DNA of 64,000 bases from the NCBI GenBank assembly GCA_016350165.1, contig CP066225.1, positions 1,426,001 through 1,490,000 of the forward strand, given 5' to 3'. The translations under genes and the position numbers were made by a program. The first letter of the stretch is position 1, and each line of letters begins with the position of its first letter. This document shows, in pieces, positions 1-64,000 of this stretch. The stretch comes from Planctomycetota bacterium. GTDB lineage: Bacteria; Planctomycetota; Phycisphaerae; Phycisphaerales; Phycisphaeraceae. The notes beneath the pieces are model-generated. The model was not told where the DNA came from. It made no database searches and saw only the letters and a program-made list of their open reading frames with translations.

Positions 1-438
1 AGCAAGCATGTTCGGGACATCAATGGCGGTTTCAACATGTTTAAAGATGGTCATCTCACGACGATTCATCTCTTTGAGTTCTTCGCGGCCAAGCTCGGTG
101 AGGTCAATGAGTTGCGAAGTGTTATGAGCGGGGTTGGGTTTTTGCTCAACGTAGCCTTTGTCGAGAAGGCTTTTGACCTGCTTTTGTACGACTTGGCGTG
201 AAACAGGTTTTTCGCGAGCAATTTGAGGAACGGTCATTGCTCCCATTTCATCGATGGTACGCATGATCAATCGCATGGCAGGTGTAATGCCGGTGTTGCC
301 ATGGAGCTGCTCACCGACTGAGCGAAGACGCTGAAAGGTCGTGATGACCGAGTCGATGAATGCACGAATCGCAGCAGCTTGCTGATCGGCTTTTTGAGGT
401 TGTGAGTCTGTGTGGGTGGGTTGATTTGCGTCCATCAT
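1..438 (-). CDS. MarR-family transcriptional regulator (3' end beyond window)
   Basis: Reading the minus strand from tandem ATGs at 438 and 435 gives 146 codons that stay open to the left edge, so the C-terminus is missing. After a Gln/Asp-rich N-terminus comes a winged-helix region: a helix with ITPAMRLIMRTIDE, then VPQIAREKPVSRQVVQKQVKSL as helix-turn-helix, then a wing with LIDLTELGREEL. This order is typical of MarR repressors, which bind palindromic operators as dimers and respond to small ligands. A TTGACA-N18-CATAAT promoter lies about 120 bp upstream on the same strand. The regulated target cannot be seen here. Confidence 0.85.
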   Translation of the reverse strand, partial: MMDANQPTHTDSQPQKADQQAAAIRAFIDSVITTFQRLRSVGEQLHGNTGITPAMRLIMRTIDEMGAMTVPQIAREKPVSRQVVQKQVKSLLDKGYVEQKPNPAHNTSQLIDLTELGREELKEMNRREMTIFKHVETAIDVPNMLA

Positions 439-559
439 TTATCAATTCACAGCGAGAGGTTTTGCTCAAAAGAGCGAACCTTGATCGCCCAATGATTTTT
501 AAGGAAAGGGCCGCATGATTTTAGGCGGTGCAGTGCCAAGTTTCAGCAACCCTATTGCC

Positions 560-589
560 ATTATGTCATCTGCACTGCTAATCTGTCAA
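560..589 (-). promoter_or_regulatory. Sigma70-type promoter for the MarR gene
   Basis: On the minus strand, -35 TTGACA (584-589) and -10 CATAAT (560-565) are separated by 18 bp. Transcription would start near 553, leaving a leader of about 115 nt before the ATG at 438. On the plus strand a TATAAT at 601-606 lacks a good -35. Between 590 and 834 I see no gene on either strand. Confidence 0.5.
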
Positions 590-834
590 CTCTGTTGTCA
601 TATAATATTGGCAAATTGGTATGAAATGAAGGTACTAGAGATTAATAAAAGAGCTTCAAGAAGAATTGAACGACCTGCCAAAGCGGCACCTTGATCGGAG
701 AGGATTGGCGAGAGCGGCAGGATTGGGCTGGTGAATTACCACGCCCATAAGACCTTAGCCTTTAATTAACAAGCACTTATGCAAGCAATCGATCTGCCGT
801 TTTTTGGCATCTCGATTGCTTTGAATATGGCATC

Positions 835-1413
835 ATGATGAATCTGCGCACACAATTTCATCCGGGATCACGCTTTGCTGAATTTGGCGAGGGTGATGGC
901 GGTGCGCTCGGAGGGGGCGATCACTATGATTCGCCAATGGAGCGGTCACGGTTTAAGGTGCTGCTGACGGAAGATCGTGATCATGCGATTGAGCATTGGA
1001 CGCATCAGTTGCCACGACTGCTTGGGCCTCAGGGAGTGGAAGCGATCGTCGCGAAGACCGGACGTGAGGCGATTGATATAACGAGCCGAACTGATATTCA
1101 TGCAGCAGTGATTGATTTAGCGACGCCACAAGATGCAATGAACCGTGCGTATACATCGTCAGGTGTGCCAGGTGGGATTTGGTTACTGGAAGTGCTGTCG
1201 AGGTTGCCACAGAATTTACCGATTGTGATCGTGAATTCGAGAACGTATACGCCGCGACAAATCCATCGTTTTTTACATGATGCATTGAGGCTTGGTGCAT
1301 TTTCTGTAATCAATCAGCCTGTGGAGTTAGAGAAGCTATTAACGGTGATTCAACGAATTCTGCAACGGCAATACGATGGACAGTGGCCGGGCGTTTCGGG
1401 GGAGCGAAACTAA
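835..1413 (+). CDS. CheY-like receiver-domain protein, phosphorylation site incomplete
   Basis: A 192-aa protein with about 40 disordered Gly-rich residues followed by one receiver-like fold. Expected landmarks are partly present: an acidic pair in VLLTEDR, an Asp at the phospho-acceptor position in AAVIDLATP, and a Ser in IVIVNS. The strand-5 Lys-Pro of real receivers is replaced by Gln-Pro (INQPVELEKLL). There is no output domain. It may be a phosphorylation-independent receiver that works by protein contact. It lies 112 bp upstream of groES on the same strand with a possible operator between them, so a link to the chaperonin operon is possible but unproven. ATG at 835 or 838 would serve equally. 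Confidence 0.75.
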   Translation: MMNLRTQFHPGSRFAEFGEGDGGALGGGDHYDSPMERSRFKVLLTEDRDHAIEHWTHQLPRLLGPQGVEAIVAKTGREAIDITSRTDIHAAVIDLATPQDAMNRAYTSSGVPGGIWLLEVLSRLPQNLPIVIVNSRTYTPRQIHRFLHDALRLGAFSVINQPVELEKLLTVIQRILQRQYDGQWPGVSGERN

Positions 1414-1432
1414 TCACAAGGTAGACATATAT

Positions 1433-1456
1433 TTTCAGGTGAATGTAAACCTGAAA
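1433..1456. promoter_or_regulatory. Inverted repeat upstream of groES, possible operator
   Basis: Perfect 8-bp inverted repeat TTTCAGGT-N8-ACCTGAAA, 70 bp before the groES start. A TATATT -10-like hexamer (1428-1433) abuts its left arm, which would place the repeat over the transcription start. It is not the CIRCE element (TTAGCACTC-N9-GAGTGCTAA) and has no T-tract, so a terminator is unlikely. Confidence 0.45.
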
Positions 1457-1525
1457 TACAACATAGAAATCACGCCCGCTTGATCGGGTATAAAAAGACA
1501 ATAACCATCCAAGGAGATTATTTAG

Positions 1526-1813
1526 ATGAAAGTTAGACCACTCGGCGACAAGATTCTCGTCAAACGTCTTGAAGCAGTTGAAAAGACAACTTCCGGTATT
1601 TTTCTTCCTGAATCAGCGAAAGAAAAACCACAGCAGGCAACCGTGATTGCTATTGGTGATGGCAAGCTGCTCAAGAATGGTGAGCGTGCAGGTTTCTCAG
1701 TTAAAGTCGGCGATGTGATCATCCTCAATAAATGGGGTGGTACAGAAGTGAAGATCGACGGTGAAGAATACATGGTCATGGCTGAAGACGAAGTTCTCGC
1801 TATTGTTGGCTAA
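1526..1813 (+). CDS. groES: Co-chaperonin GroES (Hsp10)
   Basis: A 95-aa protein of normal GroES length. It forms the heptameric lid of the GroEL folding chamber in the cytoplasm. The N-terminus KVRPLGDKILVKRLE, the mobile loop TTSGIFLPESAKEKP (about residues 21-36) that docks on GroEL, and the conserved GDVIILNKWGGTEVK segment are all present. AAGGAG at 1511-1516 fixes the start. groEL follows after 65 bp on the same strand. The stop codon TAA forms part of a small CTAAT-N5-ATTAG hairpin (1810-1824) in the groES-groEL spacer. Confidence 0.98.
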   Translation: MKVRPLGDKILVKRLEAVEKTTSGIFLPESAKEKPQQATVIAIGDGKLLKNGERAGFSVKVGDVIILNKWGGTEVKIDGEEYMVMAEDEVLAIVG

Positions 1814-1824
1814 TAGTTGATTAG
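1810..1824 (+). repeat. CTAAT-agttg-ATTAG hairpin over the groES stop
   Basis: Five-base-pair stem with a five-base loop. The stop TAA is bases 2-4 of the left arm. One of nine copies in the window with the fixed CTAA-N7-TTAG layout. Confidence 0.5.
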
Positions 1825-1878
1825 AGCTTCTAATTACTTAAACAGAAATAAAAACTCAAATAATCGGAGTTCAATAAC

Positions 1879-3504
1879 ATGGCTGCAAAGTCCATTAAAT
1901 TTGATAATGAAGCACGCGAGGCGATTCGTCGTGGCGTGTCTAAGCTTGCAAAAGCTGTAAAAACAACACTCGGCCCATCTGGTCGCGTGGTTGTATTGGA
2001 AAAATCCTTTGGCTCACCAACCGTCACTAAGGACGGTGTGACTGTTGCGAAGGAAATTGAACTGGAAGACGCACTGGAAAACATCGGTGCACAGATGGTT
2101 AAGGAAGTTGCTTCCAAGTCATCTAAAGATGCTGGCGACGGTACAACAACTGCGACCGTTTATGCTGAAGCGATCTTCACTGAAGGTTTGAAGAATATCA
2201 CCGCTGGTGCGAATGCAAACCAGATCAAGCGTGGTATTGATAAAGCTGTTGACGCATTGGTTGAAAACCTGCAGAAGCAGTCAAAGAAGGTGGCGAACTC
2301 GGAAGAAGTCGCACAGGTTGGCACTTGCTCAGCTAACCAAGATGCTGCTATCGGTCAGATTATTGCTGACGCGATGGACAAGGTTGGTAAAGATGGCGTG
2401 ATCACAGTTGAAGAAGGCAAGAGCCTTGAGACTTATGTTGATCTCGTTGAAGGTATGCAATTCGACAAGGGTTACCTGTCACCACACTTCGTAACTGATC
2501 CTAAGTCGATGGAAGTCGAGTTGGAAGATGCTTACATCATCATCCACGAGAAGAAGATTTCTTCTGCTAAAGACTTGGTCCCAATCCTTGGCAAAATCGC
2601 TGAAGCTGGTAAGCCGGTTTTGATTATTGCTGAAGATATTGATGGTGAAGCGTTGGCAACTTTGGTTGTAAACCGTTTGCGTGGTGTTCTGCGTGTCGCT
2701 GCTGTTAAGGCACCGGGCTTTGGTGATCGTCGTAAAGAAATGCTGAATGACATTGCGACGCTTACTGGTGGCCGCGCGATTATGGAAGAGCTTGGCATTG
2801 ATATTGAGAAGTTGGAGTTGTCTGATCTTGGCCGCGTTAAGAAGGTCATCATCACAAAGGACGAAACGACTTTGATCGAAGGTGCTGGCAAGTCAAGCGA
2901 CATTAAGGGTCGTATTGAAATGATTAAGGCGCAGATTGATGCGACTGGTTCAGATTACGATCGTGAAAAACTCCAAGAGCGTTTGGCGAAGCTTTCAGGC
3001 GGCGTTGCACAGATCAATGTTGGTGCTGCGACTGAGTCTGAAATGAAAGAGAAGAAAGCTCGCGTTGAAGATGCGATGCATGCATGCCGCGCTGCGGTAC
3101 AGGAAGGTATTCTGCCTGGTGGCGGTACTGCAATCCTGCGTGCACGTAAGGCTTTGGATACGATTGAAGGCTTGATCGGCGATGAAGAAATCGGTGTTGA
3201 CATCGTACGTCGCGCAATGACTGCTCCTGTTAAGCAGATCGCGGAGAACGCTGGCTTTGATGGTTCAGTGATCTGCGAGAAGGTCATTGCTGGCAAGCAG
3301 AAGGATGGCTTCAATGCTTTGACTGGCGAGTTCGGCGACATGATCAAGATGGGTGTTCTCGTTCCAACCAAGGTTGAACGTGCTGCACTTCAGAATGCTG
3401 CTTCAATCGCAGGTCTGCTGCTGACAACTGACGCAGTGATCACTGAGATCAAGAGCGACAACGCTGATGCTGGTGCACCTGACATGGGCGGCATGGGCTA
3501 CTAA
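1879..3504 (+). CDS. groEL: Chaperonin GroEL (Hsp60)
   Basis: A 541-aa ATP-dependent chaperonin that folds non-native proteins inside a double heptameric ring with GroES. The ATP-binding GDGTTTATV motif (about residue 86), the VKDG-type turn near residue 50 and the [10 protein letters not shown] segment (about 413) are intact. The C-terminus ends PDMGGMGY, a short form of the usual Gly-Met tail. CGGAG about 10 nt upstream supports the ATG at 1879. It forms an operon with groES and is followed by a strong rho-independent terminator at 3597. It looks like a full housekeeping copy. Confidence 0.98.
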
Positions 3505-3547
3505 ATAAATACAATTTAGAAATAGATTGATCTAATCAATCGAAAGA

Positions 3548-3562
3548 CTAACATTGAGTTAG
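3548..3562 (+). repeat. CTAAC-attga-GTTAG hairpin downstream of groEL
   Basis: Perfect 5-bp stem with a 5-base loop, 44 nt after the groEL stop and ahead of the terminator. Same layout as the copy over the groES stop. Confidence 0.45.
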
Positions 3563-3596
3563 TTACAAAAACGATTTGCATTTAGGCAAAAATATG

Positions 3597-3632
3597 CGGC
3601 TATGGCGTTAATTCGCGATAGCCGTTTTTTTA
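3597..3632 (+). terminator. Rho-independent terminator of groESL
   Basis: CGGCTAT (3597-3603) pairs with ATAGCCG (3618-3624); GCG/CGC pairs extend the stem after one mismatch. A run of seven T follows. An in-frame ATG at 3602 of the next gene falls inside this hairpin, arguing against its use as a start. Confidence 0.85.
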
Positions 3633-3646
3633 TAGGGACTAGTCTT

Positions 3647-4369
3647 GTGAAAGATATACCATTTATTACCCTCATTCTTATGACATTACCGGGCATTTTC
3701 GGCACATACCTGTTTTGCGCTTTATCACCAACAAAAAAACCAAGTGGGTCTCTATTAATTCCTATTTGGATCACAATGTCCGTATTCTGCTATATCCCAA
3801 CCTTTATTTTATTTAGTTTTCTTGGTAGCTTATTTCATTTTTACGATGCCAAGCTCACGTTAATTAATGCAACCCAATCATTGGACGATGCTTTCTCTAT
3901 AAAAACTATCACTGTCATCGCTGTAGCGTGTTTTTTCTCAATCCCACTATCAATTACTGGAATTTTGTTTTTATACAAGTACCCAGTCATCCATATTTTG
4001 GGCTTAAAACTCAACCTCACATCCAAAACACAGCATGAAAGCAATTGGTTACATACTTTTGCGGACCATAAGGAAAATTATTTTGCAATCGTTTTTTTGA
4101 GCAACGGCAGTACTTTTAAGGGCAAAATCAAGTATTTCAGTGACATTACAACAGAACGCGCTTTTTCATTATCCGAAGTTATTGAGTACGACAGTGAAGG
4201 CAACGACTTCCGCTGGCCTTTAGAAGATTGCGTTTTTTTTGCAAACACAGATACCATATCGCGTATTCGCTTTGAATACGCAAACTACGATAACCCTAGT
4301 AAGGAGAACAATAATGAACAAGAAACAACCACCAACACCTCCAAAGAATACCAGCAAACCCATACATAA
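3647..4369 (+). CDS. DUF6338-like three-TM membrane protein
   Basis: A 240-aa protein with three predicted membrane spans (about residues 5-26, 36-62 and 86-108), a charged loop, then a soluble C-terminal part containing a small beta-rich stretch (FAIVFLSNGSTFKGKIKY). The first span with LILMTLPGIFGTY resembles DUF6338 proteins; this is a tentative recognition. I chose GTG at 3647 because AGGGA sits 8 nt upstream, and the alternative ATG at 3602 lies within the groEL terminator hairpin. The C-terminal tail is rich in Asn, Thr and Glu and overlaps a 47-aa gene in another frame, implying translational coupling. Function unknown. Confidence 0.65.
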   Translation: MKDIPFITLILMTLPGIFGTYLFCALSPTKKPSGSLLIPIWITMSVFCYIPTFILFSFLGSLFHFYDAKLTLINATQSLDDAFSIKTITVIAVACFFSIPLSITGILFLYKYPVIHILGLKLNLTSKTQHESNWLHTFADHKENYFAIVFLSNGSTFKGKIKYFSDITTERAFSLSEVIEYDSEGNDFRWPLEDCVFFANTDTISRIRFEYANYDNPSKENNNEQETTTNTSKEYQQTHT

Positions 4370-4457
4370 AGTTTCCAGAGGATCACAAGTAAACACCAAC
4401 CCACCATCCAAACCTACTCCTGTCTCACAAATCAGTCCAAAAAAATCCTCAAAATAA
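4314..4457 (+). CDS. 47-aa Pro/Lys-rich basic protein overlapping the DUF6338-like gene
   Basis: ATG at 4314 follows AAGGAG (4301-4306) by 7 nt, one of the best ribosome sites in the region. The product begins MNKKQPPTPPKNTSKP and ends in KKSSK; it is basic, Pro/Ser-rich and probably disordered. It starts inside the last 56 nt of the upstream membrane-protein gene, so the two are probably co-translated partners. A longer in-frame ORF begins at 4239 but has no ribosome site. I do not recognise the family. Confidence 0.55.
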   Translation: MNKKQPPTPPKNTSKPIHKVSRGSQVNTNPPSKPTPVSQISPKKSSK

Positions 4458-4695
4458 TAACATCTGAAATTTGCCATGTTACAACGAGCTAGTCCTACTT
4501 ACATTCACTAAACAAAAAGCCAGATTAGAATAATCGTATACACCAACGGCCGTATAACCACGCTTATTTTGGGCTACAAACGTGTTTATATATACTCAAA
4601 ACATGCACGTTGAGTAGGAGATTATGGGTAAAAACTATGTCGAAAGGTCTAAACTTCGAGTCCTAATATACAACGTTGATTAACTTGGTGGCGAA

Positions 4696-4710
4696 CTAAC
4701 CGATGGTTAG
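4696..4710 (+). repeat. CTAAC-cgatg-GTTAG hairpin, intergenic
   Basis: Perfect 5-bp stem, 5-base loop, about 90 bp before the small lipoprotein gene at 4802. Here it is not next to a stop codon. Confidence 0.4.
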
Positions 4711-4801
4711 CCAACTGGAAAATCAAGCAAGGGCTGGTGTGTATTCCAGCACGGTACGAGCAGACATGCTCAATAAACGTTTATTTGTTAGGAGTCGTTT
4801 T

Positions 4802-5074
4802 ATGAAGATCTATGCTTTTTCTGCAATCGCTATCGTTATGTGCTTGTCACTGATTGGCTGTAAGAAAGAAGAGCCAACGGCAGGTTATGGTGTTCCAGAT
4901 CAGAATGCTTCACCTGAGATGATGGACAAGCAGATGGACAAAAATCGCGATCAGTGGGACAAGAACAAGGAAGAAATGGACAAGCGTATGGACCGCGAAA
5001 AGGACAAAGCTAGTTCAAGTATTTATCACAGCAAAAAACGCAGTGATATGTACCACGGACAGTACACTCGCTAA
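4802..5074 (+). CDS. Small charged lipoprotein
   Basis: A 90-aa predicted lipoprotein. A hydrophobic signal sequence ends in a lipobox LIGC with Cys at about residue 18. The mature part has a repetitive Met/Asp/Lys segment (MMDKQMDKNRDQWDKNKEEM and onward) predicted to be a highly charged helix or coiled coil, and ends near HGQYTR. TTAGGAG about 7 nt upstream supports ATG 4802; an in-frame ATG at 4703 would put 33 unlikely residues before the signal peptide. Probably an envelope protein. No family recognised. Confidence 0.75.
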   Translation: MKIYAFSAIAIVMCLSLIGCKKEEPTAGYGVPDQNASPEMMDKQMDKNRDQWDKNKEEMDKRMDREKDKASSSIYHSKKRSDMYHGQYTR

Positions 5075-5291
5075 ACACACAACATCTCAAGTACGTTTAC
5101 AATTTGCAGGCACGTTGGATTGTGAACGTCGGCTTCTAAAAGATGATCCCCCTGCCCCGGAACCTGAACCCTCACCCCCTCAAGAACCTCCATTTCCACC
5201 GCAACCACCTCAGGAGCCCCCGGCCCCGCCGGAACCTCCTAAACCAATTCCGCCTCAGCCAGAACCACTCTCGCTGAGACTTGTGGGATGA
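5043..5291 (+). CDS. Uncertain proline-rich ORF
   Basis: An 82-codon ORF overlapping the end of the lipoprotein gene in another frame. Its second half is almost entirely Pro/Glu with repeating PPxPPxPP units. No ribosome site is seen and the first 30 residues have no recognisable feature. It may be a real low-complexity protein, an eroded gene end or chance. From 5292 to 5707 I see only the terminator at 5401 and an AATCAG/CTGATT inverted repeat (5575-5596). Confidence 0.25.
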   Translation: MICTTDSTLAKHTTSQVRLQFAGTLDCERRLLKDDPPAPEPEPSPPQEPPFPPQPPQEPPAPPEPPKPIPPQPEPLSLRLVG

Positions 5292-5400
5292 TGCGAGCTG
5301 CTACCAAAATTACACTGTGATTCGCATCATAAAGGTGGTGTAGTTAGAAGCTGATGAAGAAGTGATCTAACTTGTCAATAGATAGAGCATGTGCATAGAT

Positions 5401-5428
5401 AGTCCTCGCTTTCGGGCGAGGGCTTTTT
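5401..5428 (+). terminator. Rho-independent terminator
   Basis: Nine-base-pair stem AGTCCTCGC / GCGAGGGCT (one G-T wobble) with a TTTCGG loop, followed by TTTT. It closes the lipoprotein transcription unit. Confidence 0.8.
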
Positions 5429-5707
5429 CAATGCGCGAATCGGGGAAGTGTGAAAAGCGATGGTATTTTACGACATGACTTTATGTGCATATGTGACATA
5501 GATACTAAAAATACAGGAAAACGAGTATGGTCTAATGTCTCGCCTAGGTGGTAAGTGGCAGCTAGTATCCGGCAAATCAGGCTGAGTCGTCTGATTAAAC
5601 AACACCATCAACACAATCAATGTTAAGCAGCGCACGGACGTATGTGATGTGTAGCTGCTGTCTTGATTGGTAAATTCACTCTACTTAGTTAGAGGGAGTA
5701 AATAAAT

Positions 5708-6265
5708 ATGAGTAAGAACAGTGTTATTCGTAGATCGATCAAGTGGATAGCAGGCACGAGTGTAGTGGCTGCGATGATTGCTGCACCTTCAGCTTTGTTT
5801 GGCCAGAACTATGAGCCAACCGACGGGCTGTTTGAACAGGAAACGATTGTTGTTCCTGAGCAAGCAGATCAAGATCAGCCAACTGTGATTGATGAGGGGG
5901 CAAGTGATGTTGATCAGCAGCCTAATGCTGATCAGGACACGATAGTGATTGAGCAAGATGATATTGGGTACGTGCCGGGCGATGATACGAATGCAGACTT
6001 GAATGCGGATGCAACGGATCAGTCGGACTCGATTGGTTTTGCTCAGGATGAAGGCGTGATCGGCGATCAGGGTACGGCGAATGTAGATCAGCAAGATGCT
6101 GTGACACAGGATCAGAATCAGGATCAAGGCCGAACTGATGCTGACAATTCAAGCGGTGATAATGAATACAGTGGCGATCAAACGGATCAAAGCGGTATCC
6201 ATGATGGCAGCTTGAATCAAGGTCAGGGCTCAACCGATCAGGGTGTTGATCAGACGGGTTGGTAA
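5708..6265 (+). CDS. Exported acidic Asp/Gln-rich repetitive protein
   Basis: A 185-aa protein with a signal peptide (basic MSKNSVIRRSIKW, hydrophobic core, AAPSALFGQ cleavage region). The rest is almost wholly Asp, Gln, Gly, Thr and Asn, with loose DQDQ, ADQ and DQG repeats. There is one Trp (the last residue) and no Cys or Lys in the mature part. Such a strongly acidic, disordered exported protein could bind cations or coat the surface; that is speculation. AGAGGGAG upstream supports the start. It is a single-gene unit closed by the terminator at 6353. Confidence 0.75.
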   Translation: MSKNSVIRRSIKWIAGTSVVAAMIAAPSALFGQNYEPTDGLFEQETIVVPEQADQDQPTVIDEGASDVDQQPNADQDTIVIEQDDIGYVPGDDTNADLNADATDQSDSIGFAQDEGVIGDQGTANVDQQDAVTQDQNQDQGRTDADNSSGDNEYSGDQTDQSGIHDGSLNQGQGSTDQGVDQTGW

Positions 6266-6352
6266 GCTTGCTGAAAAAGAAATGGGGTAGATGGATTTAC
6301 TCTATGAAAAAAGGTGCCTATTGTTGGGCACAGTAAAGATGAGAATCTATAT

Positions 6353-6394
6353 AACTCGCCGGCAAATGAAGGAGCATTGCCGGTGAGTTTTTTT
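6353..6394 (+). terminator. Rho-independent terminator
   Basis: AACTCGCCGGCA (6353-6364) pairs with TGCCGGTGAGTT (6378-6389) with one mismatch, followed by a T-run to 6394. Confidence 0.85.
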
Positions 6395-6531
6395 ATGTGA
6401 TAAGTGATGACACGTAACGGGAGTTGCCATTATCGGGGGTTATGGGAGAGGGTTTGGGGAGCCGATGTTAGTAGATGAGGTGCGAGGTTGTTTGTATTGA
6501 ATTAAGGTGATTGGTTGGTCTGGGGTTGTGT

Positions 6532-6744
6532 ATGCGTAATCATTGGCATCTCGTGGCGGTACTTGGTTTGATCATGGTGGGGATCGATGTGACGTTGTAT
6601 AGTGTTGCTTCGCGTATTGATGGTAGTGAGGGACCGGGGGAGCCGAAGGATTCGATGCCGATAATGCCGGGCGAAGGAAATGGTTTGTACCTGGATGTGG
6701 ATGAGATGAATCACAAGCAGAGAGAGATGAAGCCTTTGGCGTGA
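6532..6744 (+). CDS. Small membrane-anchored protein
   Basis: A 70-aa protein with one N-terminal hydrophobic segment (HLVAVLGLIMVGIDVTLYSV), then a polar tail. ATG at 6532 has a GGGG stretch before it. A TTG at 6511 would add seven residues and has AAGGTGA directly abutting. It is followed after 47 bp by the cupin gene on the same strand. Its short length and lack of recognised family leave it as probable only. Confidence 0.5.
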   Translation: MRNHWHLVAVLGLIMVGIDVTLYSVASRIDGSEGPGEPKDSMPIMPGEGNGLYLDVDEMNHKQREMKPLA

Positions 6745-6791
6745 GGTTGTGATATGCTGGTGAGACATGAGTGGCCAATGGTGAGGATGTC

Positions 6792-7136
6792 ATGATGAAT
6801 AAAGAATCTGGGAATTGGCTGGAATTGTTGGGGAATTTACAGGGGAAGTTGGATGATGAAGTGTTTGAAAATGTGCTTGAGGGAGAGAGTGGGTTTCGAC
6901 TTGAGCGGATTGTTTCGGATGGACAGGCATCACCTGAAGGGTTTTGGTATGAGCAAGAGATGGCAGAGTGGGTGATTGTGATAATGGGTGAAGCTGGGGT
7001 AAAGTTTGAGGATGAAGATGAGGAGCGCGTTTTAAAAGCTGGTGATTATTTGATGATTGATGCGATGAGACGGCATCGCGTGAATTGGACAAGTGATCAT
7101 GAGAAAACGATTTGGTTAGCATTGCATTTAAAATAG
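6792..7136 (+). CDS. Single-domain cupin protein
   Basis: A 114-aa cupin barrel. The family signature is clear: RIERIVSDGQASPEGFWYEQ, then EWVIVIMGEAGV, a GDYLMIDA turn, and RRHRVNWTS followed by TIWLALH. The motif residues expected to bind a metal are present (Glu in the EQEMAEW segment, His in RRHRV). The substrate cannot be predicted; relatives are often labelled phosphomannose-isomerase-like or anti-sigma cupins. ATG at 6792 follows GTGAGGA by about 6 nt, better than the upstream GTG at 6771. Confidence 0.85.
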   Translation: MMNKESGNWLELLGNLQGKLDDEVFENVLEGESGFRLERIVSDGQASPEGFWYEQEMAEWVIVIMGEAGVKFEDEDEERVLKAGDYLMIDAMRRHRVNWTSDHEKTIWLALHLK

Positions 7137-7459
7137 TCTAGAAATTGATCTTTTGGTATTTGCATATTGACGCTAGAAAATTGATTGATAGAATATTGGC
7201 TCATGCTAACAACCCACTGAACATAACGGCGAACTTTCTGTAACACTCACTTACATATTTCAAAGTAAGAGAGTATGGTGCAGAGGCTTAAACTGCGCGC
7301 AATTGCCGCAGCATTTCTTATCGCTTAGCCGTGGCGAATCGACTTTTTAATACAACTAAAAATAGAAAAGATGTACTACTGATTTTTAATGCGCATCGTG
7401 AATATCGCTGCGCATATAAGTTATTAATAAGGTCAGAAGCAATCGGCTTCTGTAAGCAT

Positions 7460-7837
7460 ATGTCGAGAAAACAGCGTAAAAACAAGGATTTTTATTGCAC
7501 TCATTGCAAGCAGCCTATTCAGGCTACTGCGTATGGAACGAAGCATCGCAATCATTGCCCATACTGTTTGTGGTCTAAACATGTTGATGAACATCCGGGC
7601 GATCGTAACAGTGCATGCCATGGTGGTATGCGACCGATCGCTGTTGAAACCAAACATGATGGCGAGTGGGCGATCGTCCATCGATGCGAAAGTTGTGGTG
7701 AAATCAAAGCAAATCGAATTGCTGGTGATGATGATGAATTGCAATTACTGGGCTTAATTTTGAAACCATTGGTGCATGCACCGTTCCCCATTGATCACCT
7801 ACCAATGAGAGGGCCAACAATTCCATTTGATTATTAA
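7460..7837 (+). CDS. RNHCP-domain zinc-binding protein
   Basis: A 125-aa protein with the diagnostic RNHCPYCLWSKHVDE and PGDR motifs. An earlier CxxC (YCTHCKQPI) and a later HRCESCGE suggest zinc binding through CxxC pairs. Family members are small cytoplasmic proteins of unknown role. ATG at 7460 gives the usual family length; the frame stays open back to 7331, but those 43 residues look unrelated to the family. No strong ribosome site is visible for either start. Confidence 0.85.
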   Translation: MSRKQRKNKDFYCTHCKQPIQATAYGTKHRNHCPYCLWSKHVDEHPGDRNSACHGGMRPIAVETKHDGEWAIVHRCESCGEIKANRIAGDDDELQLLGLILKPLVHAPFPIDHLPMRGPTIPFDY

Positions 7838-8012
7838 GTAATAGTAAAAATTCAGGCATATTTATATGTATGTAGAGATATAGAAACAAGATCACTATAA
7901 CGATCTAATTGATTGCAATTTTGATCTTCAAAACATTGTCTAAGCGCGGATTAGTGATAATTTTGCTGCGGGCGATTGGTGTGTAACAATACCACATGCT
8001 CGTAGCAAAATA

Positions 8013-8153
8013 TCATTTCTCAGAATCTGGCGTTGGTGGTTCTTTTGCTTTATCGCGATAACAATCTTTGTATTCAACATTGCCAACAGCAACTGCTACA
8101 ACTACTGCAAGCAGAACACAGAATATGCCAAAAAGGAAAATCAGTATATCCAT
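8013..8153 (-). CDS. 46-aa single-span membrane protein
   Basis: Minus-strand gene with ATG at 8151-8153 and TGA at 8013-8015. The product is one hydrophobic helix (ILIFLFGIFCVLLAVVVAVAVG) followed by a polar tail NVEYKDCYRDKAKEPPTPD. AAGGAG lies 11 nt upstream, inside the end of the preceding 58-aa gene, from which it is separated by only 2 nt. This tight pairing supports both as real genes. Function unknown. Confidence 0.65.
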   Translation of the reverse strand: MDILIFLFGIFCVLLAVVVAVAVGNVEYKDCYRDKAKEPPTPDSEK

Positions 8154-8155
8154 TA

Positions 8156-8332
8156 CTAGTGCCTCTCCTTACCTAACAAATATAAATTCCCGAAAGAAAG
8201 GATGGATGGCACCCACAGGCCTACGAATAGCGCTTCTGTTCTGTTGTGTGTAAACCAAAGGCTTACACTAAAAACGAAAGACACAATTGCGGCAACATAG
8301 ATATAACATTTTGCTGTCTTGAGATAGTTCAC
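8156..8332 (-). CDS. 58-aa two-span membrane protein
   Basis: Minus-strand GTG start at 8330-8332 with AAGGAG 8 nt upstream. The protein has two hydrophobic helices (about residues 10-27 and 34-53) around a short polar loop THNRTEA, with FVGLWVPSILSFGN in the second. Similar small proteins with an LFVGLWVPSIL motif are, as I recall, widespread and uncharacterised. It is the first gene of a two-gene unit with the 46-aa protein. Confidence 0.7.
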   Translation of the reverse strand: MNYLKTAKCYIYVAAIVSFVFSVSLWFTHNRTEALFVGLWVPSILSFGNLYLLGKERH

Positions 8333-8823
8333 AGAGATCTCCTTGTGTAGATCAATGCGGCATTGAGTCGTTGTTCAATGATCGGCAAAAGCAGAGATGA
8401 CTTTGAGGAGGATTATCCTGAAGATCACACAGTGGCTCTGTGACGTGATTAGGCGCTACCGATAATGAGGTAAATTTTGAGAGGAACACTCTACTAAACT
8501 CGGCACCGATCTAAAAGCTGCGTAAATCATTTTGTGACACTTAATCGGCGTGAGTTATTGTGGGCAGAATGTCGCATTCGAGAGCGATTAATGGGCTTGA
8601 ATCGTGGTGAATGACCTGAGAAAAGGCATGAAATGGAAAAATTTCTGCTAAATCGGGGTGAATAGCGTGCGTGGGAGCAACCCTGAAGGGAATTCCGGTT
8701 ATACTTTCAGACCCGGAGCCAGCGAAATGACCGTGACTGAGGCTCAGTCAAAAGGTTGAAATTCTGGCACGGATGTAAACTGTACAATAGTTTCAGCGAT
8801 TTCAATCAATAGCGAGAACGAAT
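8333..8823. other. Gene-poor interval
   Basis: About 490 bp with no convincing coding sequence on either strand. The plus strand between 8400 and 8820 is G-rich and contains several short complementary stretches, but I could not fit a known RNA family. It must hold the minus-strand promoter for the small membrane protein pair and probably a plus-strand promoter for the gene at 8824 (TACAAT near 8786). Confidence 0.3.
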
Positions 8824-9057
8824 ATGCAACTCCAAGAAGCACTCAATCTCATCCACCAGAAATTCATGCTTGAATCTCAGGGCAAAGAAGATGAAGCTGC
8901 CAGCAAACAATACTTCGAAGCATTCGACAAGTACCCTGCAGTGATGGAAACTGCATCACAGATTTTTGCTGCCCAGATCATTGCTCAAAATATCCAGGCA
9001 CAGCAATCACAAGCTCAGCAGCCAGGTGACGGCGCAAGCCCAATCCAAACTCCATAA
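8824..9057 (+). CDS. Small hypothetical helical protein
   Basis: A 77-aa cytoplasmic protein, mostly helical at the start (LQEALNLIHQKFMLESQGKEDEAA), with a Gln/Ala-rich stretch (about residues 53-66) and a disordered end. Compact size, a clean ATG and a bidirectional terminator right behind it (9098) support a real gene. I do not recognise the family. Confidence 0.6.
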   Translation: MQLQEALNLIHQKFMLESQGKEDEAASKQYFEAFDKYPAVMETASQIFAAQIIAQNIQAQQSQAQQPGDGASPIQTP

Positions 9058-9097
9058 TGAGCTAGCTCACTCGGCCATTGGCCAAGCAAGTAATAAA

Positions 9098-9130
9098 AAA
9101 GCCCTTTGCACATGCGAAGGGCTTTATCTA
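9098..9130. terminator. Bidirectional terminator between convergent genes
   Basis: AAAGCCCTT (9098-9106) pairs with AAGGGCTTT (9117-9125), with A-rich and T-rich flanks usable by both the plus-strand gene at 8824 and the minus-strand YqeY gene. Confidence 0.8.
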
Positions 9131-9162
9131 TTTTATATTGCTATGCGTTATAGCATCTGTTT

Positions 9163-9600
9163 TTATGAACGAATTTTACGAATCGCTGCATTAACATCTT
9201 TACCTTCAACAATCGCACCTGATGATTTCAAGTGCTTCATTGCAACACCCATTGCTTGCCCGTCATTTCCTGCAGCAAGAACGTTATCCTTCACGGATTC
9301 CAAAGCTGCGACAATCTCATCAACAGACAAGGTTTTGGGCAACAATGTTTCGAGGATTACGATTTCAGCTTTACACTTTTCGATCATCGCTTCATCTTTA
9401 GAGAGCTTGATCATTTCGTTTGCTGATTTAACCATTTTGCGGATGATTTGCTCACAACGCTCGTTTGTGATTTCATCAGCGGAACGGCTAGCCTCGGTTT
9501 CAAGATCACCCAAAGCAACCTTCAAAATACTCTTTTCAAAATCATTACGCTCAAGCATTGCTTTGCGAACGCGTTGTTTGATTCCAGCAATCATATTCAT
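9163..9600 (-). CDS. yqeY: GatB/YqeY domain protein
   Basis: A 145-aa YqeY-type protein, the helical domain also found at the end of the amidotransferase subunit GatB, where it contacts tRNA. The sequence runs through expected landmarks: IKQRVRKAMLERNDFEKSILKVALGDLE near the start, IRKMVKSANEMI, LETLLPKTLS, and MGVAMKHLKSSGA near the end. Length matches stand-alone members. The exact role of YqeY is unsettled. The start could be either of two Met codons two residues apart. Confidence 0.92.
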   Translation of the reverse strand: MNMIAGIKQRVRKAMLERNDFEKSILKVALGDLETEASRSADEITNERCEQIIRKMVKSANEMIKLSKDEAMIEKCKAEIVILETLLPKTLSVDEIVAALESVKDNVLAAGNDGQAMGVAMKHLKSSGAIVEGKDVNAAIRKIRS

Positions 9601-9684
9601 GACTATTTTCCAATTACATTGTTCAAAGAGCGAGTATTGTAGTGCGTTTTGAGATTTGATTCATATTTGCATCTGAATGCTAGG

Positions 9685-10227
9685 CTATTGCGGAAGTCTA
9701 TAGAACCCCTTCCCCTCCCGCAGAAGCTTGCCTTGAGTAACTAACTCATCCCAAACATAATCGGGATAAGTCGTGGGCGGCTGGATAGCAAAAATACGCT
9801 CAGCTTCCCGACTGGTTGCAGCATCCAGTTTCAATTTTAGACGCCGCCGAAATGCACGCATTGCCTGCTTCAACATCATATCTGAGAGCCAGTCGATATC
9901 CTCATCGCTAACTTTCTCATATTCGTTTCCAGCCCCAATCGGAGCTAATGGCGGAAGATCTGATGCTGACAGCGTTGTCGCAATACCTCCGGGCACCAAA
10001 TCGTTCTCTGGTTGTTCTGGGGAACGTATTTGCTCAATAGCATCGGTCAGACGATCGATATCCTGATTTGAGACAATCTGTTTACAGACATCCGAGTCAC
10101 AACCAGCTTGAATGAGAAGCGTTTTTATCTGGCCCCAAGCTTGATCCAAATCGTATTTTTCGCTGATTAAAAATACATCAACGGAGAGCTGGTCTAATTT
10201 TGACAAAATATCTATTTCTGAAGGCAT
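9685..10227 (-). CDS. Hypothetical cytoplasmic protein
   Basis: A 180-aa soluble protein of unknown family, with a helical N-terminal region, a low-complexity middle (around SASDLPPLAPIGAG) and a C-terminal domain rich in basic helices (QAMRAFRRRLKLKLDAATSREAERI) followed by YPDYVWDELVTQGKLLREGKGFYRLP, which resembles a small winged-helix end. AAAGAGGT about 9 nt upstream favours ATG at 10227 over TTG at 10248. Confidence 0.7.
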   Translation of the reverse strand: MPSEIDILSKLDQLSVDVFLISEKYDLDQAWGQIKTLLIQAGCDSDVCKQIVSNQDIDRLTDAIEQIRSPEQPENDLVPGGIATTLSASDLPPLAPIGAGNEYEKVSDEDIDWLSDMMLKQAMRAFRRRLKLKLDAATSREAERIFAIQPPTTYPDYVWDELVTQGKLLREGKGFYRLPQ

Positions 10228-10428
10228 CAGTGCGACCTCTTTAACCAACCAAACACCAGTTTACATGTGGCCAATAAATCATATGGCCTATACCAATCAC
10301 ATCCGATTACGAAAAATCTGGGAAATACTTGTGGAATTGTGCGTATATCGTGACAATGATAGCGTATTGTGAAGCAATTTTAAAAGCGGGGGGAACCAGA
10401 TCGATCTTAGCGGAGACAATGAATTACG

Positions 10429-10824
10429 ATGCAAGACAAGATCAATAAAAGTGAAAAAGAATGGAAAGCACAGTTAACCCCTGAGCAATATCATGTCCTA
10501 CGTGAAAAAGGTACTGAGCGTGCATTCACTGGCGGATACTGGGATTGCAAGACAGATGGTGTTTACCGCTGTGCCGGGTGCGGCGCGGAACTGTTTGATT
10601 CAAAAACGAAATTTGATTCAGGCTCCGGTTGGCCAAGTTTCTTTGAAGCAGTTTCACCCGAACGCGTGGAACTTGAAACGGACATGTCGCACGGCATGGT
10701 TCGCATTGAAGTCAATTGTGCAAAATGCGGCGGCCATTTGGGGCACGTTTTCAATGATGGGCCTGCCCCCACTGGGAAACGTTTCTGCATCAACTCTGCC
10801 TCATTAAATCTTGATGACAAATAA
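10429..10824 (+). CDS. msrB: Peptide-methionine (R)-S-oxide reductase MsrB
   Basis: A 131-aa enzyme reducing the R-epimer of methionine sulfoxide in proteins. Zinc is held by two CxxC pairs (Cys48/Cys51 in [10 protein letters not shown] and Cys97/Cys100 in [12 protein letters not shown]). The catalytic Cys is Cys120 in [16 protein letters not shown] and the [11 protein letters not shown] segment are intact. It is a stand-alone MsrB, not fused to MsrA. No organised operon is visible around it. Confidence 0.96.
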
Positions 10825-11218
10825 CACTATGAAACACATCACGATCATGATGATTACCTAAATCGAAATATTAGGTATGCCCGTATAATAGTGCGTAGAA
10901 TATCCGATTTTCTTTTTTGCTCTGTGAAGTCATTCTAGTTGTAAAGATACTGTTGTTGTTTTGAAATGTATTTTGATTGTAGAAAGAGCACTGCATATTT
11001 CCTGCTCATTATCATTTGGCTCAATAATAGATCGCGCTTAATGGCTTAATTAACTTTGTTCATAGCGAAATCTAAGTCATAAACCCTGTTCCACTCTGTG
11101 CAATCTATTCACATACACAAGAGTGTAAGTTTGAATCATTAGCAAAAGTTTATTCAAATGGAAGCCTGATCACTTCATTGATTGAACACACATCAATGTC
11201 GCTGATTGGAGGATGCTT
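10825..11218. other. Intergenic interval
   Basis: About 390 bp of AT-rich DNA without a gene. A TATAAT lies near 10884 but has no matching -35. It should contain the promoter of the HTH gene at 11219. Confidence 0.3.
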
Positions 11219-11728
11219 ATGATTGCTGAATGTCTGCGGCAACTCTTAGATCGAAAGATCATCACCGTTAAAGAAATCGAAGAAGCAACAGGTCGAGGCA
11301 ACTCGACGATATATCGTTGGCTTGAAAATAAGTCGCATCCTGACATCAATGACTATGTAACCTTGATCCATCGCATCGAAGACCAACGTGTTCGAGCAGC
11401 ATTACTTGATGCCATTACTTCTAATTTACCTGTATCAATACACTGGATTGATGATCACGATGAGGCTAATACCAATCACATACCGGGTAATTTTATTGAT
11501 GATGCAAAACAACAAACAATTCAAGCTATGCAAACTATGCTTAAAATCTTAGAGACACTTGAACAAACCAATTCAAATGAACGACTTTCCACACAAGCAT
11601 GCACGGATATCAATGAATCAATCAACACAAATATCAGCATTCTGACCCACATCAAACAAGATTTATCAAGACACGCTGGCCGACGACGTAAAGCAAGACC
11701 ATTACAATATGCAACCTCTGCCAGCTAA
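11219..11728 (+). CDS. Helix-turn-helix regulator (phage CII-like)
   Basis: A 169-aa protein with an N-terminal DNA-binding domain: IAECLRQLLDRKIITVKEIEEATGRGNSTIYRWLENKSHP. After a short linker (RVRAALLDAITSNLPVSIHWI) comes a helical C-terminal region. The HTH resembles phage CII-type or MerR-like regulators. GGAGG precedes the second of two ATGs by 6 nt, so I start at 11219 rather than 11213. It lies directly upstream of an RND efflux operon in the same direction and could regulate it; that is inference from position. Confidence 0.75.
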   Translation: MIAECLRQLLDRKIITVKEIEEATGRGNSTIYRWLENKSHPDINDYVTLIHRIEDQRVRAALLDAITSNLPVSIHWIDDHDEANTNHIPGNFIDDAKQQTIQAMQTMLKILETLEQTNSNERLSTQACTDINESINTNISILTHIKQDLSRHAGRRRKARPLQYATSAS

Positions 11729-11884
11729 CATATAAACATCCTGATAACACAGGCTAATCTCTAACAAAACCATCGTATCGGATAACAATGAAGCATCCTG
11801 TTCAGGACGATAGTATCAATACACCTGAAGATTGTTTCCGCATTATTGGCAACCATGTACAGATTCTTTCAGGTGTCAATCTGT

Positions 11885-13249
11885 ATGCAAATATGTAACA
11901 TGCACATGTGTCGTCGGTGGTTCGTTAGTTTCTGTTGCCTCTTTATAACATTTTCATGTTGGCTATCACTCGGCTGTAGCAACGCAAACAATCAAGAAAA
12001 CATTAGTATCCCTTCAATTGCAGTCACAACTACAAAAGTAAAAACTCAATCTATACCACAATTAATACCATCTGTCGGAACTTTACGAGCTAATCAAATA
12101 TCTACCATCGCACCTGAGCTACCTGGCCGCTTAATGGAAATTCGCTTTTCCGATGGGCAAAATGCAAGCGAAGGTGACGTGCTTGCAGTAATTGATAACC
12201 GGACGGAGTTAGCTACATATCAAGCTGCGGTTGCAGCCTATAAGGAAAATGAATGGAAATACCAGCAAACACGCGAGCTTTATAAAGCACAAGCCGCTAC
12301 AGACTATGAAGTCACTCAAGCTCGTTTTATGCGTGACCGTTCTGCCTCACTCGTAAAAGAGGCACGTGAGCGATTAGATAAACTAACGATAGTCGCTCCA
12401 TACGATGGTAGATTATCAATACGTGTCCCTGATATTGGTGACTATCTCTCAGAAGGTTCGCCTATCGTCGATATCGTCGATGATGATCCGATGCTCGTGG
12501 ATTATTATTTATCCGAGAAATACATTGATTTGCTCAAAACAGAGCAACCCATTTTTATTCAATTCCCTAATGAAAACAAAACCTTCCAGGGCAAAGTAGA
12601 TGCTGTCAACCCATTGATTGATCAACTTTCACGTAGCGTTAAGGTACGCGCAAGTTTTGCGAATCCTAATCATGAATTAGCTTCAGGTCGATTCGTGACT
12701 GTAAATCACCAAATCGGTATTCTTCAAAACAAGATGGTAATACCTCAGGAAGCGGTCGCACTAAATACAAATGAAGCCAATGTATACGTCATAAAACAAT
12801 CAAACGAGCAGCAATCAGATTCATCAACACAACAATTCGTTGAAATACGAGCTATTCGTTTAGGCCAGTTTTTTCGAAATTTGGTCGTCGTTGAAGAAGG
12901 ACTACAGCCTGGTGAAGAAATTGTTGTAACCGGGTGGGATAAACTCCGTGATGACGTACCAGTTCATGTTGTGCCCACTATTTCTACAGAACAAACGCCC
13001 ACAACCACATGGATTGAACCACGTGTATCCAGCTTTGTTGAGCCTGAATCAGGTAAAGAAGAAATTTTAAATGAATCTCCAAGCGAAGAAAATTACGAAC
13101 AATCACCTGATAACGAGGGGTTAATTAAACAAAACAACAGTGCATCAGAGGATATCATACAACCCACTCCAAATGAACTAGACAATGCATCAATCAATAA
13201 AAGTAAAGAGCCTACACAGAATATTCAGCAGGAGAAAATCGAACGATGA
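11885..13249 (+). CDS. RND efflux periplasmic adaptor lipoprotein
   Basis: A 454-aa membrane-fusion protein linking an RND pump to an outer-membrane channel. A signal peptide ends in a lipobox (LSLGC), so it is probably lipid-anchored. The barrel-sandwich hybrid halves are visible: TIAPELPGRLMEIRFSDGQNASEGDVLAVID and LTIVAPYDGRLSIRVPDIGDYLSEGSPIVDI, separated by a short coiled coil. A beta-barrel and C-terminal domain follow. The last 80 residues are a Glu/Ser/Asn/Pro-rich extension unusual for the family. AGGTG 9 nt before ATG 11885 supports this start. It overlaps the pump gene by 4 nt (ATGA). Confidence 0.93.
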   Translation: MQICNMHMCRRWFVSFCCLFITFSCWLSLGCSNANNQENISIPSIAVTTTKVKTQSIPQLIPSVGTLRANQISTIAPELPGRLMEIRFSDGQNASEGDVLAVIDNRTELATYQAAVAAYKENEWKYQQTRELYKAQAATDYEVTQARFMRDRSASLVKEARERLDKLTIVAPYDGRLSIRVPDIGDYLSEGSPIVDIVDDDPMLVDYYLSEKYIDLLKTEQPIFIQFPNENKTFQGKVDAVNPLIDQLSRSVKVRASFANPNHELASGRFVTVNHQIGILQNKMVIPQEAVALNTNEANVYVIKQSNEQQSDSSTQQFVEIRAIRLGQFFRNLVVVEEGLQPGEEIVVTGWDKLRDDVPVHVVPTISTEQTPTTTWIEPRVSSFVEPESGKEEILNESPSEENYEQSPDNEGLIKQNNSASEDIIQPTPNELDNASINKSKEPTQNIQQEKIER

Positions 13250-16200
13250 ATGTTCTGATCCTGCTCATCAAACGACCAGTCGTTGCAATTGTTGTCAATC
13301 TATTACTTATTGCTCTTGGCTATTTCGCGTATCTAAATCTACCTGTTCGTCAATATCCTAATATTATTCTTCCGATCATCAACATCAGCACTTCATACGT
13401 AGGTGCAGATCCAACCTTGATTGAGCAGCAGATTACAATTCCAATTGAACAGCAAATCAATGGTATCGAAGGATTACGCTATTTCACATCTTCATCCGTA
13501 CAAAATGCAAGTGTATTAACACTTACTTTCAATCTTGATGCTAACCTAGAATATGCAACGAGTGAAGTCCGCTCTGCAGTTGAAGCTGCGAGTGTATATT
13601 TCCCTTTAGATGCGAAGCAGCCAGTCATTACACGACAATCATCAAGTCGTGCAATTATGTATCTTGCAATAAGTAGCAATGAATGGGACATCACACAACT
13701 CACAGAATACTTTTGGCTAGCGATCAGACCTCGTTATGAGCTTATTACAGGTATTCAAGAACTTTCAAGTTTCGGCATGCAGTATGGCATGAGGCTTTGG
13801 ATTGATCCACAGAAATTAGCCTCATATAACCTTACACCACAAGACGTCATTGAAGCTGTGCAAGCACAAAATATACAACTTCCGGGCGGCACAATCGAAA
13901 ATGAATTCAAACAATACACTATTGTTTCTCAATTACGTCTCAATACAGCTGATGAATTCAATGATATGATTCTCGCTTACAGAGATGGCTACCCGATTCG
14001 ATTCAAAGATATTGGCGAAGCTAAGCTTGGCGGTGAATTTGAGCCACCATCCTCGGCTTTCTGGAGCGATAATGTACGTACGCTTGGTATTGCTGTCAAT
14101 ATATTTGCAAACGCTAACGCAATTCAAGTTTCACGTGATATCCGAGAACTCATGGCTGAAACAAATGAACGTCTCCCTGCCGATCTAGAGTTTACTGTTA
14201 GCAATGACCGTTCATTGTTTATTGTCGAATCAATCAATGAAGTCATCACAACAATATTTGAAGCGGTTTTTCTAGTATTGCTTGTAGTATCACTCTTCTT
14301 ATGGTCAGGCAGAGCAACGATCATTCCAATCGTTACGATTCCACTTTCATTATTTGGTGCAATGGGTGTTATGTATATGATGGATTTTTCCATCAATGTT
14401 TTAACTCTACTTGCATTAGTATTGGCGATCGGACTTGTAGTCGATGATGCGATTGTTGTACTTGAAAATACGTACCGACATATTGAAGAAGGTACTCATC
14501 CTGTCGAAGCATCAATTATTTCAATCCGTGAGATTGCTTTTCCTGTTATCGCGACCACTCTTGTACTTGCGATTGTCTACATTCCCATCGGATTTATACC
14601 CGGACAATCAGGTCAACTCTTCAAAGAATTTGCCTTTACCCTCGCAGGCACTGTTCTAATCTCAGGCTACATCGCGATGACACTGTCACCCATGATGTGC
14701 TCGCGCTTACTAAAACCTCCGAAGAAAAAGAAAGAGCATACGTCAAAAATGCTTGATTGGTACGCAGCATTTTTGCGATTAACTCTAAAGCAATTCAGGC
14801 CTTTTGTCGTTCTTCTGGCGATTGCCATTGGTAGTGGTGCATATGTAATCTACAAATGGATGCCGACAGAGTTCTTACCTGTTGAAGATCAAAACCTTGT
14901 TTTTGTATTTGTCAAAGGCCCTGATGGAGCCAACTTCAACTTCATTCAAAAATATATACTTCATATCGAATCACTTGTTGCAAAAAACGTCCCTGAAAGC
15001 ATTCGTACACTGGGAATTGCTGGCACAGGTTCAACATCAGAAGGTTTAATTATTGCTGTGTTGAAGCCTAAAGATCAACGCGAACGATCACAGCAAGAAA
15101 TTGTAAAATCACTATTTCCCATCATCACAACTATCCCTGCTGTTAAGGCTGTGCCAATCAACCCACCACCTCCATCAATTGGCTCAAGTAGCAATCAACT
15201 TATCAATTTTGTCATGACAACCATCGATGATTACGACACATTAAATGATGCACAACAACAACTGTTCACTGATCCGATAACTAGAAATTTCATACAGAAT
15301 GATCAAACCGATCTTAATCTCAACGTTATGAATTTCCGTGCAATGATGAATCGTGAAGAAGCGTACAGCGCACAGATAGATGCTCGGGATGTTTCCCTGA
15401 ACCTTGCAGCTTCACTCGCGCCATTTCGTGTAACGTCAATTATCAAAAATGGGCGTAATTATGATGTATTCGTTCAAATGGATTACAACGAGCGTATTAA
15501 TCCTTCCGTCATGGAAAAACTATACGTACGCAACAAACAAACCGGCACAGCTGTACCCATGTCTTCCATAGCATGGCTTGAACCTTACATCGGCCCTATA
15601 CAACTCAACCACTTCAATGGCCAGCGCAGTGTTACGATTAATGCAGACGTTGCACCCGGCAAATCACTCGGCCAATCACTCGATTACTTACGCGACTATA
15701 TAAATCAAAATCTTCCCGGTACGGATTACTACTTCACAGGTTATTCTGACACTTTCAACGAATCGCGCGGCCAATTTGTATACATATTCGGCGCCGCACT
15801 CTTGATCGTATACTTGATTCTCGCAGCTATGATGAATTCATTTGTTGATCCATTTATCATTTTGCTCACTGTCCCACTCTCTATGTTTGGTGCCCTTGTT
15901 TTACTCAAACTTACGGGCGGCACTCTCAACCTGTACTCTAACATTGGATTAGTAACCCTTGTCGGTTTGATTACAAAGCACGGCATCTTAATTGTTGAGT
16001 TTTCTAACAATCTTCGTACACAAGGCTATGACGTGATGACAGCCACAATTGAAGGTGCGAAGCTACGCTTGCGTCCAATCCTAATGACCACAGGTGCGAT
16101 GGTATTAGGTGCAACTCCTTTAGCTTTCGCAGGTGGTGCCGGCTCTGAAACTCGCCATCCTCTTGGCTGGGTGATTATTGGTGGCCTCACTTTTGGCACG

Positions 16201-16314
16201 CTTCTAACACTCATAGTGATTCCAACTGCTTATTCATACCTAGCATCATTTGAAAAATCACCAGCAAATGACGTTTCAGAAGATGCCTCAAATTCCTCAC
16301 CAACAAACGAATAA
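13246..16314 (+). CDS. RND multidrug efflux pump, inner-membrane permease
   Basis: A 1022-aa AcrB-type proton-driven exporter with 12 membrane spans and two large periplasmic loops. The proton relay is complete: the two Asp of VVDDAIVVLENT in TM4 and the Lys of LVGLITKHGILIVEF in TM10. The N-terminus LLIKRPVVAIVVNLLLIALGYFAY is typical TM1. Overlap with the adaptor stop (ATGA) shows translational coupling. No outer-membrane TolC gene follows, so the pump must use one from elsewhere. Substrates cannot be predicted; the adaptor/permease type fits export of drugs or lipophilic compounds. Confidence 0.96.
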   Translation: MNVLILLIKRPVVAIVVNLLLIALGYFAYLNLPVRQYPNIILPIINISTSYVGADPTLIEQQITIPIEQQINGIEGLRYFTSSSVQNASVLTLTFNLDANLEYATSEVRSAVEAASVYFPLDAKQPVITRQSSSRAIMYLAISSNEWDITQLTEYFWLAIRPRYELITGIQELSSFGMQYGMRLWIDPQKLASYNLTPQDVIEAVQAQNIQLPGGTIENEFKQYTIVSQLRLNTADEFNDMILAYRDGYPIRFKDIGEAKLGGEFEPPSSAFWSDNVRTLGIAVNIFANANAIQVSRDIRELMAETNERLPADLEFTVSNDRSLFIVESINEVITTIFEAVFLVLLVVSLFLWSGRATIIPIVTIPLSLFGAMGVMYMMDFSINVLTLLALVLAIGLVVDDAIVVLENTYRHIEEGTHPVEASIISIREIAFPVIATTLVLAIVYIPIGFIPGQSGQLFKEFAFTLAGTVLISGYIAMTLSPMMCSRLLKPPKKKKEHTSKMLDWYAAFLRLTLKQFRPFVVLLAIAIGSGAYVIYKWMPTEFLPVEDQNLVFVFVKGPDGANFNFIQKYILHIESLVAKNVPESIRTLGIAGTGSTSEGLIIAVLKPKDQRERSQQEIVKSLFPIITTIPAVKAVPINPPPPSIGSSSNQLINFVMTTIDDYDTLNDAQQQLFTDPITRNFIQNDQTDLNLNVMNFRAMMNREEAYSAQIDARDVSLNLAASLAPFRVTSIIKNGRNYDVFVQMDYNERINPSVMEKLYVRNKQTGTAVPMSSIAWLEPYIGPIQLNHFNGQRSVTINADVAPGKSLGQSLDYLRDYINQNLPGTDYYFTGYSDTFNESRGQFVYIFGAALLIVYLILAAMMNSFVDPFIILLTVPLSMFGALVLLKLTGGTLNLYSNIGLVTLVGLITKHGILIVEFSNNLRTQGYDVMTATIEGAKLRLRPILMTTGAMVLGATPLAFAGGAGSETRHPLGWVIIGGLTFGTLLTLIVIPTAYSYLASFEKSPANDVSEDASNSSPTNE

Positions 16315-16408
16315 GCTTTGAATAATAAACCCGCTATCTCAGTTACAACTATCGGTATCACCCCTTCATTCAACTTTTAGGTCAATACCACATACTTTTT
16401 GCAAACCG

Positions 16409-16576
16409 ATGCGCCCTGAATGCTACCACCCGATACCGCAAAATTTCCTCAAACAATCCACTCATATCTGCATTTACTGTGGCTTCGACCTCACAAACAC
16501 GCACAACGCTAAGGAGTATCCGAACTGCAGCTATTTCTCACTCACCCTCAGATCCTACCGGCTCCAAACCTCCTAA
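16409..16576 (+). CDS. Possible 55-aa zinc-ribbon protein
   Basis: An ORF beginning MRPECYHPIPQNF with an ICIYCGFDL motif and a later YPNCSYF. The spacing of Cys residues looks like a zinc ribbon in which the last CxxC has lost one Cys (Tyr-Pro-Asn-Cys). No ribosome site is seen. It ends 14 nt before the DUF4186 gene. It may be a real small protein or a decaying one. Confidence 0.35.
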   Translation: MRPECYHPIPQNFLKQSTHICIYCGFDLTNTHNAKEYPNCSYFSLTLRSYRLQTS

Positions 16577-16578
16577 CG

Positions 16579-16584
16579 TATAAT
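16579..16584 (+). promoter_or_regulatory. -10 box 6 nt before the DUF4186 start
   Basis: TATAAT is followed by exactly 6 nt and then ATG at 16591, with no ribosome site. This spacing puts the transcription start on or next to the A of the ATG, as in leaderless mRNAs. Confidence 0.45.
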
Positions 16585-16590
16585 GCCCTC

Positions 16591-17064
16591 ATGCAGGATC
16601 TCAAAACTCTTTTTGCCGCGTTGGCTAACTCTAATTTCAGAAGCCGCTTCAAGCTATCTGAACAGGACCTGCATTACATCCATACTAAAGGCCGCCCTGC
16701 CATCCGAGCACACGCTCAGGATTTTTTGAACAAACGTCTTGCTCCAGACAACCCGCACAACGATGGTAAACAAACTCCCATGCGTGGCCATCCTGTCTTT
16801 ATCGCTCAACACGCCACAGCCTGTTGCTGCCGATCATGCCTTCTAAAATGGCACAAGATTCCTAAACACCAACAATTAACTCCCAAACAAGTCGCATATC
16901 TCATTCAAACCATTGATCTTTGGATCGATAAGCAAGTGGAAAACTACATTTCCTCCGCTTTACCTCAAACTGACAAATCCTCACAAAACACCAATTCACA
17001 ACAACTTAACCCATCAAATTCAACAAATCACACACCCACTCTCTTTGATAACTTGTTACAATAG
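16591..17064 (+). CDS. DUF4186 family protein
   Basis: A 157-aa protein with the family core: FRSRFKLSEQDLHYIHTKG, then DGKQTPMRGHPVFIAQHATACCCRSCLLKWHKIP. The His and Cys residues in GHPVFIAQHAT-CCCRSCL-KWH look like a metal site. The last 35 residues are low-complexity (Asn/Ser/Thr). Biochemical role unknown; members are cytoplasmic. It has no ribosome site but a -10 box 6 nt upstream. Confidence 0.85.
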   Translation: MQDLKTLFAALANSNFRSRFKLSEQDLHYIHTKGRPAIRAHAQDFLNKRLAPDNPHNDGKQTPMRGHPVFIAQHATACCCRSCLLKWHKIPKHQQLTPKQVAYLIQTIDLWIDKQVENYISSALPQTDKSSQNTNSQQLNPSNSTNHTPTLFDNLLQ

Positions 17065-17281
17065 CAGGCAAGGCGTTCAGCTCATTTATGCCAGATTCTA
17101 AATCTCTAGCACTTTCACTGGCATTTCATTTGGTCGCAGTTGATTTTCTCATGTGGGTTTCGAGTGACAATTTACTCTTCAGGCTTGTGCCTCTACAACT
17201 GTGCCCCGAGCTGGTGGCAGAATATTTCTATATAGATCTGATTGGTTCATTCCCTCAGATCACCGAGTGTTGATAACGATC

Positions 17282-18535
17282 ATGCAGTCAAAACTCTCGC
17301 TAATCATCATGCTCTGTGCCCTGCTCTCTTCAGCACTCTGGGCCCAGGAAAGCACACAAGCCGAACCAATCTTCGGCAGTAAGTTTGTCGGTGACGGCGC
17401 TTATCGCAACACCGCTGAATGGGACGATGAGTTCTACCCAATCAACATCAACAACAAATGGGGCTACATCAACCAAAAAGGTGAAATCACAATCTTCCCT
17501 GAATATGACTGGGCAGATAAACAACATGCCAGCATCATGCGCGTCATCGTCGGCGGCCGCACTGGTTTCATCACTTACAACACAAATAACCATCAAGTAG
17601 AGTGGCTCATACAACCAATCTATGCTTGGGCTGACCACTTCGCCGAAGGCTCCGCCATCATCTCAGACGGAAACAAATTCGGCTTCATCAATCGCTTTGG
17701 CAGCGAAACTACGCCTCTCGAACTCGATGGCGCATTACGTTACCGTGAAGGCCTCGCAGCATTTCAAAAAGGTACACGCATTGGCTACATCAATTCTGCA
17801 GGAAAAGTCGTTATTTCTGCAAAATTTGATATGGCTCGATCATTCGCAGAAAACGTCGCGGTCGCTCGTGAAACAACGCGTCAAAGCCGCTCCCTTGGCT
17901 ACATCAATCGCAAAGGTGAATTCGTCTTCAAAATCGAAAACGATCAGTTCGACAAACTCACCAGCTTTTCAAGCCATCTCGCTGCTGTCTGCAAAGACAA
18001 TCAATGGGGCTACATCAACAACAAATTTGAAACTGCAATCAAACCACAATTTGAAGATGCTCGTCCATTCCACAGCAACCTCGCTGCTGTTAAGTCAAAA
18101 GGCAAGTGGGGCTACATCGACAAAGAAGGTAAGTTCATCATCGAGCCAGCTTTTGATGAAGCATATGACTTCCAGGAAGTCCTTGCTATGATCAAAATCA
18201 ATAAAAAATACGGCTTCATCGATCGCGAAGGTAAAATCATCATTGAACCACAATTCAATGAAGCTTCCCCATACTACTTCGACTCTGCTCGCGTCTCTCA
18301 ATTCCCCAACTTCGGTTACATCGACATCAAAGGGAACGTCATCTGGGACCCACGTGCTCCACAAGACGGCATCTTTAATCTCAAAGAAAACAAAAAGCGC
18401 ATGACCCCACCAACCAAAAAAACGCAAAGCTCAATCCCATACAAACCAGATCTCAAATACGACGATGCACTACCCATCGAGCAAGATAATTCAAAATCAA
18501 ACTCTCGTTCACGCAATAAACGTCGTCGAAGATAA
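17282..18535 (+). CDS. Exported WG-repeat protein
   Basis: A 417-aa protein with a signal peptide (SLIIMLCALLSSALWAQ) and at least eight WG (KLWG) repeats, seen as WGYINQKG, FGFINRFG, IGYINSAG, LGYINRKG, WGYINNK, WGYIDKEG, YGFIDREG and FGYIDIKG. Each repeat is about 35-45 residues. The tail is basic and ends NKRRRR. WG repeats usually form beta-rich binding surfaces; partner unknown. ATG 17282 was chosen because the signal peptide begins there; the frame is open upstream to 17201. Confidence 0.9.
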   Translation: MQSKLSLIIMLCALLSSALWAQESTQAEPIFGSKFVGDGAYRNTAEWDDEFYPININNKWGYINQKGEITIFPEYDWADKQHASIMRVIVGGRTGFITYNTNNHQVEWLIQPIYAWADHFAEGSAIISDGNKFGFINRFGSETTPLELDGALRYREGLAAFQKGTRIGYINSAGKVVISAKFDMARSFAENVAVARETTRQSRSLGYINRKGEFVFKIENDQFDKLTSFSSHLAAVCKDNQWGYINNKFETAIKPQFEDARPFHSNLAAVKSKGKWGYIDKEGKFIIEPAFDEAYDFQEVLAMIKINKKYGFIDREGKIIIEPQFNEASPYYFDSARVSQFPNFGYIDIKGNVIWDPRAPQDGIFNLKENKKRMTPPTKKTQSSIPYKPDLKYDDALPIEQDNSKSNSRSRNKRRRR

Positions 18536-18553
18536 CAAAATTCGAATGCACAT

Positions 18554-18578
18554 AAACCTCTGTTTTAGAGGTTTTTTT
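18554..18578 (+). terminator. Rho-independent terminator
   Basis: AAACCTC (18554-18560) pairs with GAGG and following T residues (18568 on), then a run of seven T. It ends the WG-repeat gene. Confidence 0.85.
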
Positions 18579-18901
18579 ATGCGCAGCTTTAAATCGATGC
18601 ACTAAATAGTCACATAGCCAAACATGCATAAATCTGCAAAAAATACAACAGTCACCCCCCATTCAAGGCATTTTTAGTATCTTCATAAATCCTTTAGGGG
18701 TTTATGCGAATCTGATTTATAATCGCATCACTTCTTTGGGTCATTGAGCAATACATCGCACAGAGAGAAAGAAATCTAGCACCATCTCTTCTATCTCTCG
18801 CTTAGCCAACGTTCGGCCACACCATTGCTTCGGGTTGATCAACATCAATAACTCCGCATGAAAGCAATACGCTTGCCTTCTTGCAATGTGATCCAACCCA
18901 C
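18579..18901. other. Intergenic interval
   Basis: About 320 bp without a gene. A TATAAT at 18718-18723 may be a -10 box for the peptidase gene, but no good -35 is seen, and it would leave a leader of about 170 nt. Confidence 0.3.
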
Positions 18902-19882
18902 ATGCAAACAAAGCGATCATTCATTCTTAGTTGTCTACCCATCATCTGCCTCCTCTTTACTGGAGCAGCACAGTTATCAGCAGCCACAAGCTCAACCTAC
19001 ACATGGAAACCACGTAAAGTAAAATCCGATGAGTTGGCCATTGCACAAGAGCATCGTTATGCTGAAAAAGTAAACAAGACTGTAAAAACAAATCTTATTC
19101 GCTACGAAACAACGTTCTTCGAACTCTACACCGACATCCCAAAAGAACAAGCAATTAAGTGGCAGATCAAACTCGATCCAATCTACCGTCGTCTTATTGC
19201 CTTACTCGACCTCCCCGCTAACTGCAATATTTGGCAAGGTAAAGCTTCGATATACCTATTCGATAAAAAAGCTGATTTCATCAAATTCGAAGACAAATTC
19301 TATGGCAACAAAATTTCATTCGAAGCAGCACTCTGCCATCAGCACTACACAGGCGAAGTACGACTTGCTCTTTACGAAATGGATGATTCGCTCTTTCTTC
19401 GCCAACTCTTCATCCACGAGATGATGCACGGCATCGTACATCGCTATCAAACTCCAAAACGTATCCCAACCTGGCTAAATGAAGGCATTGCTGAATGGGC
19501 AGCTAATCAACTATTAGGTGATGCGCCAACCTTCCGCATGAAGCAAAAACTCAGCCGCAAGTTCCTTCACAATACACAATATCTACCAGCCGACTTCTTC
19601 AGCGATTATCGCTTTAAACCAGAATTCTACGGCACCGCTTTCTCCCTCACCAAAATGCTAACCACAACCGACAAAACTAAGTTCATCAAATTTCTCAGCA
19701 CCGTTAAGCAATACACACCTTGGCAAAAAGCACTTAAAAATGCGTACAAAATGACACCCGAACAGCTAATTGCCACCTACGCATCAAATATCGGCCTCAA
19801 TGAACTGCCAATCGAAATACCAACCATCACTACGAAAACCACTCTCAACAATAAAACACCTCAAGCAGCATCATCCCCTTAG
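18902..19882 (+). CDS. DUF1570-like zinc metallopeptidase, exported
   Basis: A 326-aa protein with a signal peptide (SFILSCLPIICLLFTGAAQLSA). Its catalytic region reads HEMMHGIVHRY (an HExxH zinc motif), then PTWLNEGIAEWAA, where the Glu of NEG is the likely third zinc ligand. This is the gluzincin arrangement of DUF1570 peptidases common in planctomycetes. The region before it (ETTFFELYTDIPKEQA) matches the usual leading strand of the family. ATG 18902 begins the signal peptide; no ribosome site is obvious. Confidence 0.85.
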   Translation: MQTKRSFILSCLPIICLLFTGAAQLSAATSSTYTWKPRKVKSDELAIAQEHRYAEKVNKTVKTNLIRYETTFFELYTDIPKEQAIKWQIKLDPIYRRLIALLDLPANCNIWQGKASIYLFDKKADFIKFEDKFYGNKISFEAALCHQHYTGEVRLALYEMDDSLFLRQLFIHEMMHGIVHRYQTPKRIPTWLNEGIAEWAANQLLGDAPTFRMKQKLSRKFLHNTQYLPADFFSDYRFKPEFYGTAFSLTKMLTTTDKTKFIKFLSTVKQYTPWQKALKNAYKMTPEQLIATYASNIGLNELPIEIPTITTKTTLNNKTPQAASSP

Positions 19883-19928
19883 TAATGCTGCTCAAGGTTT
19901 ATCACATCTAACATACACATTCACTGAT

Positions 19929-20819
19929 TTACTTCTTTAGCAAATATCGCCAACGCCCTCCCATCGGCATCAGCATATCATCTCCCTCTTCATCCTCTTC
20001 ATTCTCATCCGCCACACTTCCGGCAAACTCTCCCGCCTCCAACTCCTGTTTTCGCAAATCCTTTTCAATCTCCCATTCCCTCACAAGATCTAACCCATTT
20101 ACAATCTCCATCCGCCCATCCTGATACTCAACGATCGCTGTACAACTCTCCACCCAATCACCACAGTTCAGATACTCAACGCCATCCTCCTCAATTCGTT
20201 CACTATGGTGAATATGCCCGCATATCACACCGTCCATCCCACGCCGCTTCGCTTCATTCATCAACGTCTCTTCAAATCGGCTAATAAACGTACAAGCATG
20301 CTTCACCTTCAACTTCAAAAACGCAGAAAGTGACCAGTACTTATAACCCAGCAACAATCTGCATTTGTTATACCACGCATTAATCCGAAGCAACCACTCA
20401 TATGCCACACTCCCCAACACCGACAACACCCTTGAGTGCTTCACGACCAAATCAAATTGATCCCCATGAATCACAAGGTATTTTCTACCATCAGCACTCT
20501 CATGCACCACATGTGGTTCAACCTTTACACCACCAAATTCCAAACCATGATACTGCCTCGCAGCTTCATCATGATTCCCCGGCACAAACACAACTTCCGT
20601 ACCCTTCTTAATCATCTTTAGCACACGACGCACCACTTCATTATGCTCCGCCGGCCAATACCAACGCTGCTTCAACCGCCACATATCAATAATATCACCA
20701 ACGAGATATAAACGATCACATGAAACGCACTTCAGAAACTTCGCAACTTCCTTCGCCTGACTACCATTACTTCCCAAATGTACATCGGAGATAAAAACCG
20801 TTCTGAATTTCAGCTTCAT
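19929..20819 (-). CDS. LpxH-like metallophosphoesterase
   Basis: A 296-aa calcineurin-type phosphoesterase. The two-metal motifs appear in order: FISDVHLG (DxH), VGDIIDMW (GDxxD), PGNHDE, and ICGHIHHSE, with an HGDQFD between. The layout resembles UDP-2,3-diacylglucosamine hydrolases of lipid A synthesis, but the protein is longer, with an acidic C-terminal tail (ENEEDEEGDD). Lipid A precursor hydrolysis is likely but not certain; planctomycete homologues are often duplicated. Confidence 0.85.
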   Translation of the reverse strand: MKLKFRTVFISDVHLGSNGSQAKEVAKFLKCVSCDRLYLVGDIIDMWRLKQRWYWPAEHNEVVRRVLKMIKKGTEVVFVPGNHDEAARQYHGLEFGGVKVEPHVVHESADGRKYLVIHGDQFDLVVKHSRVLSVLGSVAYEWLLRINAWYNKCRLLLGYKYWSLSAFLKLKVKHACTFISRFEETLMNEAKRRGMDGVICGHIHHSERIEEDGVEYLNCGDWVESCTAIVEYQDGRMEIVNGLDLVREWEIEKDLRKQELEAGEFAGSVADENEEDEEGDDMLMPMGGRWRYLLKK

Positions 20820-21028
20820 ATGATCCGCCAGCTTATAGCCAGCCTCCTGTTTCCACTATCATTAAAACCCTTAATACTCTTCCATTTCACGATATCAGTC
20901 TACCCTGTTAACAACCCCAAAACACGACCTCTCACTCATTTCTAACTCTGTAAACACAGCGTTTTCTTTCTGCAAACCAATCGTTAAAGAATCCAAACCA
21001 ACTCACACTTAGTACAAGCAGCGCACTA

Positions 21029-21059
21029 AAAAAGCAGCGACATTACGCCGCTGCTTTTT
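21029..21059 (-). terminator. Terminator of the FKBP gene
   Basis: AAAAAGCAGCG (21029-21039) and CGCTGCTTTTT (21049-21059) form a perfect 11-bp stem with a 9-base loop, just past the FKBP stop on the minus strand; it could also work on the plus strand. Confidence 0.85.
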
Positions 21060-21080
21060 ATTTTCGAATTCAAATCTGAC

Positions 21081-21905
21081 TTATTGGCCAGCGTTTGCTT
21101 TCTTCACTTCATGTAACTTAACTTTGAAAATCAAAGTAGCATCACCAGGAATCTGAGGTGGACGGCCTTCTTTGCCATACGCAAGATCCGCTGGAACATA
21201 CAGCATGTATGTCGCACCTGGCTTCATCAACTGAACACCTTCGGTCCAACCAGGAATCACACCGTTAAGTGGGAACTCAATCGGCTCACCACGCTCAAAT
21301 GAACTGTCAAATACCTGACCGTTCACAAGCGTACCTTCATAATCGACAACAACTGTATCCGCTGCTGTTGGTGATTCGCCTTCACCCTCTTCGATTACCT
21401 TGTACTGCAAACCACTTGGCAAAGCGACAACACCTTCAGCTTCTTTATTCTGTGCAAGGAATTGTGTACTTGCATCAGAACCTGCTTCAGCTTCCATCTG
21501 CGACTGCATTTCCTGAGCTTTCGCCATCTGCTTCATCATCAGCATCTGTGAAAACTGCTGCAGCATATCGCGAGCTTCAGTGCTCTTCATCGCCCACTCT
21601 TCTTCAGGCTTCTCTAAGCCTGCATCCAAGCCCTTCACAACTTCTGCAAGATCCAATTCAACACCCATCTGCTTGAACTGTGCTTCCTGTGCCTTCAGTT
21701 GCATCGCAACATTCAAACCCAAAGCATAGCTTGCCTTCTTGATGTCAACTTCTGGCGCTTGCATTGAAGCCATTAGTTCTTGCATATTCAATTCACTAGG
21801 CTGCTGTGGCGCTGCTTCTTGACCATTCTGAGCCCAAACGAGTAGCGGGGCTCCCGCCACCATTAGGCCAAGCAGGCCACCAACTGCCAATTGCTTCATC
21901 TTCAT
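21081..21905 (-). CDS. Exported FKBP-type peptidyl-prolyl isomerase
   Basis: A 274-aa protein with a signal peptide (AVGGLLGLMVAGAPLLVWAQ), an FkpA-type N-terminal dimerisation region containing KKASYALGLNVAMQLKAQ, and a C-terminal FKBP domain (about residues 165-270). FKBP landmarks: VVDYEGTLVNGQVFDSSFERG, EFPLNGVIPGWTEGVQLMKPG, and ADLAYGKEGRPPQIPGDATLIFKVKL. It should fold proteins in the periplasm. The region between domains is Gln/Met-rich. Single-gene unit with its own terminator. Confidence 0.95.
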   Translation of the reverse strand: MKMKQLAVGGLLGLMVAGAPLLVWAQNGQEAAPQQPSELNMQELMASMQAPEVDIKKASYALGLNVAMQLKAQEAQFKQMGVELDLAEVVKGLDAGLEKPEEEWAMKSTEARDMLQQFSQMLMMKQMAKAQEMQSQMEAEAGSDASTQFLAQNKEAEGVVALPSGLQYKVIEEGEGESPTAADTVVVDYEGTLVNGQVFDSSFERGEPIEFPLNGVIPGWTEGVQLMKPGATYMLYVPADLAYGKEGRPPQIPGDATLIFKVKLHEVKKANAGQ

Positions 21906-22107
21906 GCTGGTTCTCCAGTTCTTATAATTCTTATCCGGTTACTTTCTCACCGGCTTCATATTATCGACACTTAAGCTTCATATCTCTTATTTCCCCATCC
22001 CGAGATACATTATCATACTCAATCAACCCGACTTTCGCTCTTCTTCTCCCTCTATACCTACCATCTTCACCCAACATTTCTCAAAATATTTGTATATTAT
22101 CCCCATC

Positions 22108-22647
22108 ATGCACACCTACTTCGCCTACGGCTCCAACATCTGCCCCGATCGTCTCAAACGACGATGCCCCGACATTAAACCTCTCGCCCCGGCCTTTACA
22201 ACCGATTATCAACTCACTTTCCCTCGCACTTATGACGACCCCCAATACGGCGGCGTCGCCTCCATCGAGCCCATCACCGATAAACCAATATCACTTCCCA
22301 ACCAACCCCTTCAGGTTCACGGCTACCTCTATCAGCTCTCCGATAACGACCTCCATCGGCTCGACCAATACGAAGGCCTCGCCTTCAATGCCTACGTCCG
22401 ATCAACCATCAGCGTTCACGTACCTCCCCATTTCAGCAATATTTCATCTATCACTACTGCATGGACATACTTCGCCATCCCTCGCCCTGCACCAGCCGTC
22501 CATCATCCTCCCTCCAAACATTACCTCAACACAATCATTCGTGGTGCCACTACCCACAATCTCCCCGAAAACTACATCAATTGGCTCAAATCCATACAAA
22601 CCCTAAAAATTGAGCCCCCTCCTTTCCATGGCCGTGAAATAATATGA
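22108..22647 (+). CDS. Gamma-glutamylcyclotransferase-like protein
   Basis: A 179-aa protein of the AIG2/GGCT fold. It begins HTYFAYGSNI with the substrate-binding YGSN loop and contains the catalytic-type Glu in LDQYEGLA. Members cleave gamma-glutamyl bonds to give 5-oxoproline; the real substrate is unknown. ATG 22108 has no ribosome site, but TATTAT (22095-22100) lies 7 nt upstream, which suggests a leaderless start. An in-frame ATG at 22090 overlaps that box. Confidence 0.85.
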   Translation: MHTYFAYGSNICPDRLKRRCPDIKPLAPAFTTDYQLTFPRTYDDPQYGGVASIEPITDKPISLPNQPLQVHGYLYQLSDNDLHRLDQYEGLAFNAYVRSTISVHVPPHFSNISSITTAWTYFAIPRPAPAVHHPPSKHYLNTIIRGATTHNLPENYINWLKSIQTLKIEPPPFHGREII

Positions 22648-22707
22648 TCTCACAAACTGTTTACCGATTAACTACTACAGATTCATCAAAAAAAATCGGA
22701 AACAACC

Positions 22708-23100
22708 ATGGTCATCATCACATTCATCTTCGCAGCACTCTACCTCCTGCTCGGCATCTCCTTCTACGCAATCATCAACTTCTCATCCATCACCGCACTC
22801 ATCCCACCACTCGTCATCGCAATCATCTTCCTCATTGGTGCCCTGCTCTCACTCAAACCGCAACTCCGCATGCATGTCATGCACATCCTCGCTCTTCTCT
22901 CAATTATTCTCTTCTTTGCCTTCCTCAATAAATACCCCCCAACCATCGATTACCTCACAGCTGCCGAAGGCTATCAAACCATCGACAAACCGCTCGCCAA
23001 CGTGGAAAAAACCTTCATTTCACTCCTATCCCTCGCCTTTTTTATCACCACATTCATCTCATTCTTCAAAGCACGCGTTCTTCGCAAGAATAACAGCTAA
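22708..23100 (+). CDS. Small four-span membrane protein
   Basis: A 130-aa protein with four predicted membrane helices: residues about 2-23, 28-49, 56-75 and 103-121. A soluble loop of about 25 residues lies between helices 3 and 4, and the C-terminus is short and basic (KARVLRKNNS). It lies 60 bp downstream of the cyclotransferase-like gene on the same strand. No family recognised. Confidence 0.7.
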   Translation: MVIITFIFAALYLLLGISFYAIINFSSITALIPPLVIAIIFLIGALLSLKPQLRMHVMHILALLSIILFFAFLNKYPPTIDYLTAAEGYQTIDKPLANVEKTFISLLSLAFFITTFISFFKARVLRKNNS

Positions 23101-23337
23101 TCCGCTCCAAACCCATACCAATACCCCCTTTAAAACGCTCTAAACTCTCCCCCTTCTCTACTCTTTCATACACACTTTCATCCCCCACAACCCTCATTCT
23201 CACCTCTCAGCTTAACTTCGATCACCAATATCTCCCTTCCAAACATCTCACACCTCTACCCTCGACCTGACAAGCTCACAAATGTGTGCAATAATATTGT
23301 TGTACCCCTTATTCCGGCGAGGGAGAAAAACGACGTT

Positions 23338-24051
23338 ATGAGTGTTCCAACTCCAACACCACAACCCATGCACTGCCGTGTTGAAGCTTACGACTACCTT
23401 GCGGATCAGCTTCAAAATATCGATTGCACGCAAAACCTCTTGCGTGCAGCAATTGCTGTATCTATGCATGAGTTAGACAACGTCGTTCCTACCGAAATCG
23501 AATCCGAGTTACTTCAACTCACCAATAAAATCGCAGCTCGTCTCAATTCCTCACACCATCGCGCAATCATCGCACACGCTCACGAAGTCCTCTTCGTCGA
23601 AGAACGCTTCAAAGGCTGCCGCCACGACTACCACAATCCCAAACACTCATACATCCCCTACGTCGTCCGATCACGTCGTGGACTTCCAAACACTCTCTCA
23701 CTCGTCTACAAATACATCATCGAACAGCTCGGCCTCCAAGTCGAAGGCATCGGCGTCCCCGGCCACTTCATCACACAAGTCACCGTCGCCGAAATCGATA
23801 ACGCTCCTCCTTCAATCCAACTCATCGACCCATTCTTCTCAGGCCGCATGATGACAGGCAACGAGGTCACTCGCCGTGCAGCCAAAATGACAGGCCAAAC
23901 CTTCGCCGTCAACGACATCTTCCGCCCTGTTACCAACCAACAATGGCTCCGACGCATCATCCTCAATCTCATCAAATCCTTCGATCAGCGCGGACGCACT
24001 GAAGATTACAACGCCATGCACGAAATGCTCGCACTCGTCGAGTCCATCTAA
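23338..24051 (+). CDS. SirB1-like transglutaminase-fold protein
   Basis: A 237-aa cytoplasmic protein of the SirB1/Transglut_core2 type. The best-conserved part is RRGLPNTLSLVYKYIIEQLGLQVEGIGVPGHF, where the Arg-Gly-x-Pro and the GxPGHF motifs are family hallmarks. The usual active-site Cys of transglutaminases is not seen at the expected Ser/Cys position (NTLSLVY), so it is probably non-catalytic. Start at ATG 23338, with GGGAG 12 nt upstream; the frame is open back to 23284. Confidence 0.85.
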   Translation: MSVPTPTPQPMHCRVEAYDYLADQLQNIDCTQNLLRAAIAVSMHELDNVVPTEIESELLQLTNKIAARLNSSHHRAIIAHAHEVLFVEERFKGCRHDYHNPKHSYIPYVVRSRRGLPNTLSLVYKYIIEQLGLQVEGIGVPGHFITQVTVAEIDNAPPSIQLIDPFFSGRMMTGNEVTRRAAKMTGQTFAVNDIFRPVTNQQWLRRIILNLIKSFDQRGRTEDYNAMHEMLALVESI

Positions 24052-24232
24052 TCCCCCTCCCCAAGAATCTCTTCAAATCTTTCCTCTTCACACCGCCTAC
24101 ACTGCACATTAAAATCGAACCATGCCGATTCGATTATTACAGTCCGTGCGCCAATTTTTTCGAAACTATCACTGCAGCCCTTACGCATCGACTCAATCTC
24201 GCAGCTTCATTTATTACCAAGGACACCGCAAC

Positions 24233-24601
24233 ATGCCTATCAATCAAATCGTCCTCGTCGGGCACTGCAGCTTCGACACCGGCTCCCTCTACTCATTCAT
24301 CCAACAATCCACCGATACCCCTATAAAATCAGCCAATAACGATCAGGACATCCAGGAAATCGCCACCCCCGACTCACTCCTCCTCGTCAATCGCGTCCTG
24401 CCCGGCTCCTTCAACACCGACTCAGGCATCGAACTCATCAAACAACTCTCACAATCCGATTCACCCCCACGCATGATCCTCATCTCCGACCTCTCAGAAG
24501 CACAGCAACTCGCCGAAGATGCAGGCGCTCTTCCAGGCTTCGGCAAAGGACAACTCAACGACGAATTCGCATCCGATCGATTCACCACAGCACTACAATA
24601 A
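24233..24601 (+). CDS. Degenerate receiver-like protein
   Basis: A 122-aa protein with a receiver-like alternation of strands and helices: NQIVLVGHCSFDTGSL, then SLLLVNRVLPGSFNTDSGIELIKQL, PRMILISDLSEAQQLAEDAGALPGFGKGQLND. The phospho-Asp position is Asn/Arg (VNR), so phosphorylation is unlikely. AAGGA 9 nt upstream favours ATG 24233; an earlier in-frame ATG at 24122 adds 37 residues that do not look like part of the fold. It precedes the metallopeptidase/ATP-grasp pair. Confidence 0.65.
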   Translation: MPINQIVLVGHCSFDTGSLYSFIQQSTDTPIKSANNDQDIQEIATPDSLLLVNRVLPGSFNTDSGIELIKQLSQSDSPPRMILISDLSEAQQLAEDAGALPGFGKGQLNDEFASDRFTTALQ

Positions 24602-24728
24602 CACTCATTTCTTAACCTCTTACTGAAACATGCCAATCACATTTTTAAGCTTGTCCTCCACCATGCCGATGACCTAAACTGTTTCACCAACATTAATGAA
24701 ACAACAAGCGTCTAATCAACGGTAAGAC

Positions 24729-25808
24729 ATGACCACCAACGGCCGCAAAACTCGCTGTATCTCTCATACTCCCACAACCTCCCCAGCTCCATACTGGGCG
24801 CGCTGGTCATTCAACGATATCCTCGATCTTCGCTTCTGCGATCTTGACCTCACACTCAACTCACCATCCGCCGCGCCACTACGTCACCGCATCGACCGCC
24901 TCTACCACGATCTCGACCGCACAGGCTTCACAAACTTCAAACCACACTGTTGGCTTTCCACCGAATGGTTCTCCCCCGACGGCGTCCCCGGCATCGCTCT
25001 CCCCTTCTATCTCGCGCATCCAAAACTCGCCAAACTCGAGAAAAAACAAATGCTCTCCGCCGAGGGCAACCCAGAATCTGAGTGCCTCAAAATCCTCCGT
25101 CACGAAGCTGGCCACGCAATCAACACCGCTTACCGTCTTCATTACCGCAAAGCCTATCGCCAACTCTTCGGCTCATACGCCGACCCATACCCCGAAACTT
25201 ACAAACCAAAACCCAACTCACAAAAATACGTACACCATCTCGATTATTGGTACGCACAAGCCCACCCCGCCGAAGACTTCGCCGAAACCTTCGCAGTTTG
25301 GCTCGCACCAAAATCCAATTGGCGCAAGCATTACAAAAATTGGCCAGCCATCCACAAGCTCGAATACGTCGACACCATCATGAAAGAGATCGTCGGCACC
25401 CCCACCAAGGTACGATCTAAACGTCACGTCGAACCCCTCAAATCCAACACCCAAACCCTCCGCGAGCACTACCGTCAGCGTCGCCTCACCCTCGCCGACG
25501 AATTCCCCTCATTCTTCGACACCGACCTCACCAAGCTCTTCTCAAACGAACCGAAATACAAGAACCGCCGCACCGCTGCCTCCTTCCTCCGTGACTACGC
25601 CCCCGAACTTCGCAGTACCGTCGCTCACTGGACAGCCGCTCACCCTTACACCATCGACCAGGTCCTCCGCGACATGATCGACCGCTGCAAAGAGCTTCGT
25701 CTCCACTGCAAACACGCCGACAACCTAACCCGCTCTCAAGCCCACATCATGCTCACCGTACAAACGATGAACTACATACACTCCGGCCACTTCCGCGTCC
25801 CCCTCTAA
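24729..25808 (+). CDS. Putative zinc-binding metallopeptidase (Peptidase_Mx type)
   Basis: A 359-aa cytoplasmic protein. The zinc motif is HEAGH (residues about 124-128 in LRHEAGHAINTAYRL), and a likely third ligand is the Glu of AHPAEDFAETFAVWLAP. FYLAHPKLAKLEKKQMLSAEG and KLEYVDTIMKEI match what I recall of the family. The C-terminal 130 residues are helical and basic. Members often neighbour ATP-grasp ligases, and one follows here after 290 bp. The natural substrate is unknown. The stop codon lies in a CTAAC-N5-GTTAG hairpin. Confidence 0.8.
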   Translation: MTTNGRKTRCISHTPTTSPAPYWARWSFNDILDLRFCDLDLTLNSPSAAPLRHRIDRLYHDLDRTGFTNFKPHCWLSTEWFSPDGVPGIALPFYLAHPKLAKLEKKQMLSAEGNPESECLKILRHEAGHAINTAYRLHYRKAYRQLFGSYADPYPETYKPKPNSQKYVHHLDYWYAQAHPAEDFAETFAVWLAPKSNWRKHYKNWPAIHKLEYVDTIMKEIVGTPTKVRSKRHVEPLKSNTQTLREHYRQRRLTLADEFPSFFDTDLTKLFSNEPKYKNRRTAASFLRDYAPELRSTVAHWTAAHPYTIDQVLRDMIDRCKELRLHCKHADNLTRSQAHIMLTVQTMNYIHSGHFRVPL

Positions 25809-25819
25809 CCATCAGTTAG
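25805..25819 (+). repeat. CTAAC-catca-GTTAG hairpin over the metallopeptidase stop
   Basis: Perfect 5-bp stem. The stop TAA (25806-25808) is inside the left arm, the same arrangement as at groES. The remaining 280 bp to the ATP-grasp gene hold no gene. Confidence 0.5.
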
Positions 25820-26098
25820 TCTATTCGACTCATCACTCATTCCTATAAAACTAACCTCTTATCCACCGCCTAACTCCCAATTAGAACCATATCACTTCGA
25901 CTTAAACCGATAATATTTTTTATCGAGACCCACTTATCGCACGCCCTTAATTATCACTCAAACCCTGCTCTAACACCTACTTACATCACCCTCCCCTTCT
26001 GCCGATATTTAAGCTAAAATGGTAGGTTAGAGTATTTTGCGTGATTTCTTGCCGCAATAATGGACCCCACAATCGGCAGCATAGTAATGTGATATCTC

Positions 26099-27211
26099 AT
26101 GCCGCCGCAACGACCTACAGGTCAACGCAGCAAGTATTACGAAAATCGCTCTAAACGTAGCCAAGCTCGCTGCGCACAAAACGTTATGAGAAAAAAACGC
26201 ATCATCATCTTAATGCACTCAGACCTCATCCCACCCGACTCTATCAAGGGCCTGTCCGAGGAAGAAGTCGCACCATACAAAACTGAGTTCGATGTCACTG
26301 CCACACTCCGTGACATGGGGCACGACGTTCAACCACTAGGCGTCACTTCAAACCTCGAACTCATCAAAGATGCTGTTGATGAACACGAACCCCACATCAT
26401 TTTCAATCTCCTCGAAGAATTCCACGGCATAGGCGTCTACGATGCCCACGTTGTCTCATTCCTCGAACTCCTCAAAATCCCATACACCGGCTGCAACCCC
26501 CGCGGCCTCATGCTCGCTCACAACAAAGCCATCTCAAAAATGATCTGCCGCTATCACCGCATCCGCGTCCCTCAATTCCACGTCTTCCCCATCTACAAAA
26601 AAGTCCGTCGCCCCTCAAAACTCCAATTTCCTCTCATCGTCAAATCACTCACCGAAGAAGGCTCCGTCGGCATCTCGCAAGCCTCCATCGTCCATAACGA
26701 TGAAGCACTCACTGAACGCGTCGAATTCATTCACCGCACACTCGAAACCGACGCCATCGTCGAACAGTACATCGAAGGCCGCGAACTCTACGTCGCCGTC
26801 TCTGGCAACGACCGACTCGAAACCTACCCTATCTGGGAGTTAGAGTTCAAAAAACTCCGTGAAGACGCGCCACGCATCGCCACAGGCCGCATCAAATGGG
26901 ACCTCAAGTACCGCGAACAAGCCGGCATCGATTCAGGCCTCGCTCTCGACCTCCCCGAAAATCTCCTCAAAGAAATCCCACACTTTTGCAAGCGCGCATA
27001 CAAAGCGCTCACTCTCTCTGGCTACGCACGTATGGACCTACGCCTCACTCCCGAAGGCAAAATCTATCTCCTCGAAGCCAACCCAAACCCCGAGCTTGCC
27101 TACGGCGAAGACTTCGCTGAATCCGCAGAAACCGCAGGCATCTCCTACGAAAAACTCCTCCAACGAATCATCAACCTCGGACTCCGCTACCGCCTCCGTG
27201 GCCAAGCCTAA
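26099..27211 (+). CDS. ATP-grasp ligase (D-Ala-D-Ala ligase-like)
   Basis: A 370-aa ATP-grasp enzyme. Visible motifs: an N-terminal Rossmann-like part RIIILMHSDLIPPDS, the substrate-side GCNPRGLMLAHNKAISK, the ATP-binding FPLIVKSLTEEGSVGIS, and the Mg-binding end YLLEANPNPELA. The fold joins a carboxylate to an amine with ATP. It is not a standard Ddl: the N-terminus and C-terminal LAYGEDFAESAE differ. Start is uncertain between 26099 (adds 29 basic residues) and ATG 26186, where the core begins. The neighbouring metallopeptidase suggests a paired make-and-cut activity on a peptide-like product. Confidence 0.85.
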   Translation: MPPQRPTGQRSKYYENRSKRSQARCAQNVMRKKRIIILMHSDLIPPDSIKGLSEEEVAPYKTEFDVTATLRDMGHDVQPLGVTSNLELIKDAVDEHEPHIIFNLLEEFHGIGVYDAHVVSFLELLKIPYTGCNPRGLMLAHNKAISKMICRYHRIRVPQFHVFPIYKKVRRPSKLQFPLIVKSLTEEGSVGISQASIVHNDEALTERVEFIHRTLETDAIVEQYIEGRELYVAVSGNDRLETYPIWELEFKKLREDAPRIATGRIKWDLKYREQAGIDSGLALDLPENLLKEIPHFCKRAYKALTLSGYARMDLRLTPEGKIYLLEANPNPELAYGEDFAESAETAGISYEKLLQRIINLGLRYRLRGQA

Positions 27212-27222
27212 TCATCTATTAG
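27208..27222 (+). repeat. CTAAT-catct-ATTAG hairpin over the ATP-grasp stop
   Basis: Perfect 5-bp stem with the stop TAA (27209-27211) in the left arm. Confidence 0.5.
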
Positions 27223-27328
27223 ACTCATTCACATTCTATTTCCTACACATATTACCCTCCCCCATCGTCTCAAAATATACCCACAACTCCCCCTTGACCT
27301 TTCACCCTATCCCCGTAACACTTACACC

Positions 27329-28384
27329 ATGACCACTGCACAAAAAAAACTCCGCTACGGCATCCTCTCCACCGGCAACATCGCTCGACAATTCGCCCAA
27401 GGCGTTCAATCCGGTGCAACCCTCTCAACCATCCATGCCGTCGCCTCACGCGATGCCCGCAAAGCCGACGAGTTCGCAAAACAATACAACATCCCAGCCC
27501 CTCATACCTCATACGACAACCTCCTCAAAGACCCCAACGTCGATGCCGTCTACGTCGCTCTCCCTAACAACTATCATCACGAATGGACCATCCGCGCACT
27601 CGACGCTGGCAAACACGTCCTCTGCGAAAAACCTTTCTCTATCGGCGTACAGCAAGCCATCGAAATGTTTGAAGCCGCACAACAAAACAACCGCCTCCTC
27701 GCAGAAGCATTCATGTACCTCACCCACCCACTCACCCACGCATACATCGACCAGATCAAATCTGGCGCCATCGGCAAACCAAAACTCATCCGCTCTTCAT
27801 TCTCATTCAGCGTCGCCGACCCCGACAATAACTCACGTTTCTCCACCACTCTCGCAGGCGGCTCCCTCATGGACATCGGCTGCTACTGCATCACACTCAC
27901 CCTACTTGTCGCCGACACCATCTCAACCCCCGGCTCATACCCCTCCAAAATCCAAGCCGCCGCGCACATCCACCCCTCAGGCATCGACGACTATGCCGCC
28001 GTCAACCTCCAGTTCGCCAACGGCCTCATCGCCTCTTTCACCTGCGGCATGACTGCTCAAATCAACAACGCATCCTACATTTCAGGCACCGACGGCTTCA
28101 TCGAAATCCCCATCCCTTGGAAACCACCCGCCGACAAAGCAACCTTCCTCCTCGGCAACAACGCAACACCCAAACAATCAAAATCCGATGTCACAAAACC
28201 TCTCCCCACACAACAAACCCAACCCTTCACTGTGTCAGCAAACAAGCCCCTCTACGCCCTTGAAGCCGACGCCTTCGCCGACTCAGTCCTCAACGACAAA
28301 CCCCTCTTCATCACCCCCGACTTCACCCTCCGCGTCACGCGCATCCTCGAAGAACTACGAAATCAAATCGGCCTCCCCTTCTAA
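27329..28384 (+). CDS. Gfo/Idh/MocA family oxidoreductase
   Basis: A 351-aa NAD(P)-dependent dehydrogenase of the Gfo/Idh/MocA type. The Rossmann motif is YGILSTGNIAR (a GxxxxGxIA variant), followed by AVASRDARKADEFA and the hallmark GKHVLCEKPFSI, whose Lys is the likely catalytic residue. The C-terminal half forms the substrate domain with GGSLMDIGCYCI. It probably oxidises a sugar, cyclitol or related alcohol; the substrate cannot be told. Located 117 bp after the ATP-grasp gene. Confidence 0.93.
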   Translation: MTTAQKKLRYGILSTGNIARQFAQGVQSGATLSTIHAVASRDARKADEFAKQYNIPAPHTSYDNLLKDPNVDAVYVALPNNYHHEWTIRALDAGKHVLCEKPFSIGVQQAIEMFEAAQQNNRLLAEAFMYLTHPLTHAYIDQIKSGAIGKPKLIRSSFSFSVADPDNNSRFSTTLAGGSLMDIGCYCITLTLLVADTISTPGSYPSKIQAAAHIHPSGIDDYAAVNLQFANGLIASFTCGMTAQINNASYISGTDGFIEIPIPWKPPADKATFLLGNNATPKQSKSDVTKPLPTQQTQPFTVSANKPLYALEADAFADSVLNDKPLFITPDFTLRVTRILEELRNQIGLPF

Positions 28385-28582
28385 CAACTCATCCCCTCCC
28401 CCCTCACTACCCCATCCTCACGTTTCCCTCATTTTCCAGACTCATTCGTCCGAATTTCGTACAAAATTTAATCCTCGTAAACGCAATTCTTCATGACATC
28501 CCAACCGATAACATCTTAAAATACATTCCCAGGGCACTGCAGGGATAGATACTTACAGCCTGATTGAGCATACAAATTCGCC

Positions 28583-29146
28583 ATGAGTACCAACCCATAC
28601 AACCTCGACGGCTTCTACTTCCGTTCAGGTCCAAAAATCCAAATCCACAACGTCAAAGCCGACGACATCCTCGAACTTCGACACCTCGTCTTGCGCCCAA
28701 ACCAACCCTTCGAATCCACTCACTTTGAAGGCGATAAAGATCTCGACACCGTCCATTACGCTGCCTTCGACGACGATGGCAACCTCGTTGCTTGTGCCAC
28801 CCTACTCGACCGACCTTTCATCATCGATCAGTCCACCAACATCTCCAACGAGTTCAAAGAAGCTCACCCCGAACTCCTCTCAACCGTCGGCATGAAAGCT
28901 CGTCAACTGCGTGGCATGGCTGTACACCCAAACAATCGTGGACAAGGCGTCGGCGCACTCCTTCTCAACTACATCGAAACCCACCAATCCGCACTCCCTA
29001 TCGTCACACGCAACCTCTGGTGCAACGCTCGTGAATCAGCAACACCCTTCTACATTAACCACGGCTGGATACCCGTCTCAGACAAATTCGACATCCCAGA
29101 CGTCGGACCACACTACCAACTCTTCCGCCAAATCCGCTCATACTAA
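28583..29146 (+). CDS. GNAT-family N-acetyltransferase
   Basis: A 187-aa acetyltransferase. The acetyl-CoA pyrophosphate loop is NNRGQGVGALLLN, following LRGMAVHP, and the late strand contains NLWCNARESATPFYINHGWIP, all typical of GNAT enzymes. The ATG at 28583 has no ribosome site; TACAAA (28571-28576) lies 6 nt upstream, a weaker leaderless-type signal. The acceptor is unknown. Confidence 0.9.
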   Translation: MSTNPYNLDGFYFRSGPKIQIHNVKADDILELRHLVLRPNQPFESTHFEGDKDLDTVHYAAFDDDGNLVACATLLDRPFIIDQSTNISNEFKEAHPELLSTVGMKARQLRGMAVHPNNRGQGVGALLLNYIETHQSALPIVTRNLWCNARESATPFYINHGWIPVSDKFDIPDVGPHYQLFRQIRSY

Positions 29147-29173
29147 TCCCGCCACATCCGCCTACAATCACCC

Positions 29174-29533
29174 ATGAATCTCAAAGAACTCCTACTTCAA
29201 TGGGTCCAAGCCTTCAATCAAGCTGACCCTGAAAAGCTAGTCAGTTTCTACGCTGATAACGCAATCAATCATCAAGCTCCCGAGCCACCCCTCCAAGGCA
29301 AGCAAGCCATCAAACAATTCTTTATCAAAGAATTCGCCCTCGCAGACATGCACTGCATCGTCAAAAACATTTTCACCGATGGCGACCACGCAATACTCGA
29401 ATGGGAAGACCCTTCAGGCCTCCGTGGTTGCGGCATCTTCCACATTCAAAACAACAAAATCATCACACTACACGGCTACTGGGACAAACTATCATTCCTT
29501 AAACTCAACAACCTGCCCATACCAAAAGACTAA
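29174..29533 (+). CDS. SnoaL-like (NTF2-fold) protein
   Basis: A 119-aa NTF2-fold protein, recognised from WVQAFNQADPEKLVSFYADNAINHQAP near the start and GCGIFHIQNNKIITLHGYWDKLSF near the end. Such proteins are small enzymes or ligand binders; no function can be given. TACAAT (29163-29168) lies 5 nt before the ATG and there is no ribosome site, the clearest leaderless-type start after the DUF4186 gene. The stop TAA lies in a CTAA-N7-TTAG hairpin. Confidence 0.85.
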   Translation: MNLKELLLQWVQAFNQADPEKLVSFYADNAINHQAPEPPLQGKQAIKQFFIKEFALADMHCIVKNIFTDGDHAILEWEDPSGLRGCGIFHIQNNKIITLHGYWDKLSFLKLNNLPIPKD

Positions 29534-29544
29534 CCTTCGATTAG
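29530..29544 (+). repeat. CTAAC-cttcg-ATTAG imperfect hairpin over the SnoaL stop
   Basis: Four of five stem pairs hold; the innermost is C-A. It lies between the stops of the convergent SnoaL and enolase genes. Confidence 0.4.
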
Positions 29545-29547
29545 ACG

Positions 29548-30861
29548 CTACTTCCAGTAATAACATCCATCCTTCCCAAGCTGTCGTTCAATCTCCAACA
29601 ACCGGTTATACTTCGCAATCCTTTCACTACGACACGCCGACCCACTCTTCAAGTGCCCCCCATCCATTGCCACTGTAAAATCAGCCAAAAACGTGTCTTC
29701 AGTCTCCCCCGAACGATGAGACAAGAAATACCGCCACCCCGCATTACGACACATCTTCACAGCCTCAATCGTCTCCGTCACCGTCCCAATCTGATTCAAC
29801 TTAATAAGCGAAGAATTCGCACTCCCCTTATCAATCCCCTCCTGTATAAACTTCGTGTTCGTCACAAAGATATCATCACCCACGACTTCAATCTTCTCTC
29901 CAAACTTATCCGTAAACATCTTAAACCCATTCCAATCCTTCTCATCAAACGGGTCTTCCCAAAGCACGATCGGATACTTCGATATAAGCGCTGAATAGAC
30001 GTCCATCATCTCTTCTCGATCTTTCTTCCCTTCACCTGACCACTTCAGGTCATACATCCCATCTGCTTTTTCAACCACAAACGACGTCGCCGCCGAATCC
30101 ACCGCCAACGCCACATCATCGCCCGGCCGATACCCCGCTTTCTTTATCGCACTCACAATCAACTCCAATGCTTCCTCATTACTCCCCAGATTCGGCGCAA
30201 ATCCGCCCTCATCACCAACACTTGTCGCTAACCCTTTGTGCTTCAAAATACCCTTTAAAACATGGAATATTTCCACATTCCACCTCAACCCTTCAGAGAA
30301 CAACTCAGCCCCGATCGGAGCCACCATAAACTCTTGAAAATCAACACTGTTATCCGCATGTTCGCCTCCATTCAGAATATTCATAAACGGCACAGGCAAT
30401 CTCGCTGCATCCACACCGCCCAAATATCGATACAGCGGCTGATTAGTCGCCATCGCCCCAGCCTTCGCCACTGCCATCGACACACCTAGTATCGCGTTCG
30501 CGCCCAGCTTCCCCTTGTTCTCCTTCCCATCCATCTTATTCATCAGCCGATCAATCTTACTTTGCTCTCTCACATCCATCCCAATCAACTCTTTACCAAT
30601 CACATCCTTCACATTGCTCACCGCCTTCTTCACACCCTTTCCCTCATACCGCGACTTCTCACCATCGCGCAATTCCACCGCTTCATACTCGCCCGTCGAT
30701 GCACCCGAAGGCACTGTCGATCTTACTCTCACACCACGACCGCTTCCCGTCATCCCACCATCACCCGTCTGTAAATAAACGCGCACCGTCGGATTGCCTC
30801 TCGAATCCAAAACCTCAATCGCATCAACACCCGTAATCCGAACAGCATCTGCAACACCCAT
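29548..30861 (-). CDS. eno: Enolase
   Basis: A 437-aa phosphopyruvate hydratase of glycolysis, interconverting 2-phosphoglycerate and phosphoenolpyruvate. Catalytic elements are intact: [37 protein letters not shown] (general acid Glu), the metal-binding Asp of WEDPF and VVGDD, and the catalytic Lys in [10 protein letters not shown] with SHRSGETED behind it. It is divergent: [12 protein letters not shown] and [20 protein letters not shown] differ from the usual sequence. I start at ATG 30861, which follows AAAGG; an earlier ATG at 30885 adds eight residues. Confidence 0.95.
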
Positions 30862-31032
30862 CACACAACCTTTCACGCATGACATTTTTGATTAACCAAC
30901 AACCCGCTCGCGCTCACCACCGATAACCCCATGCAACAACTCCCACCACATCCGCGCACACCTTTAGCAACTTCGTCACAACACCCCCTATCCTTAACCA
31001 TGACTTCCCCTCTCCCTCGCATCACGAACACG

Positions 31033-31968
31033 CTACAAATCACTCACCGCATGCGTCCCCGTAAACCAACTCATCTCACAATCCAACTGAAACACAGCCA
31101 CCATCTCATTCGACTCCAATTCTCCCCTCCCCCCCTTTTCACCCCACCACTTCAGCAGCCCATCATAAAAATCGCGCATCGCGTCATCACTCAGTTCACG
31201 CAGTAACCGCTCCGCTTTCTTCTCAAAATCCGTCGGCTTATTCACCACCCCACCCACTAACCTCATCATCTGCTTATGACATTGAAACAACACACGGTTC
31301 TCCAGCAACACCAACCGCCCCGCAAACGTCACCACTTCCAACGCGCTCTTACTCAGCAGATAAACATCCTCCATCCGCATCGCTTCATGCCAAAAAGACC
31401 AACGATATCCCTGCAGCTGTGCCATAAACGACGCAGCCTTCCGCTCAACATCCTCTTCAGGATACCGCTTCACCAGTTCACCCACATCACCCTCCGCGCA
31501 CACCGCTTCACCCCAAACCAGTTTCGCGCCAACAAACCCATTCCGCGCCGGCTCACTCCCTCTCTCCAAAAGCTCGCGCACATACCCTTCAGGCAGATAC
31601 CGTCCTTCCAGATACCCATCCCAACCCTTCAATACATCAAACCAGATAAACGACACATCCTTCCGCTGTCGTCGCTTCTCCCAATCCACATCATCCATCA
31701 CCACAAGCACATCCACATCCGAGTCCACCCGTTCTTTCCCCTTCGCGATTGATCCACCCAAGTAAATCCCGACAAGTCGTTCTTCATTACGCGCCGCATT
31801 TTCAATCAGCCGCTTCACACCACTCGCTAGTGCGCATCGGTGATGATCGTATTTCATCCACTCACCCAACTGCGTCCACATCACATCATCAAAAACGCCC
31901 AACTCATCACTCGCGCATCGCTGAACCTGTTGATCACTCACACTAAATCCTTTCATCACACAGGCCAT
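31033..31968 (-). CDS. Nucleotidyltransferase-domain protein
   Basis: A 311-aa protein with a pol-beta-type nucleotidyltransferase motif, YLGGSIAKGKERVDSDVDVLVVM: the Gly-Ser and the two Asp (SDVDV) fit the metal site. The C-terminal 180 residues are helical, with a long region around MEDVYLLSKSALEVVTFAGRL. Relatives modify antibiotics, tRNA or protein partners; specificity is unknown. No toxin-antitoxin partner (HEPN) is adjacent, but the helical tail could be a fused HEPN-like domain. Confidence 0.75.
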   Translation of the reverse strand: MACVMKGFSVSDQQVQRCASDELGVFDDVMWTQLGEWMKYDHHRCALASGVKRLIENAARNEERLVGIYLGGSIAKGKERVDSDVDVLVVMDDVDWEKRRQRKDVSFIWFDVLKGWDGYLEGRYLPEGYVRELLERGSEPARNGFVGAKLVWGEAVCAEGDVGELVKRYPEEDVERKAASFMAQLQGYRWSFWHEAMRMEDVYLLSKSALEVVTFAGRLVLLENRVLFQCHKQMMRLVGGVVNKPTDFEKKAERLLRELSDDAMRDFYDGLLKWWGEKGGRGELESNEMVAVFQLDCEMSWFTGTHAVSDL

Positions 31969-32091
31969 GTCCCGAAATCCGATCGTCCACCCCGACGATG
32001 AAACACTTGGTTATATAACCAAAATCACGCCCCAAAAAGCTCGCGATTCTCTAACCATTTTGAAACGTTTCCATCAATTCTTCAATCGTTT

Positions 32092-32105
32092 CTAACCAAA
32101 GTTAG
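32092..32105. repeat. CTAAC-caaa-GTTAG hairpin, 4-base loop
   Basis: Perfect 5-bp stem but the loop is one base shorter than in the other copies. It lies in a 325-bp interval (31969-32294) that otherwise contains only the terminator at 32214. Confidence 0.3.
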
Positions 32106-32213
32106 CCATTCTTTGACCATAATTATTTTCCTGTGAAACACTCGTTTTCAAATCACTTCTATAACTAAAAACATCGATTGCACGTAACTCATTACAACAC
32201 TAACTAAAATTAT

Positions 32214-32243
32214 AAAAGCCCCTATAATTAGGGGCTTTTTTCT
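32214..32243 (-). terminator. Terminator of the exported endopeptidase gene
   Basis: AAAAG/CCCCTA pairs with TAGGGG/CTTTT around a TAAT loop, with a two-C bulge. It lies downstream of the minus-strand gene ending at 32295. Confidence 0.75.
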
Positions 32244-32294
32244 CATTTCACTGAAATCACTTTCATGCGCGCGAATGCGCGTTTGTGCGCACGT

Positions 32295-33968
32295 TTACGC
32301 ATTTCTTCGCCGCATCAGCAATCCCAAGCCACCAAGAATCATAAGACTTCCGCTCAATGGTTCTGGAATCATCGTCGCAACAAAGTCGTCATAAACTGCC
32401 TGCTGACTCGCGTTGAACCCAGCCGTCTGATACAGATCAAACATCGCAAGGTCCGCCGCATCAACATCCCAGTCACCGTCCCAGTCGCCAGTCGCCCAGC
32501 CTTCACTACCTTCACGCAAACCAAGCTCACCAGTGAAGTTATCCATTAGTGCGCTGAAGTCGCCAAAGTCCACATCACCATCCAGATCCGCATCACCATA
32601 CTGCGTATCCAAAATATCACGCACCAGATAATCAACATCCTTCTGCGTCACAAGCGTGCTCGTCGCAGCAAGATTAAAGATCGATGCATCACCACCTAAG
32701 TTCTTGTACAGCAAGTCAATATCAAACGCGTCAATACCGCCGCTGATATCAAAATCACCCGCTGCATCCGCTGTCATTGTCGTCGCACCTGTTGTGCGCA
32801 AGTCCATATGCACGTGATTCAGGTGCACGCCCGACGAGTCACCCACCGCATACGCGCTCAAACCAAGATCATCCATCTTGTCATTAAACGCATCACGGAC
32901 ATCCGTGTTACTGATGATCAGTTTGTAAATCTCACATCCCTCAGCCGCATTCTGAACGAACGCAACCATCTCATTGACAACACCTTGCTCGCTGCTGCTC
33001 AGATAACCGTTGCCGTAGTTCATCACACTGCCCGGCACATTCAAGTCGATATCCATCCCCGCTTGGTGCGTCTGGTGCCACTTCGAAGAACCCCAGCCAT
33101 CATCGGTCGACATACCATTAATCACCTGAGTACCGCTCACAGCCGCGCTCGCAGCTTTGATCGTCTCCACCGCCCAGTTTGTTGCCCAACGTTCCGGCTG
33201 AGGTGTTGCACCACTTCTTCCACCGCCCGGATCTGTGCCTGGCAAAATATCAAAATTACCATTGCCATCATACGGATCGAAGTAACCCGTTTGTGGATCA
33301 GGATCTACGAGTTCAACCCACTGCGGAGCATTCGCAGAATTCAACCATTTCGTCGTGTTCGGCCCAACAACCCCATCCATATAACTCGGCTTACTATTGC
33401 CAAACGATGCCTGGAACAACTGCACTGCCTTCGTCGATGCTGGACCGTAATCGCCATCAACAACCAACGAACTGCCGCCCTTGGTCGGATAACCTAAATA
33501 GTTCAAACGGTGCTGTTGGCCTGCAACTGAAACCGTGTCACCTGCATCAACAACCATACCCCGACCATTACCCGTATATCCTTCACGGACAGTCACTTCG
33601 AACGATTTCAGAACACCATCTACCGTCACATTACCCTGTAGTGTGCCCTGAAAACCCTTCGCATTAATATTCAGATCGTTACTCGAACCACCATCTACAT
33701 CCGGGATCAAAAAGAACTGACCCGTGCTGGAAAAGCTATTGCCCGTCCAGTTCGTCGTACTCGGCACATCAAATCCGCCTGCACCATTAAACGTCAATCC
33801 AGAAAAACTGCTGCCACCAAAGACTGCCGCGAGATTGATTGCCATGACATCACCGGTTCTGCCGTAAAAATCAGCATCCGAATCATGCAATCCAGCCGTA
33901 GCAACCCCTGCCCCGCTAAAAGCCAAACCCATTGCCAAAAAAGCACTTAAAGAGCGACTCGTATTCAT
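32295..33968 (-). CDS. Exported LAS-type murein endopeptidase-like protein with PEP-CTERM tail
   Basis: A 557-aa multidomain exported protein. Order: signal peptide (FLAMGLAFSGAGVATA); an N-terminal region of unknown fold; a peptidoglycan-binding_1-type repeat (GDYGPASTKAVQLFQ, about residue 172); a MepA/LAS metallopeptidase domain with H-x6-D (HQAGMDID) and HxH (LNHVHMDLR); two dockerin-like calcium loops (GDADLDGDVDFGDF and GDWDGDWDVDAADL); and a PEP-CTERM sorting tail (IPEPLSGSLMILGGLGLLMRRR). It should cut peptide crosslinks or related bonds outside the cell and be processed by an exosortase, which is not in this window. Confidence 0.88.
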   Translation of the reverse strand: MNTSRSLSAFLAMGLAFSGAGVATAGLHDSDADFYGRTGDVMAINLAAVFGGSSFSGLTFNGAGGFDVPSTTNWTGNSFSSTGQFFLIPDVDGGSSNDLNINAKGFQGTLQGNVTVDGVLKSFEVTVREGYTGNGRGMVVDAGDTVSVAGQQHRLNYLGYPTKGGSSLVVDGDYGPASTKAVQLFQASFGNSKPSYMDGVVGPNTTKWLNSANAPQWVELVDPDPQTGYFDPYDGNGNFDILPGTDPGGGRSGATPQPERWATNWAVETIKAASAAVSGTQVINGMSTDDGWGSSKWHQTHQAGMDIDLNVPGSVMNYGNGYLSSSEQGVVNEMVAFVQNAAEGCEIYKLIISNTDVRDAFNDKMDDLGLSAYAVGDSSGVHLNHVHMDLRTTGATTMTADAAGDFDISGGIDAFDIDLLYKNLGGDASIFNLAATSTLVTQKDVDYLVRDILDTQYGDADLDGDVDFGDFSALMDNFTGELGLREGSEGWATGDWDGDWDVDAADLAMFDLYQTAGFNASQQAVYDDFVATMIPEPLSGSLMILGGLGLLMRRRNA

Positions 33969-34951
33969 CCTGCTTGTTCCCTCACTTGAACATCAAGACC
34001 AAACGCTCGCGACCTGCTAATTCCCTGCCTGCAATCACTCACAAACAAAAACAGCAACGGACAACTCAACTTGTCACCATCGAATGAGCGCCAAAACAGC
34101 TTGTACTGACAACTTCATCAGTACTCGTGCCACACGACTCCACATAACCACACATGCCACCACGCCTTACGCCCCGTTCAACCGTACCGCCACCACTCTC
34201 CGCCCCCCAAGAATTTCTTACATGAACTATAAGCCGATTTACACCAATCACAAGCCTTATTCACTTGTTCAAACAATTAAAGTGAGAATCCCCTCTCTCA
34301 CCCCCATTACCTTTCCCAAATTAACAGCTTGATCAAAAATCAAGCACAACCTCAACAACCCACTACGTTCGTCACGATATTTCCATCAAGCGAAACGCAA
34401 ACCTAATAACGTTTGAATCAAATTCCCTCATAGATGCTTGATGCCCAAACTAATCGCACCATAGACTCACCAATTTGTCGACACATATACACAATCGCCA
34501 CACGACAGCTGTCACATTTTTTTATTAACAGTTAATTCAAACCATCTAGTAGTAACAGATAACCTGCATCATGCGAAATATACATTTCTTCAGTCTACAT
34601 CTATATCTGTGATCCTGAATTTCCATCACGCCTTTATCACAAATAAACAAGTTGTTTTTCGAACATATTCATATATCAACTACCTCCTCATCAGAAGTTT
34701 CAGCATTGATCTAACAATTCATATTTTTGCTTTTTAGTAACGATTTTACCAACAGATAAACCAGTGTTTATATGCATTTAATTCAAGCAGAGTTTTAGAA
34801 ATATGAAGGTCATCAATACAACTTGCAAACTACAAATGGTATGCCTGCATGCACTAGTTTTGGAGTACTAAGGAGATTGTTCTAGTTAACAACGACGACC
34901 TATCAGTTAGTAATAATACCGGTATGTACTACCAAGAAATTGTTGACATCA
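33969..34951. other. AT-rich gene-free interval
   Basis: Almost 1 kb without a convincing ORF, AT-rich, between the endopeptidase promoter side and a PEP-CTERM relic. A short ORF from ATG 34803 has a weak hydrophobic stretch and stops after 22 codons; it could be the lost start of the relic gene, but I cannot align it. Confidence 0.3.
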
Positions 34952-35020
34952 ATCTGCCCATGCCCTGATTTGATGTTTTTGGGTTTAGGTGATTTAGCAA
35001 TGCCGCGTCGCCGATCATAA
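34952..35020 (+). pseudogene. Relic of a PEP-CTERM gene (C-terminal tail only)
   Basis: The frame ending at TAA 35018-35020 reads ICPCPDLMFLGLGDLAMPRR followed by Arg-Ser-stop. Aligned to the intact neighbours (IPEPASLALFGLGGLAMLRR), it keeps Pro-x-Pro, the LGLG-LAM hydrophobic span and the three-Arg end, but Glu of PEP is Cys and a residue is lost. Upstream the frame is broken by stops within 100 bp. A terminator follows as in the intact copies. This is best explained as a decayed tandem member. Confidence 0.6.
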
Positions 35021-35069
35021 TAAAGCATGAAAATTAAAACATGCTGCAAAAAACATTCTTACGACCCAC

Positions 35070-35105
35070 ACAAGCTGCTGCGCATATCACCGCAGCTTGT
35101 TTTAT
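35070..35105 (+). terminator. Terminator behind the PEP-CTERM relic
   Basis: ACAAGCTGC (35070-35078) and GCAGCTTGT (35092-35100) form a perfect 9-bp stem, followed by a T-rich stretch. Its placement matches that of the intact paralogues. Confidence 0.75.
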
Positions 35106-35289
35106 ATACGAAACATATCCTAACTATTGAATAGAATTAATTTTAGTGAATAAAAGTGTTATATATCTCTTAAATTCTAACCCCAAAAGCCTTTGCAAAA
35201 TACGACAAGAGGATGCTAATATGTATACACTTGGTAACAAATAAAATGAAGTATTTCCCCTATTTTTAAAGCAGATTCTATAATTCTTG

Positions 35290-35318
35290 TTGGCGCAAAG
35301 TATAACACGGGGTAAACT
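35290..35318 (+). promoter_or_regulatory. Promoter of PEP-CTERM gene 1
   Basis: TTGGCG-N17-TAAACT with GG directly before the -10. The leader to the ATG at 35671 would be about 345 nt and contains a hairpin ATCCTTC/GAAGGAT near 35599-35624. Confidence 0.45.
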
Positions 35319-35670
35319 AATTTTTGCTTATCAAGTTCACCTGTGTTGTAAATTCATTTTCTTTTTGTGTGAACTTTTTTAATTTTTTTGACTCATTCAC
35401 AATCACCGAAGTAGTTCACGGATCAATAAAAATCTATATGTTCTGATCATAGATTTGATTTCATTTGTTTATTAATAAAGCTTTTTTCAAGCATATAAGT
35501 ACAACTATGTATTTATGTTTGTTATGTAATGACATCGTAGCCAATGCTACGTATATCGATATTTATTTTGTATTCCGGGGAAACAAAACGTTTTGGTAAT
35601 CCTTCGATTCCTACCAAGAAGGATGCCAGGGAGACAGACTATTTACTCATCTAAAGAGAGGAACGAAAAC

Positions 35671-36582
35671 ATGAAATCTAAGTTTTTTGCAATGGGGACA
35701 GCTTTAGCTGCAGGTGTAATGTTCGGCAATGCGAATGCGGCAGTATTATTCTCTACTAGTTTTGATGATGGCACAGATATGAGTGTAATCACAACTAATG
35801 CAGGAGATACAACGACTACATTCGGTGTTGATTACAGCGCAATGGGCATCCCTTCAGCAACAGGTACTGCAGACACGACTGGCCTACGCATTGATGCGAA
35901 TATTGCGGCACCTGCGGACGCACAGGAAGTTTTGGTTGTTGTTGATGCAACATCAGTCACGCTACCAAGCTCATTTATCATGTCATTCAAGGCATGGGCC
36001 AATGTTTCTCGAATCGATGGCGACAACACTACAACAGAATTTATTGGCGGTGTTGCAAATCATGACGGCACATCTACTGGCCGCACAAATGGCAATCTAA
36101 CAATTGTCACAGGTGACGGTGGGTCAGCAACGGATCTTCGCACATACGTCGATGGAGGACTTGAAAATGACCTTGGAACAGGCATTCATGGTCCCGCTTT
36201 AACAACATTCAATGCTCCGGATTTAGCTACAGCAGGAATTTTAGGTACCGGGAAATTAGCTCCTGCAGCGCAGGTAACAGCTGGTAACGGCGATACCGCA
36301 GTCCAAGATGGCGCTGGTGCTTTTGAATGGATTGACTTCAAAGCAATTGTAGATGGTAGCACCACAATGTGGTATATGAACGATGAGTTAATTGTTACAC
36401 ATGAAGGACAAGCTGCAGGTACAGCAGGTGTTTACTACGGTGATTTCTTCAGCTCTGTAGCTCTCAATAGTCAATTCCAATACGGCATATTCGATGATCT
36501 TAAGATCACCGACATTCCTGAACCAGCAAGCTTGGCTTTGTTTGGTCTGGGCGCTTTAGCAATGATTCGTCGCCGCAAGTAA
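35671..36582 (+). CDS. PEP-CTERM protein 1
   Basis: A 303-aa exported protein. Signal peptide FAMGTALAAGVMFGNANA; a mature beta-rich domain beginning VLFSTSFDDGTDMSVI and including FGVDYSAMGIP; an end DDLKITDIPEPASLALFGLG then LAMIRRRK. The tail is the exosortase sorting signal: PEP motif, hydrophobic span, basic end. The body resembles a jelly-roll or LamG-like fold shared with the next two genes (inference). AGAGAGGA upstream supports ATG 35671; the frame is open to 35593. Function unknown, probably surface or matrix. Confidence 0.88.
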   Translation: MKSKFFAMGTALAAGVMFGNANAAVLFSTSFDDGTDMSVITTNAGDTTTTFGVDYSAMGIPSATGTADTTGLRIDANIAAPADAQEVLVVVDATSVTLPSSFIMSFKAWANVSRIDGDNTTTEFIGGVANHDGTSTGRTNGNLTIVTGDGGSATDLRTYVDGGLENDLGTGIHGPALTTFNAPDLATAGILGTGKLAPAAQVTAGNGDTAVQDGAGAFEWIDFKAIVDGSTTMWYMNDELIVTHEGQAAGTAGVYYGDFFSSVALNSQFQYGIFDDLKITDIPEPASLALFGLGALAMIRRRK

Positions 36583-36650
36583 AGGATGGTTACATATACG
36601 AATAATCTGAGATTGTTCGTAAACTAATAATCGACCACTCAACCCAATGG

Positions 36651-36683
36651 CCGCTGAACACGAATCGTGTTCAGCGGTTTTTT
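36651..36683 (+). terminator. Terminator of PEP-CTERM gene 1
   Basis: Perfect 11-bp stem CCGCTGAACAC / GTGTTCAGCGG around GAATC, then six T. The block ACCACTCAACCCAATGG just before it recurs in all four genes. Confidence 0.9.
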
Positions 36684-36962
36684 ATTGATTACTACGCTTT
36701 TCTCTTTTATGTGAAATTTCACCCGACACACTTTTTGAAAATTTTATAGAAAAGGCCCCATCTTAACGGTCGTACAAAACCAGTATTGAATTCGTACCCA
36801 TACATGTCTGATACAAATAAATATGCTGCTTACCACTTATTTTAAAGGTGATTTGCGACACGAATTTCGAAGCAAATCCCGATGCAAATCGCACAAAATT
36901 TGACTCCTATTGGCTACAAATTATTATATAATAATTTTACTCTAGAACACGTCTATTTTCTC

Positions 36963-36991
36963 TTGGCAACCTAATTTTCAAGGGGTATTAT
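36963..36991 (+). promoter_or_regulatory. Promoter of PEP-CTERM gene 2
   Basis: TTGGCA-N17-TATTAT with GG before the -10. Leader to ATG 37146 about 148 nt. Confidence 0.55.
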
Positions 36992-37145
36992 CATTGTGCT
37001 TGGCGTTTTCCACTAAATGGTTACACGCATATCACAGCTTTTATTCTATAACTTTCAAGACGCAGTATATTTCGATCGAGCCGTCCGCAAATCATGTCCA
37101 AAGCAGGCAGCTCAACGGAGAATTTGAAAAGAGAGAGGTATTAAT

Positions 37146-37994
37146 ATGAGAAAAGTTTTTACAACATGTGCACTTTTGACAGCTACAGTCGCATTAACCA
37201 GTAATGCATCTGCGGCAACAATTTTCGAAGAAACATTCGATTCAATTGACTCAGCTAACATCGAACTCGTCGTTAACGGTGGTGTTACTGAAACCAAAAT
37301 TGTTGATGCAAACGCATTCAGCGTTAACAGCACTTCATTCTCAGTTTCAGACACTTCATCAAACGCATTGCTGATTCGTACGAACTACACAGCAGGTGAC
37401 GATGGCAAGGGTGCTGCAGCAAGTGTTTACATCAAAGCTAAGGACTCAGAAGGTAACAGCCTAAAAGTGACAGGCGACTACACATTGTCTTACGATGTTT
37501 ACATGAGCTACAAAGGCTCGGCTGGCACAACCGAAGCCAGTGGCTGGTCAATTACTGAGGGCGAAGAAGAATTGTATTACTACATGGTCGGTGATGGTGG
37601 ATATTCCGCCAACAGCTTCCGTAATAAGTACTTCAATGCTGACGGCTTAGTTTTTGACAACAAGTTTGGCCCAGAAGAAGACAAAGCAAAAGAAGCTTTT
37701 GGTGACGATGGCGTTCCTGCTTTCCAATGGTCACATGTCGAATTGGTTGTCAAAGATGGTGTTGCAACAACATTCGTCAATGGCGAAGAATTCTTTGTTG
37801 CTGAAAACGCACTTACAGAAGGCTCGGCCAGCCTTTTCTACACCGACCATTATGCATCAATCGCTGCTGAAGAAGATTTCCAGTGGGGTTTGATCGACAA
37901 CTTCAAGATTGTCGATGGTGCAGCAGTTCCTGAGCCAGCATCACTGGCATTGCTCGGTCTTGGCGGTTTGGCACTACTACGCCGTCGCAAATAA
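37146..37994 (+). CDS. PEP-CTERM protein 2
   Basis: A 282-aa exported protein. Signal peptide TTCALLTATVALTSNASA, then ATIFEETFDSIDSANIELVV, clearly related to the start of protein 3. The end is DNFKIVDGAAVPEPASLALL then GLALLRRRK, the exosortase signal. Acidic body, no Cys after the signal peptide, so probably secreted and calcium- or matrix-associated rather than enzymatic (inference). AAAGAGAGAGG precedes the ATG by about 8 nt. Confidence 0.88.
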   Translation: MRKVFTTCALLTATVALTSNASAATIFEETFDSIDSANIELVVNGGVTETKIVDANAFSVNSTSFSVSDTSSNALLIRTNYTAGDDGKGAAASVYIKAKDSEGNSLKVTGDYTLSYDVYMSYKGSAGTTEASGWSITEGEEELYYYMVGDGGYSANSFRNKYFNADGLVFDNKFGPEEDKAKEAFGDDGVPAFQWSHVELVVKDGVATTFVNGEEFFVAENALTEGSASLFYTDHYASIAAEEDFQWGLIDNFKIVDGAAVPEPASLALLGLGGLALLRRRK

Positions 37995-38059
37995 GTAACT
38001 GAGTAGCATGCGGCCAATCTGAGGTCGCATCAATCAAAACTGACCACTCAACCCAATGG

Positions 38060-38091
38060 CCGCTGAGCGAATTTTGCTCGGCGGTTTTTTT
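38060..38091 (+). terminator. Terminator of PEP-CTERM gene 2
   Basis: CCGCTGAGC / GCTCGGCGG (one T-G pair), then seven T. Confidence 0.88.
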
Positions 38092-38379
38092 GTATACCCC
38101 AAGAAACATATTGAACACTCGTACGTATCACAGATAAACAGAGATTTGTTTATTATTATTTCATTAATCCGCCTATCTTAACCTACGTACCAGATCCGAA
38201 TAGGTGATATATTCTCACTCTTCAACATACATGTACGATCAGTTACATCTTATTTAATCAACAGTAGTTACACATATTTTTATCTAAAGCAATTCAATAC
38301 GAAAAACGTACCCCAAAACGCTCCATCAAGCACATGCAAGCGACTTAAGAAAATATACGTATTTTCTTCAAAATAACAC

Positions 38380-38407
38380 TTGGCAAACAGAGTTTATGGG
38401 TTAACAT
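38380..38407 (+). promoter_or_regulatory. Promoter of PEP-CTERM gene 3
   Basis: TTGGCA-N16-TAACAT, with GG three bases before the -10. Leader to ATG 38577 about 163 nt. Confidence 0.5.
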
Positions 38408-38576
38408 TTGTACCCATAAGTAATCAATTCGAGCTTTTTTATATAAGTTTACCCGTGGACTCACAACTGCCTACCCAGAGGTGAGTCATAACAATAAAAC
38501 ATATTTCCGGTTTGCAATGCATTTCAGCAAACGCAAGAGAGTACATTTCTTTTTTAGGAAAAGAGAGGACCGAGAC

Positions 38577-39515
38577 ATGAGAAAAGCATTTAGCACACTT
38601 GCACTGCTTACAGCAGCAGCAACCATCACCAGCACAGCAAGCGCAGCAGTTCTTTTTGAAGAAGGTTTTGATTCAGCAGCAGACGCCAACCTGATTAATG
38701 TTGTAACAGGTGAAGTCGAAACTATGTTTGTTGACTACTCAAATTTCAATGTAGCACATCCAACTGAAGCTGGTACATCCGAAAACTTCAAACTCGGCGT
38801 AGCGGCATCTGGCAAAGGCACAACCGGCATGCTCGTCCGTGCAAATATGACTGGCGGCGCCACATCAGGTTTACAGTTCTACGCAGCAAATGCTGCAGGT
38901 GAAGGTATTAACTTCACTGGTACCTATAAAATGAGCTGGGATTCCTACGCATCAATTCCTACCGGAACAGCATCAAGTACTGAATTCCTCCAGTGGGGTG
39001 TTGGACGCCAAGACACCGCGAATCACAACGGTTACGGTACCGATTCAGACACATGGGATGGCTCATGGGGCGTAAGCTCGGGCGACGGTTACACACTTGC
39101 TGGCGGCGATGCTCACCGTTTCGCAATTAATGGTTCTTTGATCGCGAAGCAAGCTACTGAAGGTGATGCTTCACAAGCAGCATTCCCTGGCGGCGAAAAC
39201 GGCTATCCAGAAGCTGGTATGTACCAGAATAAATGGACACACTGGGAAGTATCTGTAGAAGGTGAAGTTGGCTACCAACAAATCACTCTCTCAGCTAATG
39301 GTGTGAAGATTTTTGATAGTTTTGATACTGGTTCTGCTAATGGTTTTGCATACCTTGGCTACGAAGATTACTGGTCAAGTGTTAACTCAACACCTATGGG
39401 CCAATGGATGATCTTTGATAACTTCGTTATCACTGATGGTGCTGCAATTCCTGAGCCAGCATCACTGGCACTGCTCGGCCTAGGCGGCTTGGCAATGCTG
39501 CGTCGTCGTAAGTAA
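38577..39515 (+). CDS. PEP-CTERM protein 3
   Basis: A 312-aa exported protein with signal peptide FSTLALLTAAATITSTASA, a beginning VLFEEGFDSAADANLINVV shared with protein 2, and FVDYSNFNV matching the FGVDYS part of protein 1. The end is DNFVITDGAAIPEPASLALL then LAMLRRRK. AGAGAGGA upstream of ATG 38577 is the ribosome site; the frame is open to 38481 without one. The last 30 bases of coding sequence belong to a 128-bp block identical to that of gene 4. Confidence 0.88.
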   Translation: MRKAFSTLALLTAAATITSTASAAVLFEEGFDSAADANLINVVTGEVETMFVDYSNFNVAHPTEAGTSENFKLGVAASGKGTTGMLVRANMTGGATSGLQFYAANAAGEGINFTGTYKMSWDSYASIPTGTASSTEFLQWGVGRQDTANHNGYGTDSDTWDGSWGVSSGDGYTLAGGDAHRFAINGSLIAKQATEGDASQAAFPGGENGYPEAGMYQNKWTHWEVSVEGEVGYQQITLSANGVKIFDSFDTGSANGFAYLGYEDYWSSVNSTPMGQWMIFDNFVITDGAAIPEPASLALLGLGGLAMLRRRK

Positions 39516-39613
39516 TTGACGACACATGAGTGTTTATCAGTAATACACTCGAATAAAACTTAGACCACTCAACCCAATGGCCGTCGAGCAAATTATTTCG
39601 CTCGACGGTTTTT
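39486..39613 (+). repeat. 128-bp exact direct repeat, copy A
   Basis: Identical base for base to 40994-41121. It covers the last 10 codons of gene 3, the stop, the 3' untranslated region and the terminator stem. Just upstream the two genes differ at several synonymous positions and then become unrelated. Confidence 0.9.
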
Positions 39614-39615
39614 TT
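39581..39615 (+). terminator. Terminator of PEP-CTERM gene 3
   Basis: CCGTCGAGC / GCTCGACGG perfect stem with a 10-base loop, then seven T. Confidence 0.9.
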
Positions 39616-39899
39616 ATGCCTAGATAGCTTTCGAATCTTCCCAATCACGAGCAATATTATGACATGCTTAAATGTGCTAATAAAAAAATACAAAATTGTT
39701 TTCCATGCCAGCATTTAGGATCTTAAAAATACTAATTCAACAAACACAATGAACTGCGCTCGCGTAAAACTTATATTTCCAAATATTTAGAGAAAAAGCG
39801 CAAATAGCAATTACTTCATTGAACGAAGAGATGAAACTCTTCCGGTATGGCCACATCGATCAAAGCATAAGATTTTGAATGATGTTCTATAATTTGCTC

Positions 39900-39927
39900 T
39901 TGGCATCGCAAGATTACGTGGTAGTAT
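39900..39927 (+). promoter_or_regulatory. Promoter of PEP-CTERM gene 4
   Basis: TTGGCA-N16-TAGTAT with GG immediately before the -10. Leader to ATG 40103 about 168 nt. Confidence 0.55.
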
Positions 39928-40102
39928 TTAGGTGCATTGTCTGTAAGAAGTACTATGTAATGCTATTTTAATAAGTACTAAGCTGCATTTCTTTTTCCGC
40001 AGCTAGTTAGTTAACAACAAAGTGAATTACTAGTAATCCGTCACGCATTTCCGGCGGATTGGAGATTGGAAGACATTTCTAAATTTGAGAGAGGCGATAC
40101 TT

Positions 40103-41023
40103 ATGAAAAAGATGTTCGCAACCGGGGCGCTTTTATCCGCAGCTATGCTTTTGACGGCTCAAGCAAGTGGAGCTGTTATTGCACATGAAGGTTTCAGCGC
40201 TGATGCTTACACTGACGGCGACATTCGCACACAACAGCCAGCATCCGTTGGTTTTGCGGGCGAATGGGCAGGTACAACAAATGGCTACAAAATTGCTGGC
40301 TCGGTAGATGACACCGCCATTGCAATCATCCCAAGTTCTGTAGGTGCTGTGAAATGGCCTGGCGGATCAAACGTTTACAATCGTCATGTAGAACGTAATC
40401 TTGCAAGCTACACAGCTGAAAACACTTATTATTTAAGCTTTGTAAATCGTCGTGGCTCTTGGGCAGCTGAGAGCGTATATACTGATGATCACCCAGGCGT
40501 TGAACTTAAAATGGAAGCGACCATGGGTTTTGCAAATGCTGAAAATAGCGAAGGTGTGAAAATTGGCTATACCTTCCATGCTGACGATACAGAAAATGCA
40601 CTACCAAGTTTGGTTATCAAGGCAGGTACTCAAGAAATTCTTGCCACCACAGGTTCAACTTATGCTCAAACATTCACAACATTGATGAAACTCGAACTTG
40701 ATGTTGACGGCACACAAGACAAATTAAGCTGGTATGTCGCAGGTGGAACAGATTCCACTCCATCAACCTCAGATTTCTCAACAGAGGCACTCGCTGAGAG
40801 TACTGCAAAATTCAAAGGTGTTTACACTGGCGATATCCTCACTGGTAATGATTCATTGTCACAACTGATGCTGGGTAGCCCTGACCGTTCAGGTATCGTT
40901 TACTTTGACGAAGCAACCATGGCAACGACATGGGCAGATGCAACTGGTATCGAAATTCCTGAGCCAGCATCATTGGCACTGTTCGGTCTTGGTGGCTTGG
41001 CAATGCTGCGTCGTCGTAAGTAA
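40103..41023 (+). CDS. PEP-CTERM protein 4
   Basis: A 306-aa exported protein with signal peptide FATGALLSAAMLLTAQASG. The body differs from proteins 1-3: HEGFSADAYTDGDIRTQQPASV and FAGEWAGTTNGYKI resemble LamG/concanavalin-like planctomycete proteins. The end is EIPEPASLALFGLG then LAMLRRRK. GAGAGAGG upstream of ATG 40103 sets the start. Tail and terminator are identical to gene 3, while the body is not, so the tail appears to have been swapped or converted. Confidence 0.88.
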   Translation: MKKMFATGALLSAAMLLTAQASGAVIAHEGFSADAYTDGDIRTQQPASVGFAGEWAGTTNGYKIAGSVDDTAIAIIPSSVGAVKWPGGSNVYNRHVERNLASYTAENTYYLSFVNRRGSWAAESVYTDDHPGVELKMEATMGFANAENSEGVKIGYTFHADDTENALPSLVIKAGTQEILATTGSTYAQTFTTLMKLELDVDGTQDKLSWYVAGGTDSTPSTSDFSTEALAESTAKFKGVYTGDILTGNDSLSQLMLGSPDRSGIVYFDEATMATTWADATGIEIPEPASLALFGLGGLAMLRRRK

Positions 41024-41121
41024 TTGACGACACATGAGTGTTTATCAGTAATACACTCGAATAAAACTTAGACCACTCAACCCAATGGCCGTCGAGCAAA
41101 TTATTTCGCTCGACGGTTTTT
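40994..41121 (+). repeat. 128-bp exact direct repeat, copy B
   Basis: Second copy of 39486-39613, spanning the end of gene 4 and its terminator. The repeats are 1508 bp apart in the same orientation. Confidence 0.9.
41089..41120 (+). terminator. Terminator of PEP-CTERM gene 4
   Basis: Same CCGTCGAGC / GCTCGACGG stem as gene 3, but with only five T before the sequence diverges. Confidence 0.85.
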
Positions 41122-41568
41122 CAATGCGACATTTTACGAAACCTCGATAGTTGCGACTCAATCTCATTCCACGCAACAAGTTAAGATAATGTTGTCTAAA
41201 AAAATGGTTGCATTACAGAGTAGGATATCTTTAAATATCGTTATGCGGGAACGAGGCGTTCCTGTTGTACATGTCGTGCCTGTGATTCATTTGTATTGAT
41301 TTGTGATGACTTTGTTGTTTTAACGACAGCTTTATATAGCTGCAGGTCTAATCGAGCTTCTTTGTTATTTAGCTGATTGAAAGTTATTCGCTTGTATCGT
41401 TTTAACTTTTCATCGCGATTGGCAATGAAGCAAAATCATTGAATCAGTCTGTTTTTGTAGTATTAATTGCATTTCTGATGTATCGCATGGCAACGACTTG
41501 TGAGTTTCATACTGGATCATACGCGTAATGGTTTGGGGCCATTTGGAAACAAGTCAGGGAGGCTTGCT
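41122..41568. other. Intergenic interval before the cytochrome operon
   Basis: About 450 bp with no convincing gene. GTG at 41500 opens the cytochrome frame early but lacks a ribosome site. Confidence 0.3.
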
Positions 41569-42807
41569 GTGACATTTCGAGCAATCTTTACAGCGGTCAT
41601 CGTAGCGGCAGCGTTATTGTTAGTCGTTTTAATGGTGAACAAACAAAGACCTGTTGTTGAAACGCAGCAGCCTTCGGTTGATCTTGTGAAAGCTTCGGGG
41701 AAGTGCGCGGAATGCCACTCACGCGAGACGCATGCGATCGTATATGAATTCTCACTATCAGGTCATGCGAAAGCGAAGATCAATTGTTTGGATTGCCACC
41801 AAGCATTGCCTGGCCAAGCAAAGATGGAACACCGCGGGTTTATCATTGCTTCACGATTGACATCATTGAATTGTTCGCAATGCCATGCTGAGCAATATGA
41901 CCAATTTTTGCGATCACGACATGCTGCGCCATCATGGGCGGCAGTCAAAGGACCTGACGATTTCACGCCTGAACAGATCTTGTTTGCGGAGAAGTATCAT
42001 GAAGGTACTGTGAAGCGACCAGCAAATAAATTAGCTGAGCTGGAAGGTGGACCTGCGATTGCAGTAGGTTGTGCGAAATGTCATAACATTGGTAAACCTA
42101 ATGATGATGGTTCGATTGGTACATGTACTGCGTGTCACGCGCGGCATGCATCGTCGGTTGAATTGGCGAGATTGCCACAAACATGCGGGCAGTGCCACAT
42201 GGGTCCTGACCATTCACAAATTGAAATTTATAAAGAATCGAAGCACGGCGTATTGTTTAACCAGCAACGCGCAATGATGAATTTAAATGCGAAGCCCGGC
42301 ACATTGACAACAAGTGATATGCCTGTGCCGACGTGTGCGACTTGTCATATGTCTGGACTAAATGGGCTGAAGTCTACGCATGATACTTCTGAAAGATTGT
42401 CATACTGGCTATTTGCACCTGTATCGAAAAAACGGCCGGGCTATACATTAGCTCAGGCGAATATGCAGGATGTATGTAAGCAGTGCCACACGGCGCCGTA
42501 TGTTGAGCGGTTCTATCAGGAAGCTGAATCAGTTGTTGAAGAAACGAATGTGAAGGTTGGCAAAGCACAGGCCTTGATGTTGAAGTTGAAGGATGAGGGT
42601 TTGCTGAATCATCCGCCATTCTCACAGGAAATTGATTTTGTTTACTTCGATATGTGGCACTATTTCGGTAGAACAGCTAAGCATGGCGCGTTCATGGGCG
42701 GTGCTGACTTCGTGCAATGGCATGGCAACTATGAACTGCTACATTCGCAGGTAATTTTGGATGAGTTAGCCAAGAAGCTGCAGGAAGAGCATGGCAATGA
42801 AGAGTAA
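41569..42807 (+). CDS. Octaheme c-type cytochrome (hydroxylamine oxidoreductase-like)
   Basis: A 412-aa protein with one N-terminal membrane anchor (residues about 5-23) and eight CxxCH sites: Cys46, 73, 102, 168, 186, 206, 256 and 303 (first Cys of each). Eight hemes with the close fifth/sixth spacing, and the end VYFDMWHYFGRTAKHGAFMG, fit the HAO family, which oxidises hydroxylamine or reduces nitrite/hydroxylamine to ammonia. I cannot confirm the heme-linking Tyr of oxidative HAOs, so direction is open. GTG 41569 was chosen for CAGGGAGG 6 nt upstream. The next gene overlaps by 17 nt. Confidence 0.88.
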   Translation: MTFRAIFTAVIVAAALLLVVLMVNKQRPVVETQQPSVDLVKASGKCAECHSRETHAIVYEFSLSGHAKAKINCLDCHQALPGQAKMEHRGFIIASRLTSLNCSQCHAEQYDQFLRSRHAAPSWAAVKGPDDFTPEQILFAEKYHEGTVKRPANKLAELEGGPAIAVGCAKCHNIGKPNDDGSIGTCTACHARHASSVELARLPQTCGQCHMGPDHSQIEIYKESKHGVLFNQQRAMMNLNAKPGTLTTSDMPVPTCATCHMSGLNGLKSTHDTSERLSYWLFAPVSKKRPGYTLAQANMQDVCKQCHTAPYVERFYQEAESVVEETNVKVGKAQALMLKLKDEGLLNHPPFSQEIDFVYFDMWHYFGRTAKHGAFMGGADFVQWHGNYELLHSQVILDELAKKLQEEHGNEE

Positions 42808-43642
42808 TGATGATGCTGTGGCGAAAATCACAGCAAAGATACCTGTCGGGCCTGCAGAAGCGATTGAGTTGTTTGTGTTTGTGAACCTGGCTTTTCTGAC
42901 AGTGGATATCTATCTTGCGCATTCGATTAATGAATTTGCATTGAATGCAGAGTGGATACCGTTCTACTTCTCAATTGTTGGATCTATCTTACTGTTAGTC
43001 GGTATGGCTAAGGGCAAGTTAAATCCTAATGAGCCAACAGCGAATATACTGGGACACATCGTTGGATGGGGTTCGATTGCAACGGGTATTGCTGGAATGA
43101 TCCTGCATTTAGAATCGCGGTTCTTTGAAGAAATGACATTAAAGTCATTGGTCTATGCAGCTCCGTTTGTTGCGCCGCTATCTTATACAGGTGTTGGTTT
43201 GTTGCTTGTCATGAATAGAATGGTGAAGTTTGAAACGAAAGCGTGGAGCCAGTGGGTAATGATCCTGACACTGGGCGGCTTTGCGGGGAACTTTGTTTTG
43301 TCGGTGCTGGACCATGCGCAAAATGGTTTTTATGAATGGACGGAATGGATTCCGGTTGCGTCGGCGGCACTGGCGGTCGGCGTGCTCGTGCCGATGACAT
43401 GGGAGGCGGTAACGAAGGAATATATGAAGGTCGTTTTAGTGGTTATGTTGCTCCAAATGGTGATCGGAACACTGGGATTTTATTTGCATGGCGTGGCGGA
43501 TTTGGCAGGGCCAGCGGCTGAGATGTGGGATAATTTTGTGTTCGGAGCACCGATTTTTGCACCACTTTTATTCTGCAATATTGCACTCTTAGGCCTAATT
43601 GGACTGTGGGCCTGCTGGGAATGTGCAAAAGCTGAGGGATAA
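42791..43642 (+). CDS. Polytopic membrane partner of the octaheme cytochrome
   Basis: A 283-aa protein with about eight hydrophobic spans. His residues lie at or near span ends: AHSINE, GHIVGW, LHLESR, LDHAQN and LHGVAD, which could ligate b-type heme. It starts within the cytochrome gene (ATG 42791, AGGA 5 nt upstream), so the two are translationally coupled. I infer it is a quinol-interacting membrane subunit for the octaheme enzyme. I cannot place it in a named family; it lacks the CxxCH sites of NrfH/NapC. Confidence 0.75.
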   Translation: MAMKSNDDAVAKITAKIPVGPAEAIELFVFVNLAFLTVDIYLAHSINEFALNAEWIPFYFSIVGSILLLVGMAKGKLNPNEPTANILGHIVGWGSIATGIAGMILHLESRFFEEMTLKSLVYAAPFVAPLSYTGVGLLLVMNRMVKFETKAWSQWVMILTLGGFAGNFVLSVLDHAQNGFYEWTEWIPVASAALAVGVLVPMTWEAVTKEYMKVVLVVMLLQMVIGTLGFYLHGVADLAGPAAEMWDNFVFGAPIFAPLLFCNIALLGLIGLWACWECAKAEG

Positions 43643-43921
43643 AAGTGGGAGAATCATGTGGATTAGTAATGCTGGTTGTGGGGAATTTTTAAAAGATGCG
43701 GGTTTCGGGGACTGCCAAGGTTGCGACTTTGTGCTATAACGAGGCATAGAAGGCTGATGCCACGCGATCGCTTGTGAATTTTGGCGAAAAATGGTGTGGC
43801 AGCTGACATAATTGACTGGATGACGCGAAAAGAGTTGGCGTCGTCAATAATATTGTGTCGAAAGATGTCGCAGTCAGCCTTGTCGTTGCGAGAAGAAGCA
43901 CCGAGGGGCCGGAGCCAGAAT

Positions 43922-44371
43922 ATGAAAGTTGCAATTGCATGTGATCATGGTGGGTTTCCACTGAAACAAGAACTGATCGAAGTGATCAAATCACTGGGTC
44001 ATGAAGTTGTGGATTTGGGAGCACATCAGTACGACAAAGACGACGATTACCCTGATTTTGCAAGGTATTGTGGGCAAGCGATTCAACACGGCCAGGCTGA
44101 TCGTGGGGTACTCTTGTGTGGTTCGGGCGTCGGGGCATCTGTTGCAGCGAATAAGCTGACCGGCGTACGTGCTGCGATCTGTCACGATACATATTCAGCT
44201 CATCAAGGCGTAGAACATGACGACATGAATGTGCTATGTATGGGGGCAAGAATTGTGGGTGGAGCGTTGGCTGATGAGCTAGTGAGAGCATTTTTGAACG
44301 CAAAATTCTCGAACGAAGACAGGCATGTTCGCCGCCTTGAAAAAGTGATTGGGATGGAAGCAGGCGGTTAA
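43922..44371 (+). CDS. rpiB: Ribose-5-phosphate isomerase B
   Basis: A 149-aa RpiB/LacAB-family isomerase interconverting ribose-5-phosphate and ribulose-5-phosphate. Motifs: ACDHGGFPLK at the start, the active-site Cys in LCGSGVGASVAANK, GVRAAICHD, and NVLCMGARIVG. GGAG 7 nt upstream and family length fix ATG 43922; the frame is open upstream to 43781. Closed by the terminator at 44406. Confidence 0.95.
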   Translation: MKVAIACDHGGFPLKQELIEVIKSLGHEVVDLGAHQYDKDDDYPDFARYCGQAIQHGQADRGVLLCGSGVGASVAANKLTGVRAAICHDTYSAHQGVEHDDMNVLCMGARIVGGALADELVRAFLNAKFSNEDRHVRRLEKVIGMEAGG

Positions 44372-44405
44372 ACTGGGCATAGCGAGCAAAATCCAAATAA
44401 TATGG

Positions 44406-44436
44406 AAAACTCACGCGATTTGTGTGAGTTTTTTAT
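44406..44436 (+). terminator. Terminator of rpiB
   Basis: AAAACTCAC / GTGAGTTTT stem (44406-44414 and 44424-44432), then T residues. Confidence 0.85.
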
Positions 44437-44607
44437 ATATAGGATTGAGGAATGGTTGTGTAAATGACGAGGAAGCTTCCGGGAAATGAAATTCAGGGTC
44501 CGGCATACAAAATCTGGAGAGGACGGCTTGCCGCGGGCGCTGAGTTGTCTATCATGCTCTTATCTGAATTCAGACAATTTCACCCTTTATTATGAAGGAT
44601 CTGATCC

Positions 44608-45567
44608 ATGCCAAAACGCGCAAAGATTTCTATCATCGGTGGCGGTAACGTCGGTGCATCATGTGCAATGTGGGCTGCAGCTAAAGAGCTGGGCGACATT
44701 GTTGTTCTCGACATTCCTCAGGCTGAAAACATGGTTAAGGGCAAAATGCTCGACCTGTTCCAGTGTGCACCACTCGAGCGTTTCGACGCGAAGATTACTG
44801 GCACTGCTGACTACAAGGATATCGCTGATTCTGACGTAATCATCGTAACAGCTGGTCTTCCACGTAAGCCTGGTATGAGCCGTGATGACCTAATTGAAAC
44901 TAATGCAAAGATCGTCAAGAGCGTTTCCGAAAACATCAAAGCAAATGCTCCTGAAGCGAAGATCATTCTCGTTTCAAATCCACTTGATGCAATGGTCTAC
45001 ACAGCTTGGAAATCAACAGGTTTCCCAACGAACCAGATCATGGGTCAAGCTGGCTGCTTGGACGTTGCACGTTACAAAGCATTCATCGCGATGGAAACTG
45101 GTTTCTCAGTTGAAGACGTTAACGCTCTTCTCCTCGGCGGCCACGGCGACACAATGGTTCCATTGCCACGCTTCACTAATATCTCCGGCATCCCAATCAC
45201 CAACTTCATCAGCGAAGAACGCCTCAACGAAATCGTTGATCGTGCGAAGGTCGGTGGCGGCGAAATCGTCAAGCTCATGGGTACCTCAGCATACTATGCA
45301 CCAGCATCCGGTTCCGTCCAGATGGCTGAAGCAATCATCAAGGATAAGAAGCGTATCCTTCCATGTGCTGCTTTCTGTGGCAACAACGAATACGGTGCAC
45401 AAGACCTGTTCGTCGGTGTCCCAGCAGTCCTTGGTGCAAACGGTGTTGAGAAGGTTCTTGAACTTGACCTCAACGAAGAAGAAAAAGGCTACATGGACAC
45501 ATCCATCACAGCAGTTAAGGAACTCGTTGATATCGTCAACAAGATGTTCCCAGAACTCGCTAAATAA
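44608..45567 (+). CDS. mdh: Malate dehydrogenase
   Basis: A 319-aa NAD-dependent dehydrogenase of the LDH-like MDH type in the citric acid cycle. The nucleotide loop is GGGNVGASCA with Asp after VVLD; the substrate loop LPRKPGMSRDDL carries the Arg that selects malate (the Arg-Lys pair fits MDH rather than LDH); the catalytic His is in GGHGDTMVPL. AAGGA 9 nt before ATG 44608. A terminator follows. Confidence 0.96.
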   Translation: MPKRAKISIIGGGNVGASCAMWAAAKELGDIVVLDIPQAENMVKGKMLDLFQCAPLERFDAKITGTADYKDIADSDVIIVTAGLPRKPGMSRDDLIETNAKIVKSVSENIKANAPEAKIILVSNPLDAMVYTAWKSTGFPTNQIMGQAGCLDVARYKAFIAMETGFSVEDVNALLLGGHGDTMVPLPRFTNISGIPITNFISEERLNEIVDRAKVGGGEIVKLMGTSAYYAPASGSVQMAEAIIKDKKRILPCAAFCGNNEYGAQDLFVGVPAVLGANGVEKVLELDLNEEEKGYMDTSITAVKELVDIVNKMFPELAK

Positions 45568-45572
45568 GCCGA

Positions 45573-45587
45573 CTAACTTTAAGTTAG
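45573..45587 (+). repeat. CTAAC-tttaa-GTTAG hairpin after mdh
   Basis: Perfect 5-bp stem, 5 nt after the mdh stop and 6 nt before the true terminator, so it is a separate element from it. Confidence 0.5.
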
Positions 45588-45593
45588 AAGTTA

Positions 45594-45622
45594 AAAAGCC
45601 CAAGATTACTTGGGCTTTTTTT
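45594..45622. terminator. Terminator between mdh and the GH99-like gene
   Basis: AAAAGCCCAAG / CTTGGGCTTTT, 11-bp perfect stem with an ATTA loop, then T-run; serves both convergent genes. Confidence 0.9.
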
Positions 45623-45652
45623 ATTGCTTACTTTTCCGATCAGCTTATAGAT

Positions 45653-46885
45653 TCAATTTATTAACTGCGAATCTGGATATTGCATCTTAGGCAATGGTAT
45701 CGGCTGAAAATCAATGCCGTTAAATTCTGCAATGATTCGCAAATATTGGTATGGATCATCCCACGATTGTGAGGGTTCAATGACTGTTGATTCAGGCCAC
45801 TCATTCCATGAGGTTAATAGAATAAAACTTGTTTCAGCTATTTTCGCAGCCTGTAAATAGTCCTTTAATGTTCGGCCATTATCACGCGACATTTCCCATG
45901 GTTCGTTAGATATTTTCTTATTACTAAAGCCGGGATGAACAGGCAGAAATGTCGTCTTATTATGCTTCTTCGCTGACTCAACTAACGGCGGATATAATTT
46001 ATTGTAATCTTTCGTATCTTCCACGCGGGCATGACAAAAAGTTGCGTAACCGCCGATTGAATCTATATCCGGGTGCTCTAACCAATGATCAGGAAAATAT
46101 AGACGATGCTGTTTTATGCCATTTTTTACTGACGGCTGATCACGCAACTTTGTAACCATTGCATATATAGGGCCGATTTCTGATTCAATAATTTCAATAT
46201 ATTGAGTCAGTTCCGCTGGTTTCAAATGACCTTCCCACAATTGATAAATCATCAGTGCAGGTTTGCCGTCAATCTTTAAATAAGCTGGTGAATCGATTAC
46301 TTTTTTGAGTATCTCAGCCATCCTCTTGGCTGTTGTTTCGACTGAATGTGGTGAATACTCAGAAGTTTCATCAAATACAAAAAACTTTAATCCAGTTGCC
46401 TCAGCTTCTGGCCTGATAACATCGAATAAAACTTGATGCGTTAGCCCCGGCACTTCTCCTGGATATCCAGGCCCCCAGGTATCAATCACAAAAGCATCTA
46501 TCCCCGCATTCTTAGCTAATTGCATATGCCAACGTGTTACAGCTCGATCCAAACTACTATATACACCAACATATGGATAAAACTCTGAACTGATATCACG
46601 TAATTTTTCTTTATGTAAAATTGCGTCAGGATTCAAGCCGCCCGGCGGATCTCCATGACCTATATAGTTTTTCCATTGCGTCCATGTCTTTTCAGGCCCA
46701 TATGGTGTTTCATACCACGTGTAATAACAAGCAAACATCGGGATCTCTGAATCTTTTTCGATGCTTTCAGATTGCGATGAATCACTCGCATACAAACTGT
46801 TATCACAGATAAATTGAACAAGTAAGAAAAAAATCATACTTGCTAAGAATATTACACATGCCAAATATCTGAATACATCAAACAT
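45653..46885 (-). CDS. Exported GH99-like / WbsX-like protein
   Basis: A 410-aa protein with a signal peptide or anchor (VFRYLACVIFLASMIFFLLVQFI). The body matches glycoside-hydrolase-99-like proteins: PMFACYYTWYETPYG, NAGIDAFVIDTWGPGYPG and the near-terminal TSWNEWPESTVIEPS. Related enzymes act on mannose-containing glycans; the catalytic assignment is not certain. I use ATG 46885 because the frame upstream to 47059 runs through a strong minus-strand terminator at 46993-47035. Confidence 0.82.
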   Translation of the reverse strand: MFDVFRYLACVIFLASMIFFLLVQFICDNSLYASDSSQSESIEKDSEIPMFACYYTWYETPYGPEKTWTQWKNYIGHGDPPGGLNPDAILHKEKLRDISSEFYPYVGVYSSLDRAVTRWHMQLAKNAGIDAFVIDTWGPGYPGEVPGLTHQVLFDVIRPEAEATGLKFFVFDETSEYSPHSVETTAKRMAEILKKVIDSPAYLKIDGKPALMIYQLWEGHLKPAELTQYIEIIESEIGPIYAMVTKLRDQPSVKNGIKQHRLYFPDHWLEHPDIDSIGGYATFCHARVEDTKDYNKLYPPLVESAKKHNKTTFLPVHPGFSNKKISNEPWEMSRDNGRTLKDYLQAAKIAETSFILLTSWNEWPESTVIEPSQSWDDPYQYLRIIAEFNGIDFQPIPLPKMQYPDSQLIN

Positions 46886-46992
46886 ATATATGACCCATCC
46901 TAAAACGTTATCAAAAACCACCATAGCTTCAGAGCAAAATCGCTTTTGAGTATACATGAAAGATGCAAATATGAATGGGTAAAGCACAATGA

Positions 46993-47035
46993 TAAAAAAA
47001 TAAAAGACCGGCCTGCCGTTGCAGCAAGCCGGTCT
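46993..47035 (-). terminator. Strong minus-strand terminator with no gene in front
   Basis: AGACCGGC / GCCGGTCT with an inner CTGC-CGTT-GCAG stem; on the minus strand it is followed by a 12-base T-rich tail. The transcript it ends would come from the gene-free 47-48 kb interval. Confidence 0.85.
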
Positions 47036-48131
47036 GATCAAGTGCGGCGAAGATGACAAATTAATTACTGGTCTTATATCGCTTATCTGTAAATTGTTGG
47101 TACTACATTCACTACAAGAGAGACTTTAATAGAGAGACACTTTTACTAAATCTACCTAAGAGAGAGGCCTTGCGGCCGTTTTCAGCTATCTTTCTCCACC
47201 AATACACTTTCGTGTATTTGGGTACTACTGAACTTCACATCTTTCTGACGACTAAATCTTTCTACTCCACGAATGGAGGGATTTGAGAGACTTCATTTCA
47301 AATGAACTAAGCTTCTCAAAAACAATCAAGTACTAACTACATCTTTCTTCTCCAGGGAGAACTACAAAAAACATGTTTATGCTTTTTCCTCCCGCGACTT
47401 GATCACTTTCTCTTTCCTACTTCATCTTCGACACTAATGATCACTTTCTCTTCCTACTTGTCGCCATCTTCAACTTGATCAAAACTAATACAATTTACAG
47501 TGATTTATTGCTACGCAAGGCTCCTACCTCCTGCATAACTCAAAGACCAGTAATCTCCGGATCAGACTAAACACTCCAGCCATCACCAGTATCCATCTAG
47601 ATGCGTTGCGCATCGCCGTTGGTAAAAATTGGTGGGCACATCACACAGATCTCGAATACTAATCACGAGAACAAAGGATATCCCAAAACTATGTATTTAA
47701 TTCTTTCTTCACTCCGCCATGCAAAGCAATGACGTTCCTCCTGTTCTAAATAAATATCGAACAGGTTTATCTTGAACTGCTTCTCGAAGCTGATTGAAAT
47801 GTTACTCCCTACAAGTACATTCATCAGGTGATTTGCTTGATGGTCCATTGAATAACTTTCAGACCATACCTGCACTTCAGCATGCATATCAACTTGAAAA
47901 ACTAAGTCTTTGAGCATACTGAACATCTTTACACACACTGCTAAAGCAGACATCATTGACGCTCAAAAGCGTCGATGTTACAAGCAAAATGCGGCAAATT
48001 CTTTTCCTCCGAGAAAAGCGCAGCAATAGCTTTTACAAACAATATAGATTCAATTGTCTAGGTGGGGTTCATCTTCGCCAAAAGATGCTCTCACCTCCGT
48101 TATTCCCATTCAGCAGGATCAGTGCTGAACG
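47005..48131 (-). ncRNA. Candidate 1.1-kb structured RNA or untranslated transcript
   Basis: A minus-strand promoter at 48138-48165 and the terminator at 46993-47035 bracket about 1.1 kb without a recognised gene. The first 200 nt can form a row of hairpins: TTCAGCA/TGCTGAA, GGTG..CACC around ATCTT/AAGAT, AAAAGC/GCTTTT, GACGCT/AGCGTC. Nearer the 3' end are repeated purine-rich elements such as GAGAAAGTGATCA (twice) and variants of GGAGAAAGAT. A 97-codon ORF (47663-47956) lies inside with no ribosome site. It does not match RNase P, tmRNA, 6S or SRP RNA as I know them. Either a novel RNA or a decayed gene. Confidence 0.35.
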
Positions 48132-48137
48132 GCTGCG

Positions 48138-48165
48138 ATATTAGCACCTGAAACGATCTACGCAA
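48138..48165 (-). promoter_or_regulatory. Minus-strand promoter
   Basis: -35 TTGCGT (48160-48165), 16-bp spacer, -10 TAATAT (48138-48143). Predicted start near 48131, heading into the gene-free interval. Confidence 0.45.
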
Positions 48166-48292
48166 CAGAGGGTTTTCCATTAAAATGAAAAATATTTTAT
48201 CCCTTCACCCAACTCCACAAAGACTTTTCAGTGACAACAAATCGACTCAAAAGCTTTCTGTTAGGCATCTATTCGTCGGATAGGGCTGATAT

Positions 48293-48988
48293 TTAAGCTA
48301 CAAAAAACAGCACATAACCTATCGCAAACACGGCAACATCAACGATTGCATGGCTGATATATCCAGGCCAAACAGAACGGTATTTCAAGTACAACCACGA
48401 CCATGTTAATCCACCAATGCCAATACCTAAGCAACAAAGCAAGTTTAAACCAAGATTAAAGTAAAGCGTCAAAGCAATGAAATGATGAATCGTAAACGCG
48501 AAAGCACTAAGGAAGATCGCCGCTATACCACCAAATAAAATCTCAAATTTGCGAAAGACAAACCATCGCCAAACATACTCTTCAAGAATTGAATTAATCG
48601 TGATCCAATACAAGGCGCCGACAAGATAAATCAATTTGCTATCAAGCTGAATTTTTGCAGCCATGGTTTTAACGTGCTCGGGGTCAATTAACTTAGAACC
48701 AAACGTGTAATAAACAACAAAAATTACAACACTAATCAAAACACCCAAAACAGCGCCCGGTAGCAATCCACCTTTTTTCACTGGCGACCAACTCAATTTT
48801 TCTTTATCAACTTTTAAATGCCACAGCAAAGGCAAAAGCAAAATCCATACTTTGCTTGCCATGAAAAGCACTTTGCCGATCGTTTCATCGGGGAACCAGA
48901 TCATTCCACTCAATGTGCCTAAACTGGGAATTGGTATCAGTAAAACAAGTGCTAGAATCGCCCAGAATATTACTTTATTTTTCGCCAT
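48293..48988 (-). CDS. CPBP-family intramembrane metalloprotease
   Basis: A 231-aa membrane protein with about seven spans. The glutamic-protease signature of CPBP (Abi) is complete: EEYVWRWFVF with the Glu-Glu and Arg, FTIHHF with the first His, and SHAIVDVAVF with the second. Homologues process prenylated proteins or take part in bacteriocin immunity; a specific substrate cannot be given. Divergent from the DUF4173 gene, with 99 bp between them. Confidence 0.9.
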   Translation of the reverse strand: MAKNKVIFWAILALVLLIPIPSLGTLSGMIWFPDETIGKVLFMASKVWILLLPLLWHLKVDKEKLSWSPVKKGGLLPGAVLGVLISVVIFVVYYTFGSKLIDPEHVKTMAAKIQLDSKLIYLVGALYWITINSILEEYVWRWFVFRKFEILFGGIAAIFLSAFAFTIHHFIALTLYFNLGLNLLCCLGIGIGGLTWSWLYLKYRSVWPGYISHAIVDVAVFAIGYVLFFVA

Positions 48989-49087
48989 AACACTGAATCG
49001 CCTATTTTTTTAACAATAGAACTCATACGACCTCCCTTGCGTATATAACATAAATAACCTGAAACATCAAAGCTTCCGAGGTTTATC

Positions 49088-50710
49088 ATGCACATTCTTC
49101 CGCTTAGGAATCGTGTTTCTTATCTCATTACCACTACATTGCTAACTATTCTGATTACAGATTATTTATTCTTTAGCCATGCCAAGGGATGGCTTATCGG
49201 TATTTACACTTTATTTATAGCACTATTATTATTTTCACGGAGTAATAAGAATCGTTTAAAGTATCAGAACATTTTCCTTCTCAGTTGTCTCATGTTTTTG
49301 AGCATATGCAGTGTCGCCACGACGGCACCTATCTTGTTTCTTCTTACCCCAATCACACTTATTACTTACGCAATTACAACACGTAGCCAAATTCCACAAA
49401 CAATCACAAATCTTATAACATCTTGGTTCAACTTCATCATCCGGACAATCGAGCAACCAATCGCTGATTTCATTATTTACTTCAAATTTTCAGCTCGCTT
49501 CAAAACTTACAATAACCCGCTAAAACTTTTAGTCTATTGGATCTTACCACTTTTACTCGGGTCTATTTTTATCGCATTATTTTCAAAAGCAAATCCAATT
49601 TTTTCAAAATACACTATATTATTTTTCACTTACCTTAGAGATACGCTTGAGAACATTTTCACATACCTTAATCCTTTCAGAATGGTATTTTGGATTATCA
49701 CCGGCTTCACAATCTATGCTCTTTTACGTGTTAAATGTAGATCCATAACACGCAAATTTACCAAGCCAACGTCCTCCATCTCATGTAAACGACAAAACCT
49801 CGTTCAATTAATATTATCAACACCTGTGGTATTACGTTGCTTGATCGTTTTTAATCTAATTTTCCTTGCTCAAACAAGCATGGATGTATATTACCTATGG
49901 ATGGATGGCAAACTTCCTGAAGGTATGACATACGCGAACTATGCACATCGCGCCGCTTACCCACTTGTAGCTGCTGCATTACTGGCGGGATTGTTTACGA
50001 TGATATCTAGTGGCAAAAATCAGATCCGACGAACAAAACACTCTCGACTCATACATTTATTAAATTATTTCTGGATTGCGCAGAACATCATACTAATCTC
50101 AAACGCGGGCTATCGGCTCAGCTTGTACGTCGAGATTTACTCTTTAACACGCTGGCGAATCGCTGCCGCTATTTGGATGACACTAGTCGCTCTTGGCTTA
50201 ATTACACTCATCATAAAAATAGCTTCACACCGCACAAACTATTGGCTCATCAGGCTCTGTTTTTTATACACATATCTCATTATTATCGCATGTATACCTA
50301 TAAATATTGATAAATTCATAGCCGATTACAATGTAGGTCATTGCAAGGAAATCACACAAAAGGGTGCTGATATTGATTTGGACTATCTTTTTTCACTCGG
50401 TACAGATGCACTGCCAGCGATGGATCATCTCTATGCACAAATAAATAACACCGAAAAAAAGCTACAACTTATCAAATACATTTACACTCTTGAAATTGAT
50501 TTGAGCACCGCCACATCGGACTGGCGATCATGGAATTATCAAAATGAGTATTTATTAACAATTCATAACAAAAACAGACCAATCATATTTTCTGAAAAAT
50601 TCAATCCACCGATTGATATGATCGAATTATTACAAAACGGTGTAACAACCACACCTAATTATCAGCTAATTAACAAGGCATCTACCGCATCATTAGAACG
50701 ATATGAATAA
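49088..50710 (+). CDS. DUF4173-domain membrane protein
   Basis: A 540-aa protein with about ten membrane spans in the first 410 residues and a soluble C-terminal part. LPEGMTYANYAHRAAYPLVAAALLAG is the signature of DUF4173 (a DUF4153 relative). Function unknown. GAGG 6 nt before ATG 49088 sets the start. The C-terminal 130 residues (with LDYLFSLGTDALPAMDHLYAQI) look like a later addition to the core. Confidence 0.88.
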   Translation: MHILPLRNRVSYLITTTLLTILITDYLFFSHAKGWLIGIYTLFIALLLFSRSNKNRLKYQNIFLLSCLMFLSICSVATTAPILFLLTPITLITYAITTRSQIPQTITNLITSWFNFIIRTIEQPIADFIIYFKFSARFKTYNNPLKLLVYWILPLLLGSIFIALFSKANPIFSKYTILFFTYLRDTLENIFTYLNPFRMVFWIITGFTIYALLRVKCRSITRKFTKPTSSISCKRQNLVQLILSTPVVLRCLIVFNLIFLAQTSMDVYYLWMDGKLPEGMTYANYAHRAAYPLVAAALLAGLFTMISSGKNQIRRTKHSRLIHLLNYFWIAQNIILISNAGYRLSLYVEIYSLTRWRIAAAIWMTLVALGLITLIIKIASHRTNYWLIRLCFLYTYLIIIACIPINIDKFIADYNVGHCKEITQKGADIDLDYLFSLGTDALPAMDHLYAQINNTEKKLQLIKYIYTLEIDLSTATSDWRSWNYQNEYLLTIHNKNRPIIFSEKFNPPIDMIELLQNGVTTTPNYQLINKASTASLERYE

Positions 50711-50711
50711 T

Positions 50712-50749
50712 CAAAAAAGTACGACCCGGGCAGAGGATACGCCGGGTCG
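50712..50749 (-). terminator. Terminator of the gene ending at 50780
   Basis: CGACCCGG / CCGGGTCG with a 12-base loop; on the minus strand a run of six T follows. Confidence 0.85.
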
Positions 50750-50779
50750 CACTCGATCAGGGGTCAAAATTAGATATTC

Positions 50780-51385
50780 TCAGCGTTTGTCGGCTTTGGC
50801 GACTTTCTGCTTCAACTCGACATAATTGCCAGGTCGTTTACGCTGCTTCTTGAACTTATCTGGAACAGGGATATGCATGATCGATTTTGGTGTAAATCGT
50901 TCTTTAGGCCATCTCGCCAATGCCGCATTCTCATTTCTATATACGATTACCTGAGGCTTCTGGTTCAGGGCATTGAAAAGACGCTGAGCGCGCCGCAATG
51001 AATGCTTATCATCAATTCCACCAACAAGATTTTCATACGCTCGTTGCCCTAGTAAAACATCATGCGGGTCAACATATACCGTAATGCTGCCCTGCCTTAC
51101 TTCAGCGAAGCCAGGCCACGTAGGTTGTTTAGCAACACCATTACTCACAAGCGATGATGAATCAACAATTCTTCTTTGCACCAACCGTGTCGTTTTAATT
51201 GCTTGATTATTAAAACGATACCTTGGGTAATAATTCACCGATTGACTTGGCGCTTCATGTGCACCAGCTCCCGGGTTACGGAACGTAATAACCTTTGAAG
51301 CATCACTTGTTAGCTGAGCGGAAGCAGTCCCACCCGTAACGCCGATGACGAACAACGCAGCTATCGCGCACTTACACCATTCCAT
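50780..51385 (-). CDS. Small exported protein of unknown function
   Basis: A 201-aa protein with a signal peptide (CKCAIAALFVIGVTGGTASAQ) and a mature basic domain, including ITVYVDPHDVLLGQRAYENLVGGIDDKHSLRRAQRLFNAL. The C-terminus is Lys/Arg-rich. AAGGAG precedes ATG 51385 by 8 nt. Upstream lies a 980-bp region with a repeated 15-mer in which the same GAGACGC core recurs right at the ribosome site. No family recognised. Confidence 0.75.
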   Translation of the reverse strand: MEWCKCAIAALFVIGVTGGTASAQLTSDASKVITFRNPGAGAHEAPSQSVNYYPRYRFNNQAIKTTRLVQRRIVDSSSLVSNGVAKQPTWPGFAEVRQGSITVYVDPHDVLLGQRAYENLVGGIDDKHSLRRAQRLFNALNQKPQVIVYRNENAALARWPKERFTPKSIMHIPVPDKFKKQRKRPGNYVELKQKVAKADKR

Positions 51386-51682
51386 AGCGTCTCTCCTTAA
51401 TCATCAGCTTTACCAAAACCGATGCTCTGCATCCTCTCAATTGCCAACCCATGACAATTAAGATCACCTCAATCGAATCGTGAGAACCAGCTTTCGCCGA
51501 CTATCACATTGAATTATTAACTTGCTTTTGTAGCTTTTCTCTACTTTTTACCCTGATGCATTACGACTGCGTCCTTACAAGAAGTACTCGTTCACATCGC
51601 TTCAAACCCCTAACGCCTGAAAACATCACAGTGAACAGCATCGCAATTAAAAACTGAAGAATGGCTGGCTCTTCACTCGTGG

Positions 51683-51697
51683 GGCGTCTCACTTCCT
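51683..51697 (-). repeat. 15-bp repeat AGGAAGTGAGACGCC, copy 1
   Basis: Written on the minus strand. Preceded on that strand by TGTCGCCC and, further off, AGAGCTGG, elements shared with copy 2. Confidence 0.65.
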
Positions 51698-51890
51698 CTC
51701 GGGCGACACTACGAACCAGCTCTCCTTCATGCCTAACGAATGCTTTGAATCGCTTGACCAATTCAAAGCCAGATCGGGTCTCTGTTCGACCTTTTCCAGG
51801 CCGATGAATCTTTACCTTTAACTACTGCCTCTATGTTATAAGGTAAAAGCCCTCCCTCATTTCGATGCAACTGATTGACTGGATTCCTTA

Positions 51891-51905
51891 GGCGTCTCAC
51901 TTCCT
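51891..51905 (-). repeat. 15-bp repeat AGGAAGTGAGACGCC, copy 2
   Basis: Exact copy, 208 bp from copy 1, with the same TGTCGCCC (51908-51915) and AGAGCTG context. Confidence 0.65.
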
Positions 51906-52013
51906 ACGGGCGACATCCTCATCAATCAGCTCTCAGCGTCTTTACTTGTCATTCTCGATTGCATTGCGTTATGCAATCTATCCCGCCCCATTCTCTTTTC
52001 CTTGTCATAATCA

Positions 52014-52028
52014 GGCGTCTCACTTCCT
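52014..52028 (-). repeat. 15-bp repeat AGGAAGTGAGACGCC, copy 3
   Basis: Exact 15-mer, 123 bp from copy 2, without the TGTCGCCC companion; a degenerate fourth copy (GAGACGC) lies near 52045. Confidence 0.65.
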
Positions 52029-52368
52029 GATTTTGTCTCTTAACCGCGTCTCAATTCAGTTAAGTTCCGGGCAACGCGATTATTTAAACAACCCCTGTGC
52101 CAAATCTCCGCAAGTATGCCATAAACCCATATCCTATTACTTAATAAAGACTTAGGCATCAAACACCACTGCGTCACTCATTTCCAACTGCGCCCACATG
52201 TTGCACCAACACCACATCACCCTTTTGCAAAACGCTGCAAAAAAGCAACACGTCCAAAAAAAAATACATTCTGAGTCCATACCCCCTTGTGCATGTTCGC
52301 CGACTCCTGATAATGCCCAACTTAGTCCTGCAATAAATCATTAAGGCTTAGCCTTAGGACGGTGAAGT

Positions 52369-53811
52369 GTGCCCCCCCAATCACTCGCGACCCTCACGCG
52401 AGCACCCAAACATTCCGACCTGCGTGGCAAACTAACGCGCATCAATTACTACTGGATCCCCGGCTCCCTCTGGCTCTGGACCATCACTGGTGCTGCGCTC
52501 ACACGTTTCGCACAAGGCCTCGAAATGCCCGAGAAGTACTTTGGCATACTCGCTGCCCTGCCCTTTATAGGTAGCATGCTCCAACTCCCCGCTTCTTACT
52601 TTCTTGAGAAACATTCACTCCGACTCAAGACCACTATCTACGGCATCTTTGCTTCACGATCATGCTGGATACTCATAGGCCTCGTCCCTTGGGTTCTTCC
52701 CAAGTCTCTTGCATGGCCTGCCATGATTGTCTTAGTAGGTCTCTCATGGGCAACGCTCAACTTCGGCGTACCCGGCTGGATCTCATGGATGGCTGACCTT
52801 GTACCCGAACGCATACGGGGTCGTTTCATCGGCAATAGGCGACGACTATCACTCCTTGTCGGCGTCGTCTCTTCCTTATGTGTTGGCGAACTACTCGAAC
52901 TATCCGAAGACCAAACTGTTCTTCTCGCAATCATCTCAGCAATCTTCATCATCGCTGGCATTTGTGGCGTCATCGAAGCCACCGGCTACCTGCGCGAGTT
53001 CAGCCCAGACAAACCAAAACCCGATGAACACATCAAATGGTTTAGCAACCTCAGTAAACCCTTTAAAACCCCTGGGTTTAGACCATTCATCGCATTCAAC
53101 ATACTCTTCACCCTCGGCCTCGCTTTTATCAACCAATACATTTGGCTCTACTGCTTCAACCGACTCAACTTCTCAAACAGCAAAGCAAACCTCCTCCTCG
53201 TCACAATCCCACTTCTCCTCCAATCTGTCTCATTCACATACTGGGGCAAGATCATCGATCACATGGGCAAGAAGCAAGTGCTCATCATCGCTGGCATGAT
53301 TTCCACTATCTCAACGCTCGGTTGGCTTCTTTGCGATCCAAACAACATCTGGCTTGGTTACGCGATCGTCATGATCAGCGTTCTCACTTGGGCAGGCATC
53401 GATCTCTCCAACTTCAACATTCTCATCAGCATCGCTGGCACAAAAAAAGAAGGCTCCATTTTCATAGCCGTCAACTCACTCGTCGCTGCAATCACCGGCG
53501 GCGTCTCCGGCCTCCTCGCTGCATACATAGCATCCAAGTACGAGACACTCACATTCACCATCCCCGCAATCTCCGATCACCCCTTCGGCTACATCGCAAT
53601 CCTCTTCATCCTCTCCGTCGCATTGCGCGTCGTCGCTTTCTTCTTCATCTTCTTCATTGATGAACCCAAGGACGCAAGCACACTCGACACTATCCGTTTC
53701 ATGACAACATCCCTCTACTCAAACCTCCGACAAGCCGTGTTCATGCCTTCGCGCGTTGCCATCTCACTCAAAAACCGCACATATGTCCTCACCAAGCACG
53801 TCAAAAAATAA
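52369..53811 (+). CDS. Major facilitator superfamily transporter
   Basis: A 480-aa transporter with about 12 membrane spans. The cytoplasmic loop 2-3 region and a second-half motif IDHMGKKQVLII (an MFS motif A-like D-x-x-G-x-K) support the family. The section ADLVPERIRGRFIGNRRRLSLLVG is common in the uncharacterised subgroup seen in planctomycetes. Starts with GTG 52369, with AGGACGG upstream. Substrate unknown. Single gene. Confidence 0.88.
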   Translation: MPPQSLATLTRAPKHSDLRGKLTRINYYWIPGSLWLWTITGAALTRFAQGLEMPEKYFGILAALPFIGSMLQLPASYFLEKHSLRLKTTIYGIFASRSCWILIGLVPWVLPKSLAWPAMIVLVGLSWATLNFGVPGWISWMADLVPERIRGRFIGNRRRLSLLVGVVSSLCVGELLELSEDQTVLLAIISAIFIIAGICGVIEATGYLREFSPDKPKPDEHIKWFSNLSKPFKTPGFRPFIAFNILFTLGLAFINQYIWLYCFNRLNFSNSKANLLLVTIPLLLQSVSFTYWGKIIDHMGKKQVLIIAGMISTISTLGWLLCDPNNIWLGYAIVMISVLTWAGIDLSNFNILISIAGTKKEGSIFIAVNSLVAAITGGVSGLLAAYIASKYETLTFTIPAISDHPFGYIAILFILSVALRVVAFFFIFFIDEPKDASTLDTIRFMTTSLYSNLRQAVFMPSRVAISLKNRTYVLTKHVKK

Positions 53812-54185
53812 CTCACATTGCTCACCTCAAACGCAATCCCTCCGCCACTCGTGCGTTCCTATTTATCACAGATAATCCGCCCAATAATCGGCTCATAAAC
53901 CCCTACTAACGCATACATTCACAATTTCACGACATAAGCAAATATTCACAACCACTTTTCGCATGGACAGACCCTCCCCTGAAAACCTATTTTCAGAGGC
54001 AGTCAAACATCATTCGCGTTTGCACGTAACAACCGACTGGTCAACGAGTAAACATTTACGCAAAACGCATTAAAACTTTAACTCGCAGCAAGCGTCTACA
54101 ACATTTAGAATGACGTTTATTACAAAACCGCGTACCACCCCACTTATTCACGGTACATAAACAAACAAACACGGACGAGACAACC
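53812..54185. other. Intergenic interval with a 10-bp inverted repeat
   Basis: About 370 bp without a gene. CCCCTGAAAA (53977-53986) and TTTTCAGAGG (53991-54000) form a stem with one mismatch and a CCTA loop; no T-run on the plus strand, so an operator or structural element is as likely as a terminator. Confidence 0.35.
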
Positions 54186-54767
54186 ATGAAATTTAAAACA
54201 TTACTACCTTTGCTGCTCGCAGTCCTTCTGCTCCCAGCCTGCCAACAAACCGGCCGCATCCCACTGGATCAAGAAACGCAAGCCGAAAAAGAATCAACGC
54301 AAGCCAACCCAATCGAAATGCGTCAGTTTGCCGATCAGGTTGCGCAAGACATGAACCAAAAAATCGCTGCCGCACCAGTCATCGTCAATACCCCCGGCAA
54401 AGTCACTGTCATCATGGGCAACTTCGATAACAAAACTGGCACAACCTCAACCAACGATTTCGAATACCTCGCAAAGCGCATCCGCTCTGACCTCATAAAC
54501 TCCTTCGCATCAAACAAACTCAAGTTTGTTGAAAAACGTTCACGCATGAACGTTCTCGCTGAACGTGAAAAAATCGGCACAGCTGCAACACCTGCTGAAC
54601 CACCCGCATACGACCCAGCAACCACATACACCCTCAACGGCGACTTCTACAGACTCAAACGTCAAAGAACCAACCTCTACTACTTTGAGTTCCAGCTCGT
54701 CAACTTCGGCACAAACGAAATCGTCTTCTCATCATCAACCGAATACAAATCCATTAGTGGCCAATAA
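54186..54767 (+). CDS. LpoB-like lipoprotein
   Basis: A 193-aa lipoprotein with lipobox LLPAC (Cys about residue 19). The folded part begins KVTVIMGNFDNKTGTTSTNDFEYLAKRIRSDL and includes FVEKRSRMNVLAEREK and YTLNGDFYRLKRQRTN, matching LpoB, the outer-membrane activator of penicillin-binding protein PBP1B in E. coli. Whether it activates a transglycosylase here is inference. First of four same-strand lipoprotein genes. Confidence 0.85.
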   Translation: MKFKTLLPLLLAVLLLPACQQTGRIPLDQETQAEKESTQANPIEMRQFADQVAQDMNQKIAAAPVIVNTPGKVTVIMGNFDNKTGTTSTNDFEYLAKRIRSDLINSFASNKLKFVEKRSRMNVLAEREKIGTAATPAEPPAYDPATTYTLNGDFYRLKRQRTNLYYFEFQLVNFGTNEIVFSSSTEYKSISGQ

Positions 54768-54845
54768 GTCACACCACCCCAAAAACAACACGATCGGCAG
54801 CCTAACCGCTGTCGATTCGTATTTACATCAAACCCAATTTGTACC

Positions 54846-55466
54846 ATGAAATCTAACCTTCTATTAGTACCAATCCTCCTCACACTCACGTTTCTAATCA
54901 GCGGCTGCATATCCACAGCCCACTCAACACGCCTCCAACTCGACGACTTCAACGAAGTCTCAAACCAGATCACCGCTCAACTCGCCGCCTCCGACTTCCT
55001 TCGCTCACGCTCCCCCTACTCACCACCCATGAACATCACCTTCGAAAAAGTCACCAATCTCTCAGGCGACATCTTCACACAAGCCGAAGAATGGGCCATC
55101 ATGAAACGTATCTTCTCAGCCATGCCCATTCAGCAACTCGAAGATCAATTCAACATCCGCATCATCCTCCCATCCGATCGCACACGCGAGATCGCCAAAA
55201 CCGACATCAACGACGAAGCCGCCAACAACTTCGGCTCACAGCGTCAAGTCACGCACATCATGACCGCAACCATCAACTCCGTCACACGCAACACAAAAAA
55301 ACAACGCACCGACCTCTACGCATTCTTCTTCCAAATCGACAAACTCACCTCCCCAATCGACCGTGACAATCCCAACGCACCACGCGACACCTCCGACCTT
55401 GGCACCATCGTTTGGTCTGGGAAATTCGAGATAAAACGAGCAGCCGTCGGCAACATCCGCAACTAA
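54846..55466 (+). CDS. Second LpoB/CsgG-like lipoprotein
   Basis: A 206-aa lipoprotein with lipobox LISGC (Cys about residue 19). It shares with the previous gene the order of a conserved leading strand (PMNITFEKVTNLSG), a helix with FNIRIILPSDRTREI and VTHIMTATINSVTRNTKKQRTDLYAFFFQI. The closing part IVWSGKFEIKRAAVG is typical of LpoB. It is diverged and may pair with the first copy. A CTAAC-N5-ATTAG match at 54853-54867 lies in its first codons and is probably coding. Confidence 0.75.
   Translation: MKSNLLLVPILLTLTFLISGCISTAHSTRLQLDDFNEVSNQITAQLAASDFLRSRSPYSPPMNITFEKVTNLSGDIFTQAEEWAIMKRIFSAMPIQQLEDQFNIRIILPSDRTREIAKTDINDEAANNFGSQRQVTHIMTATINSVTRNTKKQRTDLYAFFFQIDKLTSPIDRDNPNAPRDTSDLGTIVWSGKFEIKRAAVGNIRN
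54853..54867 (+). repeat. CTAAC-cttct-ATTAG match inside the start of the second LpoB-like gene
   Basis: Same CTAA-N7-TTAG layout but with a C-A inner pair and inside coding sequence; may be chance. Confidence 0.25.
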
Positions 55467-55478
55467 CACAACACAACC

Positions 55479-57212
55479 ATGAACAACAAACACAACAAAA
55501 TTTCACACACACTCGCCTGCATCACACTCACGATGTTCACCTTCATCGCCACAGGCTGTGTCACCGACATGAACACGCCTAAAGCCATCAAACGCGCTGA
55601 CTTCGGCCAAGTTCGCTCAAACCTCTACGACAAACTTCCTGAAAAGCGTAGCAACCGCAACTACCTCCTTGATCGTTCACGCGTTGGCGTCATCACTCTC
55701 GCCGATGGCTACCCCGAATCAGCCGGCTTCGTCTTCGAAGACGTCTACGACTTCCTACGCACCCAAGGCATCAACGACGATCGCACCGTCGCCTCAGCCG
55801 TCGTCCTCGAAGACATCCAAATCTGGAAGGGCGATCCATTCGAGCAAGCACTCACTATCCTCTACTACGGCATGCAACAGGCCACCATCGGCTCATGGGA
55901 CAACGCTCGCGCCGCCTCGCAAAACTCACTCTTCTACTTACAAGATTTCTCCGCAGACCCTGAAAGCCCACCACTCGACACAGAATCAATCGCAGCTCGC
56001 TCACTTGCATACGAAGACGCACTCGCACGTGGTGAAGATCCAGACGAAGCACTCAAATCATTCGACGGTCAATCTCTCGGCTACACCGCGCGTGAATCCA
56101 ACTTCACCCTCGGCTACCTCCTCGGCGGCATCGCTAATCAACAGTTAGGCCGCCCCGAAGAAGCCGCCGACAACTTCAACAACGCAATCGTCTACAACGA
56201 AAAAGTCAGACCCATCGTCAATCAACTCAACACACAACCCTACAACACCGTCCTCGTTGTCGCCTATGGTTTAGGCCCAGAAAAAATCGCCTACGGCCCC
56301 GACCGTGTCCTCGCCAAATACACCCCACGCACCGCCTCCGACACCCTTCCCTTACGCGTATCCACACAAAACCCTTCATTTAAAGGCTCAAACGCACCCA
56401 CCACACTCTACCCCGTCGCACATGACGTCAACAGGATGGCTTCAGAGCATATCTGGAACGCAACTGAAAACTTCCGTCTCGCCAAATCCCTCGCCGGTGA
56501 CATCCTAATCGCAGGTGGCCTCATCGCAGCCCACATCGGGGATAACCAAGACGACTCCGAAACCATCTACGCAGGCATCGCAAGTGTCGCAGCAGGTGTA
56601 CTCACAAAAATCTCTGCCCGCGCCGACACCCGCTACAACGACTTTTTCCCACAACGATACTACCTCGTCCCACTCTATCTCACGGATAGCCAAACCGACA
56701 TCACACTCGAAATCAAAGACAAACCATGGACTCGCATCACACTCCGCAACCTCACACCACCTGACACAAACCAAGCACAATTCCGTTACGTCTCACTCGT
56801 CCCCACAAGAACTGCTGACAACCTTCCACCCACATGGGCAATCAATCCACCTGTTTACACAACGGACTTTTCGACCGATACCAATACAGTCGCCCTCCCC
56901 TACATACTTGGAGGCACCGACGTACGCACACCAACCGATAAAAACATCGCCGACTACCCATACGATCTCGCATCCAAATTGCGAGACTTCTACAACGCCG
57001 AAAACATCAAAACTGCTCGCCAAGACCAACGCGGCTACTCTCACGCACACATCCTCGAAGGCGGCTCCTCACTCGTCTCACCAATCCCAGGCACCACCGG
57101 CTACAACCGCCTCTTCAACCAAACTCACCAACCATATAATCCAAAATCTCAACTCCTGAAAAAATACCTCAAAGCCCAACAACCAACCCCAGAGCAAGAA
57201 GACAATCAATAA
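55479..57212 (+). CDS. COG3014-like lipoprotein
   Basis: A 577-aa lipoprotein with lipobox IATGC (Cys about residue 27). The region WKGDPFEQALTILYYGMQQATIGSWDNARAASQNSLFYL is TPR-like and matches the COG3014 family, as does GYLLGGIANQQLGRPEEAADNFNNAIVYN. A middle part has a hydrophobic stretch (SLAGDILIAGGLIAAHIG). Homologues sit beside LpoB and YcfL genes in several phyla; role unknown, probably envelope assembly. 12 nt after the preceding gene; no ribosome site is evident. Confidence 0.85.
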   Translation: MNNKHNKISHTLACITLTMFTFIATGCVTDMNTPKAIKRADFGQVRSNLYDKLPEKRSNRNYLLDRSRVGVITLADGYPESAGFVFEDVYDFLRTQGINDDRTVASAVVLEDIQIWKGDPFEQALTILYYGMQQATIGSWDNARAASQNSLFYLQDFSADPESPPLDTESIAARSLAYEDALARGEDPDEALKSFDGQSLGYTARESNFTLGYLLGGIANQQLGRPEEAADNFNNAIVYNEKVRPIVNQLNTQPYNTVLVVAYGLGPEKIAYGPDRVLAKYTPRTASDTLPLRVSTQNPSFKGSNAPTTLYPVAHDVNRMASEHIWNATENFRLAKSLAGDILIAGGLIAAHIGDNQDDSETIYAGIASVAAGVLTKISARADTRYNDFFPQRYYLVPLYLTDSQTDITLEIKDKPWTRITLRNLTPPDTNQAQFRYVSLVPTRTADNLPPTWAINPPVYTTDFSTDTNTVALPYILGGTDVRTPTDKNIADYPYDLASKLRDFYNAENIKTARQDQRGYSHAHILEGGSSLVSPIPGTTGYNRLFNQTHQPYNPKSQLLKKYLKAQQPTPEQEDNQ

Positions 57213-57230
57213 TCCAAAGCGAGGTTAGAC

Positions 57231-57665
57231 ATGAAAACACGACACATTAAGACTCTTTTTACAATCCTTATGCTCACCACAACCACGCTTCTATTCACCG
57301 CATGCAACACAGCCCCTAAAGGTGCAACTGTCGATCAACTTTCCGAACAGTCTTACCCCAAGATCGCCCTCATCGGCAATTTCCCCGCCAAGGTCGTATA
57401 CGGCATGCCCTCCGAACAATCCTCAATGACACAACCACTCAAAGTCGCCGTACCTGTACGCCTTCTCGCAGACAAATTCATGGCCGTCAAATACCGCTTC
57501 ATCTTCCTCGAAGCTAACGGCATGCCCATCAAACCTCAAATGGATTGGCGCGAACGAACGCTTCAACCAAAAATCAACACATACCTCGAAGCCTCCGCAC
57601 TCTCAACCAAAGCTCACGACTGGAAACTCGAAATCAAATCAGCCGACCTCACCTATAAAAACTAA
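57231..57665 (+). CDS. YcfL-like lipoprotein (DUF1425)
   Basis: A 144-aa lipoprotein with lipobox LFTAC (Cys about residue 24). The body (LKVAVPVRLLADKFMAVKYRFIFLEANGMPIKPQMDWRER) matches YcfL/DUF1425, a small beta-sandwich whose E. coli gene neighbours lpoB. AGCGAGG precedes ATG 57231 by about 7 nt. Last gene of the operon; a terminator follows. Confidence 0.85.
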   Translation: MKTRHIKTLFTILMLTTTTLLFTACNTAPKGATVDQLSEQSYPKIALIGNFPAKVVYGMPSEQSSMTQPLKVAVPVRLLADKFMAVKYRFIFLEANGMPIKPQMDWRERTLQPKINTYLEASALSTKAHDWKLEIKSADLTYKN

Positions 57666-57671
57666 CGCAAT

Positions 57672-57686
57672 CTAATCAACCATTAG
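57672..57686 (+). repeat. CTAAT-caacc-ATTAG hairpin after the YcfL-like gene
   Basis: Perfect stem, extended to 7 bp by flanking AT/AT, 6 nt after the stop and ahead of the true terminator. Confidence 0.5.
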
Positions 57687-57705
57687 ATTCAAATCAATGC
57701 ATTCA

Positions 57706-57736
57706 AAAACCTGCCTCTCATCGGCAGGTTTTCTTT
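57706..57736 (+). terminator. Terminator of the lipoprotein operon
   Basis: AAAACCTGCC / GGCAGGTTTT perfect 10-bp stem, then TTTT after one C. Confidence 0.88.
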
Positions 57737-57744
57737 TATCTATA

Positions 57745-58608
57745 TTAAAGACACACCCTCGAAAAATGGCTCGGCTTCCCAACCACATCTGCCTTCACTC
57801 TAAACACCGAACCCGCATGCTTACCCAACTGACATCCTCCACCACACCCCGCACTCGTCACAAATAAATCCCCATAACCTTTCCCACCAAAGCAAACACT
57901 CGTCACCTGCTTCGCAGGCAGCTCCACTTTCTCCTTCAACTTCCCATCATCACCATACCGGTACACACCCCAGCCATCCCATCTCGCACTCCACACATCA
58001 CCACCCTTATCAACCGTCAACCCATCAGGCACACCCTCCCCTTCATTCACCTCAACAAACACCTGCCGATCATGCAGCGCCCCCGTCGACTGCTCATACC
58101 CATACGACCAGATCGTTCGCATCTTACTATCCGTGTAATACATCCGCCCCTGATCCAGCGTCAGATCCATCCCATTCGAACACGCAACACCTCTCACCAG
58201 CTCATGCCACTGCCCATCAATCTCCAACCTGATCAGCCGCCCCATCTCACCCTCACATACCGTCCCCGCATACACCCGCCCCATCGGGTCCGCATACACA
58301 TCGTTAAACCGCTCCCCATCACTCCCAGCAATCCCCTCAACCACAACATCCCTCACCTCCCCTTTATCCCAAATCACCACATTCCCCCCCTCACGAAACA
58401 GCAGCAGCGACCCATCAGCCTGCACCGTAAACCCACCCACACGCTGCCCCTCATACACGATCTCCGACCCCTTGCCCTCTTCCCATCGCCACATCTGACC
58501 CCGCATGATATCCGTCCAATACAGTGCCCCTTCCTGCTCATGCCACACAGGACCCTCCGCCAATTGACATCCAACCTCTGCAATTATCTCAAATTCACGT
58601 TCAGCCAT
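57745..58608 (-). CDS. SMP-30/gluconolactonase family protein
   Basis: A 287-aa six-bladed propeller of the SMP-30 lactonase family. Landmarks: LAEGPVWHEQEGALYWTDI with the metal-binding Glu, GERFNDVYADPMGRVYAGT with the Asn/Asp ligands, ACSNGMDLTLDQGRMYYTDS, and GVPDGLTVDKGGDVWSARWDG. Such enzymes hydrolyse sugar lactones with a divalent metal. GGAG 8 nt before ATG 58608 favours it over GTG 58614. Confidence 0.92.
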   Translation of the reverse strand: MAEREFEIIAEVGCQLAEGPVWHEQEGALYWTDIMRGQMWRWEEGKGSEIVYEGQRVGGFTVQADGSLLLFREGGNVVIWDKGEVRDVVVEGIAGSDGERFNDVYADPMGRVYAGTVCEGEMGRLIRLEIDGQWHELVRGVACSNGMDLTLDQGRMYYTDSKMRTIWSYGYEQSTGALHDRQVFVEVNEGEGVPDGLTVDKGGDVWSARWDGWGVYRYGDDGKLKEKVELPAKQVTSVCFGGKGYGDLFVTSAGCGGGCQLGKHAGSVFRVKADVVGKPSHFSRVCL

Positions 58609-58814
58609 CACCACATCTCCAAAATCTGCATCTCTTTATTGAATATACACTTACAATCCACAATACATTCACCTTCCCCCATTCCCTACCCACATCCTAT
58701 CGGCAACCCCTCCACAATTTGGAAAATACTTCATTCTCAGCTACACTATCCCGCTCGACACGCAAAAATAACGTGTAAACACATAATTATTCACAACCAG
58801 ACCAGAGGTTGAAG

Positions 58815-59132
58815 ATGTACGCAATCATCGAAGACAGCGGCACGCAAATCAAAGTTTCCGAAGGCTCAGTCATCAAGATCGACAAGCGCGATCTCGCAGA
58901 TGACGCTTCATCCGTCAAGTTCGACAAGGTTCTCCTCGTCGGCGGCGAAGAAGGCGATGCCAAAATCGGTGCTCCACTCCTCGAAGGTGCTTCAGTTGAA
59001 GCTGATATCCTCGAAGAAGGCCGCGACGATAAAATTAACGTCGTTAAGTTCAAGCGCCGTAAGGGCTACCACCGTAACAACGGTCACCGTCAGTCCTACA
59101 TCAAGGTTCGCGTAACTAAAATCAGCGCATAA
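58815..59132 (+). CDS. rplU: 50S ribosomal protein L21
   Basis: A 105-aa ribosomal protein of full length. Start YAIIEDSGTQIKVSEGSVI, GAPLLEGASVEADILEEG, and the basic end FKRRKGYHRNNGHRQSYIKVRVTKI are all typical. AGAGG before ATG 58815 sets the start. The gene for L27 (rpmA), usually directly downstream, is not here; a terminator and an unrelated gene follow. Confidence 0.96.
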   Translation: MYAIIEDSGTQIKVSEGSVIKIDKRDLADDASSVKFDKVLLVGGEEGDAKIGAPLLEGASVEADILEEGRDDKINVVKFKRRKGYHRNNGHRQSYIKVRVTKISA

Positions 59133-59201
59133 CCTGACGCCCGGAAGTTTGACCACTTCCAACCGGAAGTCACACCCCTGACCTCCATAATAGAACAAAA
59201 C

Positions 59202-59230
59202 AAACGGCAGCCCCACCGGTTGCCGTTTTC
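59202..59230 (+). terminator. Terminator of rplU
   Basis: AAACGGCA / TGCCGTTTT stem with an 11-base loop, then T residues. Confidence 0.8.
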
Positions 59231-59285
59231 TTGTGCGCAAATTACCCCTATACTTATGCTATCACTCCCATCCATAGGCCCAATC

Positions 59286-59756
59286 ATGAATACGCGTGAG
59301 CAATTAATCGACCAAATCCACCACGCCTTCCAATCCAACAAATACCCGACAAAATCATGCTTCGCCAAGCCCGACATTTTCGGTGAAGGGCAAACAATCA
59401 ACGCCAACTTCAAAAACGTCTTCTGGATTAAATGCCCACTCTCCATCCTCATCCAGGACGAGGACCACATTGACCTCCTCGAACCCGAAGCTTTCCAATA
59501 TTTCACCCCAGCATATCTGCTAGCAATCATAAACCACCCTAATGACACATGGCGAATCCACTTCAGACTCACCAGCCAATTTAAACGCCCCCTCGATCCC
59601 AAACACATTGATTTCTACAACCAGCGCATGCACCTCTTCACTCGCGAACAACTGCAAGTAGTCCTCAACACAATCCAATACATGTCCCAAACCAACCTCG
59701 TCGACGAATGCAACGCTGAAATCCAATCCCTCAACCAACTCATCGCCACCTCATAA
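59286..59756 (+). CDS. Hypothetical protein, possibly DUF6714-like
   Basis: A 156-aa cytoplasmic protein. The segment AFQYFTPAYLLAIINHPND followed by a closing helix LFTREQLQVVLNTIQYM resembles the pattern I recall for DUF6714, but the match is weak. No catalytic motif is seen. ATG 59286 has no ribosome site; the frame is open back to 59220, where it overlaps the rplU terminator. Confidence 0.6.
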   Translation: MNTREQLIDQIHHAFQSNKYPTKSCFAKPDIFGEGQTINANFKNVFWIKCPLSILIQDEDHIDLLEPEAFQYFTPAYLLAIINHPNDTWRIHFRLTSQFKRPLDPKHIDFYNQRMHLFTREQLQVVLNTIQYMSQTNLVDECNAEIQSLNQLIATS

Positions 59757-59767
59757 CCCCACACCCT

Positions 59768-60334
59768 CTACAACCACGCCCCTTCATCGTCATCATAATC
59801 ATCATCCACCTCATCTCCCCTCGCCAACTCTCCCCCTCGCTCAAACCCATACGTCAGTGGCACCCGCATCATATCACTCAACCCCCTCGCAAACTCACCC
59901 GCCTTATCATGCCCTTCCCCCGTCATTTCCAAATCCTCATACCTCTGCACCTCCACATATTTCCCATCCAACATCACTGCCACCGTCCACCGCTCCCATG
60001 CATCCGCCCCACTTCCCCGCGAATCCTTCACCATCTTCACTCCATCCACGCGATCAAACCCCATCTTCTTAGTCCATAGCACTAAAAAACCAAACAATAG
60101 CCACTTCCACCTCACCTCACGACTCACCCCATCAATCTCCACCAACTGATAAACACTGCTAATCAAAAACACCACGCCCACAACCAACCACGCAACAAAT
60201 AACTTCCCCCCATCAATATGTATCCACCGCGCCCACAACCCAAACGCAACACCCACTGCAATACACAACAACACCAACCGCCCCCACCATCGCCCCACTC
60301 TAACCATCAGATAGTCTGTTTCATTCATATCCAT
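59768..60334 (-). CDS. Two-span membrane protein
   Basis: A 188-aa protein with two N-terminal membrane helices (about residues 19-36 and 45-63), then a basic-to-acidic soluble domain with FDRVDGVKMVKDSRG and a terminal Asp-rich run (DEVDDDYDDDEG). This layout is typical of small uncharacterised envelope proteins. No ribosome site seen for ATG 60334. Confidence 0.65.
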   Translation of the reverse strand: MDMNETDYLMVRVGRWWGRLVLLCIAVGVAFGLWARWIHIDGGKLFVAWLVVGVVFLISSVYQLVEIDGVSREVRWKWLLFGFLVLWTKKMGFDRVDGVKMVKDSRGSGADAWERWTVAVMLDGKYVEVQRYEDLEMTGEGHDKAGEFARGLSDMMRVPLTYGFERGGELARGDEVDDDYDDDEGAWL

Positions 60335-60360
60335 TGCACGTACTTCCGTGTCGCATAAAG

Positions 60361-60786
60361 CTACTCACCTATAATTTTCACCAACACACGCTTCTTCCTA
60401 CGCCCATCAAATTCCCCATAAAAAATCTGTTCCCAAGGCCCAAAATCCAACTTCCCATCCGTTATCGCAACCACAACCTCACGCCCCATGATCTGCCGCT
60501 TCATATGAGCATCAGCATTATCTTCACCCGTTTTATTATGCCGATAGACATCTCCACTCGCATTAAACGGTGCCAACTTCTCCAACCACTTATCATAATC
60601 ACTAATCAGCCCCTGCTCATCATCATTGATAAACACGCTGGCCGTAATATGCATTGCATTTACAAGCACCAACCCATTCATCACCCCTGACTCTCTCACC
60701 AACCCCTCAACTTCTCTTGTAATATTGATATACCCACGTCGCTCCGGAATATCGAACCACAACTCTTCTCTCAAATGTTTCATCAC
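60361..60786 (-). CDS. yjbQ: YjbQ (UPF0047) family protein
   Basis: A 141-aa protein of the YjbQ family, annotated as secondary thiamine-phosphate synthase from complementation work. Motifs: [34 protein letters not shown] with the metal-binding His, [16 protein letters not shown], and [16 protein letters not shown] near the end. Complete length. It is followed, 26 bp on, by the two-span membrane protein gene on the same strand. Confidence 0.93.
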
Positions 60787-60873
60787 ACAAAACTCCTATC
60801 TCATGGTTAGTTCATTCACATCCCACCAGCCCATATCATACCCACTCCTCACTTCCTCTTCACCACAATCCAC

Positions 60874-60905
60874 AAAAAAAGCAGCCAACTTTCGCTGACT
60901 GCTTC
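60874..60905 (-). terminator. Terminator of the large CsgG/FN3-like gene
   Basis: Minus-strand stem AAGCAG(T)CA / TG(G)CTGC around GCGAAAGT, followed by seven T. Confidence 0.8.
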
Positions 60906-60924
60906 TTCATTTCTTCACTTATTT

Positions 60925-63900
60925 TTACCTGCGTTTCAGGAAATCAAAACTATTCTCCGATTCCTCCTCAGGTTCCACTCGTTCAACAGCCGTCCCATTC
61001 TCCGTCACTTCCTCAACAACCACTGCCTCAGTCTTTTCAGGATACGAACGACGGAAACTCACATACCCATTCACCATCGGCGCCCCCAACCATTCACGCA
61101 TCCGTTCATAATGCTCACGCGTAAACAGTTCAGGCTTCTCATCCGTAATCATTCGCATCTCATCAACACTCTTCCACTTAAACTCACGCCAATCAACCCC
61201 AGCCAAAAACTCAGCCTCATCCCACTCCCAAGCCTTCTCCGATGCATCAACAAACATACGCATCATATCTGCATTCACCTCACCCCGCTCAAAAAACTGA
61301 CGACGCCTCGATTTGTTATCCAGCAACTTAATCGTTGTCGCATCCTTCTCATAAACCAATATCAAAATTGCATTCTGCACCAGCAAACGCTCATTCGGAT
61401 TATCCGCCTTATCAAAATTCTTTTGCACGAACGTACAAACACGTGCAACTTCCTTTATAAAGTCATACGACTCGCGGTCCTTCATTCCAAACAATTTTTT
61501 CGCTGCCACATACCGCGCCAACGTCGGCGGACGCTTCAAACGTTTCTCCAACGTGCCATAACGACCATGCTGAACACGATGCATCACGCCCTTCAAAAAC
61601 GCTCTCGCAACCTTATCATCAACCTTCCCCCAAGCCTCACTGCACACATAAGGCTCATCCTCAAATCGCTGCGACAACTCACGCCAATAATCCAGCACAC
61701 CATTACGCTTCCCATTCCCAGGCAGAACACTGCCCAGCACAACATCCCTCTCCGTAATACGTGCTTTACCACCCATATTCACACTCCCCCCATCACCCAC
61801 CACACGACCACGCACAAACAACTTCACATCACTCCCCTGCACACCATCCTCAAGACGCGTTAACTTCTTATAACCATTCTCAAACCCCTTGTAATCAGCT
61901 TCCAAGTACTTCGCATACATCCCCGTCCATGCATCAAACGTCTGCGGGCACCACACCGACACATAAGGCTTTACACGCGACAACAAGTCATCATTCTCAC
62001 GCACGCCCTCCCCTTCCAATCGGCAAGGCATCTCGGCACCAAAGCTAACCACTTCTTTATCCAAATCTCCACGCGGCAAGTCACGCCATGACAACTTCGC
62101 GCCACTCATCTGTGACCACACCACATTCAAACGCTCAACACGCATTTCCTTCGACAGTAATACCGAATTTTCGCGTTGCATCGTTTCCTTAACGACTTCC
62201 AATCCATCTGCCCAAGCGCCTATCTCTTTAATAGACTGTTCATTCATCTCAGCAATAAATTTTTCGCCACGCACTTCACCCGTTGCAACATCTATCGCAC
62301 GAATAGAAACACCAACACCATCATTCTCTGTAAGCCACGCGCGACCACCAATCAGCATCGTACCATTCGCTTCAACCCCACCAGCTTCACGAAGGGACAC
62401 CACATTCGCACCATCCAATTCCTTGAATAGCACATTTTTAATCGCTTTATTCAACTTACCCACACCATAATACTTCCGCATCTGATCAGCGATCTGCAAC
62501 GGTTCCACCACCACATTCTCAGGCCGACCAGTTTGTCTTACAGCAACACCACCGCCATCGCGTTTCAACGGCAACACATACTTCTTCACCGCCATCGCCA
62601 AGTCCATCAACGAAATCTCACCAGACTTCGCCTCATAAATCTTATGTTGACCACCACTCACAAAATCCTTCACCCAAAGCGAAACCATCGTTCCGCCCAA
62701 CGTTGTCTCATCAACAAACGCAAACTCCAAATGAGCAGGTGTTCCCTTCCAAACCTCACGCACACTCATCCCGCTTCGGTCCGAACCCTCATAAAAATCC
62801 ATCGCCTTACGACGATCAATCAACGTCACACCACCCTCTTCACGCAGCAACTTCACCACTGCATTCATACCTTCAATCGCATCACGACATGTCCCCGGAT
62901 ACACAAGCTCCGGCTGCCCCATCACGATATTCAACTGACTTAACCCCGCCTCCGTCGTCACCAATCCACTACTAACTGTCGGACGATGTTTCACAAGCAT
63001 CGGGATCGTACCAAAACCTGCCATCCAACCATTCGTCTTCACATACGAGTCATCACTCGGCGACCCCGCCGGCACCACCGCAACCTCATACTGATACCGC
63101 TCACCAACATTCACATCAGTATCCTGATATTCAGTTACATTCGGATCAAGCAAAGCAATGCGTTCACGTAAACCATTTCTATCTACACGATAGACCGCAT
63201 ACGCAATCGGCCCCTCAAAAGCATCTGCCGTCGCAATCACACTTTCACCATTCCAACTCACCTTCACCTGATTATCATAAGGCACGACCGTCATCTGTTT
63301 CGGACTGCCAACATAAACCAAATCCAACTGTTCTAACTCACCCGTTGACTTCGCCTTGAACATCACCGTTTGACCAACCAACTGCCCACGCAAATCGCGT
63401 CGTGGCTCCACCGTCAGATTCTGGAACTCCTTAACATTCGGCAACATCCTCACAACATCCGGCCCATCACCCAACACCGGAATCAAACCAACTGGATCAT
63501 TCCCATTAATACCAGCAATCGTGCGAACCTGATACTCCATCATCTGGTCTTGCCAATTCACCGCACCAGTATCCGAAATATCAGCCTTCATCGGCACAAC
63601 AATCCTCGCCATCACACGCATCGGCACTTCCAACTGCGACTGTGGCACCACCTCATCAATCTCTTCACGCTTCGAAATTCGATGCACCAACACATCATCC
63701 CAGTCCGGAATATCCAAATAGAACAGCACGTTCATCTCATCAGATTCAGACCCAGCATCATTCGGACGCCACGTCACACGATTCGTCCTCACCTTCGGCA
63801 TCTTCATCATCGGGAACTTCGCAACAGGCGTCTCAATCAATCGCTTCCCATCAGGATCAAGAACATTCAACCTGTAATACAAGTGATTCTTCAGCCCCTG

Positions 63901-64000
63901 CACTTCCGCAAAACCACCATCGTGCAATTCAAAAACATACTCGCCCGTAACCGAGTTCACTTTACCCACAGGCTGCATATCAACCTGCACAAACTCACCA
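60925..64000 (-). CDS. Large CsgG/FN3-like envelope protein, 5' end beyond window
   Basis: At least 1025 residues; the frame is open to the right edge so the N-terminus, and any signal peptide, is missing. About residues 225-310 of the visible part form a fibronectin-type-III-like region (MTVVPYDNQVKVSWNGES, YEVAVVPAGSP). Two later stretches resemble CsgG/LpoB-type domains: VTLIDRRKAMDFYEGSDRSG, and MLIGGRAWLTENDGVGVSIRAIDVATGEV. The C-terminal 350 residues are mostly helical and unrecognised, ending NSFDFLKRR. It lies 3 kb from the Lpo-like operon and may work in the same envelope process. Confidence 0.65.
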   Translation of the reverse strand, partial: GEFVQVDMQPVGKVNSVTGEYVFELHDGGFAEVQGLKNHLYYRLNVLDPDGKRLIETPVAKFPMMKMPKVRTNRVTWRPNDAGSESDEMNVLFYLDIPDWDDVLVHRISKREEIDEVVPQSQLEVPMRVMARIVVPMKADISDTGAVNWQDQMMEYQVRTIAGINGNDPVGLIPVLGDGPDVVRMLPNVKEFQNLTVEPRRDLRGQLVGQTVMFKAKSTGELEQLDLVYVGSPKQMTVVPYDNQVKVSWNGESVIATADAFEGPIAYAVYRVDRNGLRERIALLDPNVTEYQDTDVNVGERYQYEVAVVPAGSPSDDSYVKTNGWMAGFGTIPMLVKHRPTVSSGLVTTEAGLSQLNIVMGQPELVYPGTCRDAIEGMNAVVKLLREEGGVTLIDRRKAMDFYEGSDRSGMSVREVWKGTPAHLEFAFVDETTLGGTMVSLWVKDFVSGGQHKIYEAKSGEISLMDLAMAVKKYVLPLKRDGGGVAVRQTGRPENVVVEPLQIADQMRKYYGVGKLNKAIKNVLFKELDGANVVSLREAGGVEANGTMLIGGRAWLTENDGVGVSIRAIDVATGEVRGEKFIAEMNEQSIKEIGAWADGLEVVKETMQRENSVLLSKEMRVERLNVVWSQMSGAKLSWRDLPRGDLDKEVVSFGAEMPCRLEGEGVRENDDLLSRVKPYVSVWCPQTFDAWTGMYAKYLEADYKGFENGYKKLTRLEDGVQGSDVKLFVRGRVVGDGGSVNMGGKARITERDVVLGSVLPGNGKRNGVLDYWRELSQRFEDEPYVCSEAWGKVDDKVARAFLKGVMHRVQHGRYGTLEKRLKRPPTLARYVAAKKLFGMKDRESYDFIKEVARVCTFVQKNFDKADNPNERLLVQNAILILVYEKDATTIKLLDNKSRRRQFFERGEVNADMMRMFVDASEKAWEWDEAEFLAGVDWREFKWKSVDEMRMITDEKPELFTREHYERMREWLGAPMVNGYVSFRRSYPEKTEAVVVEEVTENGTAVERVEPEEESENSFDFLKRR

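Follow-up and report, generated by a model that had tools for sequence, protein, structure and literature searches.

Probable exchange of protein bodies between position-bound gene ends in a four-gene PEP-CTERM array of a Planctomycetota bacterium

In the four-gene PEP-CTERM array described here, protein bodies have probably been exchanged between homologous gene ends that stay bound to their positions, and a recent gene conversion has probably homogenised genes 3 and 4. The array lies within a window of 64,000 nucleotides (the whole stretch of DNA that was analysed), and its features are given below in window positions; h3 and h1 name the two genes of the syntenic array in another genome of the genus, G001, h3 being the first and h1 the last.

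34979..35027, + strand, decayed PEP-CTERM tail upstream of gene 1, probably the relic of a lost gene
35671..36582, + strand, gene 1 (g1), PEP-CTERM protein with a body orthologous to that of h1; upstream/RBS end like h3
36633..36653, + strand, invariant 21-nt 3′-UTR element of gene 1
37146..37994, + strand, gene 2 (g2), encoding a PEP-CTERM protein paralogous to that of gene 3
38042..38062, + strand, invariant 21-nt 3′-UTR element of gene 2
38577..39515, + strand, gene 3 (g3), PEP-CTERM protein with a body orthologous to that of h3
39486..39613, + strand, 128-bp exact block, copy 1 (base-by-base script comparison)
39563..39583, + strand, invariant 21-nt 3′-UTR element of gene 3
39579..39615, + strand, hairpin with T-run, predicted intrinsic terminator of gene 3; the stem sequence differs among g1, g2, g3, h3 and h1 but stays paired
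40103..41023, + strand, gene 4 (g4), PEP-CTERM protein; RBS/signal and tail ends like h1
40945..40993, + strand, older, diverged homology flanking the gene 4 block on its left
40994..41121, + strand, 128-bp exact block, copy 2 (base-by-base script comparison)
41071..41091, + strand, invariant 21-nt 3′-UTR element of gene 4
41087..41121, + strand, hairpin with T-run, predicted intrinsic terminator of gene 4; the next letters are CA, as in h1

The four genes are probably exosortase-substrate genes. Each exceeds the Pfam cut-off of 20.7 for PEP-CTERM (PF07589, 26.5–29.6 bits) and the TIGR02595 cut-off of 16 (22.5–25.8 bits), and the translations begin with a visible Met-basic-hydrophobic-Ala-rich stretch, a putative signal peptide. 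Pfam gave nothing else on the four proteins besides a sub-threshold Laminin_G_3 match. Genes 1–3 are true paralogs; for the gene 4 body, blastp and profile comparison against genes 1–3 detected no relatedness outside the signal peptide. The first-pass annotation had described the bodies of genes 3 and 4 as dissimilar outside their ends, and this is borne out, with blastp returning one 31-residue stretch over the signal peptides (E=0.011) and two profile–profile comparisons aligning the signal-peptide end alone (31 and 34 columns). Among 100 other genomes searched, two contain relatives of gene 4 (G026 and G043), and its body has no counterpart in G001 at E≤1e-8. The predicted structures were poor (pLDDT 30 for gene 4 alone, 54 for gene 3 with two paralogs), no convincing match emerged when profiles were searched against solved structures (best E 0.83 and 0.13), and the array bodies could be remote homologs of each other.

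It is clear from base-by-base alignment that 39486–39613 and 40994–41121 are identical, as had been claimed, and that the repeat is maximal at 128 bp, being extendable on neither side. The block does comprise tail codons, 3′ UTR and terminator, but its “last 10 codons” are in fact nine sorting-tail codons plus the stop; it runs to the T5 of the terminator, after which genes 3 and 4 diverge. On the left, the 49 bp preceding the block match gene 3 at 40/49 positions, while the remaining offset-matched 50-bp windows of the two genes are only 9–23/50 identical. The block thus has the form of a conversion tract, in which identity is bounded by diverged homology on the left and by the end of homology on the right. 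Sought behind other genes of its own genome (5.23 Mb, one contig searched), it occurs in two full copies, and the third-best match is only partial, namely the gene 2 terminator region, with 83% identity over query positions 70–128. The 3′ modules are related across the array (g1–g2, 71% over 170 bp; g2–g3, 76% over 185 bp; g2–g4, 74% over 170 bp). Since such a related module was already common to the array, ordinary homologous gene conversion suffices to account for the 128 bp. Elsewhere in the genome, at 247 kb, the 3′ element occurs on its own as a degraded copy (E 7e-6), and no PEP-CTERM match is listed close by. Plasmid-borne spread was set aside, since the 174-bp module had no match in PLSDB in distant mode.

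Because every gene of the array has a conserved element and an inverted repeat behind it, a possible integron gene-cassette array, in which an attC site would follow each gene and an intI would lie nearby, was considered; the inverted repeat runs into a T-run and folds as a terminator. The 21-nt element before the terminator shows no mismatch in 4/4 array genes and in the 2/2 syntenic genes of G001, and an intrinsic terminator (a G+C-rich stem, then a U-run) is predicted in 6/6 genes. Among the five distinct stem sequences, pairing is kept in 45/45 cells and both sides have changed in 3/9 pairs, although 39 of 500 shuffles score as much. A further hairpin is predicted between the stop codon and the 21-nt element in each UTR when that segment is folded alone. 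The spacer from stop to element, together with this first hairpin, is identical in g3 and g4 and dissimilar among g1, g2, g3, h1 and h3. An Rfam scan of the 64-kb window at gathering thresholds gave no match, and a known RNA family was dropped as an explanation of the 3′ end. Outside the genus, the 21-mer with up to three mismatches was found once each in 10 of 99 genomes, which is chance level, the reversed 21-mer giving 12 sites in 10 genomes in the same search. An own-genome site at 3135864 was discarded because it falls within an open reading frame of the opposite strand. The 21-nt element may act in the RNA.

The comparison within the genus covered one other genome, G001. The flanks of the array are syntenic on both sides, with two genes in G001 against four here. 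Judged by their bodies, gene 1 pairs with h1 (score 333) and gene 3 with h3 (397). The upstream and RBS/signal ends of gene 1, however, pair with h3 (44 and 34), and the RBS/signal end of gene 4 scores 48 against h1, the runner-up among 149 other 5′ ends reaching 27; that of gene 2 is also like h1 (42). At the other end, the gene 4 tail plus UTR is closest across species to h1 (139, versus 92 for h3), although its UTR alone gives a tie (h1 59, h3 60) and the gene 1 tail plus UTR a near tie (h3 58, h1 56). Gene 4 therefore matches h1 at its RBS/signal and tail ends, whereas its body has no match there. Further upstream, ahead of the RBS, the leaders of g4 and h1 show no clear homology: their score of 23 compares with a mean of 18 for shuffled sequences and is reached by 13 of 200 shuffles. 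Where the ends of genes 1 and 4 could be compared with G001, then, alignment scores place the ends with position and the bodies out of register with them.

These results are most readily explained if both gene ends form a homologous chassis and the middles are replaceable. The 5′ chassis would consist of the RBS and signal peptide, and the 3′ chassis of the sorting-tail codons, the UTR with its 21-nt element and the terminator; homologous recombination at these conserved ends would swap or reshuffle bodies and homogenise neighbouring ends. We infer that the bodies, rather than the ends, are the moving parts, and that homologous conversion is the mechanism. The 128-bp identity would then record the most recent event, in which genes 3 and 4 underwent a non-reciprocal conversion starting within the tail codons, running to the end of homology at the terminator and overwriting a 3′ module that was already present in both. 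A conversion from gene 4 to gene 3 is weakly favoured, on few sites, and within the tract h3 is nearly as close as h1 (3 versus 2 of 30 differences).

In addition to the array itself, we have compared the UTRs of the 150 PEP-CTERM matches in the same genome, using local scores (end-gap-free global identity was discarded for its poor null) and counting a score of at least 35 as sharing. Sharing was found in 15 of 80 neighbour pairs versus 13 of 11,045 distant pairs. As scored here, it was not associated with body homology (E<1e-4), which was present in 6/15 shared-UTR neighbour pairs versus 38/65 others (OR 0.47, p 0.25). The 9/15 shared-UTR neighbour pairs without body homology come from five arrays, two of them weak. 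In one case, an FG-GAP propeller (E 4e-53) and a neighbour with no FG-GAP match have 3′ ends 81% identical over 157 bp. In G038, a genome of another genus, a Laminin_G_3 protein adjoins an F5/8-C-like body with 3′ ends 82% identical over 248 bp, where the blastp E is borderline (1.4e-4) and the F5/8 match lies under the Pfam cut-off. Also in G038, genes 1346855 and 1883749, 0.54 Mb apart and with unmatched bodies, are 89% identical over 129 bp of tail/UTR and 78% over 87 bp of the signal-peptide region. At the level of sequence comparison, the joining of shared 3′ ends to unrelated bodies thus recurs here and in G038. It is not common in every genome, since in G001 only 1 of 52 neighbour pairs examined reached a UTR score of 35, that pair being the syntenic array, with homologous bodies. 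Tails had an identical stretch of 20 nt or more in common in 33/11,175 gene pairs here, 6/1,540 in G001 and 180/1,326 in G038, compared with 3, 0 and 1 in body windows.

The first-pass annotation had read the sorting tail and terminator as a movable 3′ module, which would overwrite the ends of unrelated genes much as in the 3′ donation of trypanosome VSG genes. Part of this holds: unrelated bodies do share tail and UTR/terminator, in other arrays and in another genus as well, including the distant G038 loci; the exact tract starts in tail codons; a degraded solo element exists; and long exact runs are commoner in tails than in body windows in all three genomes. As the whole story it appears unlikely, however, because a module confined to the 3′ end predicts no shared 5′ ends, whereas these can be shared too in cases examined in detail, namely g4 with h1 and the distant G038 pair, and the upstream end of gene 1 matches h3 although its body ortholog is h1; the sparse Pfam yield from the four array proteins also counts against it. 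We regard it as still less probable that whole genes were duplicated in tandem and that their bodies then diverged very fast between constrained ends. Genes 1–3 are indeed paralogs, PEP-CTERM genes are reported to be often duplicated and lost (PMC1569441), and a gene pair at 1016/1040 kb has diverged homologous bodies between near-identical flanks. Gene 4, by contrast, shows no profile-level similarity to genes 1–3 beyond the signal peptide, different Pfam domains are unlikely to share descent while the UTR stays about 80% identical, and strongly homologous neighbours (body E<1e-20) share UTRs in just 3/21 cases. Duplication was set aside because different domains stand behind shared ends and because UTR sharing is not tied to body homology.

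Selection on a functional RNA without any recombination would also conserve a 3′ end and could in principle explain why genes 3 and 4 are identical there. The invariance of the 21-nt element in six genes of two species, the preserved stem pairing and the hairpin predicted in each UTR all agree with such constraint; the variation of the spacer and first hairpin among the other genes does not, and constraint is therefore confined to the 21-mer and the stem. Selection alone is insufficient, since the spacer is identical in g3 and g4 but dissimilar between gene 3 and its own body ortholog h3; this comparison also upholds the earlier claim of a recent exchange, and makes constraint as the sole cause highly improbable. 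The least probable account of all is an assembly artefact, for which no supporting evidence was found and which is very unlikely given the single 5.23-Mb contig, the unique flanks and a repeat of just 128 bp.

Among known systems, the VSG genes of Trypanosoma brucei resemble the array in having low-identity surface-protein bodies with a common 3′ end, according to the portions of PMC3708902 used here, which also place the boundary of 3′ donation within the C-terminal GPI-anchor signal region in 90/358 cases, with local boundary homology of 13–143 bp. The VSG 3′ UTR carries a 16-mer (PMC5698767, in the part consulted), and donation presumably runs through the UTR. As these excerpts present it, the VSG system differs in being eukaryotic, with one expressed locus, an archive of silent genes and pseudogenes and a role in immune evasion; the array consists of intact bacterial neighbour genes, with no silent archive, switching or host immunity known. 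In Neisseria pilE/pilS, the Sma/Cla repeat is likewise a conserved DNA element (66 bp) at the 3′ end of a surface-protein gene, where it enhances gene conversion, but the available text of PMC4023411 describes one expressed locus, non-expressed cassettes and a required upstream G4, and the products there are variant pilins, whereas the array holds unrelated bodies. Some features speak against antigenic variation of the pilin or VSG kind, with its silent donor copies and single expression locus: all four array genes are complete reading frames, each with a predicted terminator hairpin, and candidate promoter-like sites lie upstream of g2, g3 and g4. A further precedent is the PEP-CTERM/exosortase system itself, which has the same tail. 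The sections of PMC1569441 at hand treat that tail as a modular domain that has expanded within lineages. Its proteins form large sets that change fast, have little homology beyond the tail and rank with the most rapidly evolving proteins that their genomes encode. That account is given at the protein level and with upstream motifs in proteobacteria; shared UTRs and terminators, and position-bound ends with changing bodies, do not figure in these sections.

It is possible, and we suggest it only tentatively, that a system for swapping bodies operates among the exosortase-substrate genes of this lineage, with both gene ends as recombination ports and the 21-nt element of the array providing an RNA-level control that each body would inherit. 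If gene ends do act as such ports, the presence within a genome of unrelated bodies with alike tails would be explained; 3′ UTRs and terminators, besides tails, should then track exchange, and genome sequences alone should show it. A separate and sharply defined target, for study at the RNA level, is the invariant 21-nt element. If bodies are indeed swapped, a secreted domain placed between the ports would at once be expressed, exported, sorted and terminated.

The array occupies a locus also found in G001, the only other genome of the same genus compared, where both flanks are syntenic and two PEP-CTERM genes, h3 and then h1, are present. The features of the window locus are:

32295-33968, minus strand, left neighbour gene of the array
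34979-35027, plus strand, decayed PEP-CTERM tail (C-terminal sorting-tail codons) upstream of g1
35671-36582, PEP-CTERM gene g1, tandem array
37146-37994, PEP-CTERM gene g2, tandem array
38577-39515, PEP-CTERM gene g3, tandem array
40103-41023, PEP-CTERM gene g4, tandem array
from about 41500, right neighbour of the array, a reading frame rich in CxxCH motifs

Judged by eye, the right-hand frame would be a multihaem cytochrome. The left neighbour has weak peptidoglycan-hydrolase-type matches, far under cut-off, and its PEP-type tail is likewise weak, at 15.2 bits for TIGR02595 (cut-off 16); the G001 counterpart of this gene is 74% identical. The decayed tail reads LMFLGLGDLAMPRRRS followed by two stops, matches the h1 tail at 75.5% over 49 bp (E 7.5e-4), and has an apparent terminator hairpin, seen by eye, just after it; it is probably the scar of a lost array gene.

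From the base-by-base comparison, it is clear that 39486-39613 and 40994-41121, at the 3′ ends of g3 and g4, are identical, as the first-pass annotation had claimed, with no extension possible on either side. This 128-bp block does comprise the 3′ UTR and the terminator (through T5), preceded by the stop and nine sorting-tail codons rather than the ten originally counted. To its left, 40 of 49 bases are the same in both genes; to its right, g3 and g4 do not align. The proposed search for the block behind further PEP-CTERM genes yielded no third full copy in the source genome, a single contig of 5.23 Mb. Inside the tract (30 sites), the tails differ from those of h1, h3 and g2 at 2, 3 and 7 sites, respectively. 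Left of it (42 sites), g3 is closest to g2 (4 differences) and far from h1 (11), and g4 is roughly equidistant from g2 (6), g3 (6) and h1 (7); the transfer direction suggested by these sequences, only weakly, is from g4 to g3. Across the split from G001, a 443-bp stretch of the syntenic cytochrome-like gene shows 78.8% identity; with no differences in the 128 bp, the last event is placed well after that split.

An older common 3′ module underlies the block, and related modules also end g1 and g2 (g2-g3, 75.7% over 185 bp; g2-g4, 74.1% over 170 bp; g1-g2, 71.2% over 170 bp), the match of g1 to g3 and g4 being limited to the tail and an invariant 21-nt 3′-UTR element (21-mer). The 21-mer lies directly before the terminator, identical in all four array genes and with 0 mismatches behind both h3 and h1. 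No further site with up to three mismatches is present in the window (shuffle expectation 0), and elsewhere in the genome we found only a site at 247 kb (2 mismatches) and one with 3 mismatches, which lies within an open reading frame. At the former (G000:C1:247170-247210; L089 7171-7211, plus strand), a degraded solo 21-mer with the stem start (86%, E 7.2e-6) lies between two minus-strand frames, with no listed PEP-CTERM match nearby. The predicted UTR order is stop, hairpin, 21-mer, terminator hairpin and U-run. Folding its segment alone shows the first hairpin most clearly; in whole-UTR folds of g1, g2, h3 and h1, bases of the 21-mer pair with upstream sequence. The terminator stem pairs in 45/45 cells, with three of its nine pairs changed on both sides, a result equalled by 39 of 500 shuffles (five sequences); this covariation lends weak support to terminator pairing. 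Constraint can explain the 21-mer and the stem, though not the whole g3/g4 identity, because the spacer upstream of the 21-mer is unlike from gene to gene.

Across the two arrays, the bodies (protein middles) pair g1 with h1 (score 333) and g3 with h3 (397); the g4 body has no relative in G001, and has relatives in 2 of 100 other genomes searched (G026 and G043, 33–34% identity). The 5′ ends pair g1 with h3 (upstream DNA 44, RBS/signal 34) and g4 with h1 (RBS/signal 48, although the g2 RBS/signal is also like that of h1, at 42). Both are best matches among the 150 of 206 PEP-CTERM genes of the two genomes with a complete 5′ side (next 27 for g4; next h1 at 29 for g1). Ahead of the RBS, the leaders of g4 and h1 have no clear homology. 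The cross-species closest tail plus UTR for g4 is that of h1 (139; h3 92), although the g4 UTR alone has no h1 preference (h1 59 vs h3 60), and TTTTTCA follows the stem in both g4 and h1; at its 3′ end, g1 hardly distinguishes h3 (58) from h1 (56). For the g3 tail plus UTR, h1 scores 120 and h3 94, which fits a tract shared by g3 and g4. Since g1 and h3 both stand first and g4 and h1 both last, it looks as though these gene ends are bound to their position and the bodies have been exchanged. Promoter-like TTGGCA-N16/17-TAnnAT sites (no shuffle control) lie 183–203 nt upstream of g2, g3, g4 and h1 (L082), and none was found upstream of g1 or h3; the sites stand about equally far ahead of the start and would give the transcripts long 5′ leaders.

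We have also compared the 120 nt after the stop among 150 PEP-CTERM hits of the window's genome, 31 of them under the Pfam cut-off. Of 80 neighbour pairs (same strand, within 6 kb), 15 shared UTRs (local score ⩾35), compared with 13 of 11,045 distant pairs. Simple duplication predicts a clear positive association with body homology; bodies were homologous (blastp E<1e-4) in 6/15 UTR-sharing neighbour pairs vs 38/65 others (odds ratio 0.47, p 0.25), in a comparison limited to fetched frames, both 5′-complete in 59/80 neighbour and 12/15 UTR-sharing pairs. Among the 21 neighbour pairs whose bodies match at E<1e-20, 3 shared UTRs. Nine pairs in five arrays share a UTR without a body match:

window array, three pairs
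678460/679810, one pair
1877901/1878973/1880285, three pairs
3595901/3598651, weaker
2238402/2239349, weaker

The 678460 protein is an FG-GAP propeller (E 4e-53) and its neighbour has no FG-GAP match; over 157 bp of their 3′ ends the two genes have 81% identity. A further two PEP-CTERM genes, both large and separated by 24 kb, at 1016 and 1040 kb (L239/L240, G000:C1:1010500-1018500 and 1034500-1042500), are 94% identical on the 5′ side, with patchy bodies, homologous but diverged (DNA pieces 65–88%), and an exact run of at least 549 bp up to and at least 2,199 bp beyond the stop-codon end.

In G001 (56 of 138 hits examined), one of 52 neighbour pairs reached a UTR score of 35 (next 31), and this pair is the syntenic array, with homologous bodies. 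In G038, which belongs to a different genus of the family, 52 of the 150 hits were examined, and 2/44 neighbour and 7/1,280 distant pairs reached 35; bodies were homologous (E<1e-4) in three of these nine and not in six, one being borderline (1.4e-4; Laminin_G_3 in one protein, F5_F8_type_C in the other at 25.5 bits, under the 28.2 cut-off). The DNA match of the weakest pair (36) is confined to the tail. The genes 1346855 and 1883749 lie 0.54 Mb from each other and match in DNA, at equivalent positions, in the signal-peptide end (78%/87 bp) and in tail plus UTR (89%/129 bp); the 3′ module of the preceding gene also matches the 3′ end of 1883749. Tail-plus-UTR modules are repeated between G038 arrays 0.5 Mb apart (L218, L220), some matches running well past the UTR (3-374 of 375 bases compared, 1345962/1882969). 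Identical stretches of 20 nt or more occur in the tail codons of 33/11,175 gene pairs in the window's genome, 6/1,540 in G001 and 180/1,326 in G038, and in body windows in 3, 0 and 1, respectively.

The founding PEP-CTERM paper describes the tail as a modular domain expanding by lineage and the proteins as very fast evolving (PMC1569441); a limited search of open PMC literature listed no publication in which PEP-CTERM genes share ends or undergo conversion. The array is reminiscent of trypanosome VSG ‘3′ donation’, where a boundary of the converted segment can lie in the C-terminal anchor-signal region (PMC3708902) and 3′ UTRs contain an essential 16-mer (PMC5698767), and of pilin variation, in which the 3′ end of pilE carries the Sma/Cla repeat (PMC4023411). 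Filing it under either was set aside, since a silent archive, a single expression locus and switching are not demonstrated here. The 3′-only movable module of the first-pass annotation may still apply to the cases without a demonstrated match at the 5′ end. The most economical reading of the array is homologous recombination at conserved gene ends, which would convert the ends between neighbour genes over short times and replace bodies over longer times.
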